DNA of 64,000 bases, from positions 186,001 through 250,000 of the forward strand of contig JAPSFT010000006.1 in NCBI GenBank assembly GCA_035063765.1. Reading direction: 5' to 3'. Each line of letters begins with the position of its first letter. The stretch's first letter is position 1. The stretch comes from Deltaproteobacteria bacterium (GTDB taxonomy: Bacteria > Myxococcota_A > UBA9160 > PR03). Under the pieces are notes generated by a model. That model searched no databases, had not been told where the DNA came from, and was given only the letters and a program-made list of their open reading frames with translations. The position numbers and the translations under genes were made by a program. Positions 1 through 64,000 of the stretch are shown here, in pieces.

Positions 1-592
1 CGCGGCCACGGCACCAGCTTGCGCGCCTTGACGAAGAACTCCTCCGCCCGCGCCACGCGCACCACGGTCTGGGTCGAGCCGTAGGTCGGGATGCCCGTCG
101 CGGCGCAGACGGCGTGGATCGAGTGGATGCCCGGGTTCTCGAGCGCATGGCAGACCGCGATGTCGAGCGTCGTGTGCATGTAGGCGGCCGAGGGAGCCAG
201 CAGGAGGCCGGCCTTCGCAAAGGCGGCACCGTAGTCGCGCGCGATCGGGAGCACGAATTGCTGCTCGCCGGTGGTGTCGAGGTAGTGGACGCCGGCCTGG
301 AGGCAGGCCTTCACCACGGTCTCGCCGTAGAGCTCGAAGGGGCCGACGGTGTTGCAGACGACCCGAGATCCCTCGAAGAGACGCGCCAGCGCATCGGTCT
401 CGTGCGGAACCACCGCCACCTCGTGGTCCGCGGTCTCGATGCCCGGCACCTTGTCGAGCGCGGCTTCGATGCGCGCCTTGTCGCGGCCGGCCGCGATGAA
501 GGGGAGCTGGAGGTCGCGCAGGAACTCGCAGACGATACGGCCGGTGTATCCGCTGGCACCGTAGACGACGACGGGACGCTTCTGGCTCATGG
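1..592 (-). CDS. Saccharopine dehydrogenase-like NAD(P)-binding oxidoreductase (3' end outside window)
   Basis: The gene reads leftward from an ATG at 592 and runs off the window edge, so only about 197 N-terminal residues are visible. They start MSQKRPVVVYGASGYTGR, a Rossmann dinucleotide-binding loop, and continue with VCNTVGPFELYG and YLDTTGE, a pattern typical of the saccharopine dehydrogenase / trans-acting enoyl reductase family. Members act on varied substrates, including lipid intermediates, so the substrate cannot be named. The gene lies 47 bases after an acyl-CoA dehydrogenase gene in the same direction, with a thiolase beyond it. A role in lipid metabolism is therefore an inference from context. 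Confidence 0.8.
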
Positions 593-639
593 GGGGCTCC
601 TGTCCGGATCGGGAAGAGGCGAGCTGCGGTCGTCGGGAA

Positions 640-1911
640 TCAGCGTGCGCGGCTCTGGTACTCGCGGCTCAGCCAGCTGCCGGCGACGATCCCGAGGATC
701 GTGTTCTCGCCGTCCTCGATCAGCGCGGCGCGCGCGTCGCGCAGCAGCTTCTCGACGGGGTACTCCTTCGTGAGGCCGTTGCCGCCGAAGAGCTGGAGCG
801 CCTCGCTCGCGACCTCGAAGGCCATCTGGGTGCAGTGGATCTTCCCCGTCGCCGAAGCGAGAACGTGCGGGGCGCTCCCCCGGAGGTTGTAGCTGGTGAT
901 GCGCCGGGCCATCGCCCGAGCGGACTCGGTCTTCCGCCAGAGCTCGAACAGCCGGTGCCGCACCGACTGGTGCTGGATGATCGGCACCCCGCCCTGCCTT
1001 CGCTCGTGCGTGTAGGCGAGCGCGTGCTCGAAGGCGGCGCGGGCGACGCCCGTGAACACCGAGGACATCTCGAGCCCCGCGAAGGCGAGAACGCTGAAGA
1101 AGTTGGCATGGAAGCGATCGCGGTCGGCGAGCACGTACCTCGCGGGCACGCGCACGTGCTCGAAGAAGAGCTCGCCCTGCGGCAGCGGACGCTGGCCGAG
1201 CTTGTCGAGCGGCCGCCCGCGGCTCACGCCGGGCAGGTCGAGCGGCACCAGCAGCGCCATGCCGTGGATCGTGCCGTCTGGCCGGTGGAAGCCGTCGCCG
1301 TAGTCGGCGGCGACGTAGGCGAGCGCCGTCTCGGCGATCGGCGCGCCCGACACCCAGGCCGACGACTGGCCGTGCAGGACGACCTCGTCGCCCTGGACGC
1401 GAGCGACCAGGTTCCCCGCGTGGTGCCGGCTGCCCCTCTCGAGGGCGAAGCCCTCCATGTCCGCGACGTCGCTGCCGCGGTCCGGCTGCGTAGCCAGCCA
1501 GCACCCGCGGCGTGCGCCGAAGACCTCGATCAGCTCCGGGTTGCCGCTGAGATGGGCAGCGAGCGCCGGGAAGGCGCCGGCGACGGAGAGGATCGTGAGT
1601 CCCGCGTCGCCCCACCCCATCTCCTCGGCGACGAGCGGCAGGAGCCGCGCCGCGACGGCGGGCTCCAGACCCGCTACCGCGAGCACCGAGATGCCGAGGT
1701 CGTCGAGCTGCTTCAGGAAGTCGAAGAGCGGCGAGCCATCGGCCACGACCTCGTCCGGCGTCATGCGGTCGAGCTTCGCCGCCACCGGGCGCATCACCTC
1801 GGCGGCGAAGCGATGCATCGTCTCGAGGACGTCGCGCTCCGCATCGCTGAGGTCGGCGTCGAGCCCGGTGCGCTCCAGCACGGGGAGGGGGATCTCGGTC
1901 AGGAACTGCAT
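640..1911 (-). CDS. Acyl-CoA dehydrogenase family protein
   Basis: This 423-residue protein is the normal length for a flavin-dependent acyl-CoA dehydrogenase, which introduces the alpha-beta double bond into acyl-CoA thioesters. The N-terminal helical domain covers roughly residues 20-130, the beta domain 130-250 and the C-terminal helical domain 260-410. The C-terminal segment ALQLFGGNGLTKEYPVEKLLRDAR is characteristic (FGGNG, then the LLRDAR helix), and IEDGEN occupies the place where many members carry the YEGTSE loop. The start MQFLTEIPLPV is preceded by a GGAG-like site. It probably forms one transcript with the thiolase upstream and the saccharopine-dehydrogenase-like gene downstream. 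Substrate chain length is unknown. Confidence 0.9.
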   Translation of the reverse strand: MQFLTEIPLPVLERTGLDADLSDAERDVLETMHRFAAEVMRPVAAKLDRMTPDEVVADGSPLFDFLKQLDDLGISVLAVAGLEPAVAARLLPLVAEEMGWGDAGLTILSVAGAFPALAAHLSGNPELIEVFGARRGCWLATQPDRGSDVADMEGFALERGSRHHAGNLVARVQGDEVVLHGQSSAWVSGAPIAETALAYVAADYGDGFHRPDGTIHGMALLVPLDLPGVSRGRPLDKLGQRPLPQGELFFEHVRVPARYVLADRDRFHANFFSVLAFAGLEMSSVFTGVARAAFEHALAYTHERRQGGVPIIQHQSVRHRLFELWRKTESARAMARRITSYNLRGSAPHVLASATGKIHCTQMAFEVASEALQLFGGNGLTKEYPVEKLLRDARAALIEDGENTILGIVAGSWLSREYQSRAR

Positions 1912-1965
1912 GGGAGACTCCTCGAGATCAGGCCGCGGCCACGCCGGCGGCGAGGGGAGAGGGGT

Positions 1966-3207
1966 TCAAGTCCGGTCCTCGCGGCCGAGCACCGTCACGC
2001 ACGCGGCCGCCTCCTCGATCCCGATGAGCCCGCCGCCGTTCTCGGCGACGGCGATGCGCGCGCCCGCGACCTGGCGCGGCCCCGCCTCGTGGCGGAGCTG
2101 GGTCACCAGCTCGTGGATCTGGCCGAGCCCGGTCGCGCCGAGCGGGTGCCCCTTGCACTCGAGCCCGCCCGAGGGATTCACGGGGATGCGACCGCCGAGC
2201 GCGGTGTCGCCCCGCACCGCGAGCTCCCCACCCTCGCCGAAGGCGCACAAGCCCAGGTTCTCGGCCTGGAGGATCTCGCCGACGGCGGTCGCGTCGTGGA
2301 CCTCGGCGACCGATACGTCGCCGGGCTCGATCCCCGCCGCCTCGTAGGCCTCGCGCGCGGCGAGGTGGCTGATCTGACGGTCCCACGCCTCGGGCTCACG
2401 GTCGGTCCCGCTGCGCAGCGCCGTCGCGAGCACGCGGACCGCGCGCCTGCGGCCGAAGCGGGGGAGGCCGCGCTCCGTGCAGAGCACAGCGGCTGCGGCA
2501 CCGTCGGTGAGCGGCGCGCACATGGCGACCGTGAGCGGGTCGACGACGGGCCGCGCGCCGAGCACCTCCGCGACCGTGAAGGGCTTGCGGTACTGCGCGC
2601 GCTCGTTGTGGACGGAGTGGCCGTGGTTCTTGGCGGCGACCGCCGCGATCTGCTCCCGCGTCGTGCCGAAGCGGCGCATGTGGAAGCGCGCGAGCGCGGC
2701 GTAGATCTCCATGAAGCGGCTGTGGCGGTCCGGTCTGGCGGCGCCGCTCGTGGCCTCGCCGCCGGAGAGCCGGCGCAGCGCCGCCAGGTTCTCCTCCACC
2801 GTGTGCACGTCCCAGCCGCTCTCGAACAGGCCGAAGGCCTTCGCACGGTCCCCGGTCACCATCTTCTCGGCACCCACCGCGAGCGCGATCTCGCCGCGCT
2901 CGGCCCGTAGCCAGTCGGCGGCGAGGTGGAAGGCCGTGCTCCCGCTCGCGCAGGCGTTCTCGACGTTCACGACCGGCACGCCCGCGATGCCGAGCGGCCG
3001 GAGGGCGACCTGCCCGCGCACAGCGTGCTGGCCCTCGTGATAGCCCTGGCCGCTGTTCGAGAAGAAGGCCGCACCGACGTCACGGACGTCACGACCTGCG
3101 TCGACCAGCGCCTCGAGGACGGCCTCGCGCGAGAGATCCTTGAGACTTCGCTCGGGATGGCGACCGAAGCGCGTCATGCCGACGCCAACGACGTAGATCG
3201 CGCGCAT
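1966..3207 (-). CDS. Thiolase family protein (SCP-x / acetyl-CoA acetyltransferase-like)
   Basis: A 413-residue thiolase-fold protein. The nucleophile motif ENACASGS places Cys86 at the expected position, and a second signature, GHPLGATG, lies near residue 353. The C-terminal cysteine that acts as base in classical degradative thiolases (CxGGG) is replaced here by ENGGG, as is common in the SCP-x-like lipid-transfer-associated branch. The family cleaves or forms 3-ketoacyl-CoA. The gene is followed after 54 bases by the acyl-CoA dehydrogenase, supporting a role in beta-oxidation of an unknown fatty or steroid-type acyl chain. A small zinc-finger-like ORF ends four bases before its start. Confidence 0.88.
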   Translation of the reverse strand: MRAIYVVGVGMTRFGRHPERSLKDLSREAVLEALVDAGRDVRDVGAAFFSNSGQGYHEGQHAVRGQVALRPLGIAGVPVVNVENACASGSTAFHLAADWLRAERGEIALAVGAEKMVTGDRAKAFGLFESGWDVHTVEENLAALRRLSGGEATSGAARPDRHSRFMEIYAALARFHMRRFGTTREQIAAVAAKNHGHSVHNERAQYRKPFTVAEVLGARPVVDPLTVAMCAPLTDGAAAAVLCTERGLPRFGRRRAVRVLATALRSGTDREPEAWDRQISHLAAREAYEAAGIEPGDVSVAEVHDATAVGEILQAENLGLCAFGEGGELAVRGDTALGGRIPVNPSGGLECKGHPLGATGLGQIHELVTQLRHEAGPRQVAGARIAVAENGGGLIGIEEAAACVTVLGREDRT

Positions 3208-3211
3208 GCGG

Positions 3212-3397
3212 CTACCTCACGAGACGCTCGAAGCACGAGATGCAGATCCCATGGGAGATCCCCGGCTTCGCTCCCTCCGCATCCTGCTCGCCCGTTCGCG
3301 AGCCACACCAGGCGCAGACGGTCCTCGGCTGGTCGGGAGGGAATCCATCGTCGCGACGACCCTCGTCTCTCGCGTGGGGAAGGGATCGCAGCTGCAT
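3212..3397 (-). CDS. Small cysteine-rich (CxxC ... HGICxxC) protein
   Basis: A 61-residue reading frame from the ATG at 3397. Its second half contains RTVCAWCGSRTGEQ and then ISHGICISCFERLV. This CxxC plus SHGICxxC pattern is familiar from the short linker or zinc-finger-like segment found between sensor domains in many PAS/GAF histidine kinases and response regulators, usually CASCKxIRD...SHGICPEC. Here it stands almost alone, without a sensor or kinase. A GGAG lies 13 bases before the ATG. The stop is four bases before the thiolase start, suggesting co-transcription. Function unknown; metal or haem binding by the four cysteines and the histidine is an inference. It could also be the remnant of a larger sensor protein. 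Confidence 0.5.
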   Translation of the reverse strand: MQLRSLPHARDEGRRDDGFPPDQPRTVCAWCGSRTGEQDAEGAKPGISHGICISCFERLVR

Positions 3398-3575
3398 CGA
3401 GGCCCCTGCTCCGAGGCACTCGATGATGGTGGATGCGGACGTTCGGGAAAGGCGGTGGGACGCCAGAGATTGGTCATTTGCCGCCACGCCGTTCCGTCGC
3501 GCGGCCGCCACCAGAGGGAGGACCGCGGCCATGACGGTCGCCGAGCGAGCTGCCCGCTTCGCGGGTACCCGCCAC

Positions 3576-4613
3576 CTAGTGGAGGCCGCGCGACGACTCC
3601 ATTCCGTTCTGGAGGCTTTGCCGGTAGCTCCCCGGCGCCATGCCGAACCAGCGTCGGCAGGCGCGGCTGAAGTTGGCAAGGTCGCCATACCCGAGCCGGT
3701 GACAGACCTCGCCGAGGTTCAGGTGGGGATCGCGCAGCAAGGTCTGGGCCGCCGAGCGGCGGTGATCGTCGAGGAGATCGCGATAGGTCGTGCGTTCGCT
3801 CCGGAGCCGCCGGATCAGCGTGCGCTGGGAGAGGTGGAGACGCGCGGCGGCCTCGGCCAAGGACAGGCCCGGGCTCCCGCTCGCTGCGATCAGCTGCTCG
3901 ACGCGCGCCACGATGCAAGCGTCGGAATCGAGCCGACGCGCCTGCGTCTCGATCTGGCGGAACGAGCTCGCGAACATGATCGGGTCGGCCATCGGGCTGG
4001 TGTGAGCGAGCCATCCAGATGGGATCGCGAGCGCCGTCTCCGGGGCGCCGAAATGGATACGCCCGCGAAAGCACCTGGCGTACTCTGCAGCGTAGGCTGG
4101 TGCGGGATAGACGAAACGGATCGTCGCCTCGTCCATCGCCCGTCCCAACACGAACTCCACGAGGCCCTGCAAGCTCAGGAACAGCATCTCGAGCAGGGGG
4201 GTGCGCTCGTCGTCGGCGAGGGTGGCCCGCTCTTCGACGCGGAGGACGAAGCGCTCCTCCGCCTGGTGCGACCGTAGCCGGAAGTAGGGAACCCGGACGT
4301 GGGCGAACCGCTCCAGCACGGCGAGCCCTTCGGCCAGCGTCGGCGCGCTCCACGCGGCGAAGCCGACGGCACCGTGCGTTGCGGGTACGAAGCGTGCACC
4401 CACCCGAAGCGCCCAGTCCGGCGCTTGCACGGCGTTGAGGTTGCGGATCTGACGCAGCTGCTGCCCCAGGGTGATCTCGGCGCCCGGCTCCACTCCTTGG
4501 ACCCCGGTTCCCTCCAGGAGCGCAGTACGCATCGTGGCCGACACACCGAACTCACGCAGCATGAGCTCGAAGTACGTGCTCGGCATGGGAAGGGTCTCGG
4601 TGGCCGTTCGCAA
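3576..4613 (-). CDS. AraC family transcriptional regulator with Arabinose_bd-type N-terminal domain
   Basis: A 345-residue regulator. Residues about 20-210 form the N-terminal ligand/dimerisation region of the arabinose_bd type (PF12625), and residues about 240-335 form the double helix-turn-helix AraC DNA-binding domain, with LSLAEAAARLHLSQRTLIRRL and later LGEVCHRLGYGDLANFSRACRRWFG. The ending FGMAPGSYRQ is the usual AraC C-terminus. The gene is divergent from the DUF1329-DUF1302 pair, with 275 bases between the start codons, and is the natural candidate regulator of that pair. The inducer is unknown; relatives often sense fatty acids, amino acids or aromatic compounds. Confidence 0.9.
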   Translation of the reverse strand: MRTATETLPMPSTYFELMLREFGVSATMRTALLEGTGVQGVEPGAEITLGQQLRQIRNLNAVQAPDWALRVGARFVPATHGAVGFAAWSAPTLAEGLAVLERFAHVRVPYFRLRSHQAEERFVLRVEERATLADDERTPLLEMLFLSLQGLVEFVLGRAMDEATIRFVYPAPAYAAEYARCFRGRIHFGAPETALAIPSGWLAHTSPMADPIMFASSFRQIETQARRLDSDACIVARVEQLIAASGSPGLSLAEAAARLHLSQRTLIRRLRSERTTYRDLLDDHRRSAAQTLLRDPHLNLGEVCHRLGYGDLANFSRACRRWFGMAPGSYRQSLQNGMESSRGLH

Positions 4614-4888
4614 CTCGCCGTCCGTCCCCGCCCGTCCTCGCCCCCCCGGTCGGGCGCAATGGCCGTAAGGTAGCGAAAGTCGGTCCCGATCGCGGCGATC
4701 CTCCCGGCGAACCGACGAGACGCTTCGGCTGCCTGCCCGCCAACGGGCGCGAAATGACCAGCGTTTGGCGTGTCGGCCACTTCTGTGCCCGCTCCCGGCG
4801 GGTCAGGATGGTCGGTCGCTCGAAGGCCCCATCTGCCCCCCCACCCGCATCGAGCTTCGCCGCCAGAGGTGGCACGAGGGAGCTTCCA

Positions 4889-6238
4889 GTGATCGAGGTT
4901 CAGCCTTCCCGCCGATCCCGAGCGAAGCGCGCGGCGCAGCCGCTTCGCATCGGGCTGGCCGCGCTCGCCGTCGTCTCTGCGTTCGGGGCGCCGGCGGGTG
5001 ACGCCGAGGACGATGCCACGACGCAGCCCGCTCTCCGCGAGGGAGAGGTCATCGGCTTCGAGCAGGTGGATCGACTCCGCCCCTACCTTCCCGTCGAGCT
5101 GTGGCCCCACAAGGACTTCTTCTTCTACGAGGGCATGCAGCTCGAGATCGGCCCCGCCTTCCGCGACTACTCGCCTGCTGCCGTCTACCAGGAGGCGACG
5201 ACACGGAACCGCGGCAAGTCCAGCATCGGGCCGGACGGGAGTCTCGAGGGCTACGTCGCCGGCCAGCCCTTCCCGATGGACGAGATCGACTGCCAGGGCG
5301 ATCCGCAGGCCGGCGTCAAGGTCGCCTGGGACCTCGACCGGCGCTGGGAGGGCGCCGGCGTGTCCGGCCACGCCTACTACAGCTACTGGGATCGCGGCGA
5401 GGAGCTGCCGCTCTACTACGAAGGGACGGCACGCAACATCTGGCTCTCCGGGCGTCCCGAGCCCCAGTACGCCGACCAGGGCGGGGACCTCTTCCGCGGC
5501 GAGAAGCGCAAGCTCGCCTACGGCGTGGAGGTGCTGGCTCCCTACGACGCGAAGGGCATCGCGCTCATCAACTACCGCTACAAGTCCTCGCAGGGCCCGC
5601 TCGCCCAGGCGCGCAACGACGACACCTGGGTGTATGTGCCGACCCTGCGTAGGGTACGGCGCATCTCGACGGCGCAGCGCACCGATGCCGTCTCGGGCAC
5701 CGACTTCACCTTCGACGACTTCGGCGGCTTCTTCGGCGTCGTGCCCCAGTACGAATGGCAGTGCCTAGGCCGGATGGACATCCTCGCCCCGGTCAACTCG
5801 AAGGTCCGGGCGTACCCCTACGCGAAGAACCACAACTTCGGCCCGTACGGCCTCTCGATGGCGGACGACCGCTGGGAGCTGCGCAAGGCGATCAAGGTCC
5901 GACTCACGCCGAGGAACGCGGATCATCCCTACGCGCACAAGGACATCTACGTCGACGAGAACACGTCGGAGGCGCTCTACTCGTTCGCCTACGACCAGAA
6001 GGACGAGCTCTGGAAGATCATCTACCACAACAAGCGCTGGAGCGAAGACCACGACCGCTACAAGGCCTGGGAGGGTGTTCCAGAGCCGCGCGACAGCGTG
6101 AATGTCGCTGACGTCGTGATCAACGTGCAGACCGGAACCGGCAACCGCATCGAGTTCTGGGACGCGAACGGGACACCGCTGCCGGCCGGGAAGGCGCGCC
6201 AGTACATCGACGTCGGCCGACTGACCCGCGGCCGCTGA
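4889..6238 (+). CDS. DUF1329 domain-containing exported protein
   Basis: I chose the GTG at 4889 because GAGGGA lies eight bases upstream and the product then starts with a basic region and a hydrophobic stretch (LRIGLAALAVVSAFGAPAGDA), a good signal peptide. The mature protein of about 420 residues matches DUF1329 throughout: KDFFFYEGMQ, LPLYYEGTARN, INYRYK and the repeated DDTWVYVPTLRRVRRIS, which resembles outer-membrane lipoprotein-sorting folds. An upstream in-frame ATG at 4754 gives a poor N-terminus. The stop is followed after 10 bases by a DUF1302 gene, the usual partner. The pair is widely linked to the envelope and to hydrophobic substrates, but no biochemical function is assigned. 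Confidence 0.88.
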   Translation: MIEVQPSRRSRAKRAAQPLRIGLAALAVVSAFGAPAGDAEDDATTQPALREGEVIGFEQVDRLRPYLPVELWPHKDFFFYEGMQLEIGPAFRDYSPAAVYQEATTRNRGKSSIGPDGSLEGYVAGQPFPMDEIDCQGDPQAGVKVAWDLDRRWEGAGVSGHAYYSYWDRGEELPLYYEGTARNIWLSGRPEPQYADQGGDLFRGEKRKLAYGVEVLAPYDAKGIALINYRYKSSQGPLAQARNDDTWVYVPTLRRVRRISTAQRTDAVSGTDFTFDDFGGFFGVVPQYEWQCLGRMDILAPVNSKVRAYPYAKNHNFGPYGLSMADDRWELRKAIKVRLTPRNADHPYAHKDIYVDENTSEALYSFAYDQKDELWKIIYHNKRWSEDHDRYKAWEGVPEPRDSVNVADVVINVQTGTGNRIEFWDANGTPLPAGKARQYIDVGRLTRGR

Positions 6239-6248
6239 GGCCACGACC

Positions 6249-9149
6249 ATGCCTTGGAGCCGGATCGTTTCGGGGGCGACGGCGTGCGTCTGGTTCGCGG
6301 CCGCTGCGAGTCTCGCGGCCGAGGAGTCCGCGCTCGTCTCGCCGGACCAGGGTCGCTTCGAGATCCACGGCAGCATGGAGTACCAGCTGCGCATGCTGGC
6401 CGACGGGTTCGAGCCGGCGCGTGCCTACCTGAGTCAGTCGGCGCTCGTGCTGAACGTCGAGCCCGTCGCGGATCTCGTGACCGGGGGCTGGGGGCCGATC
6501 GAGCTGCTGACGGCCTTCGCGCGCCTCGAGGTGCGCTACGACTGCGTCTACAACGGCTGCGGCACGCTCGGTGCCGAGCGCATGTTCGGTGACAGCGCAC
6601 GCGTGTCGCCGGCACGGAATTGGGCGGATGCGACGACGCTCGAGCGCGTCGGACCCTACGACCTCCCCGGCCTCGGCATCCCGGTCCAGCACGTCCAGAA
6701 GAGCGACCTCGAGCTGCGCACGATCGTGGCGAACCCGGGCTTCGCGCCTGCCTTCGCGGTCGGCATCGATCCGGCGACCACCGCCGCCGCATTCGGTCCC
6801 GTCGAGGACGACCGCTTCTCGTGGAAGCGCATCCACGTGGCCGGCCAGGACGTCGCGCTGCCGCTCGGCCCCTGGCCCTACTCGATGAACATCGAGCCGA
6901 ACGGCGCGCTGCGACACGAGACGTCCACGACCCTGCCGCTGCCGCTGCGGCCGGCGACCGGCTCGCTCTACACGCCGTCGGCTGCGCTGCGCGAGGAGAA
7001 GCACCGTTTCGGCTCGTTCGACACCAACTTCGGCGAGCACGAGCTGGCCTGGAATCATGGCGCGAGCCAGAGCGAGACCTACGAGCTGAAGGAGGCCTAC
7101 CTCGACCTCGAGATGTTCGAATCGCGGCTCTGGATCCGCGCGGGCAAGCAGAACATCGTCTGGGGCAAGACGGAACTCTTCCGGACCACCGACCAGTTCA
7201 ACCCGATCGACCTGGCGCTCGCCTCGCTGCCGAGCCTCGAGGAGAGCCGCATCGCGCTGCTGTCGGTGCGCGGCACCTGGTCGTTCTACGACGTGGGCCC
7301 GCTCGAGGACCTGCGCCTCGAGCTGGCCGCGAACTTCGACCGCTTCGAGCCGATCGACCTGGGCCGCTGTGGCGAGCCCTATACGATCTGGCCGGTGTGC
7401 GCCATCTCGACGGGCCTGTGGGCGCACGGCACGACGGGGACGGGCGTCGCCGGGGTGGTGCACCCCCCGAACGGCTGGGACGACGTGAAGGGCGTCGAGG
7501 TGGGCGCCCGCGTCGAGTTCCGCTGGGACCGTTTCTCGTTCGCCTTGATGGACTTCTACGGCTACGAGGACGTCCCCACCGTCGAGCTCTTCAACGAGTA
7601 CCAGCGCAACGTGGACGTCCGGACCGGCCGGCCGCTCGATGCGGAGGGCCGACCGCTCACGCCCGACAACGCCCTCGACTTCGCGAGCGGCAACCGCCAG
7701 GCGTTCGACCTTGGCTGCAAGGCGTCGCTCGGCTTCGGGGAACGGGCGATGGACCGGCTCTTCCCGGGGAACTCCATCGATCTGAGCGGTCGCTGTCTGG
7801 GCGACCTCCTGAACCTGCAGGAGGACCTGGTGCTGGGACTCACGGTGCCGGAGGCAGTCGGGGGGTTGCTCGCCGGGCAGCCGACCGCCAACGGGCTGGG
7901 CCACGTTCTCCAGACGGTGCTGGAGATCCCCGCGGACCAGCAGGTGGACCTCGTCCCCCTGAACCGGGACCCGAACGACGGTCCAGGGGCCGGCCTGCTC
8001 CCGCTGGACTCGCTGAGCTTCCACCTGACCGACGAGCAGGAAGCGCTCCTGGGCTGCGGTCCGTTCTACGCCACCAACTGCGACACCGACGGGATCGACT
8101 TCTTCAACGCCGAGGCGAGCGTCGTCCTCCAGTCGTTTCCCGGGCTCGGGGAGAATCCCGTTGCGACCCGCTTCGAGGACGGGCGGCTCTACATCCTCCC
8201 CGGGGCGCGAGGGCCCGGCGACCCGAGCTACGACCCGCTCGCCGACGGCTGCACAGGGCCCGGCGACTCCCCTGATTGCGTTGCGGCGCATCCCCTCCTC
8301 GACCCGCGCACGGGGCAGCTCTTCGCCAGCGAGATGGCCGCCCTGTCGTACAACGTCGCGGTGACGCTCGCGGTGCTCGGGATCGCAGAAGGCGACGAGA
8401 AGTGCCAGCTCACCGATCTCGAGACGTGCGCTGCGATCCGGGCGCTGGTGGCGCTCTCGGGCTCGAGGCGCCCCGAGGTGCGCGCGGGCGGCAATGGCCG
8501 CTTCGGCCGCCGTGACTGGGGCTGGCACGGCGGCGGCGAGGCCGCGCTCGTCTATCCGAAGCGCAACGTGCTCGGCCTCTCCGTCGACTTCGCGGAGGAC
8601 CGGACGCGCTCGGCCTGGAGCCTCGAGTTCACCTGGATCGACGGCACGCCGTTCGCAAGCAACCAGTCGGCAGACGGGAACCAGCGGGCGGACACGTTCA
8701 ACCTGACCGTCTCGGTCGACCGGCCGACCTTCATCGATTTCCTGAATCCGAATCGGACCTTCTTCCTCAACAGCCAGCTCTTCGTCCGCTACGTCCCGGA
8801 CCACGACTCGAGCTTCGACACCGACGGGCCGCTCTCCCTGCTCGGCACGCTCGCGATCGCCACCGGCTACTACCAGGACCGGCTGCTCCCGACCCTGGTC
8901 TTCGTCCACGACGTGGGGTCCTCCTCCGGAGGAGTGATCGGCCAGGTCACCTACCGGTTCGACGAGGCCTTCTCCGCGACGGTCGGCGCGCTCGCCTTCT
9001 ACGGCAGCCCCGACGACAACCGCCTGCCGCGCCATCCCATCGCGCTCCCCGATGCGACGAGCGACTTCGACACGCGCACCCGCTTCGACGGGCTCTCGGC
9101 GATCGCGGAGCGCGAAGAGCTGTTCCTGAGGCTGCGCTGGACCTTCTGA
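6249..9149 (+). CDS. DUF1302 family outer-membrane protein, large and cysteine-paired
   Basis: A 966-residue protein with a signal peptide (SGATACVWFAAAASLAAEE) and alternating, aromatic-rich segments through to a terminal RLRWTF, the classic final beta-strand ending in Phe of an outer-membrane barrel. LWIRAGKQNIVWGKTELFR is a DUF1302 hallmark. Family members from Pseudomonas are nearer 600 residues. The extra length lies mainly between residues 480 and 760. Closely spaced cysteine pairs occur near residues 99/104, 374/384, 603/611, 668/677 and 719/727, suggesting disulphides in external loops. It is co-directional with the DUF1329 gene and probably under the divergent AraC regulator. A transport or envelope role is inferred from the barrel. 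Confidence 0.85.
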   Translation: MPWSRIVSGATACVWFAAAASLAAEESALVSPDQGRFEIHGSMEYQLRMLADGFEPARAYLSQSALVLNVEPVADLVTGGWGPIELLTAFARLEVRYDCVYNGCGTLGAERMFGDSARVSPARNWADATTLERVGPYDLPGLGIPVQHVQKSDLELRTIVANPGFAPAFAVGIDPATTAAAFGPVEDDRFSWKRIHVAGQDVALPLGPWPYSMNIEPNGALRHETSTTLPLPLRPATGSLYTPSAALREEKHRFGSFDTNFGEHELAWNHGASQSETYELKEAYLDLEMFESRLWIRAGKQNIVWGKTELFRTTDQFNPIDLALASLPSLEESRIALLSVRGTWSFYDVGPLEDLRLELAANFDRFEPIDLGRCGEPYTIWPVCAISTGLWAHGTTGTGVAGVVHPPNGWDDVKGVEVGARVEFRWDRFSFALMDFYGYEDVPTVELFNEYQRNVDVRTGRPLDAEGRPLTPDNALDFASGNRQAFDLGCKASLGFGERAMDRLFPGNSIDLSGRCLGDLLNLQEDLVLGLTVPEAVGGLLAGQPTANGLGHVLQTVLEIPADQQVDLVPLNRDPNDGPGAGLLPLDSLSFHLTDEQEALLGCGPFYATNCDTDGIDFFNAEASVVLQSFPGLGENPVATRFEDGRLYILPGARGPGDPSYDPLADGCTGPGDSPDCVAAHPLLDPRTGQLFASEMAALSYNVAVTLAVLGIAEGDEKCQLTDLETCAAIRALVALSGSRRPEVRAGGNGRFGRRDWGWHGGGEAALVYPKRNVLGLSVDFAEDRTRSAWSLEFTWIDGTPFASNQSADGNQRADTFNLTVSVDRPTFIDFLNPNRTFFLNSQLFVRYVPDHDSSFDTDGPLSLLGTLAIATGYYQDRLLPTLVFVHDVGSSSGGVIGQVTYRFDEAFSATVGALAFYGSPDDNRLPRHPIALPDATSDFDTRTRFDGLSAIAEREELFLRLRWTF

Positions 9150-9250
9150 GCCGGCGTGCGGCGCCGGGCCGTCCTCGGGAGCACCCCCTTCTCTCGCAGA
9201 CGCGTCCTGCCGGGGATCGCTCCCGCCGCCAGGCCTCGGCGAGGAGCGCG

Positions 9251-9270
9251 AAGACAGCGGGGCTGTCCTT
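9251..9270 (+). terminator. Possible terminator hairpin after the DUF1302 gene
   Basis: GACAGC and GCTGTC (9253-9258 and 9262-9267) form a six-base stem with a GGG loop, extended by an imperfect AAG/CTT pairing, and are followed by a T/A-rich stretch. It lies about 100 bases after the DUF1302 stop codon. The stem is short and the T-run is broken, so this is a weak call. Confidence 0.25.
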
Positions 9271-9300
9271 CAGAATATTTGAACTTCTAGACTATTTATA

Positions 9301-9315
9301 TATCCCCTGGGGATA
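9301..9315. promoter_or_regulatory. 15-bp perfect palindrome, candidate operator
   Basis: TATCCCC, a single T, then GGGGATA form a perfect dyad in the AT-rich island upstream of the PF10118 hydrolase gene. An odd-length dyad with a one-base centre and no loop suggests a protein-binding site rather than an RNA hairpin. The octamer GAACTTCT occurs on both sides of it, at 9281-9288 and 9329-9336. The binding protein is unknown; the TetR regulator at 10460 is one candidate. Confidence 0.4.
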
Positions 9316-9393
9316 GAACCGGATCTAGGAACTTCTGTAATATCAAACTGTCGCGAATGAAATTGGAATTCGTGGACCTGGAACGGTTTATGA

Positions 9394-9428
9394 TTGACAA
9401 AGATCTGGCTCCAAGTGAAACTGTTTCA
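9394..9428 (+). promoter_or_regulatory. Candidate promoter -35 box with overlapping palindromic operator
   Basis: A perfect TTGACA lies at 9394-9399. About 16 bases later, where the -10 box would be, is the 13-bp palindrome TGAAACTGTTTCA (9416-9428). The -10 match to TATAAT is poor. A dyad at this place would let a repressor block RNA polymerase, and the downstream operon includes a TetR-family gene. The hydrolase start codon is 50 bases further on. Assignment of this site to TetR is inference. Confidence 0.4.
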
Positions 9429-9478
9429 TCATTCAGTTCTTTCATTGCACTCGATCGCTTCGAGCCAAGGAGAGAGAC

Positions 9479-10393
9479 ATGAGCGTGCCCGCCGTCGCCG
9501 ACCCTTCCGCCTCCGGGACCGAGAGGCCCCTCACGTCCACCGCCGCGCGAGGCGTGCGGGTCGTTCCCCGGCTGCCCGACATCGATTTCGCGGACACGAA
9601 CGTGCCGCGTCATTGGCATAGCGGGAGCGCGGGCATCACCGCGTTCTACAACATGTTCACGATCGCCGGACCCGCGATCGAGACCTTCTTCCTGCGCGAC
9701 GCAAAGCGGCTCCTCCCTCGCGTGGAGAACCCGGCCCTCCGCCAGGAGTTCGCCGCCTTCATGCAGCAGGAAGCGTTCCACTCGCGCGTGCACCAGCGGA
9801 CCTACCGCCTCTACGAACACTGGGGCGTCCCCTGGGCGATGGTCGATGCTTTCGTGCGTCGGCTGCTGGGCTGGGTGGAGCGCTTCTCGACCACGAAGCT
9901 CCGCTCGGCCATCGTGGTGGCCGGAGAGCACTTCCTTGGTGAGATGGGGACCCGGGCGTTGACCGATCCGACGGCGTTCGCCGACGCCGACCCGCGCATG
10001 GCGCGCCTCCTGCTCTGGCACTTCTACGAGGAGTGCGAGCACAAGGCGATCTGCTTCGACGCGTTCGTGGACGTCTACGGAGACGGCGTCTCGACATACC
10101 TCCATCGCGTGACGGCGCTCGCCATCGCACTGCTGGTGCTGGGCATCATGGTCCCCGTCCTCGTCTTCCGCCTGCTGCGCGTCGAAGGCGCTGCCTTCCG
10201 CTGGTCGGAGTGGCGTGCCATCGGCCATCACGCGTTCGGTGCAGAAGGGATCTGGCGGGGAAGGGGGTCTTCGATCCTGGCGTTCCTGAAGCCCGGCTTC
10301 CATCCCTGGTCGTACCGCGAGGACTCCCACTACCTCCAGCTCCGCAGCGACCTCGTGCGACCCGAGTGGGCCGAGGCTGCCCACCGCAGCTGA
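9479..10393 (+). CDS. Metal-dependent hydrolase family protein (PF10118)
   Basis: A 304-residue protein with the ferritin-like metal ligand pattern of the PF10118 / COG3687 predicted metal-dependent hydrolases: FMQQEAFHSRVH near residues 97-108 and HFYEECEHK near 181-189, which together provide Glu and His ligands for a di-metal site. A hydrophobic segment, VTALAIALLVLGIMVPVLVF (about residues 210-230), suggests membrane association, as in relatives. The start is secure: AAGGAGAGAGAC directly precedes the ATG. A TetR regulator follows after 66 bases, and the AT-rich upstream region carries two dyads, so autoregulated expression is likely. The physiological substrate is not established for this family. 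Confidence 0.85.
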   Translation: MSVPAVADPSASGTERPLTSTAARGVRVVPRLPDIDFADTNVPRHWHSGSAGITAFYNMFTIAGPAIETFFLRDAKRLLPRVENPALRQEFAAFMQQEAFHSRVHQRTYRLYEHWGVPWAMVDAFVRRLLGWVERFSTTKLRSAIVVAGEHFLGEMGTRALTDPTAFADADPRMARLLLWHFYEECEHKAICFDAFVDVYGDGVSTYLHRVTALAIALLVLGIMVPVLVFRLLRVEGAAFRWSEWRAIGHHAFGAEGIWRGRGSSILAFLKPGFHPWSYREDSHYLQLRSDLVRPEWAEAAHRS

Positions 10394-10459
10394 GCCCGAC
10401 GCGCTCGATCTCGAGGTCGCGCGGGCGCGAGGAGCGGGGGCGCTCGCGCTCCGCGCGGG

Positions 10460-11146
10460 ATGCCAGACCCGGCAAGCCCCTTCGAGGCCACCACCTTGCG
10501 TGTCGGGACGAAGCTCCAGAAGAGCGTGTTGACCCGCCAGCGGATCCTCGCGGCCGCCGAGCGCCGCTTCGCCGAGGCCGGCTTCGACGAGACCCGCATC
10601 GAGGACATCGCCAACGACGCCGGGATCGCGACCTCCGCGGTGCTGTATCACTTCGGCGACAAGCGCGCGCTCCATCGGGCCGTGTTGTCGGACGTGACGG
10701 TCTCCCTGTACGACAGTCTCCATCGCGCCATCGCGGGCCCGGCCGACCTCCCGACGCGGATCGAGGCGACCGTCGAAGCGCTGGTCGACTACGTCTCCCG
10801 CCGGCCCACCGCTGCCTCTCTGGCGGTACGCCAGATCGTCGCGACCGACCCCGAGCAGCGGACCCAGGTCGGTGCCTATGCGACCCGTTTCCTCGACACG
10901 CTGCGGGTCGCGTTCGAGGAGGGTGAGCGCGCCGGCGTCATCCAGCCGATCCACCCGGATCCGTTGCATTTCGTGAGCGCGATCGCCGGAGCCGTCTTGT
11001 TCTACGTGGCGGCTCTCCCCGCCTTCATGCCCGAGCTTCCCTATCCGCACCTGGCTCCCGAGCAGTTGGCGGCGCTCAAGCGCGACGCCATCGCGATCGC
11101 GCAGCGCCTGCTCGGCAGCGAGGCACGGCACACCCACGAGCACTGA
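10460..11146 (+). CDS. TetR/AcrR family transcriptional regulator
   Basis: A 228-residue regulator. The N-terminal helix-turn-helix spans about residues 24-70, with RILAAAERRFAEAGFDETRI followed by IANDAGIATSAVLYHFGDK, the diagnostic TetR signature. The rest is the variable helical ligand-binding and dimerisation domain. It follows the PF10118 hydrolase in the same direction and probably controls that operon through the dyads around 9301-9428. The ligand is unknown, though a hydrophobic or acyl compound would fit the neighbours. The gene converges on the CoA-transferase gene, with a strong hairpin between them. Confidence 0.9.
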   Translation: MPDPASPFEATTLRVGTKLQKSVLTRQRILAAAERRFAEAGFDETRIEDIANDAGIATSAVLYHFGDKRALHRAVLSDVTVSLYDSLHRAIAGPADLPTRIEATVEALVDYVSRRPTAASLAVRQIVATDPEQRTQVGAYATRFLDTLRVAFEEGERAGVIQPIHPDPLHFVSAIAGAVLFYVAALPAFMPELPYPHLAPEQLAALKRDAIAIAQRLLGSEARHTHEH

Positions 11147-11187
11147 ACGATCGTGCGGTGTACGGACCTGGGATGTGGCTGTACCGC

Positions 11188-11217
11188 CGCCTGCCGGGCG
11201 GATGGCTCCGGCAGGCG
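11188..11217. terminator. Bidirectional terminator hairpin between convergent genes
   Basis: CGCCTGCCGG (11188-11197) and CCGGCAGGCG (11208-11217) form a perfect ten-base stem with a ten-base loop. It sits in the 91-base gap between the TetR gene (plus) and the CoA-transferase gene (minus). There is no T-run, as is common in very GC-rich genomes. Confidence 0.55.
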
Positions 11218-11237
11218 CGCGGCCGGAGCGGAACTCC

Positions 11238-12491
11238 TCAGCGCAGAGCGTCCCGGAAGTCCGGGTGTGCGACCTCGATCAGGGCCCGCGCCCGCTGCTC
11301 GTCGGTGCGGCCCGCGAGGCGGGCGATGCCGTGCTCGGTCACGACGTAGTCGACGTCGTAGCGCGTGCTCGTCACCACGGCGCGCTCCGGGAGCGAGCGC
11401 ACGATGCGCGAGTGCTTGCCGCCGGCGGCGGTCGACTCGATGGCGATGATGCGGAGGGCGTCGTCGACGAGCCCCGCGCCGCGGAAGAAGTCGAGCTGCC
11501 CGCCGACTCCCGCCACCTGCTCGCCGCGGATCGTCTCGGCGTCGACCTGTCCGCGAAGGTCGACGCTGATCGCGCTGTTGATGCAGCGCAGGGTCGCGTG
11601 GCGGGCCACCTGGCGCGGGTCGAGCACCTCGTCGGCGCCGCGCACCCTGGCCGCCGGGCTGCCGTCGACGAAGGTGAAGACGGCGGGGTCGATCGAGGCG
11701 ATCGTGCACACGGCGAGGCCGGGGTCGACGCTCTTGCGCGAGCCGTCCGCGCGGCCGGCGACGGCGAGCGAGACGAGCCCCGGGCCGAGCACCTCGGTGT
11801 GGATCCCGAGCGCGCGGCGTTCGAGGAGCGCCACGGCGGCGTCGGGAACCGACCCGATCCCGACCTGGAGCGTCGCCCCGTCGGGCACGAGCTCCGCGAG
11901 ATGGCGGGCGATCGCCGGCGCGTGGGGAGAGGGGGGAACGGGGGTGTCGGCCGCCGCCGGCGCCTGCGCCGGGCACGCGCGCGCGATCGCCTCCACCGGC
12001 ACCTCGCGCCCCGAGCGGGTCCGCGGCATCGCCGGGTCGATCTCGGCGAGGATCGGGAGCCCGCGCGCGATGGCGACGTCGAGGAGCTCCGGCGTGTAGC
12101 CCGCCGCCCACCCGTAGGAGCAGCGGCCCTGGGCGTCGGGCGGCGCGAGCCGCACGAGGACCACGTCGAAGGCCTCGGCGCGGAAGAACGCTCCGCCGCG
12201 CGCGAAGGTGAGGGGCAGGTACTCGCAGAGCCCCGCGGCGGCGAGCGGGCGCGAGGCCGGGGTCGCGAAGGCCGTCCGCATGCGGAAGCGGCCGGTCTGG
12301 CCGAGGGCGAGCCCGCCGAGCGCGCAGACGGCGAGCGTGGCCGCGCCCCGCGTCTCGCTCCGCGCGAGGGCCGCCAGGAGGTCCGTCGGCTCGATCAGGC
12401 CCGCCGCGACGTGCATGCCGTCGCGCACCAGGGCGATGGCCTCGTCGGGCGTGCCCCAGCGCGCCCCGAACGCGCGGGCCGGATCGCTCAC
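11238..12491 (-). CDS. Acetyl-CoA hydrolase / CoA-transferase family protein
   Basis: A 417-residue protein starting at the GTG at 12491, whose first bases overlap the stop of the MaoC-like gene (GTGA). It has the two-domain CoA-transferase architecture of the acetyl-CoA hydrolase / 4-hydroxybutyrate CoA-transferase family. Visible signatures are LQVGIGSVPDA, GIHTEVLGPG (Glu233, in the place of the family's catalytic glutamate) and SGVGGQ-like GVGGQLDFFRGA. The family moves CoA between acyl groups through a glutamyl-CoA thioester. Translational coupling to the hotdog hydratase suggests both handle the same acyl-CoA, but the substrate is unknown. Confidence 0.87.
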   Translation of the reverse strand: MSDPARAFGARWGTPDEAIALVRDGMHVAAGLIEPTDLLAALARSETRGAATLAVCALGGLALGQTGRFRMRTAFATPASRPLAAAGLCEYLPLTFARGGAFFRAEAFDVVLVRLAPPDAQGRCSYGWAAGYTPELLDVAIARGLPILAEIDPAMPRTRSGREVPVEAIARACPAQAPAAADTPVPPSPHAPAIARHLAELVPDGATLQVGIGSVPDAAVALLERRALGIHTEVLGPGLVSLAVAGRADGSRKSVDPGLAVCTIASIDPAVFTFVDGSPAARVRGADEVLDPRQVARHATLRCINSAISVDLRGQVDAETIRGEQVAGVGGQLDFFRGAGLVDDALRIIAIESTAAGGKHSRIVRSLPERAVVTSTRYDVDYVVTEHGIARLAGRTDEQRARALIEVAHPDFRDALR

Positions 12492-13333
12492 GGCGCGCTC
12501 CGGACCCGGGCGGTGCCGGTGATGACCGCACCGCGCGGGCCCGTGCACGCGACGCGCAGCCGGTCGATCCCGGCGGCCCGTCCGGCGACCTCGCCGGTCG
12601 TCACGATCCGGTCCCCCGCGAAGACCGGCAGGCGGATCCGCACGTCGAGGGCCGTCCCCGGGATCGCCGCCGCTCCGTAGCGGCGCTGGAGCAGGTCGAA
12701 GACGTAGGCGAGGAAGAGCGTGCCCGTCGCGATCGAGGCGGGGAGGCCGACCGCCCGCGCCACCTCGTCGTCGGTGTGGAAGTTGACCTCGCCCTCGGGC
12801 TCGTAGAGGATCATCGCCTCGCGGGTCATCACGCGTTCGAGGGGCGCGAGGGTCTCGAGGGCCGGACCTTCCGGGAGCGCGGGCTCGCGCGGCGCCGGCC
12901 GCACGCCCTGGTCGGCCACCCGCTCCGAGTAGACGACGACCCCGGTGGTGACGCCGGTGGCGATCCGGGTGCCGGCGTCGTCCCGGGTCTCGGTGTCGAT
13001 CTCGACGTAGCGGCGCCCCTTGTGGACCCACTTGGCCGCCGCGCGGCCGCGTACGGTGAGGGTCGAGCCGAGGCGCGGCAGCGCATACACTTCGAGGCGT
13101 TGAGCGGCGTGGACCGACTGCGAGATGTCGTAGTGGCGGTCCGCGAGGTTGACGCCGTCGGCGGCGAGGAGCGAGACCGGAGCGAAGGGCCCCGGGGCCT
13201 GCTGGGTCGCCTGGAGGTGCCGCGAGACGGTCTTCTCGTCGAGCGCGTAGGAGAAGGAGCCCACGTCGGCGCCCGGCTCGATCGCGTCGAAGGGGACGGT
13301 CGCACGGCCGCGGGCGTCGGGGAGCTTCGTCAT
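12488..13333 (-). CDS. MaoC-like double-hotdog dehydratase/hydratase
   Basis: A 281-residue protein with two tandem hotdog domains, roughly residues 10-140 and 165-275, as in MaoC-type (R)-specific enoyl-CoA hydratases and related FAS1N/HTD2-like proteins. The C-terminal half contains NFHTDDEVAR followed by ATGTLFLAYVFDLL, resembling the region carrying the hydratase Asp/His active-site pair. Its stop overlaps the GTG start of the CoA-transferase gene, so the two are translated together. Likely role: hydration or dehydration of an acyl-CoA in a lipid pathway. The substrate cannot be read from the sequence. Confidence 0.82.
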   Translation of the reverse strand: MTKLPDARGRATVPFDAIEPGADVGSFSYALDEKTVSRHLQATQQAPGPFAPVSLLAADGVNLADRHYDISQSVHAAQRLEVYALPRLGSTLTVRGRAAAKWVHKGRRYVEIDTETRDDAGTRIATGVTTGVVVYSERVADQGVRPAPREPALPEGPALETLAPLERVMTREAMILYEPEGEVNFHTDDEVARAVGLPASIATGTLFLAYVFDLLQRRYGAAAIPGTALDVRIRLPVFAGDRIVTTGEVAGRAAGIDRLRVACTGPRGAVITGTARVRSAP

Positions 13334-13430
13334 GACGGTCGATCCTATCAGATCCGCGCCCGGCTAAAGACGGCCCCTCCCGCTTCCGATGCGCTCGCGA
13401 CACGCCCTTCCCGCCCTTCCGAGAAGCCCC

Positions 13431-13556
13431 ATGCGCGCCCCGTCCGCCCCCGTCCTGCTCGTCACCTGCACCCGCTGCCGGCGCCTGCACGCCCCCGTCG
13501 AGATCGAGAGATCCCACCCCCTCTGCCTTCGCTGTACGCCCCCGCGCGCCCGTTGA
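13431..13556 (+). CDS. Tiny zinc-ribbon-like protein (CxxC-15-CxxC)
   Basis: A 41-residue ORF with ATG at 13431 and a GAGAAG site five bases upstream; an in-frame ATG at 13389 would add 14 residues. The product contains CTRCRRLHAP and, 15 residues after the second cysteine, CLRC: two CxxC knuckles, as in minimal zinc ribbons. It lies between the divergent MaoC-like gene and the end of the MFS-HEAT gene. No family is recognised. The paired knuckles make chance less likely, but the ORF is short and Cys codons are not rare in this composition. Confidence 0.4.
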   Translation: MRAPSAPVLLVTCTRCRRLHAPVEIERSHPLCLRCTPPRAR

Positions 13557-13580
13557 GCGCGTCGCGGTGGCCCCGAAGCA

Positions 13581-16500
13581 TCAGGCGCCGCCCGCCGCGC
13601 GCTCCTCCACCCGCCGCAGGCGTTCGGCCAGCACGCGCAGGAGGTCGAAGGCCAGCTCCGGCATCTCGTGGACGAGCTCGCGCAGGCGCGCGCCGGCCAG
13701 CACCAGCACGCGCGCGTCGCTCGCCGCCACGACCGTGGCGCTGCGCGGCGCACCGTCGAACACCGCCATCTCCCCGAAGTAGGAGCCGGCGCCGAGCGCG
13801 TTGACGCGCTCCTCGCGCGCCGTCCCCGCCTGCTTGACGACGTCGACGGCCCCTTCGACGAGCAGGTAGAGCTCGTCGCCGGGCTCACCCTCGCGCACGA
13901 TCACCTCGCCCTTCAGGTACTCGACCTCGCGCGCGATCCGCTCCACGGCCTGGAGCCGCTCGAGCGACAACGCGGAGAGCAGCGAGACCTGCCGCAGCGC
14001 CAGGAGGTGCTTCATCGTCACGATCTCCTCCGGGTCGGCGCCCGAGTCTGCCGCGGCATGCGCCGCGCGGCGAACCCAGGGGGCGGGATGGGCCGCGGCG
14101 CGTGCGAGCGCCTCGGCCGCCGTGCGCGGGGGCGCCCCGAGCCGCCGCAGCGGCCCGAGCTTCTCCTCGACCGGCGCGAGCTCGAGCAGCACGGCGAGCG
14201 CCTGCGAGGCCTCGCGATCCCCGAGGTGCGTCAGCACCTCGAGCGCGTCGGCGCGCGCGCGGCCCGGGGCGTGCCGGAGGGCGCGCTCCACGCTGCGCAC
14301 GACCGGCCCGTCCTCGAGCCGCGCGAGGGCCTGGAGGGCGAGCCGCAGCGCGCGCGCGAAGGCGTCGGCGCAGGCGGCGGGCAGGAAGCGCGCGGCGACG
14401 GCTGCACCGGCGCTGGCGCCGGCGGGCTCGAAGCCCGCGCGCGCGAGCAGGAGCGACTCCCAGGCCTCGCGCACGTGCGCCGCGTAGGCCGCGCGCAGCC
14501 AGCCGCGCGCCTCGGCCGCCCCGCTGCCGGCGAGCGCGCGCAGGCCCGCCGCGACGGCGTGCTCCTCGGGCGCGTCGAGCGCGGCGCGCGCGGCCCGCGC
14601 ACCGGCGGCCCCGCCCCTTTCGAGCGCCCGGACGGCCGCGGTGCGCACCTCGCGCACGGGGTCGCGCAGCCCCCGGGCGAGCGAGGCCATGGCCTCGTCG
14701 CCCGGCTGGCTGCCGAGCAGGGGCAGCGCCGCGCGGCGCACCGAGGCGTCGGGGTCGGCGGCGGCCGCGAGCAGCGCGGCGATCGGTGGCAGCGCGCCCG
14801 GATCCGCCGCCCGCGCGAGCGCAGCAAGCGCCGCGGCGCGCAGGCGGGGCTCGGGATCGGCCAGGCGGCCCGCCGCCTGCGCCGCGAGCGCGGGCGGGAG
14901 CACCTCGAGCGCCGCCAGCGCAGACGCCGGATCCGCGAGCATCGCGCCGAGCACCCCGGCGCCGTCCGCTCCGAGCCGTGCGGCGGCCGCGGCGCGCACG
15001 CGCGCCGCGGGGTCGGTGAGGCGCGCCCGGAGCAGCGCCTCGAGCGCTGCGTCCGTGCGGAGCGGCTCGGGGAGCGCGACGACCGCGGCCCGGCGTACCT
15101 CGGGCTCGGGATCCGCGAGGCCGTCGAGCCAGGGCGCGCGGTTGCCGTCGTCGCCGGCCACGGCGAGCGCCGCGAGGCAGCCCGCCCGCACCCGCGCGCT
15201 CGGGTGCGCGAGCCCCGTACGGACGACGCCGGCGAAGCCCTGGGCCGCGAGCGGCGCGGCCAGCTCGAGCAGCGCCTGCCCGGCGCGCTCGCCGGGCTCG
15301 TGGAGCAGGGGCTCCCAGAGGGTCGCGAGCTCCGCCAGCTCGCGCGGGCCCAGCTCGCCGCGCAGCTCGCGCAGGTCGAGCCGGCCGGCGCGCAGCTCGG
15401 CGGCCAGCGCGCGCAGGTACTCGCGGCGCACCCGCAGGTTGGCGAGCAGGTAGAGCGCCGCGAGCGCGAGGCCCGTTGCGGCCAGGACCGGCAGCTCCAC
15501 GTGCCCCACGGCGAGCAGGACGACACCGGCGAGCGACATGCCGGAGTAGATCACGATGCCCTCGAGGAAGGCGCGCACCCGCGCGCGGAAGCGTCCCGGC
15601 AGGGCGTTGTAGGAGAGGTTGCGGATGGGGCCTGCGAGCGCGTTCTCGAGCAGCTCGCGGTTGGCGCGAGCGGCCACCGCCGCGGGCAGCCGGGGGTCGA
15701 CGAGCAGGCCCAGGAAGGCGCCGAGCGTCAGCACGGGATGGAGCAGGTTCGCGCTCGGCACGCCGAGCCGGCGGATCCCCCACGGCGCGAGGAGCTCCAC
15801 GGCGATCTCGACGCCGTTGCTCGCGGCCAGGTAGAGCGCCAGGAAGCGGGCCAGCGCCCGCTCGTCCGGGAACGCGTCGGCCAGCACCGCCGAGTAGAGG
15901 TACTGCATCGCGAAGAGCGCGAGCACCATCGCCAGCGCCGAGACCGTGAGCCAGCGCCCGAGCGGCGAGCGCCGCAGATAGCGCGCGGCGGCGCGCATGC
16001 CGGCGACCGAGGTCTCGTCCTCCTCGGCGGCGGCGAGCGGGCGCCAGGCTGCCAGGCGACGGCGGCCGGCGAGCGCGAGCGCGCCGAGCCCGGCCAGCGC
16101 ACCCGCCCAGCCCCAGAGCAGCGCCGTGGGGTCGAGGCGCGCCAGCACGCCGATCGCGGCGGCGCCGCCGAGCGCGCCCCCCACGCTCATCCCGACCGTG
16201 AGGAGCGGCACGAGACGCTTGGCCGCGAGCGTGTCGAAGCAGTCGCCGGCGAAGGTCCAGTAGTGGCTCGTGAGCACCGCCTGGGCCGCGAAGTAGACGC
16301 ACAGGAGCGCCGGCAGGGCGGCCTCCTGGCCGAGCCACAGCGCCGCCGCCGCGCCGCCGACGCCGAGCGCCGCGGCGAACGCCAGCTCGGCCAGCACGCG
16401 GTCGTTGCGCGCGCGCCCGACCCGCAGCGCGTAGAGCAGCGAGGCGCCGACGGTGACGGCCGACGCGAGCACGAAGGTCGCGGGCAGCCGTGCGGCGCCG

Positions 16501-16643
16501 AGCCGCGCCAGGAACAGCGCCTCCGCGCCGGCCAGCCCCATCGTCTGCGCCAGGGTCAGGAGCCCGCCGAAGGCGGCGAACCACGCGAAGCGCTCGCGCT
16601 CGGCGCGGCGCACCGCGGGGACGAGCCGCCAGGGCGCCTCCAC
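13581..16643 (-). CDS. MFS-like (nucleotide transporter-type) membrane protein with HEAT repeats and cyclic-nucleotide-binding domain
   Basis: A 1020-residue protein from the GTG at 16643, eight bases after the stop of the MMPL gene. Residues about 20-410 are a polytopic membrane domain resembling MFS or ATP/ADP-antiporter-type carriers. Residues about 430-860 are HEAT-like repeats with recurring units of the form LADPxPxVRxAAxxAL. Residues about 890-1010 form a cNMP-binding fold with VIVREGEPGDELYLLVEGAV and the phosphate-binding cassette FGEMAVFDGAPRSATVV, including its arginine. Such three-part proteins are known in related bacteria, but their substrate is not established. Same operon as the LolA-like and MMPL genes, so a role in envelope lipid traffic is an inference. 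Confidence 0.8.
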   Translation of the reverse strand: MEAPWRLVPAVRRAERERFAWFAAFGGLLTLAQTMGLAGAEALFLARLGAARLPATFVLASAVTVGASLLYALRVGRARNDRVLAELAFAAALGVGGAAAALWLGQEAALPALLCVYFAAQAVLTSHYWTFAGDCFDTLAAKRLVPLLTVGMSVGGALGGAAAIGVLARLDPTALLWGWAGALAGLGALALAGRRRLAAWRPLAAAEEDETSVAGMRAAARYLRRSPLGRWLTVSALAMVLALFAMQYLYSAVLADAFPDERALARFLALYLAASNGVEIAVELLAPWGIRRLGVPSANLLHPVLTLGAFLGLLVDPRLPAAVAARANRELLENALAGPIRNLSYNALPGRFRARVRAFLEGIVIYSGMSLAGVVLLAVGHVELPVLAATGLALAALYLLANLRVRREYLRALAAELRAGRLDLRELRGELGPRELAELATLWEPLLHEPGERAGQALLELAAPLAAQGFAGVVRTGLAHPSARVRAGCLAALAVAGDDGNRAPWLDGLADPEPEVRRAAVVALPEPLRTDAALEALLRARLTDPAARVRAAAAARLGADGAGVLGAMLADPASALAALEVLPPALAAQAAGRLADPEPRLRAAALAALARAADPGALPPIAALLAAAADPDASVRRAALPLLGSQPGDEAMASLARGLRDPVREVRTAAVRALERGGAAGARAARAALDAPEEHAVAAGLRALAGSGAAEARGWLRAAYAAHVREAWESLLLARAGFEPAGASAGAAVAARFLPAACADAFARALRLALQALARLEDGPVVRSVERALRHAPGRARADALEVLTHLGDREASQALAVLLELAPVEEKLGPLRRLGAPPRTAAEALARAAAHPAPWVRRAAHAAADSGADPEEIVTMKHLLALRQVSLLSALSLERLQAVERIAREVEYLKGEVIVREGEPGDELYLLVEGAVDVVKQAGTAREERVNALGAGSYFGEMAVFDGAPRSATVVAASDARVLVLAGARLRELVHEMPELAFDLLRVLAERLRRVEERAAGGA

Positions 16644-16651
16644 CCGGCCGC

Positions 16652-19381
16652 CTACCCGACCCGGCTCGCGGTCGCGAGCATGCGCTGCGACTGGACCCGG
16701 TTCAGGTTGCGGTAGACGAGCGCCGCGGTGCGCGGATAGCGGCGGCGCAGGCGCTCGAGGTCGCTCCCGTCGAAGCGCACGAGCCGCACGTCCTCGAGGG
16801 CGTGCACGTCGGCCGCGCGGCGGGTCGAGAAGAGCCCGATCTCGCCGACCACGTCGCCGCGGCCGTACTCGAAGAGGGCCACCGCACCGCTCTCGCGGGT
16901 GGCGCACAGCCGTCCCTCGAGCACGACGTAGGCGTGCCGGCCCTCGTCGCCCGCCCGCATCAGGAGCTCGCCCGCGCCGAGCCGCCGCACGGTCGCCATC
17001 AGCACGAAGATCCGGGCCTGGCGCCTGCTCATGCCGTCGAAGAGCGGGATCTGGTGCTGCGGGTCGGCCCCGAGGTCGAGGGTCAAGACCTCCCACAGGG
17101 TCACCACCCGCACGCCGGCGCACAGGGCCGGCGTCACGGTGACGTCCGCCACCCAGCCGAGCGCGAGCGTGGCGGCGGCCAGCAGGCCGAACTGGGCCTG
17201 GCTGCGCAGCTCGGAGAAGGCCAGCACCGCGAAGCCGAGGCACAGCCCGACGAGCGTGAAGGTGACCGGGCGCAGGACGGCGCGCAGCGAGGCGAGCAGC
17301 GCGCGGCGCTCGTCGGCGAGCCGACGCGCCTCGGTGTTGAAGCGGGCCATGAAGTGGATCGTGTCGTCGGCGGCGATGCCGAGCGCGATGCTGCCGATCA
17401 GGCTGGTCCAGGGATTCAGGGGGATGCCCGAGACCCCGAGTGCACCGTAGTAGAGCGCGATCGGCACCACGTTCGGGAACAGCGCGAGCAGGCCCACGCG
17501 CCACGAGGTGAAGAGCGCCGCCAGGCACAGGTAGATCGCGGCGAAGGCCGCGACGAGGCTGCTCCACTGGCCGCGCGAGAGGTCGTCGATGCTCTCGCCG
17601 AGCAGCACCACGTTGCCGGTCGGCTCGCCGCGCAGCCCCGGCGGCAGCGCGGCGAGCTGCGCGTCGATGCGCGCCACCAGGTCGGCGACGCCGCGCGAGT
17701 CGCCGACCGTCGAGCGCACCACCAGGTTGGCGGTCCGGTACTGCGCGTCCACGAGCCGGCTCATCTCGTCGTTGGCCCCGAAGAGCAGGAGCTGGTGGAC
17801 CTGCCGCCGGGTCTCGGGCACCGCGTAGGCGGCGGGATCGCCGTCGTGGAGCGCCTGGTTGAGGAGCTTCACGGTGTCGACCAGCGAGAGCGTGCCGCCC
17901 ACCTCGGGCTGCTGCGCGAGCCAGCCCTGGAGCGCCTCGAGGGCCCGCAGGTTGGCGGGCTCGAGGAACGTCTCGGGCGCGTCGCCCTGCACCGGGATCT
18001 GGATCAGGTTGGCGCCGCCCAGGCGCTCGTTCACGGCCTCGAAGGCGACGCGCAGGGGGGCCCCGGGGTCGAGGTTGCCCACGAACTCGGTGGACGTCTC
18101 GATGCCCCGCGCCGCGAGGAGCGACATCCCGATCGCAGCGAGGGCCACGGCGATCACCGCGCGCCGGCGCGTCCAGGCGAGCCGCGCGAGCGCCTCGGCG
18201 AGGCGGTCGATCCAGTCGCCGGAGCGCGGCGGGCGCAGGGCGCGCCCGCGCCCGAGCGCCAGCACCGCCGGCGTGAAGGTGAGAGCGGCCAGCACCGCGA
18301 AGGCGACCCCGAGCATCGCGAACAGCCCGAAGCGCCGGATCGCCACGATCGGCGAGAGCGCGAGCGAGGCGAAGCCGACGGCCGTGGTGAGCCCCGCCAG
18401 CAGCACCGGCACGCCGACGTCGTCGAGCGCCGCGCGCGCGATCGCGAGCCGGCCCCGCCGGTCGGGGGCGGCGGCGGCGGCGTTCTGCAGGGCGCCGAAC
18501 TCCGCCACCACGTGCATCGCGTAGGCGAAGCCCACCGTCACGACCAGCGGCGGGAGGATGGTGGTCACGAGATCGAGGCGCAGGCCCAGCCAGGCCAGCA
18601 CCCCGAGCGTCCAGACGAGCGCCAGCGAGACCGTCGCGATCGGGACCAGGACCCCCGTCGCCGTGCGGAACGCGACGGCCAGCACGCCGCACAAGACGAG
18701 CACCGTCGCGGGCAACAGGAGCGCGAGCTCGCGCAGGAGCAGGTCGCTCAACCGGGCGGTGGCGTAGGGGATGCCGCTGATCCAGACCGCCGCGGGGCCG
18801 GCCTCCTCGCGCGCCACCGCCTCGATCCGGTCGGCGAGACCGCTCGCCACCAGCGCCGCGTCGTCGAGCCGCTCGGGATACACGAAGATCGCCGCCGTGC
18901 GCGCGTCCTCGGAGACCAGCGTGCCGCGGTAGAGGGGGCTCGCCAGCACGCGCGCGCGCAGGGCGGCCCGCGCGGCGGGATCTGCGGGAACGTCCTCGAG
19001 CAGCGGCACCACCTCGATGTCGCCGCCCGCGCTCCGCACGTCGGGGACGGTCGTGAGCGACACCACGTGGTGGACGTGGGCGAGCGCGCGCAGCCGCGCC
19101 GAGAGCCGCCCGATCCGCGCGAGCGCCTCGGGCGCGAAGACGTCGTCCGCGCCGAGCGCCACCACGAAGGGCTCGTCGCTCCCGAGCAGCTGGCGCGCGC
19201 GCTCCCAGTGCTCGCGTGCGTCCCCGCTCGCGGGCAGCAGGTGCACGGGCGCAGGATCGACCCCGAGACGGAGCCTGCCGCTGCGCCAGTCGACGAAGCC
19301 GGCCGCGGCGAGCAGGGTCGCCGCCGCCAGCGCGGCGAGCAGCAGGCGGGGACGCGACAGGATGGCGTGGAGCCAGCGAAT
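16652..19381 (-). CDS. MMPL/RND-type exporter with C-terminal cyclic-nucleotide-binding-like domain
   Basis: An RND-superfamily exporter with two blocks of membrane helices, each after a large periplasmic loop. Near the C-terminus (about residues 770-900) lies a cNMP-binding-like fold with GDEGRHAYVVLEGRLCA and GEIGLFSTRRAADV. The first transmembrane helix, SRPRLLLAALAAATLLAAAG, is encoded upstream of the first standard start codon (GTG at 19246), directly after the in-frame TAG of the preceding gene. I therefore place the start at ATT 19381, giving 909 residues; a CTG start is also possible. The usual LolA-like partner gene precedes it. Likely role: export or transfer of lipids or hydrophobic molecules to the outer envelope. 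Confidence 0.8.
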   Translation of the reverse strand: MRWLHAILSRPRLLLAALAAATLLAAAGFVDWRSGRLRLGVDPAPVHLLPASGDAREHWERARQLLGSDEPFVVALGADDVFAPEALARIGRLSARLRALAHVHHVVSLTTVPDVRSAGGDIEVVPLLEDVPADPAARAALRARVLASPLYRGTLVSEDARTAAIFVYPERLDDAALVASGLADRIEAVAREEAGPAAVWISGIPYATARLSDLLLRELALLLPATVLVLCGVLAVAFRTATGVLVPIATVSLALVWTLGVLAWLGLRLDLVTTILPPLVVTVGFAYAMHVVAEFGALQNAAAAAPDRRGRLAIARAALDDVGVPVLLAGLTTAVGFASLALSPIVAIRRFGLFAMLGVAFAVLAALTFTPAVLALGRGRALRPPRSGDWIDRLAEALARLAWTRRRAVIAVALAAIGMSLLAARGIETSTEFVGNLDPGAPLRVAFEAVNERLGGANLIQIPVQGDAPETFLEPANLRALEALQGWLAQQPEVGGTLSLVDTVKLLNQALHDGDPAAYAVPETRRQVHQLLLFGANDEMSRLVDAQYRTANLVVRSTVGDSRGVADLVARIDAQLAALPPGLRGEPTGNVVLLGESIDDLSRGQWSSLVAAFAAIYLCLAALFTSWRVGLLALFPNVVPIALYYGALGVSGIPLNPWTSLIGSIALGIAADDTIHFMARFNTEARRLADERRALLASLRAVLRPVTFTLVGLCLGFAVLAFSELRSQAQFGLLAAATLALGWVADVTVTPALCAGVRVVTLWEVLTLDLGADPQHQIPLFDGMSRRQARIFVLMATVRRLGAGELLMRAGDEGRHAYVVLEGRLCATRESGAVALFEYGRGDVVGEIGLFSTRRAADVHALEDVRLVRFDGSDLERLRRRYPRTAALVYRNLNRVQSQRMLATASRVG

Positions 19382-19387
19382 GGCGAC

Positions 19388-20182
19388 CTAGTTCCCCTGG
19401 GTCAGCGCGCGCTCGCTGAAGAGCTTGTCCGGCAGATTCGTGTCGATCTCGAGCCTGCCGAGCTCGACGCGCGTCTCGGTCTGCTCCTGGAGGTCGCGCA
19501 GCACCACCGTGTGGGCGGCCCAGACCTCGCCGTGCTTCGTGAGCGACGACGGGTCGGCGGTGAGCTCCTTCGCCAGGCTGCCGCCGCGCGCGAAGAGCTC
19601 GAGCCGGAGAGGCACGCAGGTCTCCTGGTCGATCCAGGCGCGGACCTCGCCGTACTCGGACTCCGGCGGGGGCCGGAGCGTCACCACGTAGGTGGCGCGG
19701 CCCGCCTGCTCGGCGTCCGGCTGGCGCTCGACGGCGGCGGCCTCGAAGAGGTGGCGCAGCCGGCGCATGTCCTCGTAGCTGAAGTCGGTCCCGAAGAGCG
19801 AGCCCGCGAGCGCGTGCGAGGTGATGCGCCGCACCTTCTGGAACTCCGGCAGGTAGACGAACACGTCGACCGTCTCGGGCCGCTCGATCAGCAGGTAGGC
19901 GGAGCCGCGCAGGTCGGGCGGGAAGTCGATACGGATCAGCGAGCGCGAGAGGTCGCCCTCCCACTTCTTCCAGTAGGCGGTGCCGGCGAGGGTGCGCGTG
20001 CTGCCGGTGCGGTCCTTCGACTCGAAGCGCACGCTCTGCTCGCTCGAGCGCTGCGGCAGGTTGCGGCGCAGGCAGGCCTCGATGGGCGCGACGCCGGCGG
20101 CGGCCTCGGAGCCGGCGCGGGCGGGCGAACCCGGTGCCATCGCGAGCGCGAGCAGGAGCCCCCAGCCCGGAGCGATCCGCAT
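19388..20182 (-). CDS. Outer membrane lipoprotein-sorting (LolA-like) protein
   Basis: A 264-residue protein with a signal peptide (GLLLALAMAPGSPARAG) and the COG2834 outer-membrane lipoprotein-sorting pattern: GTAYWKKWEGD, DFPPDLRGSAYLL, VYLPEFQKVRRI and LFGTDFSYEDMRRL. Proteins of this family have a LolA-like half-barrel that binds acyl chains and very often stand next to MMPL exporters, as here. The TAG stop is followed in the same frame by the MMPL coding sequence with no spacer. Likely role: periplasmic carrier handing hydrophobic cargo to or from the exporter. It heads a three-gene operon. Confidence 0.88.
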   Translation of the reverse strand: MRIAPGWGLLLALAMAPGSPARAGSEAAAGVAPIEACLRRNLPQRSSEQSVRFESKDRTGSTRTLAGTAYWKKWEGDLSRSLIRIDFPPDLRGSAYLLIERPETVDVFVYLPEFQKVRRITSHALAGSLFGTDFSYEDMRRLRHLFEAAAVERQPDAEQAGRATYVVTLRPPPESEYGEVRAWIDQETCVPLRLELFARGGSLAKELTADPSSLTKHGEVWAAHTVVLRDLQEQTETRVELGRLEIDTNLPDKLFSERALTQGN

Positions 20183-20275
20183 CTCTTGTCTCCTCGGCGA
20201 CCCCCGCAGGGCCCGGAGCGTAGCGGTCCATACCCTTATACCAGCGACTCGGGTACCTTGGCCCGACCTCGGCGG

Positions 20276-20409
20276 CCTGCGCGGAGAGAGGATCGCAGGG
20301 TCCCGCTCGAGCTCGAAGCCCGGTGAACCCCGTCAGGCCCGGAAGGGAGCAGCGGTAGCGGGGCAACGGCGGCGAGCGGGGGCGCCCTGCGGTCTTCTCT
20401 CCGCGCAGG
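20276..20409 (+). ncRNA. ffs: Signal recognition particle RNA (4.5S-type)
   Basis: The conserved SRP core is unmistakable: GTGAACCCCGTCAGGCCC runs into GGAAGGGAGCAGCGGTAGCG (20323-20360), including the GGAA tetraloop and the asymmetric loop that bind Ffh. The ends pair as a long hairpin: CCTGCGCGGAGA at 20276 with TCTCCGCGCAGG at its 3' end, and CGCAGGG with CCCTGCG inside. The RNA joins Ffh to target membrane proteins to the translocon. It lies just upstream of dnaX, an arrangement seen in other bacteria. End positions are inferred from base pairing. Confidence 0.92.
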
Positions 20410-20495
20410 GGGACAGTCCCGGCGATTCGGCGATTCTCCGCGACGTCCGCCGAGCGCTCCGCAACGCGAATCGCCGAATCGCCGGGACTGTCCCC
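20409..20495. repeat. Palindromic repeat element with 28-bp perfect arms between SRP RNA and dnaX
   Basis: The left arm (20409-20436) reads GGGGACAGTCCC then GGCGATTCGGCGATTC; the right arm (20468-20495) is its exact reverse complement, with a 31-base centre. The arm itself contains the short palindrome GGGGACAGTCCC and a tandem GGCGATTC. This is the structure of a REP/BIME or MITE-like element. A single-arm copy with one changed base lies at 46234-46262. The element starts at the last base of the SRP RNA and stops two bases before the dnaX start codon. No transposase is nearby. Confidence 0.75.
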
Positions 20496-20497
20496 GC

Positions 20498-22240
20498 TTG
20501 AGCTACCAGGTTCTCGCTCGCAAATGGCGGCCGCAGCGCTTCGATGACGTGACGGGCCAGGAGCACGTCACGAGGGCGCTGCGCAATGCGATCGCGCAGG
20601 GCCGGGTCCCGCACGCGGTGCTCCTGTGCGGGCCGCGCGGGGTCGGCAAGACCACGATCGCGAGGATCCTGGCGCGCTGCCTGAACTGCGAGAAGGGGCC
20701 GACCGACACGCCCTGCGGCGAGTGCAGCTCGTGCCTCGAGATCGCCGCGGGCACCTCGACCGACGTGCAGGAGATCGACGCCGCGAGCCGCACCTCGGTC
20801 GACGACGTGCGCGATCTGATCGAGTCGATCCGCTACGCCCCCCAGCCCGGCAAGCACCGCATCTACGTCGTGGACGAGGTGCACATGCTCTCGGTCCCGG
20901 CCTTCAACGCGCTGCTCAAGACGCTCGAGGAGCCGCCCCCGCGCAGCCTCTTCGTGTTCGCGACGACGAACCCGGAGAAGATCCCCTTCACCGTCACCTC
21001 GCGCTGCCAGCGCTACGAGCTGCGCCGGCTGCCGACCGCCGAGATCGCGGCGCGCCTCGCCGAGGTGGCGCAGGCCGAGGCGGTCGCGATCTCGCCGCGC
21101 AGCCTCCAGGCGATCGCGCGCGAGAGCCAGGGCTCGCTGCGCGACGGGCTCACCCTGCTCGACCAGGTGATCGCGGTCGGCGGCACCGAGGTGGACGACG
21201 AGCGGGTCGCCCAGGTCCTCGACCTGGTCGACCGCCACGTGCTGGTCGAGGCGGTGGCCGCCTGCGTCGACGCCGATCCCCCGCGCGCGCTCGCCGCGCT
21301 GGGGCGTGCCGCCGCGCTCGGGATCGACGCGAAGCGCCTGGGGGCTGCGCTGCTCGGGGTGCTGCGCGATCTCGTCGTGCTGCGCGTGGCGCCCGACGCG
21401 CCCGAGCTGGTCGAGGGCAGCGATGCCGAGCTCGAGGAGCTGCGCGCCCTCGCTGCGCGAGCCGACGCGGGCCGGGTCCGGCGCATGTTCCGCGCGCTCC
21501 TGCGCGAGCAGGAGGACCTGGCCTGGGCGCCGGAGCCGATGGCGGTGCTCGAGATGGCCCTGGTGCGGCTCGCGACGAGCGCGAGCGGCGAGGACGCCGC
21601 CGCCCTGCTCGCGCGCCTCGACGCGCTCGAGCGCCGGCTCGCGGGCGCCGGGCCACCCGACGAGCCCGGATCGGGCGGCGGCGGTGGCGGCGGCGGCGGC
21701 GGCAGCGCGGGTCGGGGTCCGCAGGGCGCCACGGAGAGGCCGGCGCGCTCCGCCCGAAGACCCGCCACGCCCGCGGCCACCACCGACGCCCCGCCCCTCA
21801 CCCCTCCCCCCTCCGCGGTCCTCGACCGCCTCCGGGCGGCCCTCGCCGAGAGCGACCGTGGCCTCGCCCTCGCGCTCGAGGACGCGACGCTCCTCGAGCA
21901 CGATGCGCAGCGCCTGGTGCTCGCCGTCGCCGAGCCCTTCGCCACGCGCCGGCTCGAGCGCCGGCTCGGAGATCTCGAGGCGGCGGCCGCGCGCCTGTTC
22001 GGGCGCCCGCTGCGGCTCGTCCTCCGAAGCGCGGAGGCACCGGCGCCCCCGCACGCGGCGGGCGCCTCCCCCCCGCGCCCCGACGCCGACGAGGAGCTCC
22101 TGCGCCGCCGACGCCGCGCGGCGCTCGACCACCCGGCCGTGAACGCGGCGCTCGAGATCCTCGGCGGCGACGTCGTCGAGGTCCGGCCCCTCGGGAGCGG
22201 GCGCAGCGGCTCCCTCGCTGAGCCCGGAGGCGAGGGATGA
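20498..22240 (+). CDS. dnaX: DNA polymerase III subunit gamma/tau
   Basis: The TTG at 20498 gives MSYQVLARKWRPQRFDDVTG, the standard DnaX N-terminus, so the start is confident even though no ribosome-binding site is visible: the preceding bases are the right arm of the palindromic repeat. The 580-residue clamp-loader ATPase has Walker A GPRGVGKTT near residue 46, a four-cysteine zinc module (CLNC ... CGECSSC), a DEVHMLS Walker B and sensor SRC. A run of about ten glycines near residue 390 separates the ATPase and helical collar from a poorly conserved tau-like C-terminus. It overlaps ybaB by four bases. No A-rich slippery site was seen, so a separate gamma form is not predicted. Confidence 0.95.
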   Translation: MSYQVLARKWRPQRFDDVTGQEHVTRALRNAIAQGRVPHAVLLCGPRGVGKTTIARILARCLNCEKGPTDTPCGECSSCLEIAAGTSTDVQEIDAASRTSVDDVRDLIESIRYAPQPGKHRIYVVDEVHMLSVPAFNALLKTLEEPPPRSLFVFATTNPEKIPFTVTSRCQRYELRRLPTAEIAARLAEVAQAEAVAISPRSLQAIARESQGSLRDGLTLLDQVIAVGGTEVDDERVAQVLDLVDRHVLVEAVAACVDADPPRALAALGRAAALGIDAKRLGAALLGVLRDLVVLRVAPDAPELVEGSDAELEELRALAARADAGRVRRMFRALLREQEDLAWAPEPMAVLEMALVRLATSASGEDAAALLARLDALERRLAGAGPPDEPGSGGGGGGGGGGSAGRGPQGATERPARSARRPATPAATTDAPPLTPPPSAVLDRLRAALAESDRGLALALEDATLLEHDAQRLVLAVAEPFATRRLERRLGDLEAAAARLFGRPLRLVLRSAEAPAPPHAAGASPPRPDADEELLRRRRRAALDHPAVNAALEILGGDVVEVRPLGSGRSGSLAEPGGEG

Positions 22241-22563
22241 GCGCCCCCGACCTCGGCGCCTGGATGCGCCGCGCCCAGGAGATGCAGGGCAAGCTCGCGG
22301 AGCTCCAGCGCGAGCTCGCGCGGCGCACGGTGCAGGGCAGCGCGGGCGCCGGCCTCGTCACCGCCACCGTGAGCGGCGAGCTGCGCGTGCTCGCGATCGA
22401 GATCGACCCGAAGCTCTTCGCCGAGGGCGACCGCGCGCTCCTCCAGGACCTGACCGCCGCCGCCGTGAACGCCGCGCTCCAGAGCGCCCAGCGCCTGGTC
22501 CAGGAGGAGATGCAGCGCGCCGCGGGCTCGCTCGCGCTGCCGCTGCCCGGCGCCCCGGGCTGA
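22237..22563 (+). CDS. ybaB: YbaB/EbfC family nucleoid-associated protein
   Basis: A 108-residue protein starting at ATG 22237, overlapping the dnaX stop (ATGA). MRRAQEMQGKLAELQREL, the central GLVTATVSGELRVLAIEID and the C-terminal AVNAALQSAQRLVQEEMQ match YbaB/EbfC, small dimeric DNA-binding proteins that coat the nucleoid. Its place between dnaX and recR is the conserved bacterial arrangement, which secures the identification. Confidence 0.93.
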   Translation: MSAPDLGAWMRRAQEMQGKLAELQRELARRTVQGSAGAGLVTATVSGELRVLAIEIDPKLFAEGDRALLQDLTAAAVNAALQSAQRLVQEEMQRAAGSLALPLPGAPG

Positions 22564-22566
22564 CGC

Positions 22567-23163
22567 GTGCGCTCCTCGCCCCCGATCGAACGCCTCGTCG
22601 CCGCGCTGCGCCGGCTGCCCGGGATCGGCGAGAAGAGCGCGGCGCGGCTCGCCTTCCACCTGCTCTCGTCCCCCGACGCGCAGGTGCAGGAGCTGGCCGA
22701 GGCGATCGTGCGGCTCAAGCGCGAGATCGTGCTCTGCGCCGAGTGCTTCGACCTGACCGACGCCTCGCCCTGCGCGATCTGCCGGGACCCACGCCGCGAC
22801 GCGGCGCTCCTGTGCGTCGTCGAGGAGCCGGCCGACCTGGCCGCGATCGAGGCCTCGGGGCGCTTCGCCGGCCGCTACCACGTGCTCGGCGGCGCCCTCG
22901 CGCCGATCGACGGGATCGGGCCCGAGGAGCTGCGCATCGCCGAGCTCGAGGAGCGCGTGCGCAAGGGCGCCGTGCGCGAGGTGATCCTCGCCACGAACCC
23001 GACCGCCGAGGGCGACGCCACCGCCCACCTGCTGGCCGACCGCCTGCGGGGCGCCACGGTCCGGGTCACCCGGATCGCCTCGGGCATGCCCCTCGGCGGC
23101 GACCTCGAGTACGCCGACCACGTGACCGTCGGCCGCTCCCTGGACTACCGGCGGGAGATGTGA
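22567..23163 (+). CDS. recR: Recombination mediator protein RecR
   Basis: A 198-residue protein, the normal RecR length, from the GTG at 22567. In order it has the helix-hairpin-helix LRRLPGIGEKSAARLAFHLL (about residues 13-32), the zinc finger CAECFDLTDASPCAIC (about 58-73) and a Toprim domain with VVEEPADLAAIE and LGGALAPIDGIGPEEL. RecR acts with RecO and RecF to load RecA onto gapped DNA. It follows ybaB after three bases, in the conserved dnaX-ybaB-recR operon. Confidence 0.95.
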   Translation: MRSSPPIERLVAALRRLPGIGEKSAARLAFHLLSSPDAQVQELAEAIVRLKREIVLCAECFDLTDASPCAICRDPRRDAALLCVVEEPADLAAIEASGRFAGRYHVLGGALAPIDGIGPEELRIAELEERVRKGAVREVILATNPTAEGDATAHLLADRLRGATVRVTRIASGMPLGGDLEYADHVTVGRSLDYRREM

Positions 23164-23302
23164 CGGGCTCCCCCTAAAGCCGCGGTCCGCGCCCGCCGAT
23201 GCGCCGGAGGATCCGAGAGCGAAGCTGCTTGCCGCGCGCCCGTCTCCGGGACTAGAGTGGGCCGCCCGACGAGCCAACGTCTACCACGACTTGCGGACGG
23301 AC

Positions 23303-23797
23303 ATGCCGATCGTCGACACCCAGCTCGTGCTGTACGACGAGGACTACCGCAAGGTCCTGGGCGTCTGCGAGCGCCTGGCGCGCGACGCCCATGCCAAGGG
23401 CGTCTTCGTGGTGGACAAGAACGGCCAGCTCCTCGCCGAGGCGGGCGACGTGCGCGGCATCGACACCACGAGCCTCGCCTCCCTGACCGCGGGCTCGATC
23501 GCCGCCACCGGCGGCCTCGCCAAGATCATCGGCGAGGAGGAGTTCCCGATCCACTTCCACCAGGGCGCCCGCGACAACCTCCACATGACCGTGGTGGGCG
23601 GGCGCATCATCCTGGTCGTGGTCTTCGACGAGCGCTCGTCGCTCGGCCTCGTGCGGCTGCGCGTCAAGAAGGCCGGCTCCGAGCTGGCCCGGCTCTTCGA
23701 GGAGATCCGCAAGAAGAGCGAGCGCGCCCGGGCGAGCGGAGGAAGTCCCTTCGCCGAGATCACCGACGACGACATCGACAAGCTCTTCGCGGACTGA
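23303..23797 (+). CDS. mglB: Roadblock/LC7 domain protein, MglB-type GTPase-activating partner
   Basis: I chose the ATG at 23303 (MPIVDTQLVLYDEDYRKVLG) over an in-frame TTG four codons upstream. The 164-residue product carries a roadblock/LC7 fold: VFVVDKNGQLLAEAGD, LASLTAGSIAATGGLAKIIG and the long strand NLHMTVVGGRIILVVVFDE. A charged C-terminal tail ends DDDIDKLFAD. The MglA GTPase gene starts ten bases after its stop, the standard mglBA order. In Myxococcus, MglB stimulates MglA GTP hydrolysis and marks the lagging pole. By analogy this pair sets cell polarity, for motility or another polar process not seen here. Confidence 0.88.
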   Translation: MPIVDTQLVLYDEDYRKVLGVCERLARDAHAKGVFVVDKNGQLLAEAGDVRGIDTTSLASLTAGSIAATGGLAKIIGEEEFPIHFHQGARDNLHMTVVGGRIILVVVFDERSSLGLVRLRVKKAGSELARLFEEIRKKSERARASGGSPFAEITDDDIDKLFAD

Positions 23798-23806
23798 CGC
23801 TGCCCC

Positions 23807-24397
23807 ATGTCGTTCATCAACTACGCATCGCGCGAGATCAACTGCAAGATCGTCTACTACGGCCCCGGCCTGTGCGGGAAGACGACGAACCTCCAGTACA
23901 TCTACCAGAAGACGAACCCCGACCTGAAGGGGAAGATGATCTCGCTCGCCACCGAGACCGAGCGCACGCTCTTCTTCGACTTCCTGCCGCTGGCGCTCGG
24001 GCAGATCCGCGGCTTCAAGACGCGCTTCCACCTCTACACGGTGCCCGGCCAGGTCTTCTACGACGCCAGCCGCAAGCTGATCCTGAAGGGCGTCGACGGC
24101 GTGGTGTTCGTGGCCGACAGCCAGATCGAGCGCATGGAGGCGAACCTCGAGAGCCTCGACAACCTGCGCGTCAACCTCTCCGAGCAGGGCTACGACCTCG
24201 ACAAGCTCCCCTACGTCGTGCAGTACAACAAGCGCGACCTGCCCAACGCCGCGACGCTCGAGGAGATGCGGCCCCAGCTCAACCCGGCCGGCGTCCCCGA
24301 CTTCGAGGCCAGCGCCAACGTCGGCAAGGGCGTCTTCGAGACGCTCAAGATGTGCGCGAAGGGCGTGCTCTCGGATCTGCGGAGGATGGCGCGCTAG
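23807..24397 (+). CDS. mglA: MglA-type small Ras-like GTPase
   Basis: A 196-residue GTPase beginning [19 protein letters not shown]. It shows the P-loop [11 protein letters not shown] (about residues 19-29), [20 protein letters not shown] at the switch II position, with the bacterial TVPGQ in place of DTAGQ, and NKRD (G4). These are the defining MglA features. MglA-GTP localises to the leading pole and recruits motility machinery in Myxococcus. The gene is paired with the roadblock protein just upstream, and neither pili nor gliding genes are visible here, so the downstream output is unknown. Confidence 0.93.
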
Positions 24398-24406
24398 CCT
24401 GCCGGC

Positions 24407-25225
24407 ATGCCGCTCGCCCCGGTCGGCTCGCACTCCCTCTCCTACGAGGTCCACGGGGACGCCTCCGGCCTGCCGCTGCTCCTGATCGCGGGGCTCGGCG
24501 GCGCCTCCCAGGGGTGGCTCGCCCTCCAGGTCCCGGAGTTCGCCCTCCGACACCGCTGCGTGGTGTTCGACCACCGCGGGGTCGGCGAGTCCCAGGATCC
24601 CGGCGGCGCCTTCACGACCGCCGACCTGGCCGACGACGCTGCCGCCCTGCTCGACGCGCTCGGGATCGGGCGCGCCCACGTGCTGGGCGCGTTCATGGGC
24701 GGGATGGTCGCGCAGGAGCTCGCGCTGCGGCACCCGGAGCGGGTGGCCCGGCTCGTGCTGGTCGGCACCTGGGCGCGGCCGGACGCCAAGCGCCGCATGC
24801 TGATCGCCAAGTGGAAGGCGATGGCGGGCCACGGCCTGCCCCGCGAGGTGATCGCCTGGGAGCGCATGCTGTGGACGCTCTCGGACGAGACGCTCGAACA
24901 GCGCGACCTGGTCCAGCCGATGCTCCAGGGCTACCTGCACGGCGGCTTCCCGATGCCGGAGGCCACCTTCGTGCGCCAGTGCGACGCCTGCCTGGGCCAC
25001 GACACGAGCGCCCGGCTCGGGGCCCTCGCGCAGCCGGCGCTCGTGCTCTGCGGCCAGGAGGACGTCCTGACGCCTCCGAAGCTCGCGCGCGAGCTGGCCG
25101 CGGCGCTGCCCGACGCCCATCTCGTCGTGATCCCGCACGCCGGCCACCTGGTGATGGCCGAAGCGGCCAAACGCTTCGACGAGATCGTGCTGCAGTTCCT
25201 CGAGGACGAGCGGCCGGAGGCGTGA
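24407..25225 (+). CDS. Alpha/beta hydrolase fold protein with substituted nucleophile
   Basis: A 272-residue alpha/beta hydrolase of the esterase / 3-oxoadipate enol-lactonase-like group. The oxyanion region LLLIAGLGGASQGW, FDHRGVGES, the acid region CGQEDVLTPPK and the catalytic-histidine region IPHAGHLV are intact. At the nucleophile elbow, however, the expected GxSMGG reads GAFMGG: Phe96, codon TTC at 24692-24694, one base from TCC (Ser). Classic serine hydrolase chemistry should therefore be lost, unless this is a sequence error or the fold is used for binding. The gene starts nine bases after mglA and may be on that transcript. Confidence 0.85.
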   Translation: MPLAPVGSHSLSYEVHGDASGLPLLLIAGLGGASQGWLALQVPEFALRHRCVVFDHRGVGESQDPGGAFTTADLADDAAALLDALGIGRAHVLGAFMGGMVAQELALRHPERVARLVLVGTWARPDAKRRMLIAKWKAMAGHGLPREVIAWERMLWTLSDETLEQRDLVQPMLQGYLHGGFPMPEATFVRQCDACLGHDTSARLGALAQPALVLCGQEDVLTPPKLARELAAALPDAHLVVIPHAGHLVMAEAAKRFDEIVLQFLEDERPEA

Positions 25226-25232
25226 CGCGCGC

Positions 25233-25263
25233 GCGGCGGGCGCCCGCGCGGGGCGCCCGCCGC
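25233..25263. terminator. Strong bidirectional terminator hairpin
   Basis: GCGGCGGGCGCCC (25233-25245) and GGGCGCCCGCCGC (25251-25263) form a perfect 13-base stem with the loop GCGCG. It fills the short gap between the convergent alpha/beta hydrolase gene (plus) and PEP-CTERM gene (minus), so it can serve both directions. No poly-T tract is present on either side. Confidence 0.65.
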
Positions 25264-25284
25264 TGCTCGCAGGAATCCGGGCCG

Positions 25285-26013
25285 CTACGCCCGGGCGCGC
25301 CGCCGGCCCATCAGCAGGAGGCCGCTCGTGCCGAGGCCCAGGAGGGCCACCGACAGGGGCTCGGGCACGGCCGACTGGAACTGCTGGATCGACACGTCGA
25401 ACGCGGTCGGCCCGAAGATCTCGAGCGTGATCGCCCCGACGTGCTCGAGGTCCGCGAAGCCGCTCCCGCCGGCCGTCAGGCCGCTGAGGAGATCCGCGGT
25501 CAGCAACTGAGCGCTGCCGAACGTGTTGCCGCCGCTCGTGTGGAGGTCCACGAACGACGCGTTGGCGCCCTCGTGGAACGTCACGCGGATCACCACGTCG
25601 GACTGATCCGCCTCGACGAGCAAGCGCAGCAGCGAGTTGGTGCCGCCCTCGGTGACGTCGACGTCGAGCCCCGAGGTGTTCACCGCGTCGTCCTGGTTGC
25701 CGTCGTAGATGACGAGCGCGTTCGCCACGACACCCGCCCCCGTCGACACGGAGAGCGCGCCGGACGCGCTCATGCTCGTGTCGTAGCTGGCGCTGCCTCC
25801 GCCGGCCGTGCGCTCCAGCACCACCGCGCGGTTGCCGCCGACCGCCGCCGCAGCGAAGCCCCCGGGTTGCTCCTTCGGGTTCGGCAGGCCACCGAGGCCG
25901 GTCGTCAACCAGGACGGGTCGGCGAAGTCGTCGATCACGAGCGCCGAGGCGAGGGACGGAATCCCCACCGCGAGCCCGAGCGCCACGGCGCTGGACACAA
26001 GAGAGCGCAACAT
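25285..26013 (-). CDS. PEP-CTERM sorting domain protein (1)
   Basis: I chose the ATG at 26013, with GGGAGG nine bases upstream, because it gives a clean signal peptide (MLRSLVSSAVALGLAVGIPS) in a 242-residue product. The mature protein starts near ALVIDDFADPSW and is Ser/Thr/Gly-rich. The C-terminus is a textbook PEP-CTERM anchor: VPEP, a hydrophobic helix (LSVALLGLGTSGLLLM) and the basic tail GRRRARA. Such proteins are cut and sorted by an exosortase, which is not in this window. The next upstream gene encodes a paralogue with the same plan. Function unknown; extracellular or exopolysaccharide-associated by family. Confidence 0.85.
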   Translation of the reverse strand: MLRSLVSSAVALGLAVGIPSLASALVIDDFADPSWLTTGLGGLPNPKEQPGGFAAAAVGGNRAVVLERTAGGGSASYDTSMSASGALSVSTGAGVVANALVIYDGNQDDAVNTSGLDVDVTEGGTNSLLRLLVEADQSDVVIRVTFHEGANASFVDLHTSGGNTFGSAQLLTADLLSGLTAGGSGFADLEHVGAITLEIFGPTAFDVSIQQFQSAVPEPLSVALLGLGTSGLLLMGRRRARA

Positions 26014-26116
26014 TGCCCGAAGCCTCCCGAGGCGCCGCCGATCCCGGCAGCGCCGACTCCCCCTTCCCCTCCTGGAGTGGCCGGGACGAGCGATTGGTGG
26101 CAGGCGGGCGAGCGCC

Positions 26117-26848
26117 TCAGCGGCGCGTGCGGCGCAGCGACGTGAGCGCAGCGAGGGCAGCGAGACCGGCGGTCCACGCACCGGGCTCCGGCACGCGGAT
26201 CTCGTCGATCTGCACGTCGAGCCCCGCGGGGCCAGACACGCGCACCAGGATCGCGCCCGTGTCGGTGGGGTCGGCGTGGCCGCCAGGCCCTGCCGCCACG
26301 AGATCGACCAGCGGGAGCTCGTGCCACGCGAGCGACGGGCCGGAGGGGACCGCGAGCGTGCCCGCCGACCAGGTGTCCCCGCTCGGGTCGCCGGCGTCGA
26401 AGATCTGGAACCAGACCTCGATCGCCTGGTCCGACTGCACGCGGATCGCGAAGCGGTCCTCGGTGCCGAGCTCGGTCAGGTCGACGTCGCCGAGCCCGCC
26501 GGGGTCGATCGCGAGCGGATCGCCGTCGGCGCCGTCGTAGACGAGCATCAGCGTGGACTCCGTCCCGACGGCGTTCTCGAAGAAGAGGCGCTCACTCGCC
26601 CCGGGGTCGACGTCGAGCGTGACGGCGCCCGCTCCGGCCGCCCGCTCGATCACCGCGTCGCGCTCGCCGACGATCGCGTTCGGCGCGATCACGGAGCTGC
26701 TCGCGAGGTCCTCGCCTCCGGCCAGGGTCAGGGTCTGCGGGTCGCTGAAGTCGTCGATCCGGACGTAGGCGGAGGCGGGGGCCGCCAGCCCCAGCGCGAG
26801 CACGGCGCCGCACGCGGCCGCGCGCCGCAGGACAGGATCCCTCGTCAT
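26117..26848 (-). CDS. PEP-CTERM sorting domain protein (2)
   Basis: The ATG at 26848 is preceded by GGAGAGGGAGACGG and starts a signal peptide (AAACGAVLALGLAAPASAY). The 243-residue product begins its mature part with VRIDDFSDPQTL, close to the VIDDFADPSW of the neighbour, and shares the later stretches VYDG and DVDLTE, so the two are tandem paralogues. The C-terminus is VPEPGAWTAGLAALAALTSL followed by RRTRR, a PEP-CTERM signal. An exported, exosortase-processed protein; no enzymatic motif is visible. Confidence 0.83.
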   Translation of the reverse strand: MTRDPVLRRAAACGAVLALGLAAPASAYVRIDDFSDPQTLTLAGGEDLASSSVIAPNAIVGERDAVIERAAGAGAVTLDVDPGASERLFFENAVGTESTLMLVYDGADGDPLAIDPGGLGDVDLTELGTEDRFAIRVQSDQAIEVWFQIFDAGDPSGDTWSAGTLAVPSGPSLAWHELPLVDLVAAGPGGHADPTDTGAILVRVSGPAGLDVQIDEIRVPEPGAWTAGLAALAALTSLRRTRR

Positions 26849-27034
26849 CCGTCTCCCTCTCCGGCGCGACCGCCGCCACCCGGGCGCGGTCGCGCACGCG
26901 TCATGCCGCCGGCGTCGAAGCACCGGGCCGGCGCGATCTTCCGGATAGGTGCCCGGGAGAGCGCCGTCGGTGGCTGACTTTCGCCCGCTTTCGCCTTCCG
27001 GAAGGGCTTACGGCCGCCCCGGGGCCTCGCGCCT

Positions 27035-28006
27035 TCAGCGCGCCGAGGCCGACAGCGTCGCGAGCTCGCGATGGACCCGCGCGAACCAGGCGGTCTGCTG
27101 CTTCGGGATCGTACCGTGGCGGGTCTCGCGGTCGTACTGGTCCTGGAGCGCCTCCCAGTCCGCGCGCCGCGCGCGCTGGGCGGCGGCCCAGCGCTCCGCG
27201 AACGCGCGCATCGCCTCGCCGGGGCTGTCGGCGACGACCTTCGAGGCGAGCGCATGGCGCTCGCGCTCGGCGTCGAGGCGGCGCGCGACCAGCTCCGTCA
27301 CGTCGAAGTGGAGCTGCTCGTGGCGCAGGACCCACTCGGGGTTCGTCCTCGCCTTCGGGTTCCACCACGACTCCTCGCGGTTCAGGAACGCCACATAGTC
27401 GAGCTCGTCGAACCAGACCGCGAAGCGGCCGCGCGTCACCTCCTCGGCGCGCAGGCGGCCGACGCAGACGATGGTGGTCGCGACGTGCGCCTCGGTGACC
27501 GCGTTCTCCATCTTCACCGCGAGGTGGAGGTCGCGGCTGCGGCGGCGGGCCCGGAAGTCGTCGCGCGCGAGCTGCCGGTAGCGGATCCGGTCGCCCGCGA
27601 CGGCGTCGAGCGCCGCCTGCGACGGAAAGCAGGCCGTCTCGCGGAAGTCCTCGTCGCGGGCCAGCTCGCGCCACGCCTCGTTCCAGGCCGCGCCGATCCG
27701 GTGCCCGCGCAGGCGCGCAGCGTCGAGCTCGCGCTCCCAGGAGGTCGGCCCCGGCGCCAGCGACGGCCCGGGCGAGGGCCCGGGCCCGGCGGCGGGCGCG
27801 GGCGCGGCGCGCAGCGCGGCGGCCTCCTCGGCCTCGCGCGCCGCCTCGCGCAGGGCCGCCGCCTCCGCGGCCTCCTCCGCGCGCGCCCGCTCGATCTCGG
27901 CCTCGAGCGCGCGCGCCGCGTCCTCCCCGGCGAGGGCCGGCGCGCCCGCCAGGAGCGCCGCCAGCCCGCACGCCGCCACCATCGCCCGCCCCGGGGTCCC
28001 GCCCAT
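27035..28006 (-). CDS. Putative secreted zinc protease, DUF922-like
   Basis: A 323-residue protein with a signal peptide (AMVAACGLAALLAGAPALAG), an Ala/Glu-rich coiled-coil segment (about residues 28-70), a Pro/Gly linker and a C-terminal domain containing RHEQLHFDVTEL. HEQLH is an HExxH zinc-binding motif in the context used by DUF922 predicted proteases. Upstream KMENAVTEAHVATTIV and DYVAFLNREESWWNP are consistent with the same fold. Start chosen at ATG 28006. It follows a DUF2961 gene in the same direction, 38 bases apart. Target unknown; periplasmic or outer location inferred. Confidence 0.65.
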   Translation of the reverse strand: MGGTPGRAMVAACGLAALLAGAPALAGEDAARALEAEIERARAEEAAEAAALREAAREAEEAAALRAAPAPAAGPGPSPGPSLAPGPTSWERELDAARLRGHRIGAAWNEAWRELARDEDFRETACFPSQAALDAVAGDRIRYRQLARDDFRARRRSRDLHLAVKMENAVTEAHVATTIVCVGRLRAEEVTRGRFAVWFDELDYVAFLNREESWWNPKARTNPEWVLRHEQLHFDVTELVARRLDAERERHALASKVVADSPGEAMRAFAERWAAAQRARRADWEALQDQYDRETRHGTIPKQQTAWFARVHRELATLSASAR

Positions 28007-28044
28007 CGCCTCGCTCCGTCCGGGCCTGCCCGGCGCCGCCGATC

Positions 28045-29139
28045 CTACCCCAGGCCGGGCGGGTCGGGGCGCGGGAGCCGCTCGGCGAGCGGCGGCAGCG
28101 CGGGCAGCGGCTCGCGCCGGTCGAGCTGATACCAGTAGGCGACGCTCGAGTAGTCGCTCGCGAACTCGTTGGCGTGGCCGGTCTCGATCGTGACCCGGAT
28201 CGAGCGCTCGAAGCGGATCGGGTCCTCGACGTGGAAGCGGTACATCGAGTTCTTGCCGCCCCACGGCCACTCGGGGGTGCCGCTGTAGACGGTGAGCCCG
28301 TGATAGGGCGCGCAGTAGACCTGCTTCGGGCAGAAGGCGGTGTTGAAGTAGTCCTCCGTGCCGGTGCCGTGCAGGCGCAGCTCGCCGTCGACGAAGATCA
28401 TGTCGTCGCCCTCGCCGTACCAGTCGTCGAGCTGGCGCTCGAAGACGTCGACGTTGAGCACGCAGCCGACGTACTGGCCGCGGCCGCGCGCGTCGAGCAG
28501 CACGTAGTTGCGCGCGCCGTCGAGGTTCGGCTCCCGCCACGGGCCGCGCAGGCGGGCCTCGACGGTGGCGTAGTCCTCGCGGCGGAGCCCGCGCTCGCGG
28601 GCCAGGCCCGCCGAGCGCGGCAGCCGGTTCCACCAGGCGTGGAAGCGCGCCTGGGCGGGGTCGAGGCGCGGGTAGGACTCGTAGTCGAGGTAGTAGTAGA
28701 AGACGCGGGTCGCCGTGCCCTGGTTCTCGATCTCGAAGCGCGCGCCCTCGGCAAAGGGCATCGGGAACCAGCAGTTCATGGCGCGGCCGTCCTCGGGGCT
28801 CATCTGGAGCGGCAGCGACACGAAGTTGCGGCGAAGCCCGAAGCCCACGCCGAAGAAGTCGCCGAGCGGCGTCTCCACGCTCGGGCTCGGCTCGCCGTCC
28901 CACCAGGCGCGCAGCACGAGCCCGCACAGGTCGTGGGGCTCCGCCGGGACCGGCACCGTCGTCACCCACAGGTGCTTGACGCAGCCGGGGCCCGCGATCC
29001 GGCCCAGCTCGACGCGCTCGCCGGGGGGGACGAGCAGGAAGTCGCGGTTGCCGCCGCTGCGGTCCCACGAGGAGAGCCGGTGGCGCTCGAAGTCGCGCAG
29101 CCGTCCCAGGTTCGCGAGCGAGCCATGGCCCAGGTCCAT
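28045..29139 (-). CDS. DUF2961 (GH172-type) protein
   Basis: A 364-residue protein with the DUF2961 pattern: FERHRLSSWDRSGGNRDFL at the N-terminus, HLWVTTVP, and HGTGTEDYFNTAFCPK with the conserved glutamate. DUF2961 has been defined as glycoside hydrolase family 172, whose characterised members cleave alpha-D-arabinofuranosides or act on difructose anhydrides. No signal peptide is evident, so a cytoplasmic or non-classically exported enzyme is implied. It sits between a spermidine-synthase-like gene and the putative zinc protease, neither of which suggests a substrate. Glycosidase activity is likely by family but unproven here. Confidence 0.82.
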   Translation of the reverse strand: MDLGHGSLANLGRLRDFERHRLSSWDRSGGNRDFLLVPPGERVELGRIAGPGCVKHLWVTTVPVPAEPHDLCGLVLRAWWDGEPSPSVETPLGDFFGVGFGLRRNFVSLPLQMSPEDGRAMNCWFPMPFAEGARFEIENQGTATRVFYYYLDYESYPRLDPAQARFHAWWNRLPRSAGLARERGLRREDYATVEARLRGPWREPNLDGARNYVLLDARGRGQYVGCVLNVDVFERQLDDWYGEGDDMIFVDGELRLHGTGTEDYFNTAFCPKQVYCAPYHGLTVYSGTPEWPWGGKNSMYRFHVEDPIRFERSIRVTIETGHANEFASDYSSVAYWYQLDRREPLPALPPLAERLPRPDPPGLG

Positions 29140-29161
29140 CCTTCGCCTCCCGATCCGGGCC

Positions 29162-29854
29162 TCAGGCCCGGGTGCGCAGCTGCAGTCGCGCGGCCGTGGC
29201 CGCGAAGAGGGGGGCGCGGGCCAGCGCCGCGCGCAGGGCGCGCGCCTCGAGCGGTCGCGCCGACGCCGCCAGCACCCGGTTGTCGTAGCCCGCGATGCGC
29301 AGCTCGAGCCGGTGCGGCAGGAGCTCCGCGAGGACGCGCGCGACCGGCGCCGTCTCGTCGAGGGTGTTGACGGCGAGGACGCCGCCCGCGGCGAGCCGCC
29401 GCGCCGCCAGGGCCAGGCCGGGCAGCGGGAAGCCCGGCGGCTTGCGCTCGGCCCGGCCCGCCCCGACGAAGCAGTCCTCGATCACGAGGTCGAAGCGCCG
29501 CCGCTCGCGCGCGAGCAGGACGAGCGCGTCGCCCCGCACCACCTCGACGCCGAGCGCGTCGAGCCCGAAGTGGCGGCGCGCGGCCGCCACCACCGCGCGG
29601 TCGCGCTCGACGCCCACGATCGTGGCGGGCGGCGCGAGCGCGCGCACGAGGCGCGCCGCCGAGCCGCCGCCCAGGCCCAGCACCAGGACGCGGCGCCGGC
29701 GCGCGGGCGGCAGCAGGAGGAGCGGCGCCACGAGCGCGTCCCAGACCGAGCCGGTGGCGGCGCCGCCCGCCCGCCAGTAGGACGCGAAGGTGCCGTCGAT
29801 CTCGAGACGGCGGCCCCCGCCCGCCGTGTGCTGGACCCGGACCCGCGTGCGCAT
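29162..29854 (-). CDS. Spermidine synthase-like methyltransferase-fold protein
   Basis: A 230-residue Rossmann-fold protein from the ATG at 29854. RRVLVLGLGGGSAARLVRAL is the nucleotide-binding glycine loop and VGVERDRAVVAAARRHFG the acidic strand that would hold the ribose of S-adenosylmethionine or its decarboxylated form. FDLVIEDCFVG follows where spermidine synthases have the catalytic Asp of the D-x-x-D region. It is shorter than true polyamine synthases, so a methyltransferase or aminopropyltransferase-like role is uncertain. It diverges from priA with only 24 bases between start codons. Confidence 0.75.
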   Translation of the reverse strand: MRTRVRVQHTAGGGRRLEIDGTFASYWRAGGAATGSVWDALVAPLLLLPPARRRRVLVLGLGGGSAARLVRALAPPATIVGVERDRAVVAAARRHFGLDALGVEVVRGDALVLLARERRRFDLVIEDCFVGAGRAERKPPGFPLPGLALAARRLAAGGVLAVNTLDETAPVARVLAELLPHRLELRIAGYDNRVLAASARPLEARALRAALARAPLFAATAARLQLRTRA

Positions 29855-29878
29855 GGCCCCGCCGGATACACTGTCGCC

Positions 29879-32422
29879 GTGCTCCAGACAAGGCCGCCCG
29901 GCAGCCCGGTCGATCGAGCGGGCTTCGCCGCGCGCGTCGAGATCGCGCTGCCGGTGCCCGTCGACACGCTCTTCCACTACGGGGTGCCGGCGGCGCTCGC
30001 CGCCGACGCCGTGCCGGGCCGGCGCGCGCGGGTCCCCTTCGGCGCGCGGCGCGCGACCGGCCTGATCGTCGCGCGCAGCGACGCGCCGGCGCCGGGCGGG
30101 GCCCCGCTGCGGGCGATCGAGAGCGTGATCGACCCGGCGCCGGTCGTGAGCCCCGACTTGATCGAGGTCCTGGTCGAGGCGGCGGCCGACGCCTACTGCC
30201 CGGTCGGGCTCGCGCTGGCCTGCGCGACCCCCTCCGGCTCGGCGCCGCGCGCAGCGCCGGGCTTCGCCCTCACGCCGCGGGGCCACGAGGCCCTCGCGCG
30301 CGGCGCCGTCGCCCGCGAGTGGCGCCCGCTGCTCGCCGCGCTGGCCGGGGGGCCGCGCCCGCGGAGCTGGCTCGCACGCCGCTTCCGCGGCGCCGAGGCC
30401 GCGCTCCGGCTCCTCGCCCGCGACGGCCTGCTCGCGACGGCGAGCGTCGACGCCGCCGCCGCGCGGCCGCCCCGCGAGCGGATCGTCACCCTGGCGGACC
30501 CGACCGCCGCCCCGGGCGAGGCGGCGGCGACCCTGCTCGCGCGCGCCCCGCGCCAGGCCGCGCTCCTGCGCACGCTCGCCGCGCGCGGCCCGACCGAGCA
30601 GGGCGCACTCGTGCACGACGAGCCCGGCGCCGCGGCGGCGCTGCGCGCGCTCGCGCGCCGCGGCCTCGTCCGGGTCGAGGAGCGCGCGCTCGTGCGGGGG
30701 GCGGCCCCGGCGCTGCTCGCCGACGGCGAGCCCACGGCGCCCGCGCTCGTGCCCGAGCAGCAGGCCGCGCTCGACGCGATCGCCGCGGCGGTGCGCGCGC
30801 GCCGCCCCGAGCGCTTCCTGCTCCACGGCGTCACCGGCAGCGGCAAGACCGAGGTCTACCTGCGCGCGATCGCCGAGGCCCTGGCGCTCGGCCGCCAGGT
30901 GCTGGTGCTGGTGCCCGAGATCACCCTCACCCACCAGCTCGTGGCCCGGCTCCAGGCGCGCTTCGGCGACCGGGTGGCGGTCCTGCACAGCGCGCTCCGG
31001 CCCGGCGAGCGCATCGCCGAGTGGCGGCGCCTGCTCGCGGGCTCGACACCGATCGCGGTCGGCGCGCGCTCGGCGCTCTTCGCGCCGCTCGACGACCTGG
31101 GCCTCGTCGTGATCGACGAGGAGCAGGAGTCCGCCTACAAGAACGAGGAGGGCTTCCGCTACCACGCGCGCGACCTCGCCGCGCGGCGTGCCGCCGCGGC
31201 GGGCTGCCCGCTGGTGCTCGGCTCGGCGACCCCCTCGCTCGAGACCCGCTTCGCCGCCGAGCGCGGCGCGCTCCGCCGGCTCGTGCTGCCGCACCGGATC
31301 GGCGGGCGCCCGCTCCCGGAGGTGGAGCTCGTGGACCTGAACGCCGAGCGCGCCGCGCTCCCGCGCGGGCGCAAGCTCGTGCTCTCGCGCGCGCTGCGCG
31401 CGGCGCTCGCGGACACGCTCGCCGCCGGCGGCCAGGCGATCCTGTTCCTGAACCGCCGCGGCTTCTCGACCCGCGTCTTCTGCTTCTCCTGCGGGCACGC
31501 CGAGACCTGCCGTCACTGCGAGGTGTCGCTGGTCTTCCACGCCGGCGCCGGGAAGCTCCGCTGCCACTACTGCGACTACGCGATCGACCCGCCCGATGCC
31601 TGCTCGGGCTGCGGGGCGCCCGAGTCGGCGCTGCTCGGGATCGGCACCGAGCGCCTCGAGGAGGAGGTGCGGACGCGCTTCCCGGCCGCCCGCATCGCGC
31701 GGCTCGACCGCGACACCGCCGCGCGCCGCGGCGAGACCGAACGCGTGCTCGGCGCGCTCGCCACCGGCCGCGTCGACGTCCTGATCGGCACGCAGATGGT
31801 GGCCAAGGGCCACCACTTCCCGGGCGTGCGGCTCGTGGGCGTCGTGGCGGCCGACCAGACCCTCCACTTCCCGGACTTCCGCGCCGCCGAGCGCACCTTC
31901 CAGCTCCTCACCCAGGTGGCGGGCCGCGCGGGCCGCGGCGAGGCGCCGGGGCGCGTGCTGGTCCAGACCTTTGCGCCCGACCACTACGCGATCGCGCCCG
32001 TGCGCCACCACGACTACGAGGCCTTCTACCGCGCCGAGCTCGCCCATCGCGACGCCCTCGCCTACCCGCCCTGCGGCGCGCTCGTGCACGCGCTGGTGTC
32101 GGGCCCCGACGAGGCCGAGGCGCAGGCCCAGGCGGCGCGGCTCGTGACGGTCGCGCGCCGCGCCGCGGGCCTCCCGGACGACGCGGGCGCGCCCCCGGCG
32201 GCCGGCGGCGCGCGCGGGCCCGCGCTCGAGGTGCTCGGCCCGGCGCCCGCACCGCTCGCGCGCCTGCGCGATCGCTTCCGCTTCCAGCTCGTAGTGAAGG
32301 GCCGCGACGCGAAGGCAGTGCACGAGGCCGGCCGCGCGCTGGCGCGCGCCGCGGCGGCGCTCGAGCGCGAGGCGCGCCACCTGCGTGCGAGCGTCGACCC
32401 GCATCCGGTGAACATGCTCTGA
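29879..32422 (+). CDS. priA: Primosomal protein N' (PriA helicase)
   Basis: An 847-residue product from the GTG at 29879. The N-terminal DNA-binding domain starts EIALPVPVDTLFHYGVP, and the helicase core follows with Walker A VTGSGKTEVYLRAI near residue 320. Motif II reads IDEEQESAYKNEEGFRY: PriA usually has DEEH, so residue 416 is Gln instead of His. The strand-exchange zinc region supplies eight cysteines (CFSCG, CRHC, CHYC, CSGC). MVAKGHHFPGV and LLTQVAGRAGRGEAPGRV complete the set. PriA restarts stalled replication forks. The operon continues with def, fmt, rsmB and rpe, a common bacterial order. Confidence 0.94.
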   Translation: MLQTRPPGSPVDRAGFAARVEIALPVPVDTLFHYGVPAALAADAVPGRRARVPFGARRATGLIVARSDAPAPGGAPLRAIESVIDPAPVVSPDLIEVLVEAAADAYCPVGLALACATPSGSAPRAAPGFALTPRGHEALARGAVAREWRPLLAALAGGPRPRSWLARRFRGAEAALRLLARDGLLATASVDAAAARPPRERIVTLADPTAAPGEAAATLLARAPRQAALLRTLAARGPTEQGALVHDEPGAAAALRALARRGLVRVEERALVRGAAPALLADGEPTAPALVPEQQAALDAIAAAVRARRPERFLLHGVTGSGKTEVYLRAIAEALALGRQVLVLVPEITLTHQLVARLQARFGDRVAVLHSALRPGERIAEWRRLLAGSTPIAVGARSALFAPLDDLGLVVIDEEQESAYKNEEGFRYHARDLAARRAAAAGCPLVLGSATPSLETRFAAERGALRRLVLPHRIGGRPLPEVELVDLNAERAALPRGRKLVLSRALRAALADTLAAGGQAILFLNRRGFSTRVFCFSCGHAETCRHCEVSLVFHAGAGKLRCHYCDYAIDPPDACSGCGAPESALLGIGTERLEEEVRTRFPAARIARLDRDTAARRGETERVLGALATGRVDVLIGTQMVAKGHHFPGVRLVGVVAADQTLHFPDFRAAERTFQLLTQVAGRAGRGEAPGRVLVQTFAPDHYAIAPVRHHDYEAFYRAELAHRDALAYPPCGALVHALVSGPDEAEAQAQAARLVTVARRAAGLPDDAGAPPAAGGARGPALEVLGPAPAPLARLRDRFRFQLVVKGRDAKAVHEAGRALARAAAALEREARHLRASVDPHPVNML

Positions 32423-32450
32423 CGGGGTGGTTCGCTACCCTCGGCGCGCC

Positions 32451-33011
32451 ATGGCGATCCTCGACGTGCTCCAGTTTCCCGACCCGCGGCTGCGCCGCCG
32501 CTCGGAGCCGGTCGAGAAGATCACCGACGAGCTGCGCCAGCTCGCCGCGGACCTGCTCGAGACCATGTACGACGAGCCCGGCATCGGGCTCGCGGCCCCG
32601 CAGGTGGGCGCCGCGCTGCGACTCGTCGTGCTCGACACGGACTGGACCGACGAGGAGGCCGAGCGCGCGCCGCTGATCCTCGTGAACCCCGAGATCGTCG
32701 AGCGCGAGGGCCGGATCGTCTGGAACGAGGGCTGCCTCTCGGTGCCCGAGCTCACCGCGGACGTGGAGCGCGCCGAGCGGGTGGTGCTGCGCGCCACCGA
32801 CCTCGAGGGCCGGGAGATCCGCGAGGAGGCGCAGGGCCTGCGGGCCGTCTGCTTCCAGCACGAGGTGGACCACCTCGACGGCCTCCTCTTCATCGACCGG
32901 ATCAGCCGGCTCAAGCGCGACCTCTACGTCCAGAAGCGCAAGAAGGCGCTGCGCGAGGCGGGTGCGGCCTGGACGACCGCCGGCGAGCGCCCGCCGGCGA
33001 CCCGGCTCTGA
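32451..33011 (+). CDS. def: Peptide deformylase
   Basis: A 186-residue enzyme from the ATG at 32451 (MAILDVLQFPDPRLRRRSEP). All three PDF motifs are present: GIGLAAPQVG, EGCLSVP and QHEVDHLDG, which together bind the catalytic metal through one Cys and two His. It removes the formyl group from nascent protein N-termini. It follows priA after 28 bases, and its stop overlaps the start of fmt, which encodes the enzyme that adds that formyl group. Confidence 0.96.
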   Translation: MAILDVLQFPDPRLRRRSEPVEKITDELRQLAADLLETMYDEPGIGLAAPQVGAALRLVVLDTDWTDEEAERAPLILVNPEIVEREGRIVWNEGCLSVPELTADVERAERVVLRATDLEGREIREEAQGLRAVCFQHEVDHLDGLLFIDRISRLKRDLYVQKRKKALREAGAAWTTAGERPPATRL

Positions 33012-33949
33012 AGCTCCTCTTCTTCGGCACGCCGGCCTTCGCGGTGCCGACCCTCGAGCGGCTGCTCGCCGGGCCGCACCCGGTGGTCGCGGTCGTGACC
33101 CAGCCCGACCGGCCGCGCGGGCGCGGCCGGCGCCTCTCGCCGTCGCCGGTGGCCGAGGCCGCCGGGCGGGCCGGGCTCCCCGCCTGGCGCTCCGAGCGGG
33201 CCGGCGACCCCGCCTTCGTCGAGCGGCTGCGCGCCCTCGAGCCGGACCTCGGGATCGTGGTGGCGTTCGGGCAGTTCCTCCCGAAGCCGCTGCGCGAGCT
33301 GCCGCGCGCGGGCTTCCTGCTCAACGCCCACGCGAGCCTGCTGCCGCGCCACCGCGGCGCGGCCCCGATCGCGCACGCGATCCTGGCCGGTGACGCCGAG
33401 ACGGGGATCTCGGTGATGCGCGTCGAGCGCGAGATGGACGCCGGGGCCGTGGCGCTCGTGCGGCGCACCCCGATCGGGCCCGACGAGACCACCGGCGCGC
33501 TCGAGGAGCGGCTCGCGCAGCTCGCGGCCGACGCGATCGAGGAGGCCGTGGCACGCCAGGCCGCAGGCGGGCTCACCTGGCGCGAGCAGGACCCGAGCCA
33601 GGCGACGCTCGCCCCGAAGCTCACGGCCGACGACGCCCGGCTCGACTGGCGCGGCCCCGCGGCGGCGCTCGCCCGCAAGGTGCGCGCGATGGCACCGCGA
33701 CCCGGCGCGTGGACGACCTGGGAGGGCGAGCGGCTGCGCATCCTGCACGCGCGCGCCGTCGCGGCGCCCGGCGCCGATCCGCCCGGAACCGTGCGGCCCG
33801 GGGATGGGGACGCGCCGCTGCGGATCGCGACCGGCGCGGGCTGGCTCGCGCCGCTCGTGCTCCAGCGCGCGGGGGGGCGCCCCCTCGACGCCGCCGCCTT
33901 CCAGCGCGGGCGCGCGCTCCCCGACGGCGCGCGGCTCGGCGACCCGTGA
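33008..33949 (+). CDS. fmt: Methionyl-tRNA formyltransferase, apparent CTG start
   Basis: The conserved N-terminal strand of Fmt (usually MRIVFFGTPEFAVP) is encoded as xKLLFFGTPAFAVP starting at CTG 33008, which overlaps the def stop as CTGA. No ATG, GTG or TTG precedes it in a sensible place, and the next standard start (GTG 33044) would delete the first strand. From CTG the product is 313 residues, normal for Fmt. The active-site region LLNAHASLLPRHRGAAPI carries the Asn and His, and ETGISVMRVEREMDAG the Asp. It formylates initiator Met-tRNA using 10-formyltetrahydrofolate. rsmB follows with a four-base overlap. Confidence 0.93.
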   Translation: MKLLFFGTPAFAVPTLERLLAGPHPVVAVVTQPDRPRGRGRRLSPSPVAEAAGRAGLPAWRSERAGDPAFVERLRALEPDLGIVVAFGQFLPKPLRELPRAGFLLNAHASLLPRHRGAAPIAHAILAGDAETGISVMRVEREMDAGAVALVRRTPIGPDETTGALEERLAQLAADAIEEAVARQAAGGLTWREQDPSQATLAPKLTADDARLDWRGPAAALARKVRAMAPRPGAWTTWEGERLRILHARAVAAPGADPPGTVRPGDGDAPLRIATGAGWLAPLVLQRAGGRPLDAAAFQRGRALPDGARLGDP

Positions 33950-35379
33950 CGGCCCGGGGACCCGCGGCGCCGCCGCCCGCCGGCGCGCGCGCGCTCGCGC
34001 TGCGCGTGCTCGAGCGGGTCGCCGAGGCGGGGGCCTACGCGGACCTGGCGCTGCGCGCCGAGCTCGCGCGCAGCGCGCTCGCCCCGCGCGAGCGCGCCCT
34101 CGCGACCGAGCTCGCCTACGGCACCCTGCGCTGGCGCGGGCGCCTCGACTTCCTGCTCGCGCAGGTGGTCGACCGCCCGCTCGCCGGGCTCGAGCCGCGC
34201 GTGCGCGAGCTGCTGCGGCTCGGCGCCTACCAGATCGCCTTCTGCGACCGGATCCCGGAGGCGGTCGCGGTGTCGGAGACGGTGCGGCTCGCGCACGCGG
34301 CCGGGCTCGGCCGCGCCGCGGGGCTCGCCAACGCAGCCCTGCGCCGGCTCGCTCGCGAGCGCGGCTCGCTCGCACCGCCTGCCCTCGCCGGCGACCCGCT
34401 CGGGCACCTGGTCCACGGCCTCTCGGTGCCGGCGTGGGTGGCCGAGCGCTGGCTCGCCGCCTACGGGCCCGCCGAGGCGGCGGCGCTCGCCGCGGCGCTG
34501 AACCAGCCCGCCCCGCGCACGGTCCGGGCGAACCGGCTGCGGACCCGGCGCGACGCGCTGCTCGCCGAGCTGCGCGGCCGCTTCCCCGACGCGACTCCGT
34601 GTCGCATGGCCCCCGACGGCGTACGCCTCGGCGGCCCCGGCGACCCGGTGCGCGACCCGGCCTTCGTCGAAGGCCGCATGACCGTGCAGGACGAGGCCTC
34701 GCAGCTCGTCGTCGAGCTCCTCGACCCCCGGCCCGGGGAGTGCGTGCTCGACGCCTGCGCCGCGCCCGGCGCCAAGGCCACCGCGATCGCGGAGCGGATC
34801 GCGCCCGGTGGGCTCGTGGTCGCGGCGGACCGCCACGAGCGCCGGCTCGCGCTGGTGGCGCGCGACGCGGCGCGCCTGGGCGTGACGGATCACGTGACGA
34901 CCGTGTGTGCCGACGCCACGCACGGTCTTCCCGAGGCACCCCGGCCCGGCGGCTATGCGCGCGTGCTGGTCGACGCGCCCTGCTCGGGGCTCGGCGCCTG
35001 GCGGCGCAACCCCGACGCGCGCTGGCGCCTCGTCCCCGGCGCGCCCGCGCAGCTCGCCGCACTGCAGCTCGCGATCCTGCGCGCCGCCGCGCTTCGCCTC
35101 GCTCCGGGCGGAGCGCTCGTCTACAGTACCTGCACGCTCGCGCCGGAGGAGAACGAGGCGGTGATCGACGCGCTCTTCGCGGACACCCGGCTCGTCGGGA
35201 CGCTCGGGCTGCGCCGCACGCCGCGCGCCGCGCTGCCCGCCTCGCTCGCCGGGCCCACGGCGCCGCCGCTCCTCGACGCCGACGGCGCGCTCCGCACCCT
35301 CCCCCACCGCCACGACACGGACGGCTTCTTCGCCGTGCGCCTCGAGCGCGAGGATCCCCGAGCATGCGCCCGATCGTGA
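33946..35379 (+). CDS. rsmB: 16S rRNA (cytosine-967) C5-methyltransferase
   Basis: A 477-residue protein from the GTG at 33946, overlapping the fmt stop (GTGA). The N-terminal NusB-like RNA-binding domain covers about residues 10-140 (ELAYGTLRWRGRLDFLLAQV, LRLGAYQIAF). The SAM-binding methyltransferase domain follows with LDACAAPGAKATAIAE, VLVDAPCSGLGAWRRNPD and the catalytic-Cys motif YSTCTLAPEENE. It methylates C967 of 16S rRNA. Its last 16 bases overlap the start of rpe. The def-fmt-rsmB-rpe order is widespread. Confidence 0.93.
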   Translation: MTARGPAAPPPAGARALALRVLERVAEAGAYADLALRAELARSALAPRERALATELAYGTLRWRGRLDFLLAQVVDRPLAGLEPRVRELLRLGAYQIAFCDRIPEAVAVSETVRLAHAAGLGRAAGLANAALRRLARERGSLAPPALAGDPLGHLVHGLSVPAWVAERWLAAYGPAEAAALAAALNQPAPRTVRANRLRTRRDALLAELRGRFPDATPCRMAPDGVRLGGPGDPVRDPAFVEGRMTVQDEASQLVVELLDPRPGECVLDACAAPGAKATAIAERIAPGGLVVAADRHERRLALVARDAARLGVTDHVTTVCADATHGLPEAPRPGGYARVLVDAPCSGLGAWRRNPDARWRLVPGAPAQLAALQLAILRAAALRLAPGGALVYSTCTLAPEENEAVIDALFADTRLVGTLGLRRTPRAALPASLAGPTAPPLLDADGALRTLPHRHDTDGFFAVRLEREDPRACARS

Positions 35380-36047
35380 TCGCACCCTCGATCCTCTCGG
35401 CCGACTTCGGCCGCCTCGCCGAGCAGGTCCGGGCCGTCGAGGACGCCGGCGCCGACTGGATCCACGTCGACGTGATGGACGGGCGCTTCGTGCCGAACCT
35501 CACGATCGGCCCGGTCGTGGTGCGCGCGGTGCGCCAGGCCGCGACCCGGCCGCTCGACGTGCACCTGATGATCGTCGAGCCCGAGCGCTACGTGGAGGAG
35601 TTCGTCGCGGCCGGCGCGGCGCGCGTGGGCGTGCAGGTCGAGGCCTGCCGCCACGTCCACCGCACGCTCGGGCAGATCCGCGAGGCGGGCGCCAAGGCCT
35701 GCGTGGTGCTGAACCCGGGCACGCCCGCGATCGCGGTCGAGCCGGTGCTCGGCGACGTCGACCAGGTGCTCGTGATGTCCGTGAACCCGGGCTTCGGCGG
35801 CCAGAAGTTCATCCCGAGCGTGCTGCCGAAGCTCGAGCAGCTGCGCGCCTGGATCGACGAGCGAGGCCTCGACGTCGTCCTCGAGGTGGACGGCGGCGTG
35901 GCACCCGGCACGATCGGCCCCGCCGCCCGCGCCGGCGCGGAGGCCTTCGTGGCCGGCTCCTCGGTGTACGGCGCGCCCGACTACCGCGCCGCGATCGAGG
36001 CCCTGCGCCGCGAGGCCGAGGAGGCGCGCGCTCGCCGCGGCGCCTGA
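35364..36047 (+). CDS. rpe: Ribulose-phosphate 3-epimerase
   Basis: A 227-residue TIM-barrel enzyme starting at ATG 35364, inside the end of rsmB. The motifs IAPSILSADFGRL, WIHVDVMDGRFVPNLTIGP, DVHLMI, MSVNPGFGGQKFIP and VDGGV contain the metal ligands (two His, two Asp) of Rpe. It interconverts ribulose-5-phosphate and xylulose-5-phosphate. Its stop is only three bases from the stop of the convergent phoU gene, so there is no separate terminator space. Confidence 0.95.
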   Translation: MRPIVIAPSILSADFGRLAEQVRAVEDAGADWIHVDVMDGRFVPNLTIGPVVVRAVRQAATRPLDVHLMIVEPERYVEEFVAAGAARVGVQVEACRHVHRTLGQIREAGAKACVVLNPGTPAIAVEPVLGDVDQVLVMSVNPGFGGQKFIPSVLPKLEQLRAWIDERGLDVVLEVDGGVAPGTIGPAARAGAEAFVAGSSVYGAPDYRAAIEALRREAEEARARRGA

Positions 36048-36050
36048 CCC

Positions 36051-36725
36051 TCAGCTCGCGCCGCCGGCCAGCTTGTCGGCGTGCTTCACGTTGCGGCCTT
36101 CGACGAGCAGGATCACCGACTCGGCGATGTTGGTGGCGTGGTCGGCGACGCGCTCCAGGCTCTTGGCGACCAGGATCAGGTCGATCTCCTGCGCGAACAG
36201 CTCGGGGTGCTCGTGGATCGCCGCGAGCGCGCTGCGGATCACGCGGTCCTGCTCGTCGTCCACCGCCTCGTCCTGCGCGAGCAGGCGCGCCGCGCGCGCG
36301 GCGTCGCGCCCGGCGAAGGCGTCGAGGGCGTCGTGCAGCATGGCCTGGCTCTCGTGCGCCAGGGTCTCGAAGCTCGCGGGCAGCAGGATCGGTGCGCGCT
36401 CGGCCAGGCGCGCGGCGCTCTTGGCGATGTTGCGCGCGAGGTCGCCGACCCGCTCGAGGTCGGTCGCGACGTCGTAGGCCGCGAGCAGGCGGCGCAGGTC
36501 GTCGGCCACCGGCGCCTGGAGGGCCAGGCTCCGCAGCACCGCCTCGTCGACGGCGACGTCGAGGCGGTCGATCTCGAGGTCGTCGAGGCGGACCTCTTCG
36601 GCCAGCGCCGGATTGCGATCGGCGAGCGCGCGCAGCGCCTTGGCGAGGATCGCCTCGCTGCACCCGCCCATGCGCAGGATCAGCTCGTGGACCTCGCCGA
36701 GGAAGGGCTCGACGATCCGGGGCAT
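36051..36725 (-). CDS. phoU: Phosphate transport system regulator PhoU
   Basis: A 224-residue all-helical protein made of two PhoU repeats, each with the E/DxxxD metal-binding helix signature: YDVATDLERVGDLARNIAKS near residue 84 and AKSLERVADHATNIAES near residue 190. Start ATG at 36725 with GGAGGTCCC upstream. PhoU mediates repression of the Pho response by PstSCAB through PhoR. It is the last gene of a minus-strand run pstS-pstC-pstA-pstB-phoU, the standard order. Confidence 0.95.
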   Translation of the reverse strand: MPRIVEPFLGEVHELILRMGGCSEAILAKALRALADRNPALAEEVRLDDLEIDRLDVAVDEAVLRSLALQAPVADDLRRLLAAYDVATDLERVGDLARNIAKSAARLAERAPILLPASFETLAHESQAMLHDALDAFAGRDAARAARLLAQDEAVDDEQDRVIRSALAAIHEHPELFAQEIDLILVAKSLERVADHATNIAESVILLVEGRNVKHADKLAGGAS

Positions 36726-36814
36726 GGGACCTCCGCTGCGACCGGGGACGCGGTCGGTCGAGACGCTACTCCACGGCGGCTTCGACGGGCCCGACGGCCC
36801 GGAGGACCTCGGGC

Positions 36815-37582
36815 TCATCCGAAGCGTCCGGTCAGGTAGGCCTCCGTCTCCGCCTTCTCCGGCTTGACGAAGAGCTGCCGGGTCTCGCCCGCCTCCACGA
36901 GCCGCCCCAGGTAGAAGAACGCCGTCCGCTCCGAGACGCGCCCGGCCTGCTGCAGGTTGTGGGTCACGATCACGATCGTGATCCGGCGGCGCAGCTCGAG
37001 GATCAGCTGCTCGATGCCGGCGGTCGCGATCGGGTCGAGCGCCGAGGTGGGCTCGTCGAGGAGCAGCAGCTCGGGTCCGGTCGCGAGCGCGCGGGCGATG
37101 CACAGCCGCTGCTGCTGCCCGCCCGAGAGCCGGAAGGCGCTCTCGCCGAGCCGGTCCTTCACCTCCTCCCAGAGCGCGGCGTCCCGGAGCGCCGCCTCGA
37201 CGGCGTCGGCGATCTCGGCGCGTGCCATCCCACCCCGCACGCGCAGCCCGAAGGCCACGTTCTCGAAGATCGACTTCGGGAAGGGGTTCGGCTTCTGGAA
37301 CACCATCCCGATCCGCGCGCGCATCTCGATCGGGTCGACCGCGGGGCCCACGATGTCGACGCCGTCGGGATGGAGCAGGAGCGTGCCGCCGTAGCGCGTA
37401 CCCGGCTGGAGGTCGTGCATGCGGTTGAAGCAGCGCAGGAAGGTGGACTTGCCGCAGCCCGAGGGCCCGATCAGGGCCGTCACGGCGTGCTCGGGGATCG
37501 CGAGGTCGATCCCGTGGAGCGCCTGGAAGCTCCCGTAGTGGAAGTCGAGGCCGATCGCCTCGGCCTTCACGCCCCCCATCAT
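36815..37582 (-). CDS. pstB: Phosphate ABC transporter ATP-binding protein
   Basis: A 255-residue ABC ATPase with Walker [19 protein letters not shown]-loop [20 protein letters not shown] (typical of PstB), signature [16 protein letters not shown], Walker [14 protein letters not shown] and switch [13 protein letters not shown]. It energises high-affinity phosphate import by PstCA. It follows pstA after seven bases. Two ATG codons in tandem (37582 and 37579) are possible starts. Confidence 0.97.
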
Positions 37583-37589
37583 CGGCCCC

Positions 37590-38525
37590 TCACCAGCGGA
37601 CCCGCCTGCGCAGGCGATGGCGCAGCCAGATCGCCGCGCCGTTCATGAGCAGGGTCATGCCCATCAGCACCAGCCCGGCCGCAGCGGCGTTGCCCTGGAA
37701 GGCGGCACCCGGGCGCGAGATCCAGTTGAAGGTCTGGATCGGCAGCACGGTGAAGGGATCGGCGAGCCACTGGAACGACAGGAAGGGCCACCCGGCCTGG
37801 ACCGGTGAAGCCGGCAGGAAGGCGACGTAGGTGAGCGCCCCGATCGTGACGAGCGGCGCCGTCTCGCCGATCGCGCGCGCGAGCGCGATGATGACACCGG
37901 TCGTGATCCCTCCCAGCGAGTACGGCAGCACGTGGTGACGGATCGTCTGCCACCGGGTCGCACCGAGCGCGAAGGCGGCCTCGCGGATCCCGAAGGGCAC
38001 CGCGCGGACGGCCTCGCGGGTGGCGACGATCACGATCGGCAGCACCAGCATCGCGAGCGTGAGCCCGCCGGTCAGCACGCTGCGCCCGAGGCCGAGCCCG
38101 TAGACCAGGACGCCGAGTGCGAGCAGGCCGAACACGATCGAGGGCACGCCGGCCAGGTTGGCGACGCTGATCTCGATCGCGTCGGTGATCCAGCTCCGGG
38201 GCGCGTACTCCTCGAGATAGACGGCCGCGGCGACGCCGAGCGGGATCGCGGCCGCCGCGGTCACGCCCATCACCGCGAGGCTGCCGACCCACGCCGACAG
38301 GATGCCCGCGCGCTCGGGCCTGCGGGACGGGAACGAGGTGAGGAAGTCCCAGCGCAGGTGCGGCAGCGCGTCGGCCGCGAGGTCCACGAGCAGCGCCGCC
38401 AGCACCAGCAGCGCCGCCGTCAGGCAGGCCCAGCCGAGCAGCGCGAACAGACGGTCGCCGGCACGCCGGCGGCGGATGCCGCGCCGCAGCGCTGCGAGGT
38501 CGGCGGTGGTGAGCGCTCGTGCCAC
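37590..38525 (-). CDS. pstA: Phosphate ABC transporter permease PstA
   Basis: A 311-residue inner-membrane permease with about six helices and the ABC-permease coupling loop [41 protein letters not shown] and [17 protein letters not shown] are PstA signatures. Start GTG at 38525, two bases after the pstC stop. It forms the phosphate channel with PstC. Confidence 0.95.
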
Positions 38526-38527
38526 GG

Positions 38528-39424
38528 TCAGTAGGCCTCCCGGAAGCGGCGCCGCAGCCCCCAGGCGGCGACGTTGAAGGCGAGCGTGAACACCATCAGC
38601 GTGAGCCCGGCGGCGAAGATGCTGCGGTATCCGATGCTGCCGTGGGGCAGGTCGCCGAGCGCGACCTGCACGATGTAGGCCGTGATCGTGGCGGCCGGCT
38701 CGCGCGGGTCAAGCGTGAGGTTCGGCTGCTGGCCGGCAGCGATCGCCACCACCATCGTCTCGCCGACCGCGCGCGACAGGCCGAGGGCGAAGGCCGCCGC
38801 GACGCCCGAGAACGCCGCCGGCAAGACGACGCGCGCCGCCACCTCGAGGCGCGTCGCGCCCATCGCGAAGGCGGCCTCGCGCAGCTCCATCGGCACCGCG
38901 CGTAGCGCGTCCTCGGAGAGCGAGCTCACGTAGGGGATGATCATGACCCCGATCACGAGGCCCGGCGCGAGCAGGTTGAAGCCCGGCATGTCGGGGAAGA
39001 GCCAGCGCTGGAGCAGCGGCGTCACGAAGAGCAGCGCGAAGTAGCCGTACACCACGGTCGGGACGCCGGCCAGCAGCTCGAGGAAGGGCTTCACGAGCTC
39101 GCGGGTGCGCGGGCGGGCGAACTCCGAGAGGTAGAGCGCGCTGGTGAGCCCGAGCGGCACCGCCACGGCCAGCCCCACCCCCGACGACACCAGCGTGCCG
39201 CAGAGCAACGGCAGGATCCCGAAGTGCGCGTCGGCGAAGAGTGGCGTCCACATCGTGTCGGTCAGGAAGTCCCCGACCGGGACCACGAGGAAGAAGCCGA
39301 CCGACTCCGAGGCCAGCACGTAGAGGATGGCGAGCGTGATCGCGATCGAGGTCAGGGCCGCCAGCCCGAGGCCCGCCTCGATGGCGCGCTCGCCGAGCCC
39401 GCGCAGCGTCCGGGAGGAGGTCAC
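38528..39424 (-). CDS. pstC: Phosphate ABC transporter permease PstC
   Basis: I chose the GTG at 39424, giving a 298-residue permease with six predicted helices. Characteristic segments are PLGLTSALYLSEFARPRTREL, LLAGVPTVVYGYFALLF and the coupling loop ELREAAFAMGATRLEVAARVVLP. PstC pairs with PstA. The gene starts 14 bases after the pstS stop. A long antisense-free extension upstream overlaps pstS in another frame and is not coding. Confidence 0.94.
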   Translation of the reverse strand: MTSSRTLRGLGERAIEAGLGLAALTSIAITLAILYVLASESVGFFLVVPVGDFLTDTMWTPLFADAHFGILPLLCGTLVSSGVGLAVAVPLGLTSALYLSEFARPRTRELVKPFLELLAGVPTVVYGYFALLFVTPLLQRWLFPDMPGFNLLAPGLVIGVMIIPYVSSLSEDALRAVPMELREAAFAMGATRLEVAARVVLPAAFSGVAAAFALGLSRAVGETMVVAIAAGQQPNLTLDPREPAATITAYIVQVALGDLPHGSIGYRSIFAAGLTLMVFTLAFNVAAWGLRRRFREAY

Positions 39425-39438
39425 GGCAGCCACCCGGC

Positions 39439-40428
39439 CTACTGCGTCTCGCGCTTCGAGAGCCCCTCGACGGGCACGCCGACCTCCGGCACGCCCCCGA
39501 AGACCGTCCCGGCCTTCTTCCCCGCGAAGCGCTCGCGCACCGCCTGGTACGCCTCCGCCGGCAGCGGCAGGTAGCCGACCTCCTCGATCAGCGCCGGTCC
39601 CTCGCGCAGGAGGAAGCCGACGAAGCGCGCGACCTCCGGCCGCTCGGCGGCCTGCGCGCTCACGTAGGCGAAGAGCGGGCGCGAGAGGGGCTGATAGGCG
39701 CCGCTCTTCACGGCCTCCAGACTCGGCAGGACGCCCTTCCCTCCCGGCTTCGCGACGATCGCGAGCGCCTTCAGGCGCTCCTTGTGCGGCTGGTAGTAGG
39801 CGTAGGGGACGTAGCCGAGCGCGTTCCGGTCGTGCTCGATGCCCTGCACCAGGAGGTTGTCGTCCTCGCTGGCGGTGTAGTCGCCGCGGCTCGCCTTGGC
39901 CTTGCCGACGATCGCCTCGGTGAAGTAGTCGAAGGTGCCCGAGTCCGTGCCGGCTCCGAAGAGCACGAGCGGCCGGTCCGGCCACTCCGGCCGCACCTGG
40001 CTCCACTTCGTGACGACGCCCTGCGCTTCGGGTGCCCAGATCTTCTTCAGGTCCGCGACCGTGATCTCGGAGACCCAGTCGTTGCTCGGGCTCACCGCGA
40101 CGGTGAGTGCGTCGTAGGCGATCGGCAGCTCGTAGTACGCGATTCCCGCGGCCTTGCAGGCCTCGATCTCCTGCTCGAGGATCGGCCGCGAGGCGGTTGC
40201 GACGTCGGTCTCGCCGCGGCAGAACTTCGCGAAGCCGCCACCGGTGCCCGAGATCCCGACCGTGACCCGGATCCGGCCCTCTTCCTGGGCCTGGAACTCC
40301 TCGGCGACCGCCTCGGCCACCGGATAGACCGTGCTCGAGCCGTCGATCGCGATCCTCCCGGCCGCCCGCGCCGGTGCCGAGACGGCGATCGCGAGGGCCA
40401 CGCCTACGAACGGACGGATGCAGCGCAT
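39439..40428 (-). CDS. pstS: Phosphate-binding periplasmic protein (PstS/SphX-type)
   Basis: A 329-residue periplasmic binding protein with a signal peptide ([16 protein letters not shown]). The phosphate-binding residues are in [37 protein letters not shown] and [16 protein letters not shown], the pattern of the longer PstS family of cyanobacteria and Deltaproteobacteria. It captures phosphate for PstCAB. It heads the transport operon; a porin gene lies 107 bases upstream in the same direction. Confidence 0.95.
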
Positions 40429-40535
40429 GGGATCGTTCTCCGTGGGTTCGGGGGAACACGGCGGAAGCTAACCCTGCCCTGCGGTGGCAGGCGCGACGAC
40501 GCCGTGGATCTCGTGTGACGAATCGGTGAAGCCGC

Positions 40536-41858
40536 TCAGAACCCGACCACGAGGTCGGTCTGGAGCCGCATCCGCCGGGAGCCTCCGACGCTGTCCTCGA
40601 AGTCCGGCAGCGTGTCGTCGAGCGCGTCGCTCAGGAACAGGGTCACGATGAAGTCGGCGTGGGGCAGGATCTGGCGCATGCCCTGGAAGGCAAAGCCCTC
40701 GCGGTTGGTCTCGCCGTCGACGAGGTTGCTGTCCACGTACTGCGAAGGGAAGGCGTTGGCCTCGAGATGGATGTAGGCCGCGCCGAAGGACGCGACCTGC
40801 GCCTTGTCGCCGATCTCGAGCCCGACCATCCAGGCGAGGCTCTCGTCACCCGCGGCGGGCGCGAGCGGCGAGCGCTCGGCCGAGAAGTTGTTCGACACGT
40901 AGCCGAAGAGCACGAGCGGCCAGCCCTCGATCCCGTGCCAGCCGGCGTAGCCGCCGAGCTCGCCGACGTCGAGGCTGTCGCCGGCGAAGAGCCCCGGGAG
41001 GTTGCCGGCGCTGGCCGTGACGCCATCGGTTCCGTCCTCGCCGCGCGCGAGGAAGGCCGGGTCGAGCGAGCGGAAGCCGTACCCGCTCGCGCGCAGGCCG
41101 GCGGACCAGGGCGCGCCGGCCCACTCCGCGCCGAGCTGGGCGCCGAGCAGCTCGGGGTCCATGTCGGTACCCGAGTACTCGTCGATCACGAAGTAGCCGG
41201 CGTTCGCGAACAGCTCGAGGCCCTTCACGACCTCGCCCCGGCTGCGCAGGGCGACGCCCTCGAGCGTGATGTCGTTGTCCCAGAGCATCGAGTCGCGCGC
41301 CGCCTTCCAGAGGAAGGGGTTCGGCTGCTTGCCGCCTTCCAGGACCGCGCTCGTGGCGGGCGGCAGCCAGTGCTCGGGCGGCCGCAGCGCGAGCGAGGCG
41401 CGGTCGAGGTAGATCGGGTCGGAGTCGAAGTCGGGCCCGGGACGGCCGAAGCTCGTGTTGGCGCTGCGGTTGTCGCCCTGCCCCGAGGCGAGCCGCAGGT
41501 GCGCGCTCATCCAGTCGTTGACCTCGGCGTCCGCGGCGATGCGCGCCCGGTAGCGGCCGCGGTAGCGGTTCGAGCGATCGGAGACGGCGTCCTCGTCGTA
41601 CCAGAAGGCCTCGCCGCGCAGGCGCAGATCGCCCGAGAGGCGGATCCGGGGCCCCGTGCCGCGGCGCTCCGCCTCCTGCGTCTGGTAGCGGCTCACCAGC
41701 CGGTCGTGCTCGGCCTGCTCGAGGATCCCCCGCTCGCGGAGCACGCCCAGGATCTCCTCGACCACCGGCGCCTCGGGATCACCGGCCCGCGCGCCGTCCG
41801 GCACCGCCAGGCCGAGCCCTGCGCCGGCGGCCAGCGCGATCGCCATCACCCTCGTCAT
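40536..41858 (-). CDS. Putative outer-membrane porin (Porin_5-like)
   Basis: A 440-residue protein with a signal peptide (AIALAAGAGLGLAVPDGARA), a short coiled helix (VEEILGVLRERGILEQAEHD) and then a beta-barrel of alternating strands ending TDLVVGF, with the terminal Phe expected of outer-membrane barrels. IRLSGDLRLRGEAFWYDED and LASGQGDNRSANTSFGR match the putative-porin group often found near phosphate uptake genes. It has a strong ribosome site (GGAGGGTGATG). Its place between phoR and pstS suggests an outer-membrane route for phosphate, an inference from context. Confidence 0.82.
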   Translation of the reverse strand: MTRVMAIALAAGAGLGLAVPDGARAGDPEAPVVEEILGVLRERGILEQAEHDRLVSRYQTQEAERRGTGPRIRLSGDLRLRGEAFWYDEDAVSDRSNRYRGRYRARIAADAEVNDWMSAHLRLASGQGDNRSANTSFGRPGPDFDSDPIYLDRASLALRPPEHWLPPATSAVLEGGKQPNPFLWKAARDSMLWDNDITLEGVALRSRGEVVKGLELFANAGYFVIDEYSGTDMDPELLGAQLGAEWAGAPWSAGLRASGYGFRSLDPAFLARGEDGTDGVTASAGNLPGLFAGDSLDVGELGGYAGWHGIEGWPLVLFGYVSNNFSAERSPLAPAAGDESLAWMVGLEIGDKAQVASFGAAYIHLEANAFPSQYVDSNLVDGETNREGFAFQGMRQILPHADFIVTLFLSDALDDTLPDFEDSVGGSRRMRLQTDLVVGF

Positions 41859-41986
41859 CGCATCACCCTCCTCGCGCCCCGGATCGGCTTCGGTCCGGGG
41901 ATGGATCTGCGCACTCTATACGGGCGCACGATCCCGGTGGGGAGGCGATTCCGTGACGGATCTGCGAAGAGAGGCGCCCGCGCCGG

Positions 41987-43396
41987 TCAGCCGCCGGCGC
42001 GAGCCAGTGGGCCCGCTGGCCGCGGCAGCTCCACCCAGAAGCGCGAGCCCCGGCCCGGCTGGCTCTCCACTCCGAGCTGCCCGCCCTGCGCCTGCACCAG
42101 GTGCTTCACGATGGCGAGGCCGAGCCCCGTGCCGCCGAGCGCGCGCGAGCGGCCCGGGTCCACCCGGTAGAAGCGCTCGAAGATGCGCGGCAGGTCCTTG
42201 CGCGGGATTCCGATGCCGGTGTCGGACACCGTGACGCGCAGGCGCTGATCGGCCCCGGGGCGCACCGACACCTCGATGCTCCCCCCGGCCGGCGTGTACT
42301 TGACGGCGTTGTCGAGCAGGTTCGCGAGCACCTGCTCGACGGCGCCGCGGTCGGCCCAGGCGCGCGGATCGCCCAGGGCGCGTACCTCGGCCGCGAGCGC
42401 GCCGGCGTGCAGGCGGGGTGCGAGGTCGTCGAGCAGCCGGCGTGCCAGCCCGGCCACGTCGACCGGCGCGGGCCGGCTCGGCGCGGCGCCGCCCTCGATC
42501 CGCGAGAGCTCGAGCAGGTCCTCCACGAGCGCACCCAGGCGCTTCGCATTGCCGACGATCGTGTGGACCGCCGGCCGGGCCGCCTCCGGGAGCGCCATGC
42601 CGGAGAGCCGCTCGGCGTAGCCCTGGATCGAGGTGAGCGGTGTCTTCAGCTCGTGCGACGCATTGGCGACGAAGTCGCGCCGGATCGACTCGACCCGACG
42701 CAGATCGGTGACGTCACGGAAGACCGCCACGGCCCCGGGCAGGCCGTCGGGCTGCGTGAAGGGGGCGACCCGGAAGCGCACGCACCGCTCGCCGGCGAGC
42801 CCGAACGCGGCTTCGCGCTCCTGGATCTCGCCCGCGCGGAGCGCGGCGCGCAGCGCGTCCACCACCTCGGCCTGGCGGACGAGCTCTAGGAACGCCCGGC
42901 CCTCCGGCGCGGGCTCGGCGAGGAATGCCCGGTCCGGCGCGGGCTCGTCGCCGGACGACCCGAGGAGCGCACGCAGCTGCGGGTTCGCGAGCAGCACGCG
43001 CTCGGCCCCGTCGACGACGAGCACGGCCTCGTCCATCGCGCCGATCACCGCCTCGAGCCGTGCCCCGCGCGCTTCGGCGCCACGCAGGCGCGTCGCGAGC
43101 ACCGCCGCCATCGCGTTGAGCGACTCCGCGATCGGGCGCAGCTCGCCTCCCCAGGTGCCGGGCAGGCGCGCGTCGAGCCGCCCCTCGCGCTGCGCGGCGG
43201 CGAAGCGGCTCACGGCCAGGGCATGCGCGCCGAGCGCGCGGCGCAGCCCGATGCGGGCGAGCGCCGCACCCAGCAGGCCGGCCGCCGCGGCGGCCGCGAC
43301 GGCTCGCGGCGGCGCGCCAGCAGCCCAGGCGCCCGCGGCGCCTGCCGCGACGACCGCGGCCAGCGCCGCCCGCAGCGTCCATCGGATGCCGGTCAA
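41987..43396 (-). CDS. phoR: Phosphate-type sensor histidine kinase PhoR
   Basis: A 469-residue kinase starting at TTG 43396 with GGGAGG upstream. Two membrane helices occupy about residues 8-50, with no large periplasmic domain between them, as in PhoR. A HAMP-like linker and a PAS domain (about 110-230) follow, then the phosphoacceptor VANASHELKTPLTSIQGYAE with His248 and the ATPase boxes NLLDNAVKYTPAGG, DTGIGIP and GGTGLGLAIVKH. It follows phoB after 27 bases and stands upstream of the Pst genes, so phosphate sensing via PstSCAB-PhoU is the expected role. Confidence 0.93.
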   Translation of the reverse strand: MTGIRWTLRAALAAVVAAGAAGAWAAGAPPRAVAAAAAAGLLGAALARIGLRRALGAHALAVSRFAAAQREGRLDARLPGTWGGELRPIAESLNAMAAVLATRLRGAEARGARLEAVIGAMDEAVLVVDGAERVLLANPQLRALLGSSGDEPAPDRAFLAEPAPEGRAFLELVRQAEVVDALRAALRAGEIQEREAAFGLAGERCVRFRVAPFTQPDGLPGAVAVFRDVTDLRRVESIRRDFVANASHELKTPLTSIQGYAERLSGMALPEAARPAVHTIVGNAKRLGALVEDLLELSRIEGGAAPSRPAPVDVAGLARRLLDDLAPRLHAGALAAEVRALGDPRAWADRGAVEQVLANLLDNAVKYTPAGGSIEVSVRPGADQRLRVTVSDTGIGIPRKDLPRIFERFYRVDPGRSRALGGTGLGLAIVKHLVQAQGGQLGVESQPGRGSRFWVELPRPAGPLARAGG

Positions 43397-43423
43397 GGGG
43401 ACGCGACGCCTCCCGACCCGACG

Positions 43424-44107
43424 TTACTCCGCGAAGCGGTATCCGACACCGCGCACCGTCTCGATCAGGTCCCCGCCCCTGCCGAGCTTCTCGCGCAGCC
43501 GCTTCAGATGGGTGTCGATCGTGCGCATCGTCACCGTGACGTCGGAGCCCCAGACCTCGTCGAGCAGGCGCTCGCGGGTCCGCACCCGGCCGGGCCGACG
43601 CATCAGCGTGGCGAGGAGCTCGAACTCCTTCGCGGTGAGGAGGACCTCCTCGTCGTCCACGAAGCAGCGGTGGCGACCGAGGTCGAGACGAACGGGGCCG
43701 CGCTCGAGCACGTCGCTGCGCTCGCTCGCCGTGCCCGCGCGGCGGCGCAGCAGCGCGCGCACGCGCAGGACGAGCTCGCGGGGGCTGAAGGGCTTCGTGA
43801 CGTAGTCGTCGGCGCCGAGCTCGAAGCCGACGACGCGATCCAGCTCCTCGCCCTTCGCGGTGAGCAGCAGCACCAGCACGTCGGCCAGCTCGCTGCGGCT
43901 GCGGAGCAGGCGGCAGATCTCGGTGCCCGGCAGGTCGGGCAGCATGAGGTCGATCACGGCCAGGTCGGGCGGGGAGCGGTGGAGGGCGTCGATCGCGTCC
44001 CGGGCGGTGGTGGCGGTCGCGACCGCGTAGCCGGCCTCGGCGAGGCTCTGCCGCACCAGCTCGAGGATGTCGGGCTCATCGTCGACGACGAGGATCCGGT
44101 GGGGCAT
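43424..44107 (-). CDS. phoB: Phosphate regulon response regulator PhoB
   Basis: A 227-residue OmpR-family regulator. The receiver domain (about 1-120) has acidic DDEPD and phosphoacceptor Asp53 in AVIDLMLPDLPG, with K105 in VTKPFSPREL. The C-terminal winged helix has LTAKEFELLATLMRRPGRV, LLDEVWGSDVTVTMRTIDTH and the ending VRGVGYRF. The DNA-recognition region is very close to PhoB. It is the first gene of the minus-strand phosphate cluster, which makes PhoB the likely name. No convincing Pho box was found by eye. Confidence 0.93.
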   Translation of the reverse strand: MPHRILVVDDEPDILELVRQSLAEAGYAVATATTARDAIDALHRSPPDLAVIDLMLPDLPGTEICRLLRSRSELADVLVLLLTAKGEELDRVVGFELGADDYVTKPFSPRELVLRVRALLRRRAGTASERSDVLERGPVRLDLGRHRCFVDDEEVLLTAKEFELLATLMRRPGRVRTRERLLDEVWGSDVTVTMRTIDTHLKRLREKLGRGGDLIETVRGVGYRFAE

Positions 44108-44255
44108 CGCCGCCCGAGTCTACGGGCCGGCGCGTCCGGCGCGAGCGGCGCGCGCGCCCCCTCGCCCCTCGCCGGCGCGCGGCGCGGCCCGGGCCCGCCG
44201 CCGCCGGCTTGTCGCTGGCCGGGCCCGGGGTCATACTGCCGCCTCCGCTGGCTAC

Positions 44256-44332
<77 letters not shown>

Positions 44333-44490
44333 TTTCCCGCCTCGAAGGCCATGGCGCTCGAGGTGGGGCAGCGGACCGGCGCCGGGCGGCTCGGATCGCG
44401 CGTGACGTTCGCGCGAGGAGAGCCGCCCGGCGCCGTCGCGCGCCGCCTTCGGCTCGACCGTCCGCCCCGCTCGGGTACGATGGGGAACGC

Positions 44491-44505
44491 CCACCTGGCA
44501 GGTGG
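44491..44505 (+). promoter_or_regulatory. Hairpin overlapping the ribosome-binding site of the DUF151 gene
   Basis: CCACCT (44491-44496) and AGGTGG (44500-44505) pair perfectly around a GGC loop, and AGGTGG is the only Shine-Dalgarno-like sequence before the ATG at 44511. Pairing would hide it, so translation may be dampened or conditional. This is an inference from sequence only. Confidence 0.3.
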
Positions 44506-44510
44506 CCCCG

Positions 44511-45038
44511 ATGGCCTCGCTCCGTCCCCCGCTTTCGCTCGCGCTGCGCATGGCGCCGCTCCTCGCCGCGCTGCTCGCGGGCTGCACCGAGCAGAGCGCC
44601 GATCCGCAGCGCGCGGAGGTCGCCGTCGAGGTCGCCAGCATCGGTGTCGACCCGAACGGCATGCCCGTCGTCCTGCTCGCCGATCGCCTCGGCGCGCGCT
44701 CGCTCCCGATCTGGATCGGCCTCGCCGAGGCTCACTCGATCGCTGCCGAGATGGAGCACCGCCGGCCGCCCCGCCCCAACACCCACGACCTCGCGAAGCG
44801 CCTGATCGACGACCTCGAGGGCGCGCTCGAGCGCGTGGTGGTGACCGATCTGCGCGAGGGGACCTACTACGCCGTGATCTTCCTCTCGACGCGCGGCCGC
44901 CGCATCGAGGTGGACGCACGGCCGAGCGACGCGATCGCCCTGGCGCTGCGCTGCGGCGCGCCGCTGTTCGTGCGCGAGGCCCTGTTCGAGGCGGAAGGCG
45001 CGCGGATCCCGCCCGCCGGCGGCGAGCGGGCGCTCTGA
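44511..45038 (+). CDS. DUF151 (bifunctional nuclease domain) lipoprotein
   Basis: From the ATG at 44511 the product is 175 residues. The N-terminus is a lipoprotein signal: hydrophobic LALRMAPLLAALLAGC with the lipobox LAGC. The mature part is a DUF151 / bifunctional-nuclease domain with MPVVLLADRLGARSLPIWIG, RPNTHDLAKRLIDDL and RRIEVDARPSDAIALALR. DUF151 proteins are usually cytoplasmic, so a membrane-anchored exported form is notable. The family name comes from nuclease activity reported for plant relatives; the activity of bacterial members is unclear. Upstream in-frame GTG 44502 is an alternative start. Confidence 0.82.
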   Translation: MASLRPPLSLALRMAPLLAALLAGCTEQSADPQRAEVAVEVASIGVDPNGMPVVLLADRLGARSLPIWIGLAEAHSIAAEMEHRRPPRPNTHDLAKRLIDDLEGALERVVVTDLREGTYYAVIFLSTRGRRIEVDARPSDAIALALRCGAPLFVREALFEAEGARIPPAGGERAL

Positions 45039-45179
45039 GCCGCCGCACTCCGCTGTGCAGGGAATTGCGGAGCCGCGGCGCGCACGAGCGGGGCCCGGCT
45101 GCCGGCCGCGGCTGCGCAACGTGCGCGCAGACCCGCGCTCTGCCTGCACTTTCCCGTCGTGGAGGCTGCGACGATTTCG

Positions 45180-45208
45180 TTGACAAGGTTCGGCCCTGCT
45201 GTCAGGAT
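45180..45208 (+). promoter_or_regulatory. Candidate promoter of the small acidic protein gene
   Basis: A perfect TTGACA (45180-45185), a 17-base spacer and CAGGAT (45203-45208) resemble a sigma-70 promoter with a weak -10. The start codon of the next gene is 56 bases downstream. It stands in otherwise GC-rich sequence with no other gene. Confidence 0.35.
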
Positions 45209-45263
45209 CGCGCTCCGTTCGAGCCGCTTTCCGGCTCGTCCCCTGCGGAGATCCGGCACACCG

Positions 45264-45533
45264 ATGGACCACACGGAGCTCGCATGGGAGTTCGCGGAGC
45301 TGTTCGCCGAGCTCGAGGTCGAGGAGATCAACGAGGTCCTCGCCAAGAACGTGCCCGTCGGCACGCTCGACTTCTTCCAGAAGTACGGCGAGGACTTCGG
45401 GCGCAGCGCCGGCGTCGACGGCGCGCTCCTGCAGCGGCTGCCCAACCTGCTGCTGATGGGATACCTGATCCGGGTGCTGGAGGAGCGCCTGATCGAGGGT
45501 GAAGGCGAAGACGAGGAAGGCTCCGGCGCATGA
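45264..45533 (+). CDS. Small acidic hypothetical protein
   Basis: An 89-residue protein from ATG 45264 (MDHTELAWEFAELFAELEVE). It is strongly acidic, mostly helical by pattern, and ends GEGEDEEGSGA. A middle region, VPVGTLDFFQKYGEDFGRS, followed by LLQRLPNLLLMGYLIRVLEE suggests two or three amphipathic helices. No family was recognised. An in-frame ATG at 45159 would add a basic 35-residue extension of poor quality, so I prefer 45264. It has its own promoter candidate and converges on the CPBP gene. Confidence 0.6.
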   Translation: MDHTELAWEFAELFAELEVEEINEVLAKNVPVGTLDFFQKYGEDFGRSAGVDGALLQRLPNLLLMGYLIRVLEERLIEGEGEDEEGSGA

Positions 45534-45551
45534 GCCCGGCTCGCGGCTGAG

Positions 45552-45568
45552 CGCGCGCCGGGCGCGCG
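45552..45568. terminator. Hairpin between convergent genes, possible terminator
   Basis: CGCGCGC (45552-45558) and GCGCGCG (45562-45568) pair as a seven-base stem around CGG, in the 79-base gap between the small acidic protein gene (plus) and the CPBP gene (minus). There is no T-run; low-complexity GC sequence makes chance pairing possible. Confidence 0.35.
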
Positions 45569-45612
45569 GCTCGAGCCCGCCGACGGCTGCCCCTGATGCG
45601 CGGCGGCGAGAT

Positions 45613-46185
45613 CTACGGGCCACCCCCCGGCGCGCGACTGCCGGGCCCGTACTGCCGCACCAGCCGGTTCAGGTTGACCCCGTTCACGACGACGTGCGCC
45701 ACGGTCGGCGCGAGCAGGCTGCCCGTGAGCTCGTAGAGCCCGCCGAGCAGGAGCCCCGCCACGGCCGCGAAGACGCTCCAGAGCCAGAGCTCGCGGCGCG
45801 GTACGAAGTGGGCGAGCGCGAACAGGAGGGTCGTGAGCCCGAGCCCCGCGACGGGCTGGAGGGCGCCCCGGAAGAACGCCTCCTCGCCGATCCCGCTCGC
45901 GAGCGCCAGGATCCACGCCTGGCCGGGGCGGAGGGGGCCGACGGCCTCGGCGAGCGCCCGCGCGAGGCGCTCGCCCGCCGCGAAACGACTCGTGAGCCAG
46001 CTCGAGCCCGCCACGAGCGCCGCGCCTGCCGCGAGGCCGAACGCGCCATGGCGCAGCAGGTGGAGCTCGGACTCCGGGCTCGCGAGCCAGAGGCTCCCTC
46101 CCTGCCCGAGGTGCCTCCAGACGAACGCCACCCCCCAGAGCGCGGCGTAGAACGCGAGCCCGAGGCGCAGGAGGCGGATTCTCAA
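45613..46185 (-). CDS. CPBP family intramembrane metalloprotease
   Basis: A membrane protein with about five helices and the CPBP/Abi motifs: GIGEEAFFRGAL (EExxxR), FALAHF (FxxxH) and AHVVVNGVN (HxxxN). These residues bind zinc inside the membrane in Rce1-type proteases. I suggest the TTG at 46185, preceded by GGGGAG, which gives 190 residues starting just before the first helix. The frame stays open to an ATG at 46425, but that extension is low-complexity and would run over the repeat copy at 46234. The substrate is unknown. Confidence 0.8.
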   Translation of the reverse strand: MRIRLLRLGLAFYAALWGVAFVWRHLGQGGSLWLASPESELHLLRHGAFGLAAGAALVAGSSWLTSRFAAGERLARALAEAVGPLRPGQAWILALASGIGEEAFFRGALQPVAGLGLTTLLFALAHFVPRRELWLWSVFAAVAGLLLGGLYELTGSLLAPTVAHVVVNGVNLNRLVRQYGPGSRAPGGGP

Positions 46186-46233
46186 GTCCTCGACTCCCCG
46201 CTCGGCCCGCTCGGCCCTCTCTGCCCCCGCAAA

Positions 46234-46262
46234 GAATCGCCGAATCGCCGGGTCTGTCCCCG
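46234..46262. repeat. Single-arm copy of the palindromic repeat
   Basis: The sequence GAATCGCCGAATCGCCGGG then TCTGTCCCCG repeats the right arm of the element at 20468-20495, with one changed base (GGGTCTG for GGGACTG). The partner arm is missing. It lies in the shared upstream region of the CPBP gene (minus) and greA (plus). Two related copies 26 kb apart support a dispersed element. Confidence 0.6.
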
Positions 46263-46405
46263 TCCGTTGCGCGGGGGCGGGGGTGTGGGTAGCCTGCTTC
46301 CCGGCCCGACGCTCTCCCCCGAGGGCGTCGGTTTCTGCTTCCCGGCTCCTGCCGGGAGTGTATCGGGGCCACCGGCCGGCCCCGAGAGACCCGGAGGTCC
46401 GCGCC

Positions 46406-46903
46406 ATGGCGGATCGCGTGCCCATGACCCCCCGCGGCTACGCCCAGCTCGAGGTCGAGCTGCGGCGCCTCAAGACGGTCGACCGGCTCCAGATCGTGAA
46501 AGAGATCGAGGTCGCGCGCGCCCACGGCGACATCTCGGAGAACGCCGAGTTCGAGGCGGCGAAGGAGCGCCAGGCCCAGATCGAGGGCCGGATCCGCCAG
46601 GTCGAGGACCGGCTCGCGCGCGCCCAGGTGATCGACGCCATCGGCCAGTCGCCCGACGCCGTGCGCTTCGGGGCCACGGTGCTGCTGATGGACGTCGAGA
46701 GCGGCGACGAGATCACCTACACGATCGTCGGCGAGGACGAGTCGGACGTGGCGAACGGGCTGATCTCGGTGACGTCCCCGGTCGGCCGGGCGCTGATGGG
46801 CAAGCCCGTGGACGAGGTGGTGCGCGTCCAGGTTCCGCGCGGAACGCGCGAGTTCGAGATCCGCGAGATCCGCTTCGAGCTGCTGGTGCTCGAATCGGGT
46901 TAG
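46406..46903 (+). CDS. greA: Transcription elongation factor GreA
   Basis: A 165-residue protein from ATG 46406, with GGAGG nine bases upstream. The N-terminal coiled coil contains MTPRGYAQLEVELRRLK and HGDISENAEFEAAKERQ, with the conserved acidic tip (D-x-S-E-N-x-E) that stimulates RNA polymerase transcript cleavage. The C-terminal FKBP-like domain has the GDEITYTIVGEDE and ISVTSPVGRALMGKPVDE motifs. It rescues backtracked polymerase. tRNA-Asn follows directly. Confidence 0.95.
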   Translation: MADRVPMTPRGYAQLEVELRRLKTVDRLQIVKEIEVARAHGDISENAEFEAAKERQAQIEGRIRQVEDRLARAQVIDAIGQSPDAVRFGATVLLMDVESGDEITYTIVGEDESDVANGLISVTSPVGRALMGKPVDEVVRVQVPRGTREFEIREIRFELLVLESG

Positions 46904-46921
46904 GTCTAAGTTCCGGGCCGT

Positions 46922-46996
46922 TCCCCGGTAGCTCAGTGGTAGAGCAATCGGCTGTTAACCGATTGGTCGTAGGTTCGAGTCCTACCCGGGGAGCCA
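46922..46996 (+). tRNA. tRNA-Asn (anticodon GTT)
   Basis: A 75-base cloverleaf with an encoded CCA: acceptor TCCCCGG pairs with CCGGGGA, the D arm is GCTCAGTGGTAGAGC, and the anticodon stem ATCGG/CCGAT encloses CTGTTAA with anticodon GTT. The T arm is GTAGG-TTCGAGT-CCTAC. It follows greA by 18 bases. Confidence 0.97.
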
Positions 46997-47081
46997 GCGC
47001 TCCCTCCCCTTCCGGGCCCTGCCCTCCCGAGTTTCGCCGCCGCCGGGGGGCCGATACGATCCGCCCGCCGCGGAGGGAGCG

Positions 47082-47765
47082 ATGCAAGGACGCCAGGGCA
47101 CCGTGCGGGGGGTGCGACACGGAGGGGGACACGGAAGGGTGCGACGCGGGCTGCGCCTCGCCCCCCTCCTGCTCGTGCTCACCGGGCCGGCCGCGGCGCA
47201 GGAGGCTGCGCCGGCCGCTCGCCCCGCGACGCCCGTGGCCGAGCCCGCCGACGCCGCGGAGCCCGCGCCGCCGCCCGAGCCCGCCTGGGTGCGGGGCGAG
47301 CTCAAGCTGAACTTCCGTGCGACCCCCTCGCCCACCGCGACGGCGATGGGCATCGTCGCGACCGGCGACCAGGTGCTGGTGCTCGAGCGCAAGGGTGCCT
47401 GGGCGAGGATCCGCGTCGCGAGCGGCGAGAGCGGCTGGCTGCCCGAGAGCGCCCTGATGGCGGAGGCGCCGCCCGTCGAGCGGGTGGCGCAGCTCGAGCG
47501 CGAGCTCGCCTCGGTACGCGAGGAGCTCGCGGTGGCGCAGAGCGAGCTCGAGACGCGCGCGCGCCGTGACGAGGAGCTCCAGGCGCGCAGCGAGGAGCGC
47601 GAGCGCCTCTTCGAGCAGCTCGAGGAGGAGAACCGCGACCTGCGCGCCGGCGAGCGCTGGCCCTACCTGATCACCGGCGCGTCGCTTCTCGGCGCCGGGC
47701 TGACCGCGGGCTTCCTGTTGCGCGGCGGCCCTTCGCGCCGCGGCGGCGGTCGCATCCGCTTCTGA
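47082..47765 (+). CDS. SH3 domain protein with coiled coil and C-terminal membrane anchor
   Basis: A 227-residue exported protein. After a basic N-terminus there is a signal peptide (LAPLLLVLTGPAAAQ), a Pro/Ala-rich linker, an SH3b domain (about residues 68-125: LNFRATPSPTATAMGIVATG and SGESGWLPESALM), a coiled coil (about 130-185) and a C-terminal helix ITGASLLGAGLTAGFLL followed by Arg. This order matches the SH3-and-anchor family (YgiM-like). SH3b domains often bind peptidoglycan. Start ATG 47082 with GGAGGGA upstream. Its exact role is unknown. Confidence 0.83.
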   Translation: MQGRQGTVRGVRHGGGHGRVRRGLRLAPLLLVLTGPAAAQEAAPAARPATPVAEPADAAEPAPPPEPAWVRGELKLNFRATPSPTATAMGIVATGDQVLVLERKGAWARIRVASGESGWLPESALMAEAPPVERVAQLERELASVREELAVAQSELETRARRDEELQARSEERERLFEQLEEENRDLRAGERWPYLITGASLLGAGLTAGFLLRGGPSRRGGGRIRF

Positions 47766-47779
47766 GCGGGAGGCTCCCT

Positions 47780-48742
47780 TTGGACGAGGTGTTGCGCATC
47801 GACCCGACGCTCCGCTGCGGCGTCGTGCTGGCGGCCCAGGAGGGCGACGCCGCACGGCGTCAGGCCCGCCGGCTCGAGGCGCTCGGCTTCGACTCGCTCT
47901 GGGTCGGCGACCACGTGGCCTTCCACGTGCCGATCGCGGAGTCGCTGACGACGCTCGCCTTCGCCGCGGGCGCCACCGAGCGCATCCAGCTCGGCACCTC
48001 CGTCTACCTGCTGGCGCTCCGCCATCCCACCCACGCCGCCAAGATCACCGCCACGCTCGACCGCCTCTCGGGCGGGCGCCTCGTGCTCGGCGTCGGGCTC
48101 GGCGGCGAGTTCCCGCCCGAGTGGGAGGCCGTCGGCGTGCCGGTCGCGGAGCGCGCGTCGCGTCTCGAGGAGGGGATCCCGCTCCTGCGGCGGCTGTGGA
48201 GCGAGGAGCGCGTCGTGCACGAGGGCCGGCACTTCCGCTTCGGGCCGGTCACGCTCGCGCCGAAGCCCGCGGCGCAGCGCGCCGATGGCCGTCCCGGCCT
48301 GCCACCGATCTGGATCGGCGGGCGTGCCCCGGCCGCGATGCGCCGGATCGGCCGCCTCGGCGACGGCTACCTCTCCCACATGTGCGCGCCGGAGACCTAT
48401 CGCGAGAACCTGGCCGCGATCGCCGCGAGCGCGCGGGCGGCGGGACGCACCGCGCTGCCCTTCGCCGCCGGCGCCTTCGTGTTCACCTTCCTCGCGGAGC
48501 GCTTCGAGGACGCCCACGAGCAGGCCGCGAAGCTGCTCGGGAGGGTCTACGCCCGCGACTTCCGCGAGGCCGCGCGCAAGTACTGCCTGCTCGGCCGGCC
48601 CGCGGACTGCCTCGAGCAGATGCGCGCCTTCGCAAAGGCCGGCTGCCGGCACTTCGTGCTGGTCCCGCTCTCGGATCCCGAGGCCTTCGCCGAGCGCGTG
48701 GCCGCCGAGATCCTGCCCTCGGTCCCGGCGCTGGCCAGCTAG
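47780..48742 (+). CDS. LLM-class flavin/F420-dependent oxidoreductase
   Basis: A 320-residue luciferase-like monooxygenase-fold enzyme from TTG 47780. LEALGFDSLWVGDHVAF, IQLGTSVYLLALRHPTHAAK, LDRLSGGRLVLGVGLGGEFP and PPIWIGGRAP are the family's signature segments around the cofactor pocket. Many relatives of this subfamily use coenzyme F420, but FMN cannot be excluded and no F420 biosynthesis gene is present here. It sits between the SH3 protein and an ABC exporter. The substrate is unknown. Confidence 0.88.
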   Translation: MDEVLRIDPTLRCGVVLAAQEGDAARRQARRLEALGFDSLWVGDHVAFHVPIAESLTTLAFAAGATERIQLGTSVYLLALRHPTHAAKITATLDRLSGGRLVLGVGLGGEFPPEWEAVGVPVAERASRLEEGIPLLRRLWSEERVVHEGRHFRFGPVTLAPKPAAQRADGRPGLPPIWIGGRAPAAMRRIGRLGDGYLSHMCAPETYRENLAAIAASARAAGRTALPFAAGAFVFTFLAERFEDAHEQAAKLLGRVYARDFREAARKYCLLGRPADCLEQMRAFAKAGCRHFVLVPLSDPEAFAERVAAEILPSVPALAS

Positions 48743-48748
48743 CCGGGG

Positions 48749-50674
48749 ATGGCGGCGGCGGCGGAAACCCGAGCAGGGGCCGGCCCCTCCAGCCTCGGCG
48801 AGTTCGCGACCGTGATCCGGCGCTGCCTGCACCTGCTCCGGCCCCTGCGCGGCCATCTCCTCCTGCTCTGCGCCGGCTTCGCCCTGCTGACCCTCCTCCT
48901 CGTCCCGCCGTCCCTCCTCTTCCTCGACCTCGTCTGGACCCGCGCGCTCCAGGGCGAGCCGCTGCCGGCCTTCCAGGCGGCCCTGCTCGGGCTCGACCCG
49001 GCGGCCAGCGTCGCGGTCGACGCCCTCGGCCCCGAGCTGCGGCGCGTGATCGCGCGGCGGTCGATCGCCGGCGCGCTCGCGGTGGGCGCGGTCGCGATGC
49101 CGCTCTTCCTGGCGCTCTGGTACTACCAGGTCTGGATCCTCCAGCGCCTGAACCAGCTCCTGCGCATCGAGCTGCTCGAGCGCTTCCAGAGCCTGTCGCT
49201 GCGCTACCACAGCGAGGCGCGCGTCGGCGACGCGATCTACCGGCTCACCCAGGACAGCGCGATGGTCACCTCGCTGGTCGAGGTGCTGCTGCTCACGCCG
49301 GCCTACACGCTCGGGAGCCACCTCCTCGCGGTCGTGCTGGTGGCGACCATCGACCCACGGCTCGCGCTGCTGCTGCTGGCCGCCTGGATCCCGTCGCTCG
49401 CGATCGGCGCGGGCTTCTCGCGGCCGCTGCGCCACGGCTTCCGCGCCGCGCGCGAGGCCAACGCGGCCTTGACCGCGCGCATCCAGGAGGGCGTCGCCGG
49501 GATCCGCACCCTCAAGGCCTACGGCGCCGAGGCGCGCGAGCAGCGGGTCTTCGAGGCGGCCTCGCGCGAGGCCTTCGCCGCCGCCTTCGACGCCCGCGCG
49601 CGCTACGCGCTCTACGCGGTGCTGCTCTTCACCGGCATCTCGACGCTGCTCGCGGCGGCCGTGAGCTGGGGCGCGCTCGAGACCGCGCGCGAGGCGGAGC
49701 TCTTCGCCGTGCGCCTGTTCGCCACCACCGGCGTGAGCGCCTGGAGCCTCGGGCTCTTCCAGTGGTTCCGCGACCGCTTCGGCGACGGGACGAACCAGCT
49801 CCGCCGCCTGTTCCGCACCTGGGGCCGCGCGCAGGACGTCGTGATCGGGCTCGAGCGCGTCTTCGAGATCCTCGACCTCGAGCCCGAGGTGCAGGACGCC
49901 CCCGGCGCCTTGGCGCTGCCGGCCGTGCGGCACGGCCTGCGCTTTCGCGAGGTGGGCTTCCAGTATCGCGAGGACCGTCCTGCCCTGGTGTCGGCCGACC
50001 TCGAGGTGCCGGTGGGTGCGATCACCGCGGTGGTGGGCGCAACGGGGGCCGGCAAGAGCACGCTGCTGGCGCTCGCGCTGCGGCTCTTCGATCCCGACCG
50101 CGGCGCCGTCGAGGTGGACGGCCTGGACCTGCGCCGGGTGCGGGTGGCGGACCTGCGGGGCCGCGTCGCGATCGCGCTCCAGGAGAACCTGCTCTTCGGC
50201 ACCACCATCCGCGAGAACATCCGCTACGCCGTGCCCGACGCCGGCGACGAGGCGGTGCGCGCGGCCGCACGGGTGGCCGGCGCCGACGAGTTCATCGACA
50301 AGCTGCCGCTCGGCTACGACACGCCGCTCGGGGAGCGCGGCACCAAGCTCTCGACCGGCCAGCGCCAGCGCCTGTCGCTGGCCCGCGCCGTGCTGAAGGA
50401 CGCCCCCGTGCTGCTGCTCGACGAGCCGACCGCCTCGCTCGACGCCGAGACCGAGGCGCGCGTGCTGCGCAACCTGTCGGTCTGGGGACGCGGGCGCGCG
50501 ATCCTGATCGTGACCCACCGGCTCTCGACCGTGCGCCACGCCGACCGCATCGCCGTGCTCGATCATGGCCATCTCGTCGAGCAGGGCCGTCACGACGAGC
50601 TCCTGGCGCGCCCGGACGGCGCCTATCGCCGGCTCGTCGAGGCCGAGAACGGCGCGCGGGCGGTCGCCCGATGA
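48749..50674 (+). CDS. ABC transporter, fused permease/ATPase (half-exporter 1)
   Basis: A 641-residue type IV (ABC-B) half-exporter from ATG 48749, six bases after the LLM gene. Residues about 25-350 hold six membrane helices; the ATPase follows with Walker A GATGAGKSTLLALAL, Q-loop QENLLFGTTIRENI, signature LSTGQRQRLSLARA, Walker [13 protein letters not shown] with the catalytic Glu, and switch VTHRLSTVRHAD. The usual LSGGQ is LSTGQ. A second half-exporter gene follows 37 bases later, so the two probably form a heterodimer. The substrate is unknown. Confidence 0.9.
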   Translation: MAAAAETRAGAGPSSLGEFATVIRRCLHLLRPLRGHLLLLCAGFALLTLLLVPPSLLFLDLVWTRALQGEPLPAFQAALLGLDPAASVAVDALGPELRRVIARRSIAGALAVGAVAMPLFLALWYYQVWILQRLNQLLRIELLERFQSLSLRYHSEARVGDAIYRLTQDSAMVTSLVEVLLLTPAYTLGSHLLAVVLVATIDPRLALLLLAAWIPSLAIGAGFSRPLRHGFRAAREANAALTARIQEGVAGIRTLKAYGAEAREQRVFEAASREAFAAAFDARARYALYAVLLFTGISTLLAAAVSWGALETAREAELFAVRLFATTGVSAWSLGLFQWFRDRFGDGTNQLRRLFRTWGRAQDVVIGLERVFEILDLEPEVQDAPGALALPAVRHGLRFREVGFQYREDRPALVSADLEVPVGAITAVVGATGAGKSTLLALALRLFDPDRGAVEVDGLDLRRVRVADLRGRVAIALQENLLFGTTIRENIRYAVPDAGDEAVRAAARVAGADEFIDKLPLGYDTPLGERGTKLSTGQRQRLSLARAVLKDAPVLLLDEPTASLDAETEARVLRNLSVWGRGRAILIVTHRLSTVRHADRIAVLDHGHLVEQGRHDELLARPDGAYRRLVEAENGARAVAR

Positions 50675-50711
50675 GGAGGCGCGCGCGCCGGGCGCCGGCG
50701 AGGGCGCGCGC

Positions 50712-52631
50712 GTGAGCGCCGGCGTCGCCCGCACGCTGGCCCGCGCGCTGCGCTTCGTGGCGCCCTTGCGCGTGCGCGTGCTCGGGAAGCTCGCGCTGGT
50801 GCTGGCGAGCGTGGTGCCGCTGGTCCTGGTCGCCTGGCCCGGCAAGATCGTGATCGACCACGTGATCGAGGGCCGGCCCGTGGTGCCGGCGAGCTATCCG
50901 TGGTTCGTGCGGCCCTTCGCGGCCGCGCTCGAAGGCGCCGGGGCGCTCGAGATCCTGCTCTGGACGCTCGCGGCCCAGCTCGTGCTCCTGGTCGTGGTGG
51001 GGGCGCTCGGCGCCGGCGGGCGCGAACGCGACGAGGCCGACGCCTGGCTCGCGGGCGGCCACGACACCCAGACGCGGACCGAGAACGAGGCGAACGCCGG
51101 CTTCAGCCTGGCCGGCGGGCTGCTCGGGCTCTGGGACGTCCGCTACACGATGCGGCTCACCCAGGACCTCAACCACCACTTCCGCGCGCGGCTCTTCGAG
51201 CGCCTGCAGGCCCTCCCGATGCGCGCCTTCGACGACGAGCGCATCGGCGACGCCGTCTACCGCGTGATGATCGACACGCCCTCGATCACGAGCGCCTGCT
51301 GGCGGATCCTGATCACGCCGATCGCCGCCCCGGTGGTGATCGCGATGGCGGCGGCCGCGCTGCACTTCGCCTACGGCGACCAGCCGGCGCTCGTGTGGGC
51401 GGCGCTCGGCGCGCTGCCGGTCGCGTTCCTGGCCACGCTGCCCTTCGCGGCGTCGATGCGGCGGCGCTCGCTCGGCAGCCGGGAGGCCGGCTCCGTCACC
51501 ACCTCCACCGCCGAGGAAGGCCTCGCCCAGGTGCTCGCCGTGCAGAGCCTCGGCGGCGGCGGCCGCGAGCGGGGCCGCTTCGACCGCGACTCCTGGCAGA
51601 GCTTCGGCCGCTATCGCGCCGTGCTGCGCACGGGAATCGCGGCCTTCCTGCTCGGGCTCGTGCCGGGCGCGGCCCTGGCCGGCTACGCCTTCCTGCACGC
51701 GATCGACCTCGTGATCGGCGGGACGCTCTCGCGGGGCGACTTCCTGGTCGTCTTCACCTACTACACCCAGGCCGCGATCGCAGCGCTCTCGCTGGGCTCG
51801 CTGTGGTTCGAGCTGCAGGGCGCCTCGGCCGGCCTCGAGCGCGTCTTCGGCCTCCTCGATCTTCCGGCGGAGGCCGATGCGCCCGGCGTGCCGGCACTCG
51901 CGCCGCTCCGGGAGGGCGTGCGCTTCGAAGAGGTCTCGTATCGCCACGCCGACGGCACGCTCGCCGTCGACGCGGTGAGCTTCGAGGCGCGGGTCGGCGA
52001 GCTCGTCGCGATCGCCGGGCCGGCCGGTGCCGGCAAGACCACCCTCGCCCACCTGCTGCCGCGCTACCTCGCGCCCAGCGCGGGGCGCGTGCTCGCCGAC
52101 GGCACCGACCTGGCGGCGGTGTCGCTCGCCTCGCTGCGCGCGCAGGTCTCGTACGTGTTCCAGGAGACCTGGCTCTTCGACGGCACGATCGAGGAGAACC
52201 TGCGGCTCGGCGCGCCGGGCGCGGGCGAGGCGGCGGTGGCGCGGGCGCTGCGCCTCGCGCGTGCCGACGAGTTCGTGGCGCGCCTGCCGGAGGGGCTCGC
52301 GACGCGGGTCGGGCGCGGCGGCTCGCAGCTCTCGGTGGGCCAGCGCCAGCGCCTCGCGATCGCCCGCGCGCTGGTGCGCGAGACCCCGATCCTGATCCTC
52401 GACGAGCCCACCTCGGCGCTCGACCCGGAGACCGAGCAGGCGCTGGTCGCCTCCCTGCGCGAGGCCGGCCGCGGGCGCCTGGTGCTCGTCATCGCGCACC
52501 GCCTCAGCACGATCCGCGCCGCCGACCGGATCGTCTTCCTCGCGGCCGGCCGGCTCGTCGAGCAGGGCACCCACGACGAGCTCGCCGCCCGCCCCGGCGG
52601 CGCCTACCGCCGCTTCCTCGACCTCCAGTGA
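50712..52631 (+). CDS. ABC transporter, fused permease/ATPase (half-exporter 2)
   Basis: A 639-residue half-exporter; I chose the GTG at 50712. The membrane domain carries a long hydrophilic insertion after the second helix (GGRERDEADAWLAGG and following). The ATPase has Walker A GPAGAGKTTLAHLL, QETWLFDGTIEENL, signature LSVGQRQRLAIARAL (LSVGQ in place of LSGGQ), [12 protein letters not shown] and IAHRLSTIRAAD. Both Walker B glutamates are intact, so this is not the asymmetric kind with a dead site. It pairs with the preceding gene. Substrate unknown. Confidence 0.88.
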   Translation: MSAGVARTLARALRFVAPLRVRVLGKLALVLASVVPLVLVAWPGKIVIDHVIEGRPVVPASYPWFVRPFAAALEGAGALEILLWTLAAQLVLLVVVGALGAGGRERDEADAWLAGGHDTQTRTENEANAGFSLAGGLLGLWDVRYTMRLTQDLNHHFRARLFERLQALPMRAFDDERIGDAVYRVMIDTPSITSACWRILITPIAAPVVIAMAAAALHFAYGDQPALVWAALGALPVAFLATLPFAASMRRRSLGSREAGSVTTSTAEEGLAQVLAVQSLGGGGRERGRFDRDSWQSFGRYRAVLRTGIAAFLLGLVPGAALAGYAFLHAIDLVIGGTLSRGDFLVVFTYYTQAAIAALSLGSLWFELQGASAGLERVFGLLDLPAEADAPGVPALAPLREGVRFEEVSYRHADGTLAVDAVSFEARVGELVAIAGPAGAGKTTLAHLLPRYLAPSAGRVLADGTDLAAVSLASLRAQVSYVFQETWLFDGTIEENLRLGAPGAGEAAVARALRLARADEFVARLPEGLATRVGRGGSQLSVGQRQRLAIARALVRETPILILDEPTSALDPETEQALVASLREAGRGRLVLVIAHRLSTIRAADRIVFLAAGRLVEQGTHDELAARPGGAYRRFLDLQ

Positions 52632-52683
52632 CCGGAGTCTGGACCCTGCGGAGCAGGTCGGGAGTGGAGCTCTGCGGAGCCGG

Positions 52684-53919
52684 TCAGGAGAGCGGGGCGT
52701 AGCGCGTCTTCGCCTCGTCGGGCGAGAGCCCCGCGGCCTTCGCGATCGCCGCGAGCCGCTTCGGGTCCGTGAGATCCTCCGCCTCGACGCGCTCCTGGAG
52801 CGCGCGCGCCGCGCGGTACCAGGCGTGGGTGGGGTCGACGTCGCGCACGCGGGTCTTGCCGGTCTTCGGGTCCATCAGCTCGGCGAAGGGGACCAGCACG
52901 ATCTGCTCGGCCTGGCGCGTGACCAGCACGTTCGCCTGGCCGTCGAGCAGCGCGAAGACCGCCCCGGCGCCCAGGTCGCGCGTGTAGTCGCGGTCGAAGG
53001 CGGTCGGCTTGTTGCAGCGCAGCTCGTAGCCCACGTCCTTCTCGCCGGTCGCGATCTTGACGCCGCGCGCGGCCAGCGCGTTCGCCACCCCCTCGCGCAG
53101 CACGCGCCCGAGCGGCACCTCGGCGAGCCGGATGTGGCCGTGCTCGTCGCGCGGCACGGCCTCCAGGATCGCGAGGTCCTTCGGCTCGAGCCGCTCGGCG
53201 ATTCCCTCGGCGATCACGGCGACGCCGTCGGTGCGCCCGCGCGCGAGGCGCTTCACCACGGCTCCCTCGAGGGTGCGCACGACGTCGTCGAGCCGGATCG
53301 GGCCGGCCGGGAACTCCTCCGGGATCAGCGTGATCGGCGCACCGGCCGCCTTGCCGGCGCCGAGCGCCAGCGAGCCGGACTTGCGGCCCATCAGCACCAC
53401 GAAGAACCAGCGGTTCGTGGTGCGGCAGTCCTCGAGCAGGTTCTCGACGATCGTGGTCGCGAGCTCGCGCGCCGTCTCGTAGCCGAAGGTCGGGATCCCG
53501 TCGGGCAGCGGCAGGTCGTTGTCGATCGTCTTCGGCACGTGGGCGACCCGGATCCGGCCCGCCGCCTCCTCGGCGACGCGGCGCGCCGAGAACGCGGTGT
53601 CGTCGCCCCCGATCGTGACCAGGTGGTCCACGCCGAGGCTCACGAGGGTCTTCACGACGTTCGCCAGGTGCTCGGGCTTCTTGGTCGGGTTGGCGCGCGA
53701 GGTGTGGAGCACCGAGCCGCCCCGCAGGTGGAGCTCGGCGACGTCGTCGAGGGCGAGCTCGCGCACGTGCGAGCCGTCGCCCTCCATCAGCCACTTGAAG
53801 CCGTCGAGGCAGCCGAGCACGCGGGCGCCGCGGCGCAGCGCCACGGTCGCGGCGGCGCCGATCACGCCGTTGATGCCGGGCGCGGGGCCGCCGCCGACGA
53901 GGATCCCGAAGGTCGCCAT
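52684..53919 (-). CDS. pfp: 6-phosphofructokinase, PPi-dependent type
   Basis: A 411-residue PFK from ATG 53919 with GGAGGG upstream. The key residues argue for pyrophosphate rather than ATP as phosphoryl donor: the loop is GGDD (residues 104-107, Asp where ATP enzymes have GGDG), and the catalytic motif is PKTIDND (129-135, Lys where ATP enzymes have G). MGRKSGSLALGAGKAAGAPI and IPEEFP are further family segments. It phosphorylates fructose-6-phosphate to the 1,6-bisphosphate reversibly. It converges on the ABC exporter gene, with an imperfect stem formed around the two stop codons. Confidence 0.9.
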   Translation of the reverse strand: MATFGILVGGGPAPGINGVIGAAATVALRRGARVLGCLDGFKWLMEGDGSHVRELALDDVAELHLRGGSVLHTSRANPTKKPEHLANVVKTLVSLGVDHLVTIGGDDTAFSARRVAEEAAGRIRVAHVPKTIDNDLPLPDGIPTFGYETARELATTIVENLLEDCRTTNRWFFVVLMGRKSGSLALGAGKAAGAPITLIPEEFPAGPIRLDDVVRTLEGAVVKRLARGRTDGVAVIAEGIAERLEPKDLAILEAVPRDEHGHIRLAEVPLGRVLREGVANALAARGVKIATGEKDVGYELRCNKPTAFDRDYTRDLGAGAVFALLDGQANVLVTRQAEQIVLVPFAELMDPKTGKTRVRDVDPTHAWYRAARALQERVEAEDLTDPKRLAAIAKAAGLSPDEAKTRYAPLS

Positions 53920-54277
53920 CTCCAACCCTCCAGAAGAGGGGGCAGGATGGCGGAGGGACGCCGCGCCAGCCACCTCCGCAGGAGGCGGCGCGGCGGCCGC
54001 TCGCTCCGGGCCGACGGCCGCGGCCGCCGCGAGCGCGGCCACCCCCATCCACGATCCATGCGCAATTACAGGGTGACGATCTGCGGCGCCGCGACGGCGC
54101 GCGCCGTCACCGCGCGCCTGCCGGCTGTGCGGCGCCGCGCGAAGCGGCGCGCCGCGAACCTCCGGTGGCGGCGCGCTCCTGGCGGGCCGGCCTGCGCACG
54201 CGCGAAGCAGCAACGCGCGGCGGCACGCCCCTTGCGAGGCCATCGTGCGACCGAGGAGAGCAGGAGGACGAGCTCCC
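53920..54277. other. Intergenic region rich in inverted repeats
   Basis: A 358-base gap between the divergent PFK and PEP-CTERM genes. It contains the perfect 16-bp palindrome GACGGCGCGCGCCGTC (54093-54108), GGTGACG/CGTCACC (54072-54078 and 54105-54111) and a hairpin with stem GCGCCGC/GCGGCGC and loop GCGAA (54132-54150). Both promoters must lie here. No ORF of good quality was seen. In sequence of this composition, short GC palindromes arise easily. Confidence 0.35.
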
Positions 54278-55012
54278 ATGTCGAGAACGAGGATCCTGAC
54301 GACGATCACCGCCGCCGCCCTGGCGCTCGCCGCCGGCCGCGCCGCGGCCACGCCGATCGGCGCCGGCGCCTTCGGCCCGCTCGTGCAGGTCGAGAGCTTC
54401 GAAGGCCTCACGCCCGGCCCGAACATCCCGCTCGGGCTCGGCGCGAGCCTGCTCCATCCCGGCACGGTGAGCGCGTACCATTTCGCGACGGCCGTCGCGC
54501 TCACGAGCCCGATCCCGAACCCCGGCTATGCGGCGGCCGGCCCCTTCGTGCACGACTTCGCGCTCGGCACCGACGTGCAGAACAACTGGGGCGGCACCCG
54601 GGTCGTGAACGACGGCACGGACGTCCCGCTCGGCGACGCCTATCTCGGCGCCTTCACCTCGTCCGGCACCGCCTCGGTCAGCTTCACCTTCGACGCGCTG
54701 ATGCTGCGCGTCGGCGCCTTCGTGACGGGCGTGACCGCCAGCACGGTACGCCTCGACGTCTACGACGATTCGAACCTGCTGCTCGAATCCCGGGTGCTCG
54801 GCACCGTCGACCTGCCGCAGTGGGGCACGAACTTCCTCGGCCTCGAGCAGCTCGGCGGGATCCGGCGCGCCGTCTTCAGCGGCCTGGACTTCGGCATCGA
54901 CGGCCTCAGCTTCGAGCCGGCCCCGGTCCCGGAGCCGGGCACGGTCCCGGCGCTCGGGCTCGGCCTGGTCGGGCTCGCCGGGCTCGCGCTGCTCGGCCGC
55001 CGGCCGGCTTGA
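54278..55012 (+). CDS. PEP-CTERM sorting domain protein (3)
   Basis: A 244-residue exported protein from ATG 54278 with AGGAGG ten bases upstream. Signal peptide TTITAAALALAAGRAAATP; the mature body is beta-rich (ESFEGL, SFTFDALMLRVGAFVTG), resembling the VPEP-type beta-sandwich proteins. The C-terminus is VPEPGTVPALGLGLVGLAGL then GRRPA, a PEP-CTERM signal. It is not closely similar to the tandem pair at 25.3-26.8 kb. It needs an exosortase not found in this window. Confidence 0.83.
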   Translation: MSRTRILTTITAAALALAAGRAAATPIGAGAFGPLVQVESFEGLTPGPNIPLGLGASLLHPGTVSAYHFATAVALTSPIPNPGYAAAGPFVHDFALGTDVQNNWGGTRVVNDGTDVPLGDAYLGAFTSSGTASVSFTFDALMLRVGAFVTGVTASTVRLDVYDDSNLLLESRVLGTVDLPQWGTNFLGLEQLGGIRRAVFSGLDFGIDGLSFEPAPVPEPGTVPALGLGLVGLAGLALLGRRPA

Positions 55013-55064
55013 GGAATCGCGCGCCGGGGCCTGCGGACCTGCCGGCAGCGGTGGTCCTGCGCGT

Positions 55065-55964
55065 CTAGAGCCGGAAGCGGTTGCGGAGCAGCGCGGCCTT
55101 GAAGTCGGAGATCGCGCTGCGTGCGCCGGCCGCTGCGCGCGGCGGCACGCTGCGGGGCAGGCGCCCGCCCGGGCCGAGGCCGAGGTCCTTGGCCACCTCC
55201 TCGGCCAGCTCGCGCAGCTCGCGGTGCACGCTGGTGCCGCGCGCCGCGTGCAGGATCGAGAGCGGCTCGCCGCCCTCGGAGTTCAGCGCCTCGACCCGCG
55301 GGCTGCGCGAGATCGACGCCTGGCAGATCGGCCAGCCACGCCGGAGCACCTCGTCGCGCAGCCGCTCCGCCAGCTCCTCGCCGGTCGACTCCAGGTGGGT
55401 GCGCCGGTCGACCAGCGTCAGCACCACGCGCGCGCGGTCCGGGAAGCCCGCGCGCGCGAGGATCGCGAAGACCTTCCCCGCCTCCTCGAGCGACGCCCGG
55501 TCGGCGACCGGCACGAGGACGCGGTCGGCCGCGTGGAGCGCGTTGCGGGTCAGGCCTTCGAGGTCGCTCTTGGTGTCGAGGATCACGAGCCCCGGCCACT
55601 CGGTGCGCTCGAGGATGCGCCGCAGCGTGTGGGGATCCTCGGCGCGCGCCTTGAGCAGCGCCGAGTCGGGCGCCGAGGGCACGTAGTGGACCCCGTACTG
55701 GCCGAGGTGGACCATCCGCTCGAAGCTGCGCTCCGCCCAGCCGTGCTTCACGTTGCCGTCGCCGGGCGGGCGGGCGCCCAGGCCGAACATGCGCTCGATG
55801 ATCCCCTGGTCGTCGAGCGAGAGGATCAGGATCGGCAGCTCCTCGTGGAGCGCGCGCAGGTAGATCGCGAGATTCGTGGCGAGGGTGGTCTTCCCCACCC
55901 CGCCCTTGTTGGACGAGACGGTGAGAACGCGGCCGGGGCCGGGCTCGGGGCTGGGGGGCGTCAC
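55065..55964 (-). CDS. ParA/MinD-like ATPase
   Basis: A 299-residue P-loop ATPase from GTG 55964. The deviant Walker A SSNKGGVGKTTLATNLAIYL has the signature lysine, and LVILDTKSDLEGLTRNAL and VLVPVADRASLEEAGKVF follow. LILSLDDQGIIERMFGLG stands where ParA-type proteins recognise partners. The C-terminal 50 residues are basic and Pro/Ala-rich. There is no ParB gene or parS-like cluster nearby, so this is probably an orphan positioning or regulatory ATPase rather than the chromosome ParA. It diverges from kdsB. Confidence 0.85.
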   Translation of the reverse strand: MTPPSPEPGPGRVLTVSSNKGGVGKTTLATNLAIYLRALHEELPILILSLDDQGIIERMFGLGARPPGDGNVKHGWAERSFERMVHLGQYGVHYVPSAPDSALLKARAEDPHTLRRILERTEWPGLVILDTKSDLEGLTRNALHAADRVLVPVADRASLEEAGKVFAILARAGFPDRARVVLTLVDRRTHLESTGEELAERLRDEVLRRGWPICQASISRSPRVEALNSEGGEPLSILHAARGTSVHRELRELAEEVAKDLGLGPGGRLPRSVPPRAAAGARSAISDFKAALLRNRFRL

Positions 55965-56066
55965 GAGCCCGAATGTAATCGGAACGCGCGCCGGCCGCCG
56001 GCCCGATCGCGCGCGGCGCTCGTGCTGCGCGGCCGGCGGAGGGGGTCCGGCTGCTAGCATGCGCGC

Positions 56067-56813
56067 GTGCGCGCCGTCGGCGTCATCCCCGCCCGCTTCG
56101 CGGCCTCCCGCTTCCCGGGCAAGCCCCTGGCGCCGATCGCCGGCAAGCCCCTGGTCCAGCGGGTGTGGGAGGGCGCGTGCAGCGCGAGGCGGCTCGGGCG
56201 GGTGCTCGTCGCGACCGACGACGAGCGCATCGCCGCCGCCTGCCGCGGCTTCGGCGCCGAGGCCGTGCTCACCGGCGCCCACCACCCGACCGGCACCGAC
56301 CGCATCGCCGAGGCCGCCGCCGGCGTCGAGGCCGACCTGGTCGTCAACATCCAGGGCGACGAGCCGCTGATCGAGGGGCCGGTGATCGACGCCGCCGTCG
56401 CCGCGCTCGAGGAGGACCCCGGCGCGGCGATGTCGACGGTTGCCCATCCCGCAGGGCCCGAGGGCCTCGACGATCCGAACCGGGTCAAGCTGGTGCTCGA
56501 CCGCCGCGGGCGCGCACTCTACTTCTCGCGCAGCCGGATTCCCTTTCCGCGCGAGCCCGCCGGCGGCGCGTCCGGCACCCCCTGGCTCCAGCACGTCGGC
56601 CTCTACGCCTATCGGCGGCCCTTCCTGCTCGAGTTCGTGCGCCTCGCGCAGACCCCCCTCGAGCGCATCGAGGCACTCGAGCAGCTGCGCGCGCTCGAGC
56701 ACGGCCATGCGATCCGCGTCGCGGTGATCGAAGGCTGGCGGAGCGTCCCGGTGGACGTGCCGGCGGACGTCGCGCTCGTCGAGCGCGCGCTCGCCGAGGC
56801 CGGCCGGTGCTGA
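56067..56813 (+). CDS. kdsB: 3-deoxy-manno-octulosonate cytidylyltransferase
   Basis: A 248-residue enzyme from GTG 56067. IPARFAASRFPGKPLAPIAG is the CTP-binding loop, VATDDERI, TGTDRIAEAA and NIQGDEPLI are diagnostic, and the C-terminal HVGLYAYRR and LEQLRALEHG complete the family pattern. It activates KDO as CMP-KDO for lipopolysaccharide, which places the organism among Gram-negative LPS producers. It diverges from the ParA-like gene. Confidence 0.95.
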   Translation: MRAVGVIPARFAASRFPGKPLAPIAGKPLVQRVWEGACSARRLGRVLVATDDERIAAACRGFGAEAVLTGAHHPTGTDRIAEAAAGVEADLVVNIQGDEPLIEGPVIDAAVAALEEDPGAAMSTVAHPAGPEGLDDPNRVKLVLDRRGRALYFSRSRIPFPREPAGGASGTPWLQHVGLYAYRRPFLLEFVRLAQTPLERIEALEQLRALEHGHAIRVAVIEGWRSVPVDVPADVALVERALAEAGRC

Positions 56814-56881
56814 GCACGATCGCAGCCGGGCTCCTGCGGCAGATCGGGGTCGGTGTCCGGGCGCGCGGGCGCTGAGGGCCC

Positions 56882-59431
56882 TTGCGGCGTCTCCTCCTGC
56901 TCTACCTGCTCTCCGGCCTCGGCGCGGTGGCGGTCGAGACGATCTGGATGCGCTGGCTCGGTCTCCTGCTCGGCGCGACGGCGCCGGCCGCCTCGGCGAC
57001 GCTGGTCGCGTTCTTCGCCGGGCACGCGCTCGGAGCCGGGTGGGCAGCGCGCCGGGCGCCCGGCTGGCGCGTTCCGCTCGCGGTGTATGGCCGGCTCGAG
57101 CTCTCGGCAGCGCTGGCGGCAGCGGGCGTCCCGCTGCTCCTGCGGCTCGGCGAGCTCGCGCTCGCGCCGGCCTACGACGCGCTGCGCACGGCGCCCGCGG
57201 CGCTCACGGCCGCGCGCTTCGCGGTGGCGCTCGCCGCCACGCTGCCCGCCGCGTCCTGCTTCGGCGCCACCTTCCCGGCGATCGGTGCTGCCGCGGCTCC
57301 GGCCCTGTCCCGCCTCGGGGCGCGCGCGACGGCGCTCTACGCGGGCAACACGCTCGGGGCCGCCGCCGGCACCGCGCTGGCGGCCTTCTGGCTGCCGGGC
57401 GCGATCGGGGTCCGCGCCACCTATGCCCTGGCGATCACGGCGCTGCTCGCCGCGGGCGGCGGCGCGCTCGCGATGGCGCGCCGCGCGGGCGCCGGCCGGG
57501 GCGGCGCGAGCGAGGTCGAGGCGGCGCCGCGCAAGCGGCAGCGCCGGGCCGCGACCGCGAGCGGGCCCGGCGGCGCCCTCGCGCCGGGCGCCGCGCTCGC
57601 GCTCGCGCTGCTCTCGGGCCTGGCTCCCTTCGCCGCGCAGGTGCTGCTCGTGCAGGCCTTCGCGCAGGTCCTGAACCAGTCGAGCTTCGCCTTCGGCGCC
57701 GTGCTCGTCGCCGTGCTGCTCGCGATCACCCTGGCCAGCGCGGCCGCCGCCTGGCTGGCGCGGCGGACCGGGGGGGAGGTGCGCGCCGCGCTCGGCGCGG
57801 CGCTCGCCCTGGCCGCGCTCGCGACCGCCGCCTTCCCCGCCTGGCTCGCACGGGCGACCGGCGGGCTCGGCTACGTCGGCGCCGGCGCGCCGGGGCTCCC
57901 GTACCTGGCCGCCGCGCTCGCCACCGTCGCGGCCAGCGCCGGGCCGCTCCTGCTGGCCGGCTCCGCGGTGTACCCGCTGCTGCTCGTCGAGGCCGCCCGC
58001 GGCGCGCCGGCCGGCACCGCGCCCGGCACGCTCCTCGGCCGCCTCGCTGCCGCCAATACGCTCGGCGCCATCGCCGGCGCCCTCCTGGCGCCCTGGGTGC
58101 TCCTGCCCGCGCTCGGGCCCTGGCTCGCCTTCCTGCCGATCGCCGCGGCCTGGGCGCTGGCAGCCCTCGCGCTTCCCGATCCCGCCCGGGGGCGCTGGGG
58201 CGCGCGGGCCGCCGGCCTCGCAGCGGGCGCGCTCGCCGTCGCCGGGCTCGCCTCGCCGGCGGCCGTGCCGCTCACCGCGACGGCGCCGGGCGAGCGCGTG
58301 CGCGCGGCCGAGACCGGTGCGGCCGGGGTCGTCGCCGTGATCGAGCGGGACGGCGAGCGGCTGATCCGGGTCGACGGCCACTACGCCCTCGGCGGCACCG
58401 CCGAGCGCGTCCACCACGAGCGGCAGGCGCATCTCGCGCTGCTCCTGGCGCCCGGCGCACGCAGCGTGGCACACGCCGGCTCGGCCACCGGGATCAGCGC
58501 GGGGGCGGCGCTCGCGCACCCGATCGGCTCGCTGGCGCTGGTCGAGCGGATCCCCGCCGTCGCCCGCACCGGCTCACGCTGGTTCGCGGACGCGAATCGC
58601 GGCGTCTACACCGATCCGCGAACCACCGTCGTGCTCGACGACGCCCGCAACTTCCTGCGCAACACCCAGGAGCGTTTCGACGTCGTGATCGGCGACCTGT
58701 TCGTACCCTGGCACGCAGGGGCCGGTGCGCTCTATGCCCGCGAGCACTTCGGCGCGGTGCGCGCACGGCTCGGCCCGCAGGGCGTGTTCTGCCAGTGGCT
58801 CCCGCTCTACCAGCTCTCGCTCCCCGAGCTGCAGACGATCGCCGCGACCTTCCTCGACGCGTTCCCGGCCAGCGCGGTCTTCCGCGGCGACTTCTTCGGG
58901 AGCTTCCCGATCGTCGCGCTGGTCGGCTTCGCCGGAGCGCCGCCCGACCCGGCGGCGGTGTCGGCCGCTGCCGCCGCCCTCGGCCGGCGCGGCGAGCGCG
59001 ACCGCTGGATCGCCGACCCGCTCGGCCCCTGGGCGCTCTACGTGGGTCCCCTCGCCGCGCTCGCCCCCGTTCTCGCCGGCGTGCCGCGCAACAGCGACGA
59101 CCGCCCCGTGCTCGAGGCGCTCGCCACGCGCGGCCACGCGGGGGGCCGGCGCGGCAAGGTCGACCCGCTCGTCGGGCTCGCCTGGGTCCGCTTCGCGGAG
59201 TCGCTGCGCGCCGCGGCGGCTGCGGGCGATCCCCTCTGGCCGGCGCTGCCGGTCGACGCCGCGCGCGCCGGAGCCGGCGGCGCCTTCCTCCAGCGCGCCG
59301 GCGCCCTCTACGTCGCGGGCCGGACCGACGCCGCTGCCGCCGCCTTCGCCGCTGCCGCCGCCGCACTCCCGCCCCGGCTCGTCAGCGACGCCGCGGCCGA
59401 CGCGAGCGCTGCCGAGCTGTGGCAGCGATGA
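56882..59431 (+). CDS. Fused MFS-type membrane / spermidine synthase-like protein
   Basis: An 849-residue protein from TTG 56882. Residues about 1-480 are 12-14 hydrophobic helices; the rest resembles the spermidine synthase fold, with RVDGHYALGGT, VAHAGSATGISAGAAL in the place of the glycine-rich cofactor loop, and DDARNFLRNTQERFDVVIGD. The loop differs from the usual GLGTG, so cofactor binding is uncertain. This fusion family is common in Deltaproteobacteria and often carries C-terminal TPR-like helices, here the Ala-rich last 60 residues. Function unknown. Confidence 0.83.
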   Translation: MRRLLLLYLLSGLGAVAVETIWMRWLGLLLGATAPAASATLVAFFAGHALGAGWAARRAPGWRVPLAVYGRLELSAALAAAGVPLLLRLGELALAPAYDALRTAPAALTAARFAVALAATLPAASCFGATFPAIGAAAAPALSRLGARATALYAGNTLGAAAGTALAAFWLPGAIGVRATYALAITALLAAGGGALAMARRAGAGRGGASEVEAAPRKRQRRAATASGPGGALAPGAALALALLSGLAPFAAQVLLVQAFAQVLNQSSFAFGAVLVAVLLAITLASAAAAWLARRTGGEVRAALGAALALAALATAAFPAWLARATGGLGYVGAGAPGLPYLAAALATVAASAGPLLLAGSAVYPLLLVEAARGAPAGTAPGTLLGRLAAANTLGAIAGALLAPWVLLPALGPWLAFLPIAAAWALAALALPDPARGRWGARAAGLAAGALAVAGLASPAAVPLTATAPGERVRAAETGAAGVVAVIERDGERLIRVDGHYALGGTAERVHHERQAHLALLLAPGARSVAHAGSATGISAGAALAHPIGSLALVERIPAVARTGSRWFADANRGVYTDPRTTVVLDDARNFLRNTQERFDVVIGDLFVPWHAGAGALYAREHFGAVRARLGPQGVFCQWLPLYQLSLPELQTIAATFLDAFPASAVFRGDFFGSFPIVALVGFAGAPPDPAAVSAAAAALGRRGERDRWIADPLGPWALYVGPLAALAPVLAGVPRNSDDRPVLEALATRGHAGGRRGKVDPLVGLAWVRFAESLRAAAAAGDPLWPALPVDAARAGAGGAFLQRAGALYVAGRTDAAAAAFAAAAAALPPRLVSDAAADASAAELWQR

Positions 59432-59482
59432 GCGAGGCAGCATGTGGAGGGACCTCGTCCTTCATGGCGGCCGGCCTCCCCG

Positions 59483-60010
59483 TCATGCGGAATACGACAA
59501 CCGGCCGTCCTCCAGACGTGCTGCGGAGGTGTAGGGGTGGGACTCGGTCCGCTTCCCGCCGAGGATGTGTCGAACGCCAACGCCGCGCGCCTTCAGGGCG
59601 TCGGCGATCAGCGAGCGATGGCAGCGCCACCAGACCGCCTCCGCGCACAGGACGGCGGTCCGCCGGCGGCCGGCCAGCTCGAGCAGGCGCGCGAGGCCCG
59701 CGCGGAAGGCGTCGGTCTCCATGTAGTCCGCATAGCCCCGGAACGACTCGTTGCGCCAGGCGGTGTTGTGCGAGTCCGGGCGCGGGCGCCTCCGGCCGCC
59801 GAGCTCCGGCAGCGGCAGATACTCCACTGCGATCTCCGCGAGGGCGCCGCGGAGCGCTTCGCCCGCGAAGTGCGGGTGCTTGCGCGAGGCCGCATATCGC
59901 CGCACGTCGGCGATCGCCTCGATCCCGTTGGCGCGGAGCAGCTCGAGGAACTCGTCGAGGGTCCGGGACGAGTGCCCGAGGGTCCAGACCGTGAGCTCGC
60001 CTTCGTCCAT
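59483..60010 (-). CDS. DUF488 domain protein
   Basis: A 175-residue protein with the DUF488 pattern: VWTLGHSSRTLDEFLELL, IADVRRYAASRKHPHF, YLPLPELGGRR and the cysteine motif LCAEAVWWRCHRSLIADAL. The family is widespread but has no proven function. The conserved CxE ... CHR residues suggest a catalytic or metal site. It converges on the MFS/spermidine-synthase fusion. Start ATG at 60010. Confidence 0.88.
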   Translation of the reverse strand: MDEGELTVWTLGHSSRTLDEFLELLRANGIEAIADVRRYAASRKHPHFAGEALRGALAEIAVEYLPLPELGGRRRPRPDSHNTAWRNESFRGYADYMETDAFRAGLARLLELAGRRRTAVLCAEAVWWRCHRSLIADALKARGVGVRHILGGKRTESHPYTSAARLEDGRLSYSA

Positions 60011-60074
60011 CAGGGCAGCCGCCGAACCCGGTTCTAGCGCTTCCCCGCCGGCCGGCCATCGAGGCCCGGCCCGC

Positions 60075-61706
60075 TCAGCCCTTGCCGCCGTAGATGCGCC
60101 CCTCGCGGCCGGCCCATTCCTTCTCGCGCAGCCGGAACTTCTGGATCTTGCCGGTCGAGGTCTTGGGCAGATCCCCGAACTCGACGGCCTTCGGGCACTT
60201 GAAGTGCGCGAGGCGCTCGCGGCAGAAGGCGGCGATCTCCTCCGCGCTGGCGCTCGCGCCGGGACGCAGCGTGACGAAGGCCTTCGGCACCTCGCCCCAC
60301 TTCTCGTGCGGCATCGCGACGACCGCGCACTCGAGCACCGCCGGGTGCTTCACGATCGTGTGCTCGACCTCGATCGTCGAGATGTTCTCGCCGCCCGAGA
60401 TGATGATGTCCTTCTTGCGGTCGCGCAGCTCGACGTACCCGTCGGGGTGGACGACGCCGATGTCGCCCGAGTGGAACCAGCCGCCGGCGAAGGCCCTCTC
60501 GGTCGCCTCCGGATCGCGGTAGTAGCCCTTCATCACGTTGTTCCCGCGCATCACCACCTCGCCGAGCGTGGCGGCGTCGGCGGGGACGTCCTGCATCTGC
60601 TCGTCGACGACCCGGAGGTGCGTCGCCACGTGATACGGCACGCCCTGCCGGGACATCACGCGCGCCTTCGCCTCGACGTCGAGCCCCTCCCAGGCGGGCT
60701 GGATCTGGCAGTAGACGTGGGGGCCGTAGGTCTCGGTGAGGCCGTAGAGGTGGATCACGCGGACGCCGAGCGCCTCCATGCGGGCGAGAAGGGTCGGCGA
60801 GGGCGGCGCGCCGCCCGTCGCGACGCGGACCGGCGGGTCGAAGCGCACGCCCTTGGCATCGGGGTGCTCGGCGAGCATCAGCAGGACGGTCGGCGCGCCG
60901 TTGAAGTGGGTGACGCCGTGCGCGCGGATCCGGCGCAGCACCTCGGGCGGGTCGACCCGGCGCAGCATCACGTGGGTGCCGCCCGCCGCCGTCACCGCCC
61001 AGGGGAAGCACCAGCCGTTGCAGTGGAAGAGCGGCAGCGTCCACAGGTACACCGAGTCGCGGTCGAGGCCGTGGACGATGATCTCGCCGAGCGCGTTCAG
61101 GTAGGCGCCGCGGTGCGTGTAGAGGACGCCCTTCGGGCGGCCGGTGGTGCCCGAGGTGTAGTTGATCGAGGTGACGCGGTCCTCGTCGTCGAGGTCGTTG
61201 CGGAGCGGGACGGGCTCGGCGCCGGCGGCGAACTCCTCCCAGGTGGGGCCGTCCAGCGGCCTGCCGGTGACCCCGGCCACGGGGTCCTCGAGGTTGACGA
61301 GCGTGGGGCGCGTGGCGAGCGGCTGCGGGATCCCCGCCACCGCCGGAGCCAGCTCCGGGTCGACGATCACGACCTTCGCGCCCGAGTGCTCGAGGATGTA
61401 GCCGACCTCCTCGGCCTGGAGGCGCGTGTTGATCGCGACCAGCGCTGCGTGGAGCTGGAGCACGGCGAAGTGCGCGGCCAGGAGCTCCGGCACGTTCGGC
61501 GCGAGGAAGGCGACGCGATCCCCGGGCTCGACCCCTGCGCGGCGCAGCGCACCGGCCATGCGCGCGATCTCGGCGCCGAACTCCGCCCAGGTCCAGCGCC
61601 GCTCGCCGTAGGCGACGGCGAGCTTCTCCGGGAAGACGCGGACGGTGCGCTCGAGGAGGGTCAGGGGCGTCAGCGGGTCGCGGTTGGGAGCAGGCACGCC
61701 GGGCAT
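60075..61706 (-). CDS. Acyl-CoA synthetase (AMP-forming fatty-acid CoA ligase)
   Basis: From ATG 61706 the product is 543 residues. The adenylation motifs are complete: YTSGTTGRPKGVLYTHRG, YGLTETYGP, WFHSGDIGVVHPDGYVELRD, RKKDIIISGGENIS and the C-terminal catalytic lysine in KTSTGKIQKFRLRE. FLAPNVPELLAAHFAVLQ and LPLFHCNGWCFPW place it among medium/long-chain fatty acyl-CoA ligases. It activates carboxylic acids for beta-oxidation or lipid synthesis and fits the acyl-CoA genes elsewhere in the window. Chain-length preference is unknown. Confidence 0.9.
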   Translation of the reverse strand: MPGVPAPNRDPLTPLTLLERTVRVFPEKLAVAYGERRWTWAEFGAEIARMAGALRRAGVEPGDRVAFLAPNVPELLAAHFAVLQLHAALVAINTRLQAEEVGYILEHSGAKVVIVDPELAPAVAGIPQPLATRPTLVNLEDPVAGVTGRPLDGPTWEEFAAGAEPVPLRNDLDDEDRVTSINYTSGTTGRPKGVLYTHRGAYLNALGEIIVHGLDRDSVYLWTLPLFHCNGWCFPWAVTAAGGTHVMLRRVDPPEVLRRIRAHGVTHFNGAPTVLLMLAEHPDAKGVRFDPPVRVATGGAPPSPTLLARMEALGVRVIHLYGLTETYGPHVYCQIQPAWEGLDVEAKARVMSRQGVPYHVATHLRVVDEQMQDVPADAATLGEVVMRGNNVMKGYYRDPEATERAFAGGWFHSGDIGVVHPDGYVELRDRKKDIIISGGENISTIEVEHTIVKHPAVLECAVVAMPHEKWGEVPKAFVTLRPGASASAEEIAAFCRERLAHFKCPKAVEFGDLPKTSTGKIQKFRLREKEWAGREGRIYGGKG

Positions 61707-62212
61707 GGGCGGCAAGTATACGCCGGGGGCTGGTTGCCAGCGCGGGAGCGGCCGATGGGCTCCGCTCGGCTCCGCCTCGCTGCGCGGTGCAGGAACCCCG
61801 GGAGCAGATCCGGGGTCCGTGGACCTCGGATCCCACAGCGGCTACGGCTCCGCGCTCCCGGGGTCGGTGGCGCTGGGACGTCGTGTCCCGAGCAAATCAC
61901 CGAGACTGCATCAGCGATTCGGTACGGCGATCAGGACGCCGCCACCTCACTCGCCGTAGTGTCATGACGTTTTCCCACCGAATCACCTCCTCGTCTCGGC
62001 GTGGGACACACCCAGCAGAGCCCAGACTCTGCATCGGGTCCCGCGGTGCTGGCAGTCGCCGCGCCCGCCGCCGCGGGGCGCCCCGCACGACCGACCCCAT
62101 GTCGGCCGGGACGGAACTCGGGAGTGAGTGAGACCCCCTGTCGGGCCCCACGGTACCACGCTCTTCGCCCCCCGGCCCGATCCCGCAACCAGCGGCTAGA
62201 CTGCGCCGCGCC
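61707..62212. other. Long intergenic region upstream of purU, with possible RNA structure
   Basis: A 506-base gap between divergent genes with no credible protein gene. Two features stand out. GGGAC/GTCCC around GTCGT forms a small hairpin (61875-61889). A nested structure follows, with outer GGGAC/GTCCC (62003-62007 and 62038-62042) and inner GCAGAG/CTCTGC (62015-62020 and 62027-62032). The latter could be a leader element of purU. It matches no riboswitch I recognise, including the glycine and tetrahydrofolate types. Confidence 0.3.
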
Positions 62213-63085
62213 ATGCCGGGCCCGCCCCGCGAAGCGATCGCCACCCTGCTCGTCTCGTGCCCGGACCGGCGCGGGATCGTGGCCGCCCTGGCGCAGCTCC
62301 TCTACGGCCACGGCGCCAACATCCTGGACGCCGATCAGCACACCGACCCGGTGGCCGGCATGTTCTTCCAGCGCATCCGCTTCGACCTCGCGCAGATCCA
62401 CACCGACCGCACCGCGCTCGAGACGGCGATCCGGGAGGCGGCGGAACGCTTCACGATGCGCTGGCGGCTCGCCCTCGCCGAGCGCCCGAAGCGGATGGCG
62501 TTGTTCGTCTCCCGCTACGACCACTGCCTCTACGACCTGCTGCTGCGCCAGCGCGGCGGCGAGCTCGCCTGCGAGATCCCCCTGATCGTGAGCAACCACC
62601 CGGATCTGGAGCCGGTGGCGAAGCAGTTCGGGATCCCCTTCGAGGTGTACCCGATCACGGCCGGGACCAAGCGCGCCCAGGAGCAGCGCGAGATCGCGCG
62701 CATCGAGGCGCTCGGGATCGATCTGATCGTCCTCGCTCGCTACATGCAGGTGCTCTCGCCCGAGTTCATCGCGGCCTACCCCGCGCGCATCATCAACATC
62801 CACCACTCCTTCCTGCCCGCCTTCATGGGCGGCAAGCCCTACCACCAGGCGCACGAGCGCGGCGTCAAGCTGATCGGTGCGACCGCACACTACGCCACCT
62901 CGGATCTCGACGAGGGGCCGATCATCGACCAGGACGTGGCGCGCTGCTCGCACCGCGACTCGGTCTCCGACCTGATCCGCAAGGGCCGCGATCTGGAGAA
63001 GCTGGTGCTGGCGCGTGCCGTCCGCGGGCACCTCGAGGACCGCATCCTGGTGTACGGCAACAAGACGGTCGTCTTCGACGGATGA
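62213..63085 (+). CDS. purU: Formyltetrahydrofolate deformylase
   Basis: A 290-residue enzyme from ATG 62213. The N-terminal ACT domain (ATLLVSCPDRRGIVAALAQL) precedes a formyltransferase-like catalytic domain with VLARYMQVLSPEFIAAYPAR, INIHHSFLPAFMGGKPYHQA and the ATAHYATSDLDEGPII motif holding the catalytic Asn/His/Asp set. It hydrolyses 10-formyltetrahydrofolate to formate and tetrahydrofolate. Its stop overlaps (ATGA) the start of the next gene, so the two are translationally coupled. Confidence 0.95.
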   Translation: MPGPPREAIATLLVSCPDRRGIVAALAQLLYGHGANILDADQHTDPVAGMFFQRIRFDLAQIHTDRTALETAIREAAERFTMRWRLALAERPKRMALFVSRYDHCLYDLLLRQRGGELACEIPLIVSNHPDLEPVAKQFGIPFEVYPITAGTKRAQEQREIARIEALGIDLIVLARYMQVLSPEFIAAYPARIINIHHSFLPAFMGGKPYHQAHERGVKLIGATAHYATSDLDEGPIIDQDVARCSHRDSVSDLIRKGRDLEKLVLARAVRGHLEDRILVYGNKTVVFDG

Positions 63086-64000
63086 CGGCCCGGCTCCTGA
63101 TCCTCGGCTTCGGCCTCCTCGCGCTGGTCGCGAGCGTCTTCTCGGTCTGGGCGACCTGGCGCTTCCAGGACCTCGCGAAGGACGTGGCGTGGCTCGAGGA
63201 CCGGCGCTTCGAGACGCTGACGCTGGTGACGGTCGGGACGGGCAGCGCCTACGAGAACCCGCGGCGGCTCGGGCCGGTCACCGCGGTGGGCCTCGCGACG
63301 CGCATCGCGCTGGTCGACGCCGGGCGCGGGGTGTCGGAGGCCTTGCGCCGCTGCGCGATCCGCACCTCCCAGCCCGACACGCTCTACCTGACGAGCCTGC
63401 TGCCCGAGAACACCCTGGGCGTCGACGACCTGCTGCTGACCGGCTGGCTGTCGGCGCGGAGCACGCCGCTGCGGCTGGTGGGCCCGCCCGGGACGCAGGC
63501 CCTGGCCGACGCCGTGCGCGCCGCCCAGGGACCGGCGATCGAGGCGCTCGCCCGCGAGGTCGGGCTGCCGGCCGCCGGCGCAGCGCTCGAGGTCGTCGAG
63601 GCGACGGCGGGCTGGAGCGAGACGCGCGAGGACGGCGTCGTGGTGCGGGCCGGCGACGCCGGCGCGCGGCCGCTCCCGAGCCTCGCCTGGCGCTTCGAGC
63701 GCCCGGCCGAGGGCCCGGCGGCCGCGCTCGCGCTGGTGGTGACCGGCGCGGGGCCGGAGCCGGAGGCGGTCGCGGATTTCGCCCGCGGAGCCGGGCTCCT
63801 TGCCACCGAGGGCTTCTTCCGCGCGCCCGTCGACGCGGTGATCGAGGCCGGCGACCCCGACGCCGAGCGGCTGCGCCGCGAGGCCGCCCTGCACCTCGCG
63901 ACCGCCGACGCCGGCGTGCTCGCCGAGCGGGCCGGCGTGCCGCTGCTCGTGCTGACCCGCCTGCGCCCGCCCCCGATGTTCGACGAGCAGCTCGAGACCT
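63082..64000 (+). CDS. Membrane-anchored RNase Z / MBL-fold-like protein lacking metal ligands (3' end outside window)
   Basis: The gene starts at ATG 63082, overlapping the purU stop, and continues past the window; 306 residues are visible. Residues about 4-24 form one membrane helix. LVTVGTGSAYENPRRLGPVT followed by LVDAGRGVSEALRRCAI is the start of an RNase Z-type metallo-beta-lactamase fold (LGTGSA ... VDxGxG). The metal motif HxHxDH, however, reads LTSLLPEN (63388-63411), and a later LVLTRLRPPP has Arg where the fold has a His ligand. A catalytically dead or repurposed, membrane-tethered fold is inferred. Confidence 0.7.
   Translation, partial: MTARLLILGFGLLALVASVFSVWATWRFQDLAKDVAWLEDRRFETLTLVTVGTGSAYENPRRLGPVTAVGLATRIALVDAGRGVSEALRRCAIRTSQPDTLYLTSLLPENTLGVDDLLLTGWLSARSTPLRLVGPPGTQALADAVRAAQGPAIEALAREVGLPAAGAALEVVEATAGWSETREDGVVVRAGDAGARPLPSLAWRFERPAEGPAAALALVVTGAGPEPEAVADFARGAGLLATEGFFRAPVDAVIEAGDPDAERLRREAALHLATADAGVLAERAGVPLLVLTRLRPPPMFDEQLET

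Follow-up and report, generated by a model that had tools for sequence, protein, structure and literature searches.

Proteins that join an NTT-type nucleotide transporter to HEAT repeats and a cNMP-binding domain (NTT-HEAT-cNBD) are a published architecture, and Deltaproteobacteria are listed among the holders of NTT transporters (Major, Embley and Williams 2017, PMC5381601). The same source proposes that ATP uptake could be adjusted by cAMP; in its accessible text these proteins are functionally uncharacterised and have no reported MMPL or LolA neighbour. An MMPL transporter and a LolA-like carrier form a single polypeptide in TOL_3187 of Thalassolituus oleivorans, for which the accessible text of the source reports no cNMP domain (PMC6304351). 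In SLC9C1, SthK, and MloK1 a cytosolic cNMP-binding domain comes after the membrane transport domain; these transport domains are unrelated, and the proteins move ions, not lipids or nucleotides. In HpnN and MmpL3/4/5, two periplasmic domains accompany an RND core of 12 helices; to our knowledge, none of these characterised proteins carries a cNMP domain.

The locus described here lies in the window, by which we mean the whole 64,000-nucleotide stretch of DNA that was analysed. Its third gene has the domain order of NTT-HEAT-cNBD and stands in a row with genes for MMPL and LolA; in contrast to TOL_3187, the MMPL and LolA-like proteins are encoded by separate genes, and the MMPL protein ends in a cNMP-binding-type domain. 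This MMPL protein shares the core and periplasmic domains of HpnN and MmpL3/4/5, which are its best structural matches, and both transporters have the domain order of SLC9C1, SthK, and MloK1, all three of which are among the matches. A search of one literature collection found no paper on an MMPL-cNMP fusion, with or without LolA, and the fusion is apparently undescribed so far; the LolA-MMPL-NTT operon is a new local combination, of which NTT-HEAT-cNBD was already known. The reading that we favour, and to which we give an even chance, is one of a cyclic-nucleotide-responsive envelope operon, in which cytosolic cAMP or cGMP would tune lipid or lipoprotein traffic and nucleotide exchange together.

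Anatomy of the locus

The LolA-like, MMPL, and third genes lie where the first-pass annotation had placed them, all on the minus strand, and both transporters end in a domain matching PF00027, in line with the cNMP-binding-like folds that it had claimed (Table 1). The near-absence of spacing that it reported is likewise borne out (~0 nt between LolA and MMPL, 8 nt between MMPL and the third gene). A sigma-70 promoter scan of 13300-20560 found no site.

Table 1. Features of the LolA-MMPL-NTT locus, in positions of the window.
Feature	Position	Strand	Evidence
LolA-like carrier gene	19388-20182	-	PF17131, E 1.3e-40
MMPL/RND (HAE-3-like) transporter gene, with C-terminal cNMP-binding domain	16652-19387	-	PF03176, E 5e-30
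cNMP-binding domain of the MMPL protein, residues 801-884	16736-16987	-	PF00027, E 2e-17
Third gene, whole (NTT-HEAT-cNBD, 1020 aa, GTG start)	13581-16643	-	Pfam and AlphaFold model
NTT/TLC-type 12-helix core of the third gene, residues 1-424	15372-16643	-	Structure and homologue profiles
HEAT-repeat region of the third gene	14004-15371	-	PF13646, PF02985; all-helical repeats in model
cNMP-binding domain of the third gene, residues 907-992	13668-13925	-	PF00027, E 2.8e-23

The LolA-like protein (264 aa) begins with a hydrophobic, signal-like stretch and matches PF17131 (LolA_like) at 139.5 bits against a cut-off of 30; it is a predicted periplasmic carrier of lipid or lipoprotein. The MMPL protein, of up to 911 aa, matches PF03176 at 105 bits. 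Its reading frame has no ATG, GTG, or TTG ahead of residue 48, and the start codon is probably non-standard, perhaps an ATT or CTG right behind the LolA stop. The best NCBIfam model for this protein is TIGR00921 (HAE3), with a score far below the curated cut-off, and its scores against the HpnN models TIGR03480 and NF052374 fall short of the cut-offs (58.4 vs. 751.85 and 13 vs. 1100 bits, respectively). An AlphaFold model (pLDDT 87.4) has the RND fold, with MmpL4/5, NPC1L1, and HpnN as nearest folds. LolA and MMPL share a reading frame in the window; their fusion by stop read-through was considered and rejected, because the frame is not common to the two genes in G002 and G005, the two other genomes with the full operon.

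The first-pass annotation had called the third protein an MFS transporter; its core appears instead, from profiles and a predicted structure, to be of the NTT/TLC ATP/ADP-translocase type, which makes it a putative nucleotide exchanger. The window copy by itself matches no MFS or TLC profile (for TLC, none at E ≤ 1), and PF03219 (TLC ATP/ADP transporter) is matched by 16 of 18 aligned proteins (best E 1.1e-8) and TIGR00769 (NTP/NDP exchange transporter) by 11 of the 18. The structure nearest to the AlphaFold model (pLDDT 84.8, pTM 0.56) is AtNTT1, with VIA-align Z of 36.6 (rmsd 2.8, 400 aligned) and 36.5 (rmsd 2.6, 405 aligned), followed by Chlamydia NTT1 (Z 31.3); the best non-NTT chain has Z 30.0. 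We use the name NTT-HEAT-cNBD because of the TLC and TIGR00769 matches in the aligned relatives and the AtNTT1-like predicted fold. The middle of the protein matches HEAT_2 of Pfam (E 7e-14), and its C-terminal domain reaches 82.1 bits against the PF00027 curated cut-off of 27.5. The phosphate-binding motif that the first-pass annotation had singled out, FGEMAVFDGAPRSATV, is present with E958 and R967; these two residues of the cassette YFGEMAVFDGAPRSATVVA are retained in 18/18 aligned NTT-HEAT-cNBD proteins. The NTT tail is thus a strong candidate for cNMP binding.

The cNMP-type tail of the MMPL protein

In the MMPL protein the cNMP domain begins after residue 770, and the strand-and-helix order of the full-length model agrees with this fold. 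The tail scores 63.4 bits against the PF00027 cut-off of 27.5, and a profile built from 24 such tails matches structures of PKA, PKG, SthK, and CRP at E of ~1e-26 to 1e-12; profiles and strand order together indicate a cNMP-binding-type domain. Its cassette, RGDVVGEIGLFSTRRAADV, contains E849, retained in 21/24 tails, and R857, retained in 22/24. Because these cassette residues are kept, the tail is more than the "cNMP-like" domain of the first-pass annotation. The cassette loop is nevertheless one residue shorter than usual: Glu and Arg are 8 positions apart, compared with 9 in the NTT tail. We regard the MMPL tail as a moderate candidate for cNMP binding, and with its shorter loop it may have another ligand or none at all. 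In both transporter families the C-terminus is cytosolic, so the tails of both transporters would meet cytosolic nucleotides. Five MMPL-cNMP members have a further conserved C-terminal stretch beyond the tail.

Within the class, MMPL-cNMP genes were found in the order of the window genome, with ~28 positive genomes, and in a second one. At E 1e-110, no tailed MMPL match was found outside the class among 331 sampled genomes of the phylum, with at most two candidates scored per genome, and a scan of genome contigs gave a distant Myxococcales locus, at 28% identity, as its sole match. Mapped on an MMPL tree, presence of the tail takes 2 changes, compared with 8.9 when labels are shuffled, and tailless relatives are nested inside the tailed group; the tail is an old trait, with at least one loss on the simplest reading. 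LolA lies directly upstream of 18/24 MMPL-cNMP genes and in 10/16 further loci, some of them at contig edges. The LolA and MMPL-cNMP pair is an old family that, in the genomes searched, is restricted to the class.

These data bear on the alternative that fares best, although we think it rather unlikely: that NTT-HEAT-cNBD is the only true sensor, the MMPL tail being a former cNMP domain that now serves oligomerisation, folding, or protein contacts in a neighbourhood formed by operon shuffling. The invariant NTT cassette has canonical spacing and the MMPL loop is one residue short, the MMPL Glu is lost in 3/24 tails and the Arg in 2/24, tailless relatives sit within the tailed group, and five members have the additional conserved stretch past the tail, all of which would suit such a reading. 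However, Glu and Arg persist in ~90% of divergent sequences (~40-65% identity), which is beyond what a scaffold would need, and the tail is retained in some 40 loci.

Distribution and gene order of the two transporters

The window genome (G000) has 10 cNMP-domain matches in total; assuming ~4,000 genes, we estimate the probability that two cNMP-domain transporter genes are adjacent by chance at roughly 2%. The full LolA-MMPL-NTT order was found only in family f1, in three of its six genomes: G000 and the two members of one sister genus, G002 and G005 (59-64% identical). Tight gene spacing is retained in these three genomes of two genera; the G002 copy of the operon ends inside the HEAT region, at a contig end. 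Given the ~2% estimate and the adjacency in two further genomes, we take the pairing of the two cNMP transporters to be more than chance.

The rest of the family differs. The NTT gene of G004 adjoins dnaX, without LolA or MMPL; G003 has MMPL-cNMP genes and no NTT match; and neither MMPL-cNMP nor NTT-HEAT-cNBD was found in G001, a congener of the window genome that is 93% complete. The interval from dnaX to infA-fusA holds one hypothetical gene in G001 and Lnt, cyclase, LolA, MMPL, and NTT in G005. Conservation of the three-gene order therefore extends beyond one strain, to half of the family genomes, but the order is wholly or partly missing from close relatives; its LolA-MMPL-cNMP part runs through the class.

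NTT-HEAT-cNBD occurs in ~28/80 genomes of the order. The two transporter genes lie apart in most genomes, 12 of the 28 MMPL-cNMP genomes show no NTT-HEAT-cNBD, and no NTT locus read outside family f1 has MMPL beside it. Among 67 genomes the two transporters co-occur (16/12/7/32, Fisher p 0.0015, uncorrected for kinship). A common LolA-MMPL-cNMP pair could have come to lie beside NTT-HEAT-cNBD by accident in one family's ancestor, without any common regulation, and the restriction of the adjacency to f1 and the lone NTT gene beside dnaX in G004 are in keeping with this. We nevertheless hold such an accident to be improbable, since the tight spacing has been retained in two genera, a side-by-side placement is a ~2% event, and the two transporters co-occur across the order above expectation.

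Cyclases and possible control by cyclic nucleotides

In both G005 and G002, the operon is flanked by a divergently oriented class III cyclase gene. The G005 gene, divergent from LolA, has a 1567-aa product that combines AAA regions with a tandem pair of class III cyclase domains; an Lnt-like gene (LNT_N, E 9e-19; CN_hydrolase, 2e-22) comes next. On the corresponding flank in G002, the first cyclase domain is present at 78% identity, and then the contig ends. This adjacency is probably a single event, since G002 and G005 belong to one genus. Judged by eye, domain 1 of the G005 cyclase keeps the NxxxR Asn and Arg and has Gly in place of the first metal Asp; domain 2, compared by eye with CyaB, keeps both metal Asp residues and has Asp and Gln in place of Asn and Arg; and the usual purine-selecting Asp is, again by eye, in neither domain. 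The two domains seem to be complementary active-site halves, between which one competent site could form.

No cyclase lies beside the operon in the window genome, which has four cyclases elsewhere; in one of these, L074, the catalytic residues looked for (Asp, Lys, Asp, Thr, Asn, and Arg) are all in place. A BLAST search with the G005 domains over a subset of the other MMPL-cNMP loci found no cyclase nearby. Cyclases occur in 76/80 genomes of the order, and because they are nearly universal, their co-occurrence with the transporters (not significant, p 0.12) is weak evidence. G001 has no PF00211 cyclase match, no NTT gene was found in the three further genomes without a cyclase match (G016, G027, and G079), and no tailed MMPL copy was found in the two of these three that were searched for MMPL.

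CRP-fold domains are generally known to be able to switch ligand, and both tails might sense another nucleotide, c-di-GMP, or a lipid in place of cAMP or cGMP, as the missing metal Asp of G005 cyclase domain 1 and the absence (by eye) of the purine-selecting Asp from both domains would allow; but the phosphate-binding cassette retains its canonical Glu and Arg, and the window genome has cyclases, among them one whose active site looks intact, which makes this quite improbable.

In a cyclic-nucleotide-responsive envelope operon, class III cyclases would produce cytosolic cAMP, possibly also cGMP, which would bind the cytosolic cNMP domains that end each transporter. The MMPL/RND pump, of the HAE-3 kind, would load the LolA-like periplasmic carrier with a lipid or lipoprotein-like cargo; the NTT-type carrier would swap nucleotides (ATP/ADP or the like) between the two sides of the inner membrane. 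Gene anatomy, profile-level folds, conservation, and the neighbouring cyclase of the sister genus are observed; we infer that ligand binding would gate transport, raising or lowering both activities together, and direction and cargo belong to the same inference. The first-pass annotation's idea of lipid or nucleotide trafficking under second-messenger gating is strengthened by recognising the third protein as NTT-type and by the class III cyclase gene that flanks the operon in the sister genus, and it stays a hypothesis as regards binding, gating, and substrate. A more specific version is possible, and we offer it tentatively: the cNMP domain fused to the MMPL protein would make it an RND lipid pump gated directly by cAMP from a cyclase of its own gene cluster. 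It would be co-regulated with a cAMP-gated exchanger of nucleotides and, where the sister genus is concerned, with an Lnt-like lipoprotein acyltransferase, the whole making up a single cluster for envelope biogenesis under cAMP control.

If the tails bind cAMP, a ligand acting directly on an RND pump would control lipid export across the envelope, beyond transcription alone. The proposal of cAMP control for NTT-HEAT-cNBD (Major, Embley and Williams 2017) would then have a genomic setting with a cyclase in it, and the locus would provide a testable handle on the role of an NTT protein in presumably free-living bacteria.

Translation start of the MMPL gene

The reading frame of the MMPL/RND transporter gene with a C-terminal cyclic-nucleotide-binding domain (MMPL-cNMP) contains no ATG, GTG or TTG between the stop codon of the LolA-like gene and residue 48 (window 19240-19390, minus strand), and sequence comparison places the onset of MMPL homology directly after that stop, ahead of the first standard start codon. 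In both genomes of the sister genus, G002 and G005, a CTG occupies the equivalent place and overlaps the LolA stop (CTGA). Translation of the MMPL protein likely begins at a non-standard codon and is coupled to LolA termination.

C-terminal extension of MMPL-cNMP proteins

The MMPL-cNMP genes of five loci (L045, L050, L053, L056, and L061) encode a conserved extension of ~150–220 aa C-terminal to the cNMP domain (LTLIPLVEVAWADG...). By eye, this extension appears to resemble TerB; a Pfam scan of the L050 extension returned no match.

Flanking features and related neighbourhoods

The ffs gene lies immediately upstream of dnaX and is divergent from the LolA gene, ~110 nt from the LolA start. The 20-nt end of the adjacent inverted repeat has 70 genomic copies (35 per strand; ≤2 mismatches allowed), and its reversed-sequence control has none; the repeat is a dispersed REP-like element. 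The DUF1329/DUF1302 genes form a further envelope-type pair ~4 kb past the operon. A second cyclase/Lnt neighbourhood is present in the window genome, where the cyclase-AAA and Lnt-like (lipoprotein acyltransferase-like) genes again lie together and adjoin a gene for a cNMP + sigma-54 activator protein.

Coordinates of features around the operon and at related loci
Feature	Location	Strand	Details
ffs (small SRP RNA)	window 20294-20394	plus	RF00169
Perfect inverted repeat, 28 nt (GGGGACAGTCCCGGCGATTCGGCGATTC)	window 20409-20495		spacer 31 nt; between ffs and dnaX
DUF1329 gene (also LolA_like match), then DUF1302 protein gene	window 4889-9149	plus	
Cyclopropane-synthase-like gene	L126:1440-2648 (G002)		adjoins dnaX; CMAS, E 1e-35
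Gene of similar look	L118:3453-4328 (G005)		adjoins dnaX
Second cyclase/Lnt neighbourhood	L122:4654-12137 (window genome G000, C7)
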